Shown here piece by piece: positions 1 through 21,859 of a DNA stretch of 21,859 bases (position 1 is the first letter of the stretch; each line of letters opens with the position of its first letter). The translations under genes were made by a program, and so were the position numbers. Origin of the DNA: a virus; the IMG/VR virus record IMGVR_UViG_3300031972_000700, positions 1 to 21,859 of that record. One strand, written 5' to 3'. The notes beneath the pieces were generated by a model that was given only the letters and a program-made list of their open reading frames with translations, had not been told where the DNA came from and searched no databases.

Positions 1-796
1 CAACCTGTTTCCTAGATCCTATGTTGAAGTCTACTGTCGTAGTCCTAGTTGTAGAGAACACAGCAGGTTGCGAAAGGGTTTCATACTCTTCAGCCGTAAG
101 CCTAACGCCTTTACCTGAAGGTGTATCCCAGCTACCTGTCTTGGCAATGCCACCGCCAGCATTTTCTCTACGATATATCAGACGCTCATCTATCTTAGGT
201 TTGAACACCTTACATACTTCAGCCTCTGTCTCTGCCATCTTCTCACGCATAAGAGCCAGCAGCATCGTTGCCTTATATTCATCGAAGTAAAAGCCTTGCT
301 GCTCCTGCTTCTTGAGTATCTGAGCTACTTCTTCTTCAAGCGCCATACACTCAGGGCTAAACCCTACGCCTTCTCTCTGTAATGCTTTATATACTTTCAC
401 GTTAACAGCTACGTCACGCTTACAGTACTCAAGCATATCATCTGAGTATGAATCAAACTCCTTAAACTCAATCTTAGCCAGACCTAGTTTAGATCCCCAT
501 ACTGAAAGGCTATGACCACCTTCACGTACAGGATTAAATAGTCTAGAATATACAAGAGTGTCTACTATTTTTTGATGAGCTAGTTTGAAAGATGTGAGTT
601 TCTCAAGCACTGGTATGTCAAAGCCAATGATGTTATGTCCCGAAAGCTGCGAAGCGTTGTTCAAAAGCTTAACACCTTCTTCAATATCATCAGGGCCATA
701 CGACCACACCTGAGCTGTATCCACTTCTTGTGCTACTAGGCACCATATCTTAGTGGCATCTAAGCCATCAGTTTCTATGTCAAATAATAACTTCAT
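1..796 (-). CDS. DNA polymerase, family A (T7 gp5-like), N-terminal part; truncated by window edge
   Basis: The first ~265 residues are visible and the gene continues beyond base 1. The N-terminus carries a DnaQ-like 3'-5' exonuclease domain: ExoI FDIETDG with D6 and E8, ExoII NIIGFDIP with D60, and ExoIII YCKRD with Y124 and D128, matching the layout of the T7 gp5 proofreading domain. The polymerase palm and fingers motifs would lie outside the window, so the polymerase call rests on the exonuclease plus context. The ATG overlaps the TGA of the primase-helicase gene (ATGA, 793-796). The nearby Shine-Dalgarno is poor, so translational coupling is likely. Alternative: a free-standing exonuclease, less likely because the frame stays open well past ExoIII into helical sequence. 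Confidence 0.85.
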   Translation of the reverse strand, partial: MKLLFDIETDGLDATKIWCLVAQEVDTAQVWSYGPDDIEEGVKLLNNASQLSGHNIIGFDIPVLEKLTSFKLAHQKIVDTLVYSRLFNPVREGGHSLSVWGSKLGLAKIEFKEFDSYSDDMLEYCKRDVAVNVKVYKALQREGVGFSPECMALEEEVAQILKKQEQQGFYFDEYKATMLLALMREKMAETEAEVCKVFKPKIDERLIYRRENAGGGIAKTGSWDTPSGKGVRLTAEEYETLSQPAVFSTTRTTTVDFNIGSRKQV

Positions 797-2451
797 TCAA
801 AAGCCAACCCTGGTTCTTCTTCAAAAGTTATGTCAGTGTCATCGACTTCCCTAAGCCTACCAGTATCCTTGTCGTACTGGAGGTAGGTAGCGACACCAAC
901 ATCGCCTGTGTATCTAGACTTCAAGATGCGGACACAAGTAGTAGAGGCCACCACTGGATCATCAGACTGTTGATTACGCTCAAGAGTTATAACGCAATCC
1001 GATATTTGTCCAATGGACTGACTGCCTCTGAGGTGGCTCAGGTCTGTCTCTGCGCCCTTCTCATGGCCTTTGTTACCATCTATACGCCGTAGGTGTGACA
1101 CCAGTATAAGACCTGCTCCTGTCTCTTCAGCAAGGCTACGGAGCCTAGTCATGATGGAGTCAATGGAGCGTCGTTCATCACCTTCAAGCGTAGCAGATAC
1201 CATCATGTGTAGGTGATCTATCACTATCCACTTACACTCACATCCCACGATCATGTACCGGAGCTTTGAAAAGATACCGTCAATGTCATTGGAGCCGAAG
1301 TGTGCGTGTATCCACACCCTATCTTGATTGTCATTGTCCACAAACAGATCATCAAAAAGAATGTCTAGCTCTTCTTTTGAATGTTCTTCTCGTACACGAT
1401 CAATGTGCAACTTAGCATTAGCTTCGATAGAAAGGATACCATCAACGGTCCTAGTCCAATCTTCTTCAAGAGCTACGATACCTATGTTGTCCTCAGTCTG
1501 CTTTATAAGCCAGTGTTCTAGTTCGCGTGTAACACTAGACTTACCTAAGCCTGTGCCGCCTGCAAGTAATACTAGCTCACCCTGACGTAAGCCTTCTAGC
1601 TTCTTATTCAAGCCTTCCCAAGGGTATGGAATAGTTTTCTTCTTAACTCTGTTGTGGAACTTATCTTTATTCTGACTAACATTTAGCACGCCGCTAGGTG
1701 TGTATGTCTTAGCATTCCACCAAGCATTCACATAAGAACCATGCTGATTCTTTCGTAACATGTCATTGGCATCTTTATAACCATCAGGCATGACCATAAT
1801 CTTAGCCTTGTTAGGCTTGAGCAGCCTAGCTACTTTCTTAGCGGCCTCCTGTCCAGGTTTGTCACTGTCAAAACAGATAATAATATTATCGAACTTTTCA
1901 AGAAACTCTATCTCATTTCTAACATCTTTCTCTGCACCCTGTGCCCCATTCTTGATAGACACTACAGGCCACTTAGAGCCTAGCAACTCGTATGCTGCCA
2001 TTGCGTCGCACTCACCTTCAGTAAGCGTAATGTACTTGCCGCCTTTATCACCAACAGTCTGCTGTCCGAACAGGCCACAGTCAGAGATAGGACCAGCGGC
2101 AGTAAAACCTTTAATGTCTACGATTCGTGTCTTGTATGCGACTTCCTCAGAGCCGTTGTAATATGGATAGAAGTGCCGTGTTGTGTCACCGTTACTGTTA
2201 TGTGTAGACCTAACGCCATACTTCTTAACAGTTGCCAAACTAATTCCACGATCTTTTAGGGCATAAAAATCTCCTTCTCTAATTGTTGCGGTATCTTTAA
2301 CAAGCCTTGGAGTATTTTCCATAGCTTCTCCTGTATAGTTTCTAATGTATGTACCACATGAGAAACACTTCGCGCTACCATCTTCGTTAACACCTAAGCA
2401 TTCTCTGTGATTACAAGTTGGGCAGTCTTTGTGTGTTTCTACAAAAGACAT
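793..2451 (-). CDS. Bifunctional DNA primase-helicase (T7 gp4-like)
   Basis: The 552-residue length is close to T7 gp4 (566). Domains in order: zinc-binding domain with CPTC (C10, C13) and CFSC (C29, C32); a TOPRIM primase core with TEGECDA (E145) and FDSDKPG (D195, D197); and a RecA-like DnaB-family helicase with Walker A GGTGLGKSS (K304) and a Walker B-like WIVIDHLHMM. It would unwind the fork 5'-3' and make lagging-strand primers with the adjacent DNA polymerase. The ATG has the Shine-Dalgarno GGAGG four bases upstream, just past a hairpin terminator (2461-2487). All catalytic motifs look intact. The call is firm; only the primer recognition sequence cannot be predicted. Confidence 0.95.
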   Translation of the reverse strand: MSFVETHKDCPTCNHRECLGVNEDGSAKCFSCGTYIRNYTGEAMENTPRLVKDTATIREGDFYALKDRGISLATVKKYGVRSTHNSNGDTTRHFYPYYNGSEEVAYKTRIVDIKGFTAAGPISDCGLFGQQTVGDKGGKYITLTEGECDAMAAYELLGSKWPVVSIKNGAQGAEKDVRNEIEFLEKFDNIIICFDSDKPGQEAAKKVARLLKPNKAKIMVMPDGYKDANDMLRKNQHGSYVNAWWNAKTYTPSGVLNVSQNKDKFHNRVKKKTIPYPWEGLNKKLEGLRQGELVLLAGGTGLGKSSVTRELEHWLIKQTEDNIGIVALEEDWTRTVDGILSIEANAKLHIDRVREEHSKEELDILFDDLFVDNDNQDRVWIHAHFGSNDIDGIFSKLRYMIVGCECKWIVIDHLHMMVSATLEGDERRSIDSIMTRLRSLAEETGAGLILVSHLRRIDGNKGHEKGAETDLSHLRGSQSIGQISDCVITLERNQQSDDPVVASTTCVRILKSRYTGDVGVATYLQYDKDTGRLREVDDTDITFEEEPGLAFE

Positions 2452-2460
2452 TGAACCTCC

Positions 2461-2487
2461 TAAAAATAAGGGGCTTTTACAGCCCCC
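2461..2487 (-). terminator. Hairpin terminator or attenuator before the primase-helicase
   Basis: On the minus strand GGGGCT-GTAAA-AGCCCC forms a 6-bp GC-rich stem followed by TTATTTTTA. It lies between the 91-residue gene and the primase-helicase Shine-Dalgarno. The position suggests partial termination that lowers primase-helicase and polymerase expression relative to the upstream small genes. The T-tract is interrupted by one A, so readthrough is expected. Confidence 0.65.
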
Positions 2488-2495
2488 TTTCAGAT

Positions 2496-2771
2496 TTAAG
2501 TTTCTTCATTATTGGTTTCAAATAAATCAGGTTCAGCTGCCGCCTCATCGACCAGCATATCCTCGGTTAGCTGTGAAACTATGGTTGTTTGATAGGTCAT
2601 AGCTGCTGCTCGCTTATCATCAACCTGCTCTAGCAAAGCTTTAATTTCTGCGTCTAAGCGGCTTATCCTAATGACAGCATACTTCCCATCCTTGGTAAAC
2701 TTATTAGCGTCATAAGTTTTCTCGTCATATAGAAAGGTAACCGTCCTAGTCTGCTCTTCTTGTTCTAACAT
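2496..2771 (-). CDS. Small acidic protein, possibly DUF6447-like
   Basis: This 91-residue protein has an N-terminal beta-like stretch (TVTFLYDEKTYDANKF), a central predicted helix (RISRLDAEIKALLEQV) and an acidic C-terminal tail. The pattern of a short strand, the words 'LDAEI' and then a helix resembles the DUF6447 group of small phage proteins; that assignment is from memory and moderate. It lies between the probable ssDNA-binding protein and the primase-helicase, with Shine-Dalgarno AGGAG five bases before the ATG, 10 bases after the upstream stop. Function unknown. Confidence 0.7.
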   Translation of the reverse strand: MLEQEEQTRTVTFLYDEKTYDANKFTKDGKYAVIRISRLDAEIKALLEQVDDKRAAAMTYQTTIVSQLTEDMLVDEAAAEPDLFETNNEET

Positions 2772-2781
2772 ATATACTCCT

Positions 2782-3234
2782 TTAAAACGCTAGTGTAGTT
2801 TCATTGCCAGAAGCACCGTATTCTTCAAGCTCTAAGATCTGCACAGCCTCCAAGATAGCACGTTTGTACTGCTTGTTAGGACCATACGTAGCTGCTCGCC
2901 ACTGCACAGCAACCTTAGAACCGTTACCAATCTGCACATCTATCTCGTTCTTATCAATATCAACGAGCTTAGGTACAGGATTAGGCTCACCCTTACCATT
3001 GATCTCCCATTGATAGAAGTGAATCACTGGATCTTCAGTGTACTTGGCACGACCAGCTTCCTTCAAGCCTACGTTAAATCCAGCATCCTTGAACTTTTGG
3101 AATAGTTCATCAGACACAGCAAGGTTAATCTCATACCCGTTAGCTGTCTGCTGGTAGTTAGGCACAGGAACCTTAACGTGTGGATAGTATGCAAGTCCTT
3201 CAAGAACCTGGGGTATACCGTCAATCATTCGCAT
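2782..3234 (-). CDS. Probable single-stranded DNA-binding protein
   Basis: The 150-residue protein is rich in alternating beta-type sequence (residues ~15-130: VKVPVPNY, YEINLAVS, IHFYQWEING, KVAVQWRAATYG), consistent with an OB-fold, and ends in a terminal phenylalanine, as many phage SSBs do. In T7-like replication modules the SSB gene sits next to the primase-helicase and polymerase, which fits here. The tail is less acidic than in T7 gp2.5. Shine-Dalgarno GAGGAG lies eight bases before the first ATG; an alternative ATG is two codons in. It overlaps the upstream gene by 10 bases or more. Call is by fold-like pattern and context, not by a diagnostic motif. Confidence 0.6.
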   Translation of the reverse strand: MRMIDGIPQVLEGLAYYPHVKVPVPNYQQTANGYEINLAVSDELFQKFKDAGFNVGLKEAGRAKYTEDPVIHFYQWEINGKGEPNPVPKLVDIDKNEIDVQIGNGSKVAVQWRAATYGPNKQYKRAILEAVQILELEEYGASGNETTLAF

Positions 3235-3440
3235 AGAACATTCTCCTCAGAGTTTTCAATAAATGGAAAGTAAACATCATGTAGAACATCAATGTCTATA
3301 CCTTCCGTTACTTCCAAGACTTTCGCCTCTTCACCGTGAACACCTAGTATAACGCACTTGTTTTGATATAACAAGCCCATATAACTTGATGTCTTAAACG
3401 CATCGTACTGTTCATTTGTCATGGGTAACAGCGTATTCAT
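3225..3440 (-). CDS. Unknown small protein (71 aa)
   Basis: No family is recognised. The preferred start is the ATG at 3440, because it overlaps the upstream TAA (TAATG) and lies seven bases from AGGGG; an ATG at 3446 is directly against the Shine-Dalgarno. The sequence begins MNTLLPMTNEQYDAF, has a beta-like middle (KCVILGVHGEEAKVLEV) and ends acidic. Its stop lies inside the SSB start region. Tight overlap on both sides supports a real, co-translated gene. Confidence 0.65.
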   Translation of the reverse strand: MNTLLPMTNEQYDAFKTSSYMGLLYQNKCVILGVHGEEAKVLEVTEGIDIDVLHDVYFPFIENSEENVLCE

Positions 3441-3664
3441 TACCATTCCCCTAAGTCTTCAACAAACTCACTAAACAACTCACCAATAATATCTTCATTT
3501 ATTTTCCAACAATCGACCTCTGAACATCTATCAACAACAAAACTAAAAAACCTATCTTTAATTCTTTTGCTAGGCTGTTTAGTAGCTAAGCTAAGTGTCC
3601 ATATCCTAGCCCAATGATCATCTAGATCAGAATAAAATTCTGCTTTTGTATCTACTGTACTCAT
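3440..3664 (-). CDS. Unknown small protein (74 aa)
   Basis: No family is recognised. The protein is predicted mostly helical with aromatic residues (DLDDHWARIWTLSLAT; FFSFVVDRC) and an acidic C-terminus ending EDLGEW. The ATG has AAGGAG six bases upstream. Its TAA overlaps the next ATG at 3440. No signal peptide or membrane segment is seen. Confidence 0.65.
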   Translation of the reverse strand: MSTVDTKAEFYSDLDDHWARIWTLSLATKQPSKRIKDRFFSFVVDRCSEVDCWKINEDIIGELFSEFVEDLGEW

Positions 3665-3693
3665 TTATTTCTCCTTAAAAACTGTAAAAGATT

Positions 3694-3849
3694 TTACCAT
3701 AAATCAGAACAAAAGTCAATCATTAATTCACGATCAGGATAAATTAATTCTGAAAGTGAGTTTCGCCTTAGCTCTTCCCGTTCAATTTCTTCCATATCAT
3801 CCTGTTCACCACTGTAATAATAGTATGGGTTAATGCTTTCTTTATCCAC
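3694..3849 (-). CDS. Unknown small protein with GTG start (51 aa)
   Basis: A GTG start at 3847-3849 has a strong Shine-Dalgarno GGAGG six bases upstream and overlaps the preceding gene's stop by eight bases. The product begins (M)DKESINPYYYYSGEQDD and is highly charged (EEIEREELRR), ending CSDLW. The tyrosine cluster and acidic/basic helix look like coding sequence, and the gene fills an otherwise empty gap in a continuous chain of overlapping genes. An internal ATG at 3795 would give a shorter form without a clear Shine-Dalgarno. Function unknown. Confidence 0.6.
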   Translation of the reverse strand: MDKESINPYYYYSGEQDDMEEIEREELRRNSLSELIYPDRELMIDFCSDLW

Positions 3850-4003
3850 ACTGCACCTCCACGTTACCATAAATGTCTTTGATTTTTATAGGAAAGTTAT
3901 CCTTAGCCAGGTAGTAGGATCGTCTACCTACATGCAACCCTATAAAGGAACGCCCACTGCTGACACCATATCGTCGCTTATGTACTCGCTTTCTATAAAT
4001 CAT
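3842..4003 (-). CDS. Unknown small basic protein (53 aa)
   Basis: The ATG at 4001-4003 starts one base after the TAA of the upstream gene, with Shine-Dalgarno GAGGA within that gene. The product starts MIYRKRVHKRRYGVSSG, so the N-terminus is strongly basic, then has beta-like RSYYLAKDNFPIKIKDIYGNVEVQ and ends in CG. Its stop overlaps the GTG start of the next gene. The basic N-terminus could bind nucleic acid, but that is a guess; no family recognised. Confidence 0.6.
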   Translation of the reverse strand: MIYRKRVHKRRYGVSSGRSFIGLHVGRRSYYLAKDNFPIKIKDIYGNVEVQCG

Positions 4004-4004
4004 C

Positions 4005-4187
4005 TTAATCCTCGTTTAACATTAGTCCAGTTTTAATAAAGTTCTGTTGGTCAGGCGTTAGTGCTAGAGGCACCATACCTTTCCCCGTTCTCAGATACGT
4101 AAGATACATATCATATTCCTTCCTGTCAATAGCTACATTAAGCACCCTGTCTGCACCTGTGCGTGGGTGTATAGCGTTAACAATCAC
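4005..4187 (-). CDS. Unknown small protein with GTG start (60 aa)
   Basis: The start is GTG (4185-4187) inside the overlap GTGA with the upstream stop, and it is preceded by GAGGAGG. The product begins (M)IVNAIHPRTGADRVLNVAID and continues with a helical region (EYDMYLTYLRTGKGM) and LTPDQQNFIKTG. Its stop sits one base before the next ATG. Coupled translation is likely. Not recognised. Confidence 0.65.
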   Translation of the reverse strand: MIVNAIHPRTGADRVLNVAIDRKEYDMYLTYLRTGKGMVPLALTPDQQNFIKTGLMLNED

Positions 4188-4366
4188 TTCGCCTCCTCAT
4201 AAGCTAGTTGTAAATAGTTTTCAATGAAAGTAATCACAAACTCCTCGCCGTGTTTAAGACATAGCAGTAGAGCTTCTTCACGTACTAGGTTTGTTACGGG
4301 CTGGTCTAGCATATAGACCTGTGAGTATTTAAGTATATGATTACTAACATCAAACACGTCCTGCAT
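4184..4366 (-). CDS. Unknown small helical protein (60 aa)
   Basis: The product is predicted almost entirely helical and acidic: HILKYSQVYMLDQPVTNLVR, ALLLCLKHGEEFVITFIENY, ending LAYEEAK. The ATG lies eight bases after GGGAG and overlaps the upstream gene by 17 bases. No membrane segment strong enough to call. Function unknown. Confidence 0.65.
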   Translation of the reverse strand: MQDVFDVSNHILKYSQVYMLDQPVTNLVREEALLLCLKHGEEFVITFIENYLQLAYEEAK

Positions 4367-4625
4367 ACTCTTTCTCCCATTCTTCAGTGGCCTGTGTTAA
4401 GTAACCGTAGCGTAGTATTTCGCCTATATATGTGTCGCCCATCTCCCAGCTATCAAAAGACATTGGAGACTTAGCAGCTACGAACCAACGTGCGTAAGGA
4501 TTTTGTTTTTCCTTATCAACACTTTGATAGGTCTTCAATATACGCCACTCCATATTTATACTATCATTCTTGAAAGTAGCATAGGGATTATCAATACTTA
4601 CAGTCTTTCCAAATTTAGTTCTCAT
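4350..4625 (-). CDS. Unknown protein (91 aa)
   Basis: No family is recognised. The product is mixed alpha/beta, rich in aromatics (MEWRILKTY, YARWFVAAKSP, WEMGDTYIGEILRYGY), which suggests a folded soluble domain. The ATG shares one base with the upstream TAA (TAATG) and has GGAG eight bases before it. It is part of the overlapping small-gene run between the methyltransferase and the SSB. Confidence 0.65.
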   Translation of the reverse strand: MRTKFGKTVSIDNPYATFKNDSINMEWRILKTYQSVDKEKQNPYARWFVAAKSPMSFDSWEMGDTYIGEILRYGYLTQATEEWEKEYAGRV

Positions 4626-4849
4626 TATAGTCTCTCCACTTTTTCAATCTGAAAGAAATCACACTTGTCTAGAAACAACTCCATAACTTTAGCCTTAATC
4701 AAAGCATCAGTAATTAAGTCGTTTGCTTCTTTTTTATCCATAGCAGTTATCTCAAAGAACACCTCTACGCCATACTGTCTTGGCTCTGCATCAGGAAGGT
4801 TCCAAGGCGCTCTAGGATTATGTAAGTCTTCATCGGCACGATCAATCAT
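4625..4849 (-). CDS. Unknown protein (74 aa)
   Basis: The frame is open upstream to 4885, but the start at 4849 (MIDRADEDLHNPR) is preferred: it lies one base after the upstream TAA and has GGTGAG before it, while the extra N-terminal 12 residues would be antiparallel to nothing but the neighbouring gene's 3' end. The product has an asparagine/proline-rich N-terminus, a beta strand (YGVEVFFEITAMD) and a helix (KKEANDLITDALIKAKVMEL). Function unknown. Confidence 0.65.
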   Translation of the reverse strand: MIDRADEDLHNPRAPWNLPDAEPRQYGVEVFFEITAMDKKEANDLITDALIKAKVMELFLDKCDFFQIEKVERL

Positions 4850-4850
4850 C

Positions 4851-5111
4851 TTACTCACCAGCAATCTCCAAAACAAAATCATCATTGTGAAACAAAGTAA
4901 TCTCTAATTTTTGTTCAAAGCCCTTTATCTCACGTAGGCAGCGCAGCACCACATCAATTTCATGTGACTCAATACCCGTTCCCTTTGCCACTGCTTCTAT
5001 AACCTCTCGCTGTGGGTAAATAGACTCAGTGTACGTTACGTTTAGCGTAGTGTATCCACGCGTCTTATCAACAACTGCTCTGCAATTAGTTACATTGTGT
5101 AAGTTTATCAT
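4851..5111 (-). CDS. Unknown protein (86 aa) whose 5' end contains the 13-bp palindrome
   Basis: The ATG has GGGAG six bases upstream and overlaps the upstream stop region. The product begins MINLHNVTNCRAVVDKTR, followed by a beta strand (YTTLNVTYTES), a helix with EVIEAVAKG and a C-terminal strand (KLEITLFHNDDFVLEI). Codons 3-7 are made by TTACACAATGTAA, the same palindrome that precedes five downstream-mapped genes further right, so here it is coding. Not recognised. Confidence 0.65.
   Translation of the reverse strand: MINLHNVTNCRAVVDKTRGYTTLNVTYTESIYPQREVIEAVAKGTGIESHEIDVVLRCLREIKGFEQKLEITLFHNDDFVLEIAGE
5090..5102 (-). repeat. Palindromic element, copy 1 of 6, inside a coding region
   Basis: TTACACAATGTAA within codons 3-7 of the gene starting at 5111, so it is read as protein here rather than lying between genes. 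It is followed by CTAATTGC, not by the T-run and Shine-Dalgarno of the other copies. Confidence 0.75.
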
Positions 5112-5276
5112 CTAATACTCCCATATTTCACTATCAATTTGCTCGTGTAAGAACTCTTCTTCATCAGGCTCAAGCTTACCAGAAGTAGCCAGATCTTTTG
5201 CTTCTTCGTAATCTTCTGCCTCAATATAGTACACCTTTATGTGTGCCGTCACCATCTCTACTCTGTATTCACTCAT
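5112..5276 (-). CDS. Small acidic protein (54 aa)
   Basis: The frame is open back to 5402 inside the methyltransferase gene, but the start at 5276 (MSEYRVEMVTAHIKVYY) is chosen because it follows the methyltransferase stop by four bases; the Shine-Dalgarno (GGGG) is weak. The product has a beta strand (HIKVYYIEAEDYEEA) and a very acidic C-terminus (PDEEEFLHEQIDSEIWEY). High negative charge is common in phage inhibitors that mimic DNA, but that is only a possibility here. Confidence 0.6.
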   Translation of the reverse strand: MSEYRVEMVTAHIKVYYIEAEDYEEAKDLATSGKLEPDEEEFLHEQIDSEIWEY

Positions 5277-5280
5277 TGTA

Positions 5281-5865
5281 TTAACCCCACTGATTTGCCA
5301 TAGCATCTGCGATACCTTGAAAGGTCTTGCTGCGTATTTTCCACCGATCCTTAGATGGTGGCAAGTAGTGCAAGCGCATCCGCTCGTTTCTAGGTAGAGC
5401 ATCGTACTGCTCTTTCACGTTGTTAGTATCCACTAACTTAGACAGACTATGCAACCATAGCCCTGTCTTTTTAGACTCAGGATGCCCAAACATCCAAGGC
5501 TGCACGTACTGCGTAGGCTTGAACGGTAGTACGCCGACAGGGTTTTCCATACAAACCTTATCACACACACTGGTAGCTAACTCCCAAAGCTTTGTAGTCC
5601 ATTCGATAGAATCTAATCTCTGGGCATGCTTAGGCATACCTTTACCGTACCATGCATTACCTGACACTGCCAAGGCTGTGCAGGGTGGATGCATTATAAT
5701 CAAGTCCCATTTCTTCCACAAGATTGCGTCTTTACAGTCGCCCTGCAAATGATACTCGCTGCCATCATCGGCAGGTAACAAATCACAAGACCAAGCCTCA
5801 TGGCCCTGCGCCCTAAATGCTTCGCGCACAGTACCGCTAGATTCACAAGCTACTAAAACTCTCAT
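5281..5865 (-). CDS. Cytosine-C5 DNA methyltransferase-like protein, compact
   Basis: The N-terminal VLVACESSGTVREAF is the SAM-binding motif I, and CDLLPADDG is motif II-like. The MHPPC loop (residues 58-62, nucleophile C62) is motif IV and MENPVG (106-111) is motif VI, the ENV/ENP glutamate. These are the chemistry motifs of cytosine-C5 methyltransferases. At 194 residues it lacks the usual target-recognition domain and classical motifs IX-X, as do related phage proteins annotated as DNA cytosine methyltransferases. It could modify phage DNA against host restriction, act on nucleotides, or be a divergent base-modifying enzyme. Shine-Dalgarno AAGGA; ATGA overlap with the upstream gene. Confidence 0.8.
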   Translation of the reverse strand: MRVLVACESSGTVREAFRAQGHEAWSCDLLPADDGSEYHLQGDCKDAILWKKWDLIIMHPPCTALAVSGNAWYGKGMPKHAQRLDSIEWTTKLWELATSVCDKVCMENPVGVLPFKPTQYVQPWMFGHPESKKTGLWLHSLSKLVDTNNVKEQYDALPRNERMRLHYLPPSKDRWKIRSKTFQGIADAMANQWG

Positions 5866-6071
5866 TTGTTTATCCTTCTAAAATTAGCACGACGTTCCAA
5901 CTCCACCTGGCACACAAGCGCAGCCTGTACGTTCTCATCACAAAGCTCTGCACTTCGCAACGTGATCTTGTGTATCGGTAGGTTTCTAAGTTTACTCGCT
6001 TTCTCCCAGCGTAGCAAGGCTTCCTCAATCACAAGTGAATCAGGCAAAGCCTTTAGATCATTAATGTCCAT
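5862..6071 (-). CDS. Unknown small protein (69 aa)
   Basis: Two ATGs are available; the second (6071) is preferred because GGAGG lies six bases before it, whereas the first (6077) directly abuts it. The product begins MDINDLKALPDSLVIEEALL, is helical and basic towards the end (ELERRANFRRINK). It is preceded by the 13-bp palindrome (6088-6100) 16 bases before the ATG, and overlaps the methyltransferase start by four bases, so both are probably co-expressed. Confidence 0.65.
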   Translation of the reverse strand: MDINDLKALPDSLVIEEALLRWEKASKLRNLPIHKITLRSAELCDENVQAALVCQVELERRANFRRINK

Positions 6072-6087
6072 CTTCATCCTCCAAAAG

Positions 6088-6100
6088 TTACATTGTGTAA
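6088..6100 (-). repeat. Palindromic intergenic element, copy 2 of 6
   Basis: Minus-strand TTACACAATGTAA, an interrupted palindrome (TTACA-CAA-TGTAA). It starts immediately after the GP88-like gene's TAA and is followed by CTTTTGGAGG, the Shine-Dalgarno of the next gene. The same cassette recurs before four other small genes in this arm. Confidence 0.8.
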
Positions 6101-6796
6101 TTATCCTACCGCAATGATATTGCTTGAGTCAATAACAAACGATCCTTCATCCTTCTTAGCCTTACCCTTAGCGACCAAGCCTACTATAACACTACCAGCC
6201 TTGACGTTCACAAGGTCGGAGGCATCGCCATTGATAACACGCCTACCCATGAAGGTATCAGGCATAGCACCACGAAAGACCACAGACATAGGCGCACCGC
6301 TCTTTACGGCCTTGGGCACAAACTTCTGGTACTCAGCCTCACCGCTATACGAAAACATCAGGTCATAGTTATCTGGAGTCTTACCCAGCCTTGACGAGTT
6401 TTTAGTGTAGTCGTAAAAGAAAATATCTGGAAACTCTTGCGGTATCCCGTGTTTTTCCCAAGGTATATCTGATAAGACATTGAGACGCACTGCCGCCTTG
6501 ACGCCTTGCCGCTTGCAAAGCTTGTCGAAGTTTGTCAGTTCTTTTCGTAACTGGTCAAGAAAGCCTGACCTATCACTATGCCACCAATCAGTCTTACGCT
6601 GTCGCCCAGCCTTGACGTTTGAAAATACGCCCATACCTGCCGACTCCAAGCATGACCTAGCACAACCAGCGACATGCCGATAGGGACATAGAACATCATC
6701 AGGCATAAGCGATAGACCCGCAAGCCTATACTCCTGCGAACTGTTGTCGGTCTTATTTAACTTGGCATTGCCGCCATTAGTATCAAGAAGTTTCAT
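6101..6796 (-). CDS. GP88-family phage protein
   Basis: This 231-residue protein has the hallmarks I associate with the phage gene product 88 family: a cysteine-rich segment (residues ~37-50, CPYRHVAGCARSCLESAG), then LNVLSDIPWE (~106), FFYDYTK, SGAPMSVVFRGAMP, and a GDASDLV segment near the C-terminus. Three to four conserved cysteines could bind a metal. The family's biochemical role is not known to me; it is found in many phages outside the structural genes. The ATG has AGGA seven bases upstream and a palindrome copy just before that. Family call moderate to good; function unknown. Confidence 0.75.
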   Translation of the reverse strand: MKLLDTNGGNAKLNKTDNSSQEYRLAGLSLMPDDVLCPYRHVAGCARSCLESAGMGVFSNVKAGRQRKTDWWHSDRSGFLDQLRKELTNFDKLCKRQGVKAAVRLNVLSDIPWEKHGIPQEFPDIFFYDYTKNSSRLGKTPDNYDLMFSYSGEAEYQKFVPKAVKSGAPMSVVFRGAMPDTFMGRRVINGDASDLVNVKAGSVIVGLVAKGKAKKDEGSFVIDSSNIIAVG

Positions 6797-6812
6797 TGTG
6801 TATTCCTAAAAG

Positions 6813-6825
6813 TTACATTGTGTAA
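6813..6825 (-). repeat. Palindromic intergenic element, copy 3 of 6
   Basis: TTACACAATGTAA on the minus strand, five bases after the upstream TAG, followed by CTTTTAGGA and the GP88-like ATG 16 bases away. Confidence 0.8.
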
Positions 6826-6830
6826 TTATT

Positions 6831-7043
6831 CTAAACCTTGTTCTCACATTTACGGATTGCTATTTCACTGCCCACTAAAGCTTTGAGCATATCTAAATCA
6901 CTATCATTTAATTCTGAGATAGCCAGCCACGTTCCTATCGTGACGCCTCTACGCTCGCCAGCCCATACTTTAACCTTATGCTTAGCCGTGGCGCTAGTCA
7001 TTTGGTCAACCAATTCCTGAATATCCGAATCTACATAAAGCAT
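6831..7043 (-). CDS. Unknown small protein (70 aa)
   Basis: The product begins MLYVDSDIQELVDQMTSATA, then has a basic strand (HKVKVWAGERRGVTIGTWLA) and helices (NDSDLDMLKALVGSEIAIRK). The ATG has GGAGG seven bases upstream and a palindrome copy before it. It looks like a soluble alpha/beta domain; not recognised. Confidence 0.65.
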   Translation of the reverse strand: MLYVDSDIQELVDQMTSATAKHKVKVWAGERRGVTIGTWLAISELNDSDLDMLKALVGSEIAIRKCENKV

Positions 7044-7061
7044 TTTGATGCCTCCAAAAAG

Positions 7062-7074
7062 TTACATTGTGTAA
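7062..7074 (-). repeat. Palindromic intergenic element, copy 4 of 6
   Basis: TTACACAATGTAA directly abutting the upstream TAA and followed by CTTTTTGGAGG; 18 bases to the ATG at 7043. Confidence 0.8.
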
Positions 7075-7308
7075 TTATCTTACTGCTACTCGTATCTTAC
7101 CTGCAATCCACTGGTCAGCTAGATAGTCTGGTAGCGTCACGCAAGTAGAAGGCCCAGAAGTAGTGCTATCTATCTTGCGCAGCAAAAGCTCCGAATGCAG
7201 AAAATATACCTGGTTTAAGCCATCGGCTTTTACCCGCCTCCAACTGACACACAAGCGCAGTCTGTCGCACAACACCCATTTGTTACGCTGCATATCTTCT
7301 AAGATCAT
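7075..7308 (-). CDS. Unknown small protein (77 aa)
   Basis: A TTG further upstream (7320) is in frame but is itself part of the Shine-Dalgarno TTGGAG, so the ATG at 7308, six bases after GGAG, is the start. The product begins MILEDMQRNKWVLCDRLRLC, is basic, and contains VYFLHSELLLRKID and WIAGKIRVAVR. Three cysteines are present without a recognisable metal motif. Not recognised. Confidence 0.6.
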   Translation of the reverse strand: MILEDMQRNKWVLCDRLRLCVSWRRVKADGLNQVYFLHSELLLRKIDSTTSGPSTCVTLPDYLADQWIAGKIRVAVR

Positions 7309-7324
7309 ATCAAACTCCAAAAAA

Positions 7325-7337
7325 TTACATTGTGTAA
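7325..7337 (-). repeat. Palindromic intergenic element, copy 5 of 6
   Basis: TTACACAATGTAA one base after the upstream TAA, followed by TTTTTTGGAG; 16 bases to the ATG at 7308. Confidence 0.8.
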
Positions 7338-7338
7338 G

Positions 7339-7521
7339 TTAACGCGAATAGCGTATGAGTGCCACGATACCATTGATTCCACCAACGATGCAAACGATAC
7401 CGAATAACAAAAATAACCAATGAGCATTCAAACTTGAAGCATATAGCGCAAAGGATGCAATACCGAATGCAAACTCAAAAAGAGAAATAAACGTGATAAA
7501 AAGATATTGTGAAAAATCCAT
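7339..7521 (-). CDS. Small membrane protein, two transmembrane segments (60 aa)
   Basis: The start is the ATG at 7521 (MDFSQYLFITFISLFEFAFG), nine bases after GGAG; an upstream in-frame TTG lies in the Shine-Dalgarno. Two hydrophobic segments are visible, about residues 5-28 and 34-55 (LFLLFGIVCIVGGINGIVAL), with a short loop (SSLNAHW) and a basic C-terminus (IRYSR). It would sit in the host inner membrane. Its place in the early-type arm argues for superinfection exclusion or membrane takeover, although a holin cannot be excluded from topology alone. Confidence 0.65.
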   Translation of the reverse strand: MDFSQYLFITFISLFEFAFGIASFALYASSLNAHWLFLLFGIVCIVGGINGIVALIRYSR

Positions 7522-7540
7522 TTTTAAGGACTCCAAAAAA

Positions 7541-7553
7541 TTACATTGTGTAA
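7541..7553 (-). repeat. Palindromic intergenic element, copy 6 of 6
   Basis: TTACACAATGTAA followed by TTTTTTGGAG, as in copy 5; 19 bases to the ATG at 7521. Here it lies 85 bases from the nearest upstream stop. Confidence 0.8.
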
Positions 7554-7591
7554 GTTTACCTTGCGCCAGGCGTAGCTATACCGTCCCCATA

Positions 7592-7626
7592 CTTGGCAAG
7601 GTCTGGCAGTTTAACGACTTGCCAAG
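7592..7626 (-). other. Stem-loop after the 184-residue gene
   Basis: On the minus strand CTTGGCAAG and CTTGCCAAG form a perfect 9-bp stem with a 17-base loop, 12 bases after the stop at 7639. There is no T-tract after it, so it is not a typical intrinsic terminator; an RNA processing or protection site is possible. The rest of the gap (7554-7638) holds no supported gene. Confidence 0.5.
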
Positions 7627-7638
7627 GTCGCTAGGGGA

Positions 7639-8193
7639 TTACTTGCTAAGTGCGTCCGATAGGATCTGCGCTAATTCTACTTGTTGTTCGGCGGTTAACC
7701 TTGCTGCTTTATTGAATAATTCGATTAATATCGGATTCACCAATCCGCTAGGAATTGCACTGGGCGATTCTGCCTCATTGCCCGATTGTGGCGTTGCGTC
7801 AGGCTTTTGTCCATCGCTACCGCTTGCTGTTTTATTCTTAGCTTGCGCCGCTGCTTTCAATTCCGCATACATGTCTGCACGTGATTCTGGCTTGCCAGTG
7901 AAGTCTCGGCAATATCGCTTGAACTCGGACAGCGTAACATCTAAGCGCATCACTCCCGCTTCCGTCATTTGCTTGGCGTTCTTAAAACCTGCCGCATTAC
8001 AGAATGCCATTTGAAAGGCCTTAAACTGCGCTTCATCATGCGCATGTATTGCGCCTTTGAAGATCTCAAAAAGCCTCGCAACCTCATTATCGCTTTTCTT
8101 GCCCGTCTTGATCATATCTTGAACAAGCTTTCGAGATTCTGCCGCTAGTTCGGCGTTCATAAGATCGTTAACAATTTTCTTTTCAAGTTTCAT
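7639..8193 (-). CDS. Unknown protein (184 aa), first gene of the leftward arm
   Basis: No family is recognised. The N-terminal ~110 residues are predicted helical and charged (KLEKKIVNDLMNAELAAESR, NEVARLFEIFKGAIHAHDEA) with YCRDFTGKPESRADM. Residues ~118-145 form a low-complexity Ser/Asn/Pro-rich linker, followed by a C-terminal helix (LTAEQQVELAQILSDALSK). Being first downstream of the divergent promoters, it would be expressed earliest and strongly, which suits a host-takeover or DNA-binding regulator; this is inference. The Shine-Dalgarno is AGGGGA about seven bases before the ATG. CTAGGGGAT (7631-7639) and its inverse (8202-8210) bracket the gene. Confidence 0.75.
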   Translation of the reverse strand: MKLEKKIVNDLMNAELAAESRKLVQDMIKTGKKSDNEVARLFEIFKGAIHAHDEAQFKAFQMAFCNAAGFKNAKQMTEAGVMRLDVTLSEFKRYCRDFTGKPESRADMYAELKAAAQAKNKTASGSDGQKPDATPQSGNEAESPSAIPSGLVNPILIELFNKAARLTAEQQVELAQILSDALSK

Positions 8194-8228
8194 TTTTTTC
8201 TATCCCCTAGAAAGTTTGTTTAGTTTCT

Positions 8229-8244
8229 GCCGCTGTTTTGCGGC
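8229..8244 (-). other. Small GC-rich hairpin in the leader of the 184-residue gene
   Basis: GCCGC-AAAACA-GCGGC on the minus strand, about 36 bases before the ATG at 8193. No T-run follows, so it is more likely an mRNA stability or regulatory hairpin than a terminator. Confidence 0.4.
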
Positions 8245-8447
8245 GACGGGGTGAACGATGGACTACAACAGAAAAGCTGTCAAACGTTTTTTGAAAAAAA
8301 GTTTAATTAATTTTTAAAAGCTAATAAAAACAATAGGTTACAACGCAAATTATTTTAGGCAAAAGCCTTGCAATGGGTAGACTTTGCACAAACCTGCGCA
8401 GATTCTAAGGCCTTTAAAGCTTTTGAATGGGTGGCTTTTTGGTGGTT

Positions 8448-8471
8448 AGTTTTGGTGATACTATATAGGGG
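8448..8471 (+). promoter_or_regulatory. SP6-like phage promoter or extended -10 promoter candidate
   Basis: TTTTGGTGATACTATA (8450-8465) matches 14 of 16 bases of the SP6 RNA polymerase promoter core TTTAGGTGACACTATA and is followed by TAGGGG. It also fits a sigma70 extended -10 element (TGATACTAT), with only a poor -35. It points rightward into non-coding DNA, as a primer promoter of an origin would. No phage RNA polymerase gene is in the window. Confidence 0.35.
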
Positions 8472-8492
8472 AATCAGAAGGTTTGGGAGCTT

Positions 8493-8508
8493 AGCAAAAA
8501 ACGTGCCA
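8493..8508 (-). promoter_or_regulatory. Leftward sigma54-type (-24/-12) promoter candidate
   Basis: On the minus strand TGGCACGTTTTTTGCT fits TGGCACG-N4-TTGCW with the required GG-N10-GC spacing. Transcription would begin near 8482 and enter the 184-residue gene at 8193. Independent in flanking sequence from the three rightward copies. Confidence 0.5.
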
Positions 8509-8533
8509 AGTTATTGAAAAGCTTGAAAAGGTT

Positions 8534-8551
8534 TGTTAGTACTCACTAACA
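8534..8551. repeat. 7-bp inverted repeat, 4-base loop
   Basis: TGTTAGT-ACTC-ACTAACA. A possible operator or small hairpin between two AAGCTT-centred palindromes. No T-run follows on either strand. Confidence 0.45.
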
Positions 8552-8640
8552 TTTAAAAGCTTTAAAAGGGCGCTGCAAGATTGTCACGCCTTCGGAATAC
8601 TCAAAAGCTTTTTAAGAACTTTTAGGAATATGAGTAAACC

Positions 8641-8656
8641 TGGCACGAAGCTTGCA
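8641..8656 (+). promoter_or_regulatory. Sigma54-type promoter element A of the 29-bp tandem repeat
   Basis: TGGCACGAAGCTTGCA fits the RpoN consensus TGGCACG-N4-TTGCW, with C before it (Y) and GG-N10-GC spacing. Predicted start near 8667, rightward toward terS. Confidence 0.5.
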
Positions 8657-8669
8657 AGGCTTTTAAAGT

Positions 8670-8685
8670 TGGCACAGTATTTGCA
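8670..8685 (+). promoter_or_regulatory. Sigma54-type promoter element B
   Basis: TGGCACAGTATTTGCA, 29 bases after element A, with the same GG-N10-GC spacing and one deviation (A for G at the end of the -24 block). Confidence 0.5.
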
Positions 8686-8698
8686 AGGCTTTAGAAGT

Positions 8699-8714
8699 TG
8701 GCACGGCTTTTGCA
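8699..8714 (+). promoter_or_regulatory. Sigma54-type promoter element C
   Basis: TGGCACGGCTTTTGCA, 29 bases after element B, a full match to the core consensus. Predicted start near 8725. A GC-rich stretch and a TATA palindrome follow. Confidence 0.5.
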
Positions 8715-8744
8715 AGGGGTAGGCAGGTGGCCAGGGGGCCTGGG

Positions 8745-8756
8745 GTATATATATAC
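8745..8756. repeat. 12-bp perfect palindrome GTATATATATAC
   Basis: A self-complementary AT alternation, echoed by GTATATATAC at 8855-8864. It could be an easily melted element of an origin or a TATA-type -10. Confidence 0.5.
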
Positions 8757-8889
8757 TAAATGATATACATTTTGAAAGCTTTTCAAGTTGTCAAGGCTTG
8801 TGCCTCGTGAGTACTTTTAGGCCGCTGATCCTTCTAAGTACTTAAAGTGCTCATGTATATATACTTGAACCGGCCCGGCCTGTTACTCT

Positions 8890-8918
8890 AGTATAGGGTC
8901 GAAATCTTAATCTGTCAA
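8890..8918 (-). promoter_or_regulatory. Strong leftward sigma70 promoter
   Basis: Minus strand TTGACA (8918-8913), 17-base spacer, TATACT (8895-8890). Predicted start near 8883. It drives the leftward arm with a leader of about 690 bases to the ATG at 8193. The bases just before the -10 (GACCC) are identical to those in the rightward promoter. Confidence 0.85.
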
Positions 8919-8946
8919 GTTTTTTTTTATTTATTTTAAAAAAGAC

Positions 8947-8975
8947 TTGACAAAACTCGTATCTGACCCTATACT
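8947..8975 (+). promoter_or_regulatory. Strong rightward sigma70 promoter
   Basis: TTGACA (8947-8952), 17-base spacer, TATACT (8970-8975). Predicted start at about 8981-8983, on or next to the terS ATG. It is recognised by host RNA polymerase and would drive the packaging and head genes. Confidence 0.85.
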
Positions 8976-8982
8976 GTACAAC

Positions 8983-9405
8983 ATGAATGGATATTTACCT
9001 CAAAAACACAAAGAACGTGAATTAACAGAAAAACAACAAAAGTTTTTAAACTGTCTAATCAAAACGGGAGGTGATCCAAAGCACGCAGCAGAGCTTGCAG
9101 GATATTCGGAAGGCAGCTATTTTCAAGTAATTAAAGCACTTAAAAATGAAATAATAGACCTGGCCTCTAATATTCTTGCTCAGTCTGCACCTAAAGCAGC
9201 TATGAAACTTGTTGAGGTAATGAACACAGATGAACCCATGCCTCAAGCTAATGTAAAGTTACAGGCCGCCCAGACTATCTTAGATCGTATAGGATTAGGC
9301 AAGCAAGACAAGTTAGATGTTAATGTAGAGTCTGAAGGTGGTGCTTTATTCATACTTCCTGCTAAAACTATAGTAGAAGGTGAATATGAAGTTACCGAAG
9401 ACTAA
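8983..9405 (+). CDS. Terminase small subunit (probable)
   Basis: The 140-residue product has an N-terminal helix-turn-helix-type region (residues ~15-55: LTEKQQKFLNCLIKTGGDPK, AAELAGYSEGSYFQVIKAL), a helical oligomerisation-like middle (APKAAMKLVEVM, VKLQAAQTILDRIGLGKQDK) and an acidic C-terminus. This is the layout of TerS proteins that bind the packaging site and stimulate TerL. The frame is open to a TTG at 8947, but that codon is the promoter -35, so the ATG at 8983 is the start, giving an mRNA with essentially no leader and no Shine-Dalgarno. It overlaps terL by 20 bases. Confidence 0.8.
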   Translation: MNGYLPQKHKERELTEKQQKFLNCLIKTGGDPKHAAELAGYSEGSYFQVIKALKNEIIDLASNILAQSAPKAAMKLVEVMNTDEPMPQANVKLQAAQTILDRIGLGKQDKLDVNVESEGGALFILPAKTIVEGEYEVTED

Positions 9406-11215
9406 ACCACGTACACAGGGCGTTGCGCCTTTTGCATACGACTCAGACGTAGAAAATAAAATTTTTGTACGTAATGAAGCTAAATACAAGATACTAAAAG
9501 AAGTAGTAGAAGGTATTGTTGCTGGTTCTATTAAGTCTATTCGTGAAGGTAGACTATTTGTAGAAGCAAAAGGTTATAGTATATCTGTACAGGCTCTTTC
9601 AAAGTACGTAAAGGATGAAAGAGAATCTATAGGTGATAAAGGTAAATATCATTACAGTAAAGCTCAGAAAGCTAAAATTGCTGCTAGAAAGTCTGTAAGA
9701 GATAAACAAAAAAGAGTTGAAGCCCTTGACAAGAAGTTAAAAGCTGCTAAAGCAAGTTTAACATCACAGACTAAGGTTCAAACTAAATTAGATGAATCTG
9801 AAGATGCTGCTACAGTTACTGGTAAGGTTGTCACTGAGGATGAGTTAGATTTACTGGCTCCTAGTACAAAAGAAGTAGTTGAAGATAAGATTATCTTTAA
9901 GCCTAACGAAGGGCCGCAGACAGACTTCTTAGCTGCTCCAGAAACAGATGTATTATATGGTGGCGCAGCAGGTGGTGGTAAATCATATGCTATGTTAGTA
10001 GATCCTTTGAGATTTGCTCACAGGACTGCTCATAGAGCGTTAATACTAAGACGTTCCATGCCTGAGCTTAGGGAGTTAATAGATAAGTCTAGGGAGTTAT
10101 ATCCAAAGGCTTTTCCAGGGTGTAGATTCAGAGAAGTTGAAAAGATCTGGACTTTTCCATCAGGAGCTAAACTAGAGTTTGGTTTCTTAGAACGAGATGC
10201 AGATGTGTACAGATACCAAGGTCAAGCATATTCTTGGATTGGTTTTGATGAGATTACACATTTAAGTACAGAGTTCTCATGGAACTACTTAGCATCACGA
10301 CTAAGAACAACAGACCCTGAGATTACTCCTTACATGCGTTGTACGGCTAACCCTGGTGGTGCTGGTGCAACATGGGTTAAAAAGCGTTATGTGAACCCAT
10401 CACCGCCTAATGAAAGTTTTATAGGCTCAGATGGTTTGACACGACGATTTATACCGGCTAGATTAGAAGATAACCCATATTTATCAAAAGATGGTAGATA
10501 TGAACAAATGTTAAAAGCGTTACCGGCTGTGCAACGCAAACAGTTGCTAGAAGGTAACTGGGATATAACAGAAGGGGCAGCTTTTACTGAGTTTGATATA
10601 ACGTCGCACGTTATACCTCCTTTTGAAATACCTATAGGTTGGGAAAGAATTAAAGGTATTGACTATGGTTATGCCTCTGAAAGTTCTTGTATTTGGGGTG
10701 CTGTTGATTCTACTGATGGAACTCTTATAATTTATAGAGAGCTTTATAGAAAAGGACTTACAGGTGTTGATTTAGCTCAAATGATTACTAATATGGAGCT
10801 AGAAGATCCTTTTTCAGTTCAGGGGGTACTAGATACAGCAGCATGGAACAGGACAGGCACTACAGGTCCAACAGTCGGAGAAACACTTCAACGAGCAGGA
10901 CATAAGTTACGTAGAGCAGATAAAAATAGGATTCAGGGTAAGATTCAAATACATGAATACTTACGAGTACAGCCAAGTGGTAGACCGAAAATACAAATAT
11001 TTAGTAGCTGTCCTAACTTGATACGTGAGCTACAAAGCATACCACTAGATAAAAAGAACCCTGAAGATGTTGATACAAACGCACCTGATCATGCTTATGA
11101 TGCTTTAAGGTACTTAATTATGTCAAGACCCAAGGTTAATGACATATTCAACCAGTTTCGACATATGAGAATGGAACAGGCTTATACGCCAGTTGATTCA
11201 GAATTTGGATATTAA
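9386..11215 (+). CDS. Terminase large subunit with a ~170-residue N-terminal extension
   Basis: The ATPase has Walker A LYGGAAGGGKS (~residues 190-200), Walker B SWIGFDEITH (~283-292) and a coupling motif TANPGGAGATW (~321). The nuclease has GIDYGYA (D~426), VLDTAAW (D~483) and PDHAYDALRY (~567-576). It cleaves concatemers and pumps DNA through the portal. At 609 residues it is longer than usual. The first ~170 residues carry a possible DNA-binding fold (VEAKGYSISVQALSKYVKDE) and a Lys/Ala-rich coiled coil, then an acidic linker. An upstream in-frame GTG (9380) is less likely than the ATG, which has GAAGG five bases before it. Confidence 0.95.
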   Translation: MKLPKTKPRTQGVAPFAYDSDVENKIFVRNEAKYKILKEVVEGIVAGSIKSIREGRLFVEAKGYSISVQALSKYVKDERESIGDKGKYHYSKAQKAKIAARKSVRDKQKRVEALDKKLKAAKASLTSQTKVQTKLDESEDAATVTGKVVTEDELDLLAPSTKEVVEDKIIFKPNEGPQTDFLAAPETDVLYGGAAGGGKSYAMLVDPLRFAHRTAHRALILRRSMPELRELIDKSRELYPKAFPGCRFREVEKIWTFPSGAKLEFGFLERDADVYRYQGQAYSWIGFDEITHLSTEFSWNYLASRLRTTDPEITPYMRCTANPGGAGATWVKKRYVNPSPPNESFIGSDGLTRRFIPARLEDNPYLSKDGRYEQMLKALPAVQRKQLLEGNWDITEGAAFTEFDITSHVIPPFEIPIGWERIKGIDYGYASESSCIWGAVDSTDGTLIIYRELYRKGLTGVDLAQMITNMELEDPFSVQGVLDTAAWNRTGTTGPTVGETLQRAGHKLRRADKNRIQGKIQIHEYLRVQPSGRPKIQIFSSCPNLIRELQSIPLDKKNPEDVDTNAPDHAYDALRYLIMSRPKVNDIFNQFRHMRMEQAYTPVDSEFGY

Positions 11216-11226
11216 AGGAGAACTAT

Positions 11227-11796
11227 ATGACTAACCCAGTTGTGGATATAAGAGATACAGGGCGTAACTCAGCTAAAACGCTAGACGTTCAAGCTCTTTC
11301 AGATAATGTAATTACTTCAGCAACGTCCGTTACTACAGGCACTATTGCAGTAACAGCAGATGCTACTTATGATGTAAGTTTTACTCAACCTGCTGACACT
11401 TCAATTAAAAATCTTATTATGATTGCTAACGGTAACTTAGTTACTGCTGGTGCATCAGGTGACGATATTGATTTTGATTTAGGAACAGCAGCAGGTGGTG
11501 GACAAATTATTAATGAAAAAGCTATTGCAGATGATGGCGGCAGTGCTGTTACTATTACGGCGAATACTCCTTTGTATATCATTGCTAATGGTATTCCAGC
11601 AGCAGCTAATGGCTTTTCTACAATGAGCGGTGGCCCAGCTACTTCAGAAGCTATGACACTTTCAGCATCATTGTATAGCTCTGCTGCACGTACATTGCAT
11701 ATACGCTTAAAGCCTCTTGCAAATAATTTGGCTACAGCAGCAACCACGGTTACGTTTATTATTGAGTTTCAACATCTTGGCGTAACTCCTAGCTAA
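11227..11796 (+). CDS. Probable virion structural protein, unknown family
   Basis: This 189-residue product is rich in Ala, Thr, Ile and short beta strands (VTTGTIAVTADATYDVSFTQ, IKNLIMIANGNLVTAG, VTFIIEFQHLGVTP), with no Cys and few charged residues. That composition is typical of phage decoration or small beta-rich virion proteins. The ATG has AAGGAG seven bases before it, eleven bases after terL. Position between terL and portal suits a head-associated protein, but no family is recognised. Confidence 0.65.
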   Translation: MTNPVVDIRDTGRNSAKTLDVQALSDNVITSATSVTTGTIAVTADATYDVSFTQPADTSIKNLIMIANGNLVTAGASGDDIDFDLGTAAGGGQIINEKAIADDGGSAVTITANTPLYIIANGIPAAANGFSTMSGGPATSEAMTLSASLYSSAARTLHIRLKPLANNLATAATTVTFIIEFQHLGVTPS

Positions 11797-11798
11797 AC

Positions 11799-13952
11799 AT
11801 GGCTGAAAATAATTTAACATCTAATGAACTCTACTTTGAGCAAGAAGAGGACGAGCAAGGAATAAACTTGACTCTTGAAGAGAACCTACAAAATAATCTT
11901 GTAGGTTTAATTCAGGATAGATTTCTTTCTGCTGAAAACGCAAGAGACTTAGATGAGCAGCGATGGCTTGCAGCATATCATAACTATCGTGGTTTATATG
12001 GTAAAAATGTAAGATTTCGTGAATCTGAAAAGTCTCGTGTGTTTGTAAAAGTAACTAAGACTAAAGTTCTTGCTGCTTTTGGTCAACTTGTAGATGTTGT
12101 ATTTGGTGCTAATAAATTTCCTATTGGGATCAGTGAAACTAAAGTTCCTGAAGGCATTGCAGAACATGCACATATTGAGCCAGGACTTGAAACACCTCCT
12201 ATAGCAGCGCCTACTGAATCAGATATAGAAAGTCCTTATGATGTAGGGTATGAAGGAGATGGGCGTGTATTAAAACCTGGAGCTACTTTTTCTACTGGTA
12301 AGTTTGAAGATATTAAACTTGATAAACTTGCTGATGAAAATGATATGCTCTCAGAAGGTTTATCTCCAGACCCACGAGCCATGGAACTTAGTCCTGCACA
12401 AAAAGCTGCAAGACGAATGGAAAAAATTATACATGATCAAATAGAGGAGTCCAATGGGGCAAGTGAAATTAGAAGTTCTTTATTTGAAGCGTCGTTATTT
12501 GGAACCGGCATTGTTAAAGGCCCGTTCAATTTTAACAAAACTTTACATAGGTGGACAGAAGCAGAGGATGGTACTAGAAGTTATTCTCCTGTTGACGTGC
12601 GCGTTCCTCGGCTGGAGTTTGTTAGCATATGGGATTTCTTCCCAGACCCTAACGCCACAAACATAAGTGAAGCAGAGTATGTCTTTCATAGACATCGTAT
12701 GAATCGCACACAGCTTCGTAGTCTTGGTAAGATGCCTTATTTTAACAAAGACGCTATACGAGAAGTATTACAGCTTGGGCCTAATTATGTAGAAAAAGAT
12801 TATGAACAAGAACTAAAAGATGATAGTCGTAATGATGATTATGGCTCACAACAATTTGAAGTTCTTGAATATTGGGGTGTAATGGATGCAGAATATGCAC
12901 GCCAAGTTGGTATGGAGTTGGATGAAAATATTGATGACTTAGATGAAATTCAAATAAATGCATGGATTTGTAATGGTAGATTATTACGTTCAGTAGTAAA
13001 CCCATTTACGCCATTTCGTATTCCTTACCATGCTTTTAGCTACGAAAAAAATCCATATAGTTTTTTTGGTATAGGCGTAGCAGAAAATATGGATGACTCA
13101 CAAAAGATTATGAATGGTCATGCTCGTATGGCTATTGATAATCTTGCATTATCAGGCTCTGTAGTATTTGATGTAGATGAGACTGCTCTTGTGGGTGGTC
13201 AGAGTATGGAAATATATCCTGGTAAAGTTTTTAGGCGACAAGCCGGTGTACCAGGAACAGCTATTAATGGTTTAAAGTTTCCTAACACAACTATTGAAAA
13301 TATGCAAATGTTTGATAAGTTTCGACAGCTTGCAGATGAACAAACAGGTATTCCATCATATAGTCATGGTATGACAGGTGTACAAAGTATGACGCGTACT
13401 GCTTCGGGCATGTCAATGTTGCTTGGTGCAGCATCATTAAATATTAAGACTGTCATTAAAAATCTTGATGATTTTCTTCTTAAACCTTTAGGTGAAGCAT
13501 ACTTCCAATGGAACATGCAGTTCTTAGAGTCTAAATTAGCTGTAACAGGTGATTTAGAAGTTAAAGCTACAGGCACAAATAGTTTAATGCAAAAAGAAGT
13601 ACGTAGTCAAAGATTGACTATGTTCTTACAGACCGCAGCTAATCCTGCTGTAGCGCCTTTTATTAAGATGAATAAACTTATTAGTGAATTAGCATACAGT
13701 CTTGATTTAGATCCTGAAGAGCTAATGAATGACCCTGAAGAAGCCGCAATGATGGCTAAAATTATAGGAATGCAAAATGCTGGACAAAACCCTAGCCCAG
13801 AAGCTGGCCCCAATAACCAAGAACAAGGCGCAATGGGAGGCGGTGGAGGAGTACCTGAACAGCCTCAAGAACTTGGAGCTACAGGTACTGGTGGCGGCAA
13901 CATCGGAACAGGAAATGTTCCGCAGTCAGGGGAAGATGAATTTTCTGGGTAG
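11799..13952 (+). CDS. Portal protein
   Basis: The 717-residue product sits directly after the packaging genes and before scaffold and coat, as portals do. The body shows portal-type sequence: SRVFVKVTKTKVLAAFGQLV near the N-terminus, the FHRHRMNRTQLRSLGKM segment, PFRIPYHAFSYEKNPYSFFG, GVAENMDDSQKIMNGHARMA and MTRTASGMSMLLGAASLNIK. It would form the dodecameric ring for DNA packaging. The last 60 residues are Gly/Pro/Gln-rich and of low complexity because that DNA also codes for another gene in the +1 frame. There is no clear Shine-Dalgarno; the ATG is two bases after the upstream stop. Confidence 0.85.
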   Translation: MAENNLTSNELYFEQEEDEQGINLTLEENLQNNLVGLIQDRFLSAENARDLDEQRWLAAYHNYRGLYGKNVRFRESEKSRVFVKVTKTKVLAAFGQLVDVVFGANKFPIGISETKVPEGIAEHAHIEPGLETPPIAAPTESDIESPYDVGYEGDGRVLKPGATFSTGKFEDIKLDKLADENDMLSEGLSPDPRAMELSPAQKAARRMEKIIHDQIEESNGASEIRSSLFEASLFGTGIVKGPFNFNKTLHRWTEAEDGTRSYSPVDVRVPRLEFVSIWDFFPDPNATNISEAEYVFHRHRMNRTQLRSLGKMPYFNKDAIREVLQLGPNYVEKDYEQELKDDSRNDDYGSQQFEVLEYWGVMDAEYARQVGMELDENIDDLDEIQINAWICNGRLLRSVVNPFTPFRIPYHAFSYEKNPYSFFGIGVAENMDDSQKIMNGHARMAIDNLALSGSVVFDVDETALVGGQSMEIYPGKVFRRQAGVPGTAINGLKFPNTTIENMQMFDKFRQLADEQTGIPSYSHGMTGVQSMTRTASGMSMLLGAASLNIKTVIKNLDDFLLKPLGEAYFQWNMQFLESKLAVTGDLEVKATGTNSLMQKEVRSQRLTMFLQTAANPAVAPFIKMNKLISELAYSLDLDPEELMNDPEEAAMMAKIIGMQNAGQNPSPEAGPNNQEQGAMGGGGGVPEQPQELGATGTGGGNIGTGNVPQSGEDEFSG

Positions 13953-14010
13953 ACTTTTAGAGTTACCTCAAATAGTAGATGAAATTTTAGAGAGGAAAGA
14001 AAATGGCTAA
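13777..14010 (+). CDS. Small head-region protein overlapping the portal gene by 176 bases
   Basis: The 77-residue product (QWEAVEEYLNSLKNLELQVL then EQEMFRSQGKMNFLGRLLEL) is helical, with the 'W-x-x-E-YL' and 'E-x-F-R-x-QG' pattern I associate with a small conserved gene after the portal in many podoviruses. The ATG has AGGA seven bases upstream. The overlap codes for real-looking helical protein here but low-complexity Gly/Pro sequence in the portal frame. The end overlaps the next ATG by eight bases. Function unknown; a head assembly or completion role is guessed. Confidence 0.75.
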   Translation: MLDKTLAQKLAPITKNKAQWEAVEEYLNSLKNLELQVLVAATSEQEMFRSQGKMNFLGRLLELPQIVDEILERKENG

Positions 14011-15214
14011 AAGTATGTTAAATCCTCAAGGTAAAGCTGAAGGTGGACTAGAATTATCAGGTGGTATACTTTCAAGAAGTCGTGAATTACAAAAAGATCG
14101 TGAGGCTACTATAGCTAAGGATATGGCAGAAAGAGAAATAAGACTAGCACAAGCGCGTTTAAAAGAAGAAGAACTTGAGCCTACTCCTGAAAATCTTGAA
14201 ATAATGTTAAATCAAATGCGTCAAGAAGAAATGGATCGTAGAATGAATGAGGCTGCTGAGCGTCAATCTAGAGCGCCTTTGCTTAAAGGTGGTCAAACAA
14301 AATTAGACGCTAATAAAGATGGTGATATTACTGCTGAAGATTTTTCAATACTACGAGATCGTAAAGGCAGAAAAGCCACAGAAAGATTTGAAAAGACTCC
14401 AATGGCAGAAGGTGGTATTAGTGCTAAAGACCATATAGGTGCAGCATTTTCTCTTTTAGAAGAAGGAGAATATACTGATAGAGAAGCTATAGTTGAAGCT
14501 TCTAGACAATTAGAAAAAGCAACTTCCAAAGAAGAATTAGAAGATTTAAAATTTATTATAAAAAATAAATTTGCAAGAAGTAATGAAAATTTTCCAGAAG
14601 AAACAAAATTTATACCTAAAGATTTGAAAAATAAAATAGATAATTTTAAGTTAGGTGATTCTACTTATAAAACTTTTGTTGAAGATCGCAATGGTAAAGC
14701 AGAAGGCTCTATGCTAATGCCTGTAGAAGGTATGCCAGTAGATACCTATCCAAACATACCAGAAGATGAAATGGATGAAGCACTGGATTCACAACTTCCT
14801 GATGATGAGATGGAAGAAGATTATATTAAGTACGTTATGGATGAATCTCTTAACGACGACGAACAAATTTATTTAGCAGGTGTGTTACAAGACGATGATC
14901 GTTTATCAGACATCTTAGATAAAGTAATTACAACTGCTTCAGAATTTTCGGGTGCTGGCGAAGTAGACGGCCCTGGAACTGGTGTATCAGACTCTATACC
15001 TGCTCGTTTGAGCGATGGTGAGTTTGTATTTACCAAAAAAGCAACCGACCAGATAGGTTCAGATGTACTCCAGAAAATGATGGATGATGCAGAGCGTGCC
15101 TATGATGGCGGTAAAGAAATGAAGGCTGAAGGTGGAATGATGGAAGAATCCCAAATAAGTGATGAAATAAACAAGCTTATGATGGGTGCTAACAGGATGC
15201 CAAGTCTTCAATAA
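14003..15214 (+). CDS. Virion-associated protein of unknown function with an EF-hand-like loop
   Basis: This acidic 403-residue product has an N-terminal charged coiled-coil-like region (residues ~28-90), an EF-hand/dockerin-like loop (DANKDGDITAEDF, ~104-116), a helical middle and a C-terminal motif GPGTGVSDSIPARLSDGEFV, which is frequent in marine podovirus structural proteins. Four short [KM]AEG[GS] motifs punctuate it. The C-terminal motif followed by FTKKATDQIGSDVLQKMMDD suggests a conserved interaction end. Between portal and scaffold it may be an internal or ejection-type protein. Shine-Dalgarno GAGAGG before the ATG. Confidence 0.7.
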   Translation: MAKSMLNPQGKAEGGLELSGGILSRSRELQKDREATIAKDMAEREIRLAQARLKEEELEPTPENLEIMLNQMRQEEMDRRMNEAAERQSRAPLLKGGQTKLDANKDGDITAEDFSILRDRKGRKATERFEKTPMAEGGISAKDHIGAAFSLLEEGEYTDREAIVEASRQLEKATSKEELEDLKFIIKNKFARSNENFPEETKFIPKDLKNKIDNFKLGDSTYKTFVEDRNGKAEGSMLMPVEGMPVDTYPNIPEDEMDEALDSQLPDDEMEEDYIKYVMDESLNDDEQIYLAGVLQDDDRLSDILDKVITTASEFSGAGEVDGPGTGVSDSIPARLSDGEFVFTKKATDQIGSDVLQKMMDDAERAYDGGKEMKAEGGMMEESQISDEINKLMMGANRMPSLQ

Positions 15215-15221
15215 TTTTTAC

Positions 15222-15293
15222 GGCTACCTTGGTAAGACAAGCCCCATTAAACTCGACGGAGTTAATATGGCTACCTTGCAAGACACAAGCCCC
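15222..15293 (+). repeat. Imperfect direct repeat before the scaffold gene
   Basis: GGCTACCTTG-n2-AAGACA-AGCCCC occurs at 15222-15245 and, with one or two extra bases, at 15269-15293, 47 bases apart. The second copy lies in a possible 20-codon reading frame (ATG at 15267, Shine-Dalgarno GGAG, stop at 15329) that overlaps the scaffold start. Confidence 0.6.
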
Positions 15294-15309
15294 GTGAAGG
15301 AGATTGAGA

Positions 15310-16143
15310 ATGTCAGAAACACAATATGAAGAGGAAGTAAGTAATCCATATAATGCACGTAAATCTTGGCACACGCCAGATAAACCTAAGATGGGTGATG
15401 CAGATGGTTTATTTTACCCAGAACAGCAACAGGCTACCCAAGAAGAAATGGCCCCTGAAGAAGATGTTCAACCTCGTAAACGAACTAACTATAAAAAGCG
15501 TTATGATGATTTAAAGAAACATTACGATACTAAGATTGCAGAGTTTAAGCAACGAGAACAAGAACTGCGAGCAGAAGCGATGCAAGCTCAGCCTTCCTAC
15601 AAGCCACCTAAATCTGAAGAAGAATTAGAAAGCTTTAAAGAAGAGTATCCTGATCTTTATAACACAGTTGAAACTGTAGCACATATGCAGAGTCAACGGC
15701 AAGTTGCAGAGCTTGAAGCACAGTTACAGTCTATGCGGCAACGTGAGTCTGAAATTATGCGACGAGAAGCTGAGTCTAGCTTAAAAAAACGTCACCCTGA
15801 TTTTGATGATATTAGAGGTGATGAAAATTTTCATGCTTGGGCTGAACAACAACCTGATCAAATTAAAGATTGGATTTATAATAATCCAGATAATGTAACT
15901 TTAGCATCTAAAGCTATTGATTTATATAAGTTAGAAAATGACATGTCTCAAACACAACAGCCCAGACAACAAAGGCAACGTGGTGATGCAGCGGATATGG
16001 TATCAACAAAAACCACCTCTGTAGATGCTAAGCAGCCTAAAATCTGGACTGAACGGGAAATCGCTGCGATGTCCCTTGATCAGTTTGATAAGTATGAAGA
16101 AGAAATCCGTCAAGCTATGACAGAGGGCAGAGTAGTAAAATAA
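15310..16143 (+). CDS. Capsid scaffolding protein (probable)
   Basis: The 277-residue product is rich in Gln, Glu, Lys and Arg, with a long predicted coiled coil (residues ~48-160), very low in Cys, and ends with a basic/acidic C-terminal helix (IWTEREIAAMSLDQFDKYEE ... MTEGRVVK), the usual coat-binding end of scaffolds. It lies directly before the coat gene. The start is the ATG at 15310, seven bases after AAGGAG; a TTG at 15304 lies within the Shine-Dalgarno region. It would template procapsid assembly and then exit. Confidence 0.85.
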   Translation: MSETQYEEEVSNPYNARKSWHTPDKPKMGDADGLFYPEQQQATQEEMAPEEDVQPRKRTNYKKRYDDLKKHYDTKIAEFKQREQELRAEAMQAQPSYKPPKSEEELESFKEEYPDLYNTVETVAHMQSQRQVAELEAQLQSMRQRESEIMRREAESSLKKRHPDFDDIRGDENFHAWAEQQPDQIKDWIYNNPDNVTLASKAIDLYKLENDMSQTQQPRQQRQRGDAADMVSTKTTSVDAKQPKIWTEREIAAMSLDQFDKYEEEIRQAMTEGRVVK

Positions 16144-16166
16144 TGTTTTACTAGGAGTATATTAAC

Positions 16167-17156
16167 ATGGCTTTTAACGTATCAGATCAATTTTTTGAGC
16201 AATCTACGGATACCAATGGTAACTTTGGTAACTCCGTATCAGGACAAACTAACTCGTTTTTCCTACCCAAAGTTTATTCCAAGCAGGTACTAAACTTTTT
16301 CCGTAAGGCTTCTGTAGTTGAAGCGATTACTAACACTGACTATTCTGGAGAAATCTCACAGTTCGGTGATAGTGTACGCATCATTAAAGAGCCTGAAATC
16401 ACTGTCGTAAACTACGAGCGTGGTGCAGACATTACTAAGACTGCATTAACTGACCAAGAACTTACTCTGGTTGTTGATGTGGCTAATGCTTTCAAATTCA
16501 TCGTCGATGATATTGAAACAAATATGTCTCACGTTAACTTCCGTGATGTAGCAACTTCTTCAGCAGCTTACGCATTGCGTGATGCTTTTGATGCAGGTGT
16601 TATTGCTGAGATGTTTGCTGGTGTTCCAGATTCATCTCCAAACCACAGCTTAGGTACTGACAATGCAACTGACCTTGCTGCTGGCACCTTTGATGGTACT
16701 GGTAACTTGGACATTGGTTTTGGCTCTAGTGAACACGATCCTATTGATGTTCTTTCTCGTATGGCTCGTTTGCTAGATGATCAAAACGTACCAGAAGAAG
16801 GTCGCTGGTTTGTTGCTAATCCAGAGTTCTACGAAGTGCTTGTTCAAAGCTCTTCTAAGCTCTTGTCAGTAGACTACAATGCTGGTCAGGGTTCAATCCG
16901 CAATGGATTGGTAAGCTCTGGTAAGCTACGTGGCTTTGATATGTACAAGTCAAATAATATTGCTGCAACTACTAATGCTGCTGGTAAGTGTTTGGCTGGT
17001 CATATGTCTGCTTGTGCTACTGCACAAACTATTACTAGCACTGAGGTCATCCGTGATCCAGATAGCTTTGGTGATATTGTTCGTGGTCTTCACGTATATG
17101 GCGCACAGGTGCTTCGTCCTGAAGCTCTTGTATCTGCCTTCTACGGCATCGACTAA
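16167..17156 (+). CDS. Major capsid protein
   Basis: The 329-residue product starts MAFNVSDQFFEQST, has FLPKVYSKQVLNFFRKASVV, then GDSVRIIKEPEITVVNYERG and KFIVDDIETNMSHVNFRDVA, typical of an HK97-fold coat protein of podoviruses. GRWFVANPEFYEVLVQSS and GFDMYKSNNI are also typical coat A-domain sequence. It is followed by a strong terminator, as expected for a protein needed in hundreds of copies. Shine-Dalgarno AGGAG lies nine bases before the ATG. GC content and codon use look more polished than those of the neighbouring genes, in line with high expression. Confidence 0.9.
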   Translation: MAFNVSDQFFEQSTDTNGNFGNSVSGQTNSFFLPKVYSKQVLNFFRKASVVEAITNTDYSGEISQFGDSVRIIKEPEITVVNYERGADITKTALTDQELTLVVDVANAFKFIVDDIETNMSHVNFRDVATSSAAYALRDAFDAGVIAEMFAGVPDSSPNHSLGTDNATDLAAGTFDGTGNLDIGFGSSEHDPIDVLSRMARLLDDQNVPEEGRWFVANPEFYEVLVQSSSKLLSVDYNAGQGSIRNGLVSSGKLRGFDMYKSNNIAATTNAAGKCLAGHMSACATAQTITSTEVIRDPDSFGDIVRGLHVYGAQVLRPEALVSAFYGID

Positions 17157-17164
17157 AACTGGAT

Positions 17165-17193
17165 GGGGCTGCTTCGGTGGCCCCTTTCCTTTT
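17165..17193 (+). terminator. Intrinsic terminator after the coat gene with C(UUCG)G loop
   Basis: GGGGCTGC-TTCG-GTGGCCCC (17165-17184) forms an 8-bp stem with two G-U pairs and a C(UUCG)G tetraloop, followed by TTTCCTTTT. It would end most transcription at the coat gene and leave the tail genes at lower level through readthrough. Confidence 0.85.
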
Positions 17194-17208
17194 ATTTGGA
17201 GAGTTTAA

Positions 17209-17400
17209 ATGGCTTCAGTTGGTTCAGAATCTAATCCTATGATGTTTCGTAAAACTATTGTTAATAAAGACAGTAGATTTCGTAAAGGTATGAATATTAC
17301 ACAATATAAAAATAATTATGATCGTATCTTTAATAAGCATAAAACTGAATTAGATATATGTAGAGAAAAAAGTAAAACATTTTCTATGGATCAAGAATGA
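17209..17400 (+). CDS. Unknown small protein (63 aa)
   Basis: The product begins MASVGSESNPMMFRKTIVNK and is basic and hydrophilic (YKNNYDRIFNKHKTELDICR). The ATG has GGAG seven bases before it, right after the terminator. Its last codons overlap the next gene (ATGA). It may be a minor virion or assembly factor; not recognised. Confidence 0.6.
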   Translation: MASVGSESNPMMFRKTIVNKDSRFRKGMNITQYKNNYDRIFNKHKTELDICREKSKTFSMDQE

Positions 17401-17708
17401 ATAAAGTGCCTAGAAAAAAAGGTTATGTACCTAATAAATATACAGGGAGAAGCATGATGAAGCATGGCGGAAAGAAAAATATGGCTATGGGCGGCATGGG
17501 TATGATGGATATGGAAATGGATCGTAAGATGAAAGATCAAATGCGTGGTGGCATGATGATGGGTGGCAAGCGTGAATCAATGATGTATGGCGGTGAGCGC
17601 ATGAAGAAAGGACATGGCGGTAAAACAATGAAGGCTGACATTTATGCGATGGAAGATGCTTGTAATAAGATGGCTGGCTATAATATGAGCCTACCTAAAG
17701 GACGATGA
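17397..17708 (+). CDS. Methionine/glycine-rich protein (103 aa)
   Basis: The ATG overlaps the upstream stop (ATGA). By count 22 of 103 residues are Met, mixed with Gly and Lys (HGGKKNMAMGGMGMMDMEMD, GGMMMGGKRESMMYGGERMK). A second start at 17454 or 17457, after GGGAG, would remove the basic N-terminal ~19 residues and is possible. Similar Met/Gly-rich small proteins occur next to head genes in marine podoviruses. Metal binding through Met clusters or a disordered head protein is conceivable; function unknown. Confidence 0.6.
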   Translation: MNKVPRKKGYVPNKYTGRSMMKHGGKKNMAMGGMGMMDMEMDRKMKDQMRGGMMMGGKRESMMYGGERMKKGHGGKTMKADIYAMEDACNKMAGYNMSLPKGR

Positions 17709-17851
17709 AAGTTCAAGCCCCTAAAGGTTATCACTGGATGAAAAGTGGTAAGTCTTATAAGCTTATGAAAGATCCTAAAGATGGTTACAAAAAACATACA
17801 GGATCTAGCAAAACTGCAAACTTTGAAATACAAAAGGTTCATAATAAATAA
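17705..17851 (+). CDS. Small basic protein (48 aa)
   Basis: The product begins MKVQAPKGYHWMKSGKSYKL and continues with KDPKDGYKKHTGSSKTANFE, Lys- and Tyr-rich. The ATG overlaps the upstream TGA (ATGA) and its TAA overlaps the adaptor ATG (TAATG), so three genes are chained. The 'APKGYHWMKSG' sequence resembles a recurring short protein of marine podoviruses, from memory. It could be a DNA-associated or virion protein; function unknown. Confidence 0.6.
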   Translation: MKVQAPKGYHWMKSGKSYKLMKDPKDGYKKHTGSSKTANFEIQKVHNK

Positions 17852-18621
17852 TGGCTACTACTTTTTTACAATTAACTAATGAGCTATTGCGAGAGTTGAA
17901 TGAGGTTGCCTTAACTTCTTCAACTTTTGCTAATGCTATTGGTATCCAGCAGCATGCTAAGGATCTTATCAATAGATCTTATTTAGATATTGTAACAGAA
18001 GAACCAAAGTGGCCTTTTTTAGCGGCGGCTGAAAGTGGAGCCACTGACCCTACCTTTGGTAATGTAAGCCTAGAAACTGTAGCTGGAACACGGTGGTATG
18101 AATTAAAACCATCAAGTTCCTCTTTAACTACAGACTATGGTGCAGTAGAGTTTGAAAACTTTTACTTAACAACAGTAGGCGTTAGTGGTGAAACTGCTCC
18201 TTTTGTAGCACGTAATCTTAGATACACTACAATAGAAGAATGGAAAGATTTTTATCGTCTTAGTGAAAATCTGGATGATGCAGATACTCAAAAATTTGGA
18301 GTGCCTAGTAGAGTCATAAGAAGCTCAGATGGTCGAACATTTGGTCTTAGCCCAATACCTGATAAAGTATACAAAGTATTTTATTTTGCATATGATCTTC
18401 CAACACAGCTAGATTCTTTTGGAGATGCTATAGTATTTCCTGATGTATATAAAACTGTATTACTTGCAAGAGCTAGATATTATTTGCATCAGTTTAAAGA
18501 AAACTCACAGGCAGCAGCTTTTGCTTTAGAAGATTATAAGCGTGGTTTAAAACTAATGAAATTACGTTTAATGACTCCTGATCCAGGTTATATGAAAGAT
18601 GATCGTGTGAGGTACATTTAA
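17851..18621 (+). CDS. Head-tail adaptor protein (SU10/P22 gp4-like)
   Basis: The 256-residue product starts MATTFLQLTNELLRELNEVA and contains INRSYLDIVTEEPKWPFL, typical of the helical half of phage adaptor proteins, followed by a beta-rich region (RWYELKPSSSS, VIRSSDGRTFGLSPIPDKVY) and a C-terminal helix (YYLHQFKENSQAAAFALEDY). These proteins dock on the portal after packaging and hold the tail. The start shares a TAATG with the upstream gene; the stop shares one with the next. Confidence 0.8.
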   Translation: MATTFLQLTNELLRELNEVALTSSTFANAIGIQQHAKDLINRSYLDIVTEEPKWPFLAAAESGATDPTFGNVSLETVAGTRWYELKPSSSSLTTDYGAVEFENFYLTTVGVSGETAPFVARNLRYTTIEEWKDFYRLSENLDDADTQKFGVPSRVIRSSDGRTFGLSPIPDKVYKVFYFAYDLPTQLDSFGDAIVFPDVYKTVLLARARYYLHQFKENSQAAAFALEDYKRGLKLMKLRLMTPDPGYMKDDRVRYI

Positions 18622-20216
18622 TGTCTCAGCCTTGGGGATACTCATGTAAAGGTGGCTTAAATGTCAACTTAAACCAACTAGAGATGCTTTCTCAGCCAGG
18701 TTTTGCTACACGTTTAAGAAACTTTGAGGTAGATCCTGATGGTGGTTATAGACGTATAAATGGTTATTCTTTGTTTGGAGATACTAGACCTAATTCTAGC
18801 AATACTATATTAGGAATGGCAGTGTACGCTGATGGTATTATAGTATGTTCAGGTGATGGGATATTTTTTAGTGTAGATGGCGAAACGACTTGGCTTCAAA
18901 TTAACAGAGCAAGTGTAGCTTCTAGTGGTGATGATTATACTACTTTTACAGGTCGATCAGTAGCTGCACGTACTTCTCAAGGTCGTTGTACTTTTGCAAT
19001 ATATGAAGGCACTTCAGACTATGGTGAGATTGTAATATGTGATGGGGTTAACGAGCCTTTCTTATTTCAAATGACAGGTACAGGTGGTTTAACTAGCAGA
19101 ACATTTTTTGCTAAAGAGATTACAGTTAGTGGTACTACTGGTCCTGCTTTTGGTATAATACATGATAAACACTTAGTAGTTGCTGGGGCATCTACAGCTA
19201 AAAATACTATATTCTACAGTAGCACTAATGATATTGATAGCTTTAGTGGTAGTGGGTCAGGTAGTATTGTAATTGAAGATGCTGTAGTAGGGTTAGCAAG
19301 TTTTCGTGGCGATTTAATTATATTCTGTAAAAATAGTATTCATAAACTTGTAAATATAAATGACTCTAGTACTGTAGCAGTGATTCCTATAACAACTAAT
19401 GTAGGCTGTTTAGATGGTGGTAGTATACAGGAAGTAGGAGGAGATATATTATTTCTCGCTCCTGATGGTGTAAGAACAATCGCTGGTACTGCACGCATTG
19501 GAGATGTAGAGTTAAGCTCAGTAAGCAGAGCTATACAAAAACTTATTTCTGATATTGCTTCTGATTCAGGGTTTATAATTACAAGTGGTGTCCTTAGAAG
19601 TAAATCTCAATATAGATTATTCTATAGTAAAAATACAGAAAGCCCTAGTGTAGCCAGAGGTATTATAGGAACTTTTACTTCTCAAGGCTATGCTTGGTCA
19701 GAAACATTAGGAATACAGGCATTAGGTTTTATATCTGATGTAGACAAAGATGGAGTAGAAAAAATATTTCATGGTGATAAAGATGGATATATTTATACTC
19801 ACGATACTGGAAACTCTTTTTTTAATGACTCAACAGCAACAGATATAGATGCAGTGTATCAGACTCCTGATTTTGATTTTGGAGATATAGGAACACGTAA
19901 AACTTTAAAATATGCTAGAGTTTCATTTAGCCCAGAAGGTGAGATACTGCCTAGCTTTAGAGTACGTTACGACTACGAAGATCCTACAATACCGCAACCA
20001 GAACCATTTGAAATTTCTACAATTTTATTACCTGCAATATTTGGATCAGTAGCTTTTAATTCTATTACATTTGGCGCAACAACAGATCCAATGGAAAGAA
20101 TTACTTTAGAAGGTTCAGGAAATACTTGCAGCTTTAGAGTATCTAGTAAGGATCAAAAATCAGCATATGCTGTAAATGGTATTTATATAGATTATATGCC
20201 ATCAGGCAGGAGATAA
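18621..20216 (+). CDS. Tail nozzle / tube protein, beta-propeller-like
   Basis: The 531-residue product is nearly all beta (GGLNVNLNQLEMLSQPGFAT, ILGMAVYADGIIVCSGDGIF, GIIHDKHLVVAGASTAKNTI, LASFRGDLIIFCKNSIHKLV), with repeating blades of about 40-60 residues, as in P22 gp10 and SU10 nozzle proteins. It would close the portal-adaptor channel at the tail tip. Its place between adaptor and fibre agrees. The start follows the adaptor stop as TAATG. Alternative: a T7 gp12-like tube protein; both belong to the same functional slot. Confidence 0.75.
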   Translation: MSQPWGYSCKGGLNVNLNQLEMLSQPGFATRLRNFEVDPDGGYRRINGYSLFGDTRPNSSNTILGMAVYADGIIVCSGDGIFFSVDGETTWLQINRASVASSGDDYTTFTGRSVAARTSQGRCTFAIYEGTSDYGEIVICDGVNEPFLFQMTGTGGLTSRTFFAKEITVSGTTGPAFGIIHDKHLVVAGASTAKNTIFYSSTNDIDSFSGSGSGSIVIEDAVVGLASFRGDLIIFCKNSIHKLVNINDSSTVAVIPITTNVGCLDGGSIQEVGGDILFLAPDGVRTIAGTARIGDVELSSVSRAIQKLISDIASDSGFIITSGVLRSKSQYRLFYSKNTESPSVARGIIGTFTSQGYAWSETLGIQALGFISDVDKDGVEKIFHGDKDGYIYTHDTGNSFFNDSTATDIDAVYQTPDFDFGDIGTRKTLKYARVSFSPEGEILPSFRVRYDYEDPTIPQPEPFEISTILLPAIFGSVAFNSITFGATTDPMERITLEGSGNTCSFRVSSKDQKSAYAVNGIYIDYMPSGRR

Positions 20217-20219
20217 TAA

Positions 20220-21859
20220 ATGGCTCAGAATTATACTAGACAGAGTTCAATGGCTGATGGAGACACTATCACAGCAGCACTGTTTAACAACGAATATAAC
20301 CAGCTAGTAAATGCTTTTGCATATTCTTCATCTAGTGCCTCCTCTACTGGGCATCGGCATGATGGGTCTTCTGGTCAAGGTGGTAATATTCCTCAGATTG
20401 GTGACTTAGATTTTTTAAATAAAGTTGTAGTTGATGGTACAAATAATAGAGTAGGATTTTTTGTAGAGGTATCTAGCAGTGCAGTTGAACAGGTCCGTAT
20501 TCAAGATGGCGCTATTGTCCCTGTTACAGATAATGATATTGATCTTGGCACTAGTTCTTTAGAATTTAAAGATGGTTATTTTGATGGCACAGTTTATGCG
20601 GATGCTATCAACTTTAATGGAACTGCTATTACATCTACTGCTGCTGAGCTTAACATTTTAGATGGTGTAACATCAACTGCCGCAGAGATTAATCTTTTGG
20701 ATGGCGTTACAGCCACTACAACAGAACTTAACTATAACGACACAGGCGCTTCAGTAGGCACAGTAGTAGCTAGTAAAGTAGTTACAGTAGATGCGAATAA
20801 AGACGTAGCCAGCTTTCGTAACATTACACTTACTGGAGAACTAGATGCAGGGTCTCTTGACATTTCGGGGGACGCTGACATTGACGGTACGTTGGAGACT
20901 GATGCGTTGTCTATTAATGGAACAGCGGTTACGTCTACAGCAGCAGAACTTAATATACTTGACGGTGCTACAGTAGTTGTAGGTGAAATAAATGCTCTTG
21001 ACTTAGGAAGTACAGCAGTTGGTACAGCTATTGCTTCCAAAGCGGTTATTTTAGATTCTAGTAAAGACTATACTGGTATTAGAAATTTAACAATTACTGG
21101 TGAGTTAGATGCTGCTACGCTAGATATTTCTGGTGATGTAGATGTAGATGGAACCCTAGAAACAGACGCACTATCTATTAATGGTACTGCTGTAACTTCT
21201 ACAGCCGTAGAACTAAATATATTAGATGGTGTAACGTCAACTGCCGCAGAGCTAAACATACTTGATGGCAAAGCATTCCTTGATGAAGACAATATGGCAT
21301 CTAACAGTGCTACAGGTATTGCTTCTCAGCAGTCCATCAAAGCCTATGTAGACAGCCAAGTAACTGCACAGGACTTAGACTTTCAAGCAGACTCTGGCGG
21401 TGCGCTAAGCATAGACCTAGACTCAGAGACTCTTACGTTTACGGGCGGTACTGGTATTGATACTAGTGGCTCTGGTAACGCCGTGACCTTTGCTATTGAT
21501 AGCACTGTTACAACGCTTACTGGCTCACAGACCCTTACAAATAAGACGCTAACTGCTCCTACGCTTACAGGAACGGCTGTAGTTGCTTCTTTAGACATCT
21601 CAGGCGATATTGACGTAGACGGTACTACTAACCTTGATGTCGTTGATGTTGATGGCGCTGTGGATATGGCCTCTACCTTAGCTGTAGCTGGCGTAGTCAC
21701 TGCCAACGCTGGCGTAGTCGTAGACAACATCACGATTGATGGTAACGAAATCGACGTTACTTCTGGGAATTTAACTCTCGACATTGCCGCTGATTTGATT
21801 GTCGATGCTGAGTCAGACATTTTCTTGGACGCTGCGTCAGGGATTTATTCTTTCAATCA
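20220..21859 (+). CDS. Tail fibre or spike protein, N-terminal 546 residues; truncated by window edge
   Basis: The frame is open to the right edge. It has a short N-terminal module (MAQNYTRQSSMADGDTITAA), an HRHDG segment likely used in trimerisation or attachment, then repeats with [AV]E[LI]N-LDG words (about seven) and SL/TLDISGD-D-DG words typical of marine phage fibres. Two 52-residue units (from 20817 and from 21081) share 44 residues. LTGSQTLTNKTLTAPTLTGT is also fibre-like. It would form a trimeric beta-structured shaft; the receptor-binding tip is outside the window. The ATG has AGGAG seven bases before it. Confidence 0.85.
   Translation, partial: MAQNYTRQSSMADGDTITAALFNNEYNQLVNAFAYSSSSASSTGHRHDGSSGQGGNIPQIGDLDFLNKVVVDGTNNRVGFFVEVSSSAVEQVRIQDGAIVPVTDNDIDLGTSSLEFKDGYFDGTVYADAINFNGTAITSTAAELNILDGVTSTAAEINLLDGVTATTTELNYNDTGASVGTVVASKVVTVDANKDVASFRNITLTGELDAGSLDISGDADIDGTLETDALSINGTAVTSTAAELNILDGATVVVGEINALDLGSTAVGTAIASKAVILDSSKDYTGIRNLTITGELDAATLDISGDVDVDGTLETDALSINGTAVTSTAVELNILDGVTSTAAELNILDGKAFLDEDNMASNSATGIASQQSIKAYVDSQVTAQDLDFQADSGGALSIDLDSETLTFTGGTGIDTSGSGNAVTFAIDSTVTTLTGSQTLTNKTLTAPTLTGTAVVASLDISGDIDVDGTTNLDVVDVDGAVDMASTLAVAGVVTANAGVVVDNITIDGNEIDVTSGNLTLDIAADLIVDAESDIFLDAASGIYSFN

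Follow-up and report, generated by a model that had tools for sequence, protein, structure and literature searches.

In an HMO-2011-like phage, the control region between two divergent operons contains four elements that are probably σ54 (RpoN) promoters, recognized by the RNA polymerase of the host and opened by a host enhancer-binding protein. In the window, i.e., the whole stretch of DNA analysed (a 21,859-bp virus record), the DNA polymerase and primase-helicase genes are oriented leftward and the terminase, portal, and capsid genes rightward. According to the ORF map, the two operons diverge from a control region of 789 bp (8194–8982), within which no ORF longer than 49 amino acids is wholly contained. 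The leftward operon begins with an ORF of unknown function (7639–8193, minus strand), which had no match in PHROG or Pfam, and includes a DNA primase/helicase gene (793–2451, minus strand; phrog_239, E = 1.3e-179). The first gene of the rightward operon is that of the terminase small subunit (terS, 8983–9405, plus strand), assigned by PHROG (phrog_2538, E = 1.5e-8, with the longer ORF 8947–9405); its match to Pfam Terminase_2 was under the family cut-off. The gene for the terminase large subunit follows (terL, 9380–11215, plus strand; phrog_979, E = 2e-65). The closest cultured relatives by TerL are the Pelagibacter phages HTVC115P, 103P, and 104P (64–67%), which are grouped with HMO-2011. Judged by homology, the window is an HMO-2011-like phage with kin among known marine phages: its TerL and capsid are homologous to those of cultured members, and its polymerase and primase-helicase were assigned by PHROG profile only. 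The cultured HMO-2011-type phages (Puniceispirillum phage HMO-2011, Pelagibacter phages HTVC115P/103P/104P, and Roseobacter CRP phages) resemble the window in having TerL homologues of 40–67% identity and capsid homologues. The initial annotation had spoken of a lytic phage, a lifestyle that the window does not establish. No tRNAs were found in six relatives, and the control region had no match among plasmids.

Three of the four elements are arranged in tandem on the plus strand, upstream of terS, with 29 + 29 bp spacing. They are located at 8641–8656 (CTGGCACGAAGCTTGCA, including the base before; predicted start at ~8667), 8670–8685 (TTGGCACAGTATTTGCA; predicted start at ~8696), and 8699–8714 (TTGGCACGGCTTTTGCA; predicted start at ~8725). 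This triplet had been described in the initial annotation, and an exact search for TGGCACR-N4-TTGCA recovered it as the only three occurrences in 21,859 bp, with no match on the opposite strand or with the reversed control pattern. The earlier statement that two of the three match the core consensus fully is also borne out: TGGCACG is present in two and TGGCACA in the middle one, and all three have GG-N10-GC and TTGCA. The looser pattern TGGCAYR-N4-TTGCW without mismatches occurs at exactly four sites in the window, which are the triplet and a previously overlooked element on the minus strand (8508–8493; TTGGCACGTTTTTTGCT; predicted start at ~8482), directed toward the leftward operon. All four lie inside the control region and contain the σ54 core TGGCAC-N5-TTGC with GG-N10-GC. 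When up to one mismatch was allowed, the looser pattern was found five times in the window versus a mean of 1.00 in whole-window shuffles, and none of 100 shuffles reached five. The elements score 21.1, 19.9, 21.5, and 20.5 bits with an approximate RpoN matrix (maximum 21.47 bits). Scoring against shuffled sequence, as had been suggested, gave four sites of at least 16 bits in 8194–8982, none in the remainder of the window, and none in 300 dinucleotide shuffles.

We propose the following course of events based on these elements. The σ54 holoenzyme of the host would bind the elements and stay closed until activated. A host AAA+ enhancer-binding protein, positioned upstream (perhaps at a dyad at 8535–8550), would then hydrolyse ATP to open the promoters. 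The three tandem copies would fire rightward from their predicted starts into the terminase-portal-capsid operon, and element 4 would fire leftward into the replication operon. The tandem copies may raise occupancy or output. The RpoN reading fits the strength of the elements relative to shuffled sequence, their spacing, their degenerate positions, their location, and their recurrence in viral contigs.

The degenerate positions were analysed in a clade set of 26 control regions, picked mainly for carrying sites. The spacing between the two half-elements is invariant in this set, with TGGCA-Nn-TTGC occurring 63 times at n = 6 and not at all at n = 2–5 or 7–11. Among 50 unique clade sites, the base before TGGCA, which was not selected for, is T in 34, C in 11, G in four, and A in one (C or T in 45 of 50). 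TGGCA is followed by C (31) or T (19) in all 50 sites and then by G (35), A (13), or C (2), i.e., by G or A in 48. The base after TTGC is A in 42, T in six, and C and G in one each (A or T in 48). These tolerated alternatives agree with the predicted Klebsiella σ54 pattern, TGGCA(T/C)(G/A)nnnnTTGCA, as printed in PMC11704786. The sites also have a directional bias. In 25 clade regions, the left half contains 25 minus-strand and nine plus-strand sites, and the right half 19 plus-strand and three minus-strand sites, so that 44 of 56 sites point outward and 12 inward.

The initial annotation had considered that the repeats may instead be iterons. They would then serve as iterons or operators for a DNA-binding protein that the phage encodes, such as a replication initiator or a repressor, and would only resemble -24/-12 elements. 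The regular 29-bp spacing in the window would suit this explanation, as would the interleaved plus- and minus-strand arrays with a fixed unit in some contigs (e.g., L037, 43 bp), and a replication origin may also be situated in the control region. However, the sites differ from one another in spacer, number of copies, orientation, and distance, whereas the positions of the σ54 consensus are constant. The repeat as a whole is not conserved, with 30 different spacer tetramers in the 50 unique clade sites and two orientations. Similar sites are present in contigs of 66 groups defined by shared 16-mers, and the degenerate positions are those of the printed σ54 pattern. Iterons are thus very unlikely, and σ54 promoters are the preferred reading of the elements.

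Close relatives of the window differ in how much of the array they carry. L123 (46,171 bp), which has the same TerL as the window, contains the same four sites and no others, and all four elements are kept in L209 (TerL 93%). In L127, the triplet is kept at 29-bp spacing with altered spacers; a hand count over the three orthologous elements gave 27 of 27 core bases (TGGCA and TTGC) shared with the window and four of 12 spacer bases. L125 keeps three elements and has one degraded, element 3 (TTAGCACG), with TTAG for TTGG. According to the initial annotation, relatives that keep the repeat and lose GG-N10-GC would speak against RpoN promoters. Such a loss was seen once, in this element of L125, but the L127 triplet retains GG-N10-GC at 29 bp. 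Only the minus-strand site remains in L126. L128, L130, L131, and L137 (TerL 87%) have no site, with the rest of the region kept; by eye, a different GC-rich repeat block stands upstream of their terS in place of the array, between unchanged flanks. Because close relatives keep, lose, or replace the array while the flanks stay, the σ54 array looks like an exchangeable module.

The position of the sites in the wider family was determined by TerS mapping, which placed 81 of 83 loci, and sites of at least 16 bits were sought in 900 bp upstream. Twenty-two of the 81 loci have such sites and 59 have none, several of the latter being without upstream DNA. In the family, 54 sites of at least 16 bits are located in ~61 kb upstream of terS versus one in ~886 kb elsewhere, counts that are descriptive, as the loci are related and not independent. 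The appearance and disappearance of sites among close relatives would also be expected of vestigial promoters, inherited from an ancestor that lived on an RpoN host and unused in the present host. However, the four window sites are all within ~1.6 bits of the matrix maximum, L209 keeps all four and L125 three along with the degraded one, and the core of the L127 triplet is kept despite the change of spacers. We regard vestigial promoters as extremely improbable. The alignment of related phages, proposed earlier for assessing conservation of GG and GC, was less favourable when pooled. Over 195 pairwise comparisons, identity was 0.689 for the core, 0.650 for GG/GC, 0.672 for the flank, and 0.578 for the spacer, and many of the 70 comparisons listed individually involve blocks that replaced the array. 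There is no clear core excess in these values, and we counted this result against the RpoN reading.

The cultured HMO-2011-type phages differ from the window in this respect. An exact TGGCAYR-N4-TTGC was found in none of 13 whole records, which include four SAR11 phages and phages of roseobacters, rhizobia, and Vibrio. The search for cultured phages with arrays also took in relatives of several array contigs. With one mismatch, nine of 14 records, seven of which were common to the exact search, gave 28 scattered matches versus 14 for the reversed control, and no arrays. RpoN was found in none of 60 genomes in the family of a Pelagibacteraceae genome, which fits the lack of exact sites in the four SAR11 phages. 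Roseobacters, rhizobia, and Vibrio, however, carry RpoN, and contigs L210 and L211, placed in a Maricaulis MAG and a SAR86 MAG that both have RpoN, are also without a site. The host alone does not account for the absence of sites. L209 (JAAXIF010000071.1), which has all four elements, is filed in a Sphingobacteriales MAG as a candidate binning, and this MAG matches PF04552. Promoters of Bacteroidota differ from the E. coli-like σ70 type, and a predicted E. coli-like σ70 pair in the control region argues against a Bacteroidota host for the window phage.

This σ70-type pair consists of two mirror-image promoters of the form TTGACA-17-TATACT, each with 11/12 matches. One is located directly 5′ of terS (8947–8975, plus strand), and the other (8890–8918, minus strand) is directed leftward through the σ54 array. 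The pair sits in an inverted repeat with 38-nt arms (8890–8975), and the rightward -10 ends 7 nt 5′ of the terS ATG. This short distance points to an mRNA almost without a leader. The leader RNA has a strong predicted fold (z = -7.4), which is partly the mirror σ70 repeat; three matches to Rfam families were all under threshold and were dropped. The divergent σ70-type pair could by itself drive both operons as basal promoters. The σ54 array may be a conditional layer on top of this pair, or a roadblock. For the latter, sites on replicating phage DNA would trap σ54-polymerase in silent closed complexes and thereby starve the stress genes of the host or block the leftward σ70 transcript. Clusters of up to 16 sites, as in record G144, and the aim of the leftward σ70-type promoter (8918–8890) into the array are in keeping with such a sponge or roadblock. 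However, neither the outward bias of 44 of 56 clade sites nor the single-direction arrays in many contigs would be required for it, and we consider it unlikely.

Other repeats were noted in the control region. AAAGCTT palindromes recur across 8413–8786 (e.g., 8413–8429, 8514–8529, 8550–8566, and 8771–8786). By eye, 8716–8800 contains a G-rich block with TATATATAC and a stretch of ACATTTT after it, and the same arrangement is present at the same place in L126, L128, L153, and L165, including relatives without σ54 sites. It is possibly a packaging or origin element.

Arrays of this type are widespread in viral contigs. Tandem pairs were found in at least 119 stretches, a few of which have a contig in common, versus one with a spacer one base longer and none with the reversed pattern. 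Triple arrays were found in 42 stretches. In 26 records chosen for arrays, one of which is the window's own relative, there are 169 strict sites versus none for the reversed control. The view that RpoN promoters are unusual in phages, as the initial annotation put it, is thus only partly right, since they recur in many viral contigs. In G144 (the L249 record), a 1.2-kb segment (18550–19736) contains sixteen σ54-type sites, all of them on the same strand. Contig L122, which encodes a T7-type RNA polymerase of its own, has tandem σ54 sites as well. Eight of ten proteins from array contigs matched PHROG, with terminases, primase, helicase, T7-type RNA polymerase, and DNA polymerase among them, and two had no match. 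None of 200 genomes from the phylum to which G077 belongs contained the strict tandem pair; G077 is titled SAR86, which makes this phylum Pseudomonadota.

Shared 16-mers sort the 141 contigs that were examined into 66 groups. With each spacing value taken once per group, 40 of the 138 values in 20–70 bp are 25–29 bp and five are 30–33 bp, in a search for tandem pairs that admitted spacings of 22–50 bp; the 29-bp spacing of the window belongs to the 25–29 cluster. The periodicity of the spacing is above a jittered null (0/2000 reached the value). Because the peak is broad, with periods of 10 to 11.5, it points to helical phasing only weakly. In the other tandem-pair contigs whose genes could be recognized, 125 sites are directed away from structural genes, 44 towards them, and three otherwise, and 50 are directed towards replication genes and 23 away. 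The operon that would be served therefore differs between contigs.

A candidate enhancer (UAS) was sought upstream of the arrays. The dyad GTTAGT-N4-ACTAAC at 8535–8550 ends 91 bp 5′ of element 1; L123, L125, L209, and L256 have retained it. A second exact copy is located at 5422–5437, inside a methyltransferase gene (5281–5865), making two copies in the window versus 0.04 expected. L262 has a related dyad, GTTAG-N6-CTAAC, ~115–200 bp 5′ of four tandem σ54-type sites. In L252 (5505–5708), four exact copies and one imperfect copy of GTTAGG-N5-CTAAC stand immediately 5′ of three tandem sites, a cluster that looks like an enhancer array. GTTAG-N6-CTAAC gave nine exact matches 5′ of sites versus 0.25 expected, in only three of the 66 contig groups and after many dyads had been tried. 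It is also found outside control regions, as in L092, where it lies ~1 kb off the array. A general search for dyad enrichment over the 66 groups gave no motif clearly ahead of others, and repeated dyads 5′ of arrays were present in three contigs (L042, L056, and L252). The dyad at 8535–8550 is a lead, a candidate enhancer. No strict IHF site is present in the control region.

No phage-encoded activator was over the cut-off in the records scanned. PF00158 gave no match over the cut-off in 25 family records, 50 tandem-pair records, or 19 triple-array records, sets in which one record is common to two, many records are fragments, and the tandem-pair set represents 50 of 119 loci among the matches listed. 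One weak match (8e-4) was present in the tandem-pair set. The PF00158 model matched in all 14 control genomes and is therefore sensitive without being specific. PF04552 (σ54) was over the cut-off in none of 50 records. Two weak PF04552 matches in G071, at a place that by eye encodes an IS3-type transposase, were considered as a phage-encoded σ54 and dropped. If the promoters work, then with no phage activator or σ54 over the cut-off, the activator would therefore be that of the host. A tie to host nitrogen status, which had been suggested for RpoN promoters in this region, received no support. The NtrC dyad is given as TGCACCAnnnTGGTGCA in PMC8743547. In the whole window, TGCAC-N7-GTGCA with one mismatch allowed matches only at 1393, which is at chance level, and no NtrC-like site is present in the control region.

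Transcription by σ54 is silent without an activator, and a phage dependent on it would therefore place its replication operon or its structural operon under the influence of a signal from the host. Infection would then be connected with host physiology in a way that can be tested, and a host limit would be predicted, namely that RpoN is needed. Strong promoter arrays of natural origin would also become available as a set. The chances are about even that a broad set of uncultured phages has its main control region run by σ54 arrays of a viral rather than bacterial design. Without their own σ54 or activator, the timing of infection would wait on a host stress activator acting at phage enhancers, in an enhancer-dependent switch resembling those of eukaryotes. 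In PMC8744999, host rpoN is linked to phage sensitivity via glutamine supply and RpoS and not via phage promoters, and rpoN is among the host factors listed in PMC11797060. No description of arrays of σ54 promoters in the control regions of phages was found in the literature searched, as far as its text was available.

The elements resemble bacterial σ54 (RpoN) -24/-12 promoters in their bases, their 4-bp spacer, and their tolerated alternatives. They differ in that the phage elements form tandem or divergent arrays in control regions, an arrangement that, as a strict tandem pair, is absent from the 200 genomes of the SAR86 phylum. Phages of the T7 type have tandem σ70 early promoters, A1–A3, and resemble the window in that a phage operon begins with a row of several host-type promoters. 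A1–A3 use σ70, whereas the window elements are of the σ54 type and would need an ATP-driven activator. The half-site spacing of PspF differs from that of the dyad at 8535–8550. No PspF site sequence is given in the available part of PMC3709507. The PspF-controlled psp promoters of E. coli, as described there, would be similar to the predicted promoters of the window in combining a σ54 promoter with upstream enhancer sites, for which the window has a candidate, and in their stress-linked activator (PMC3709507).
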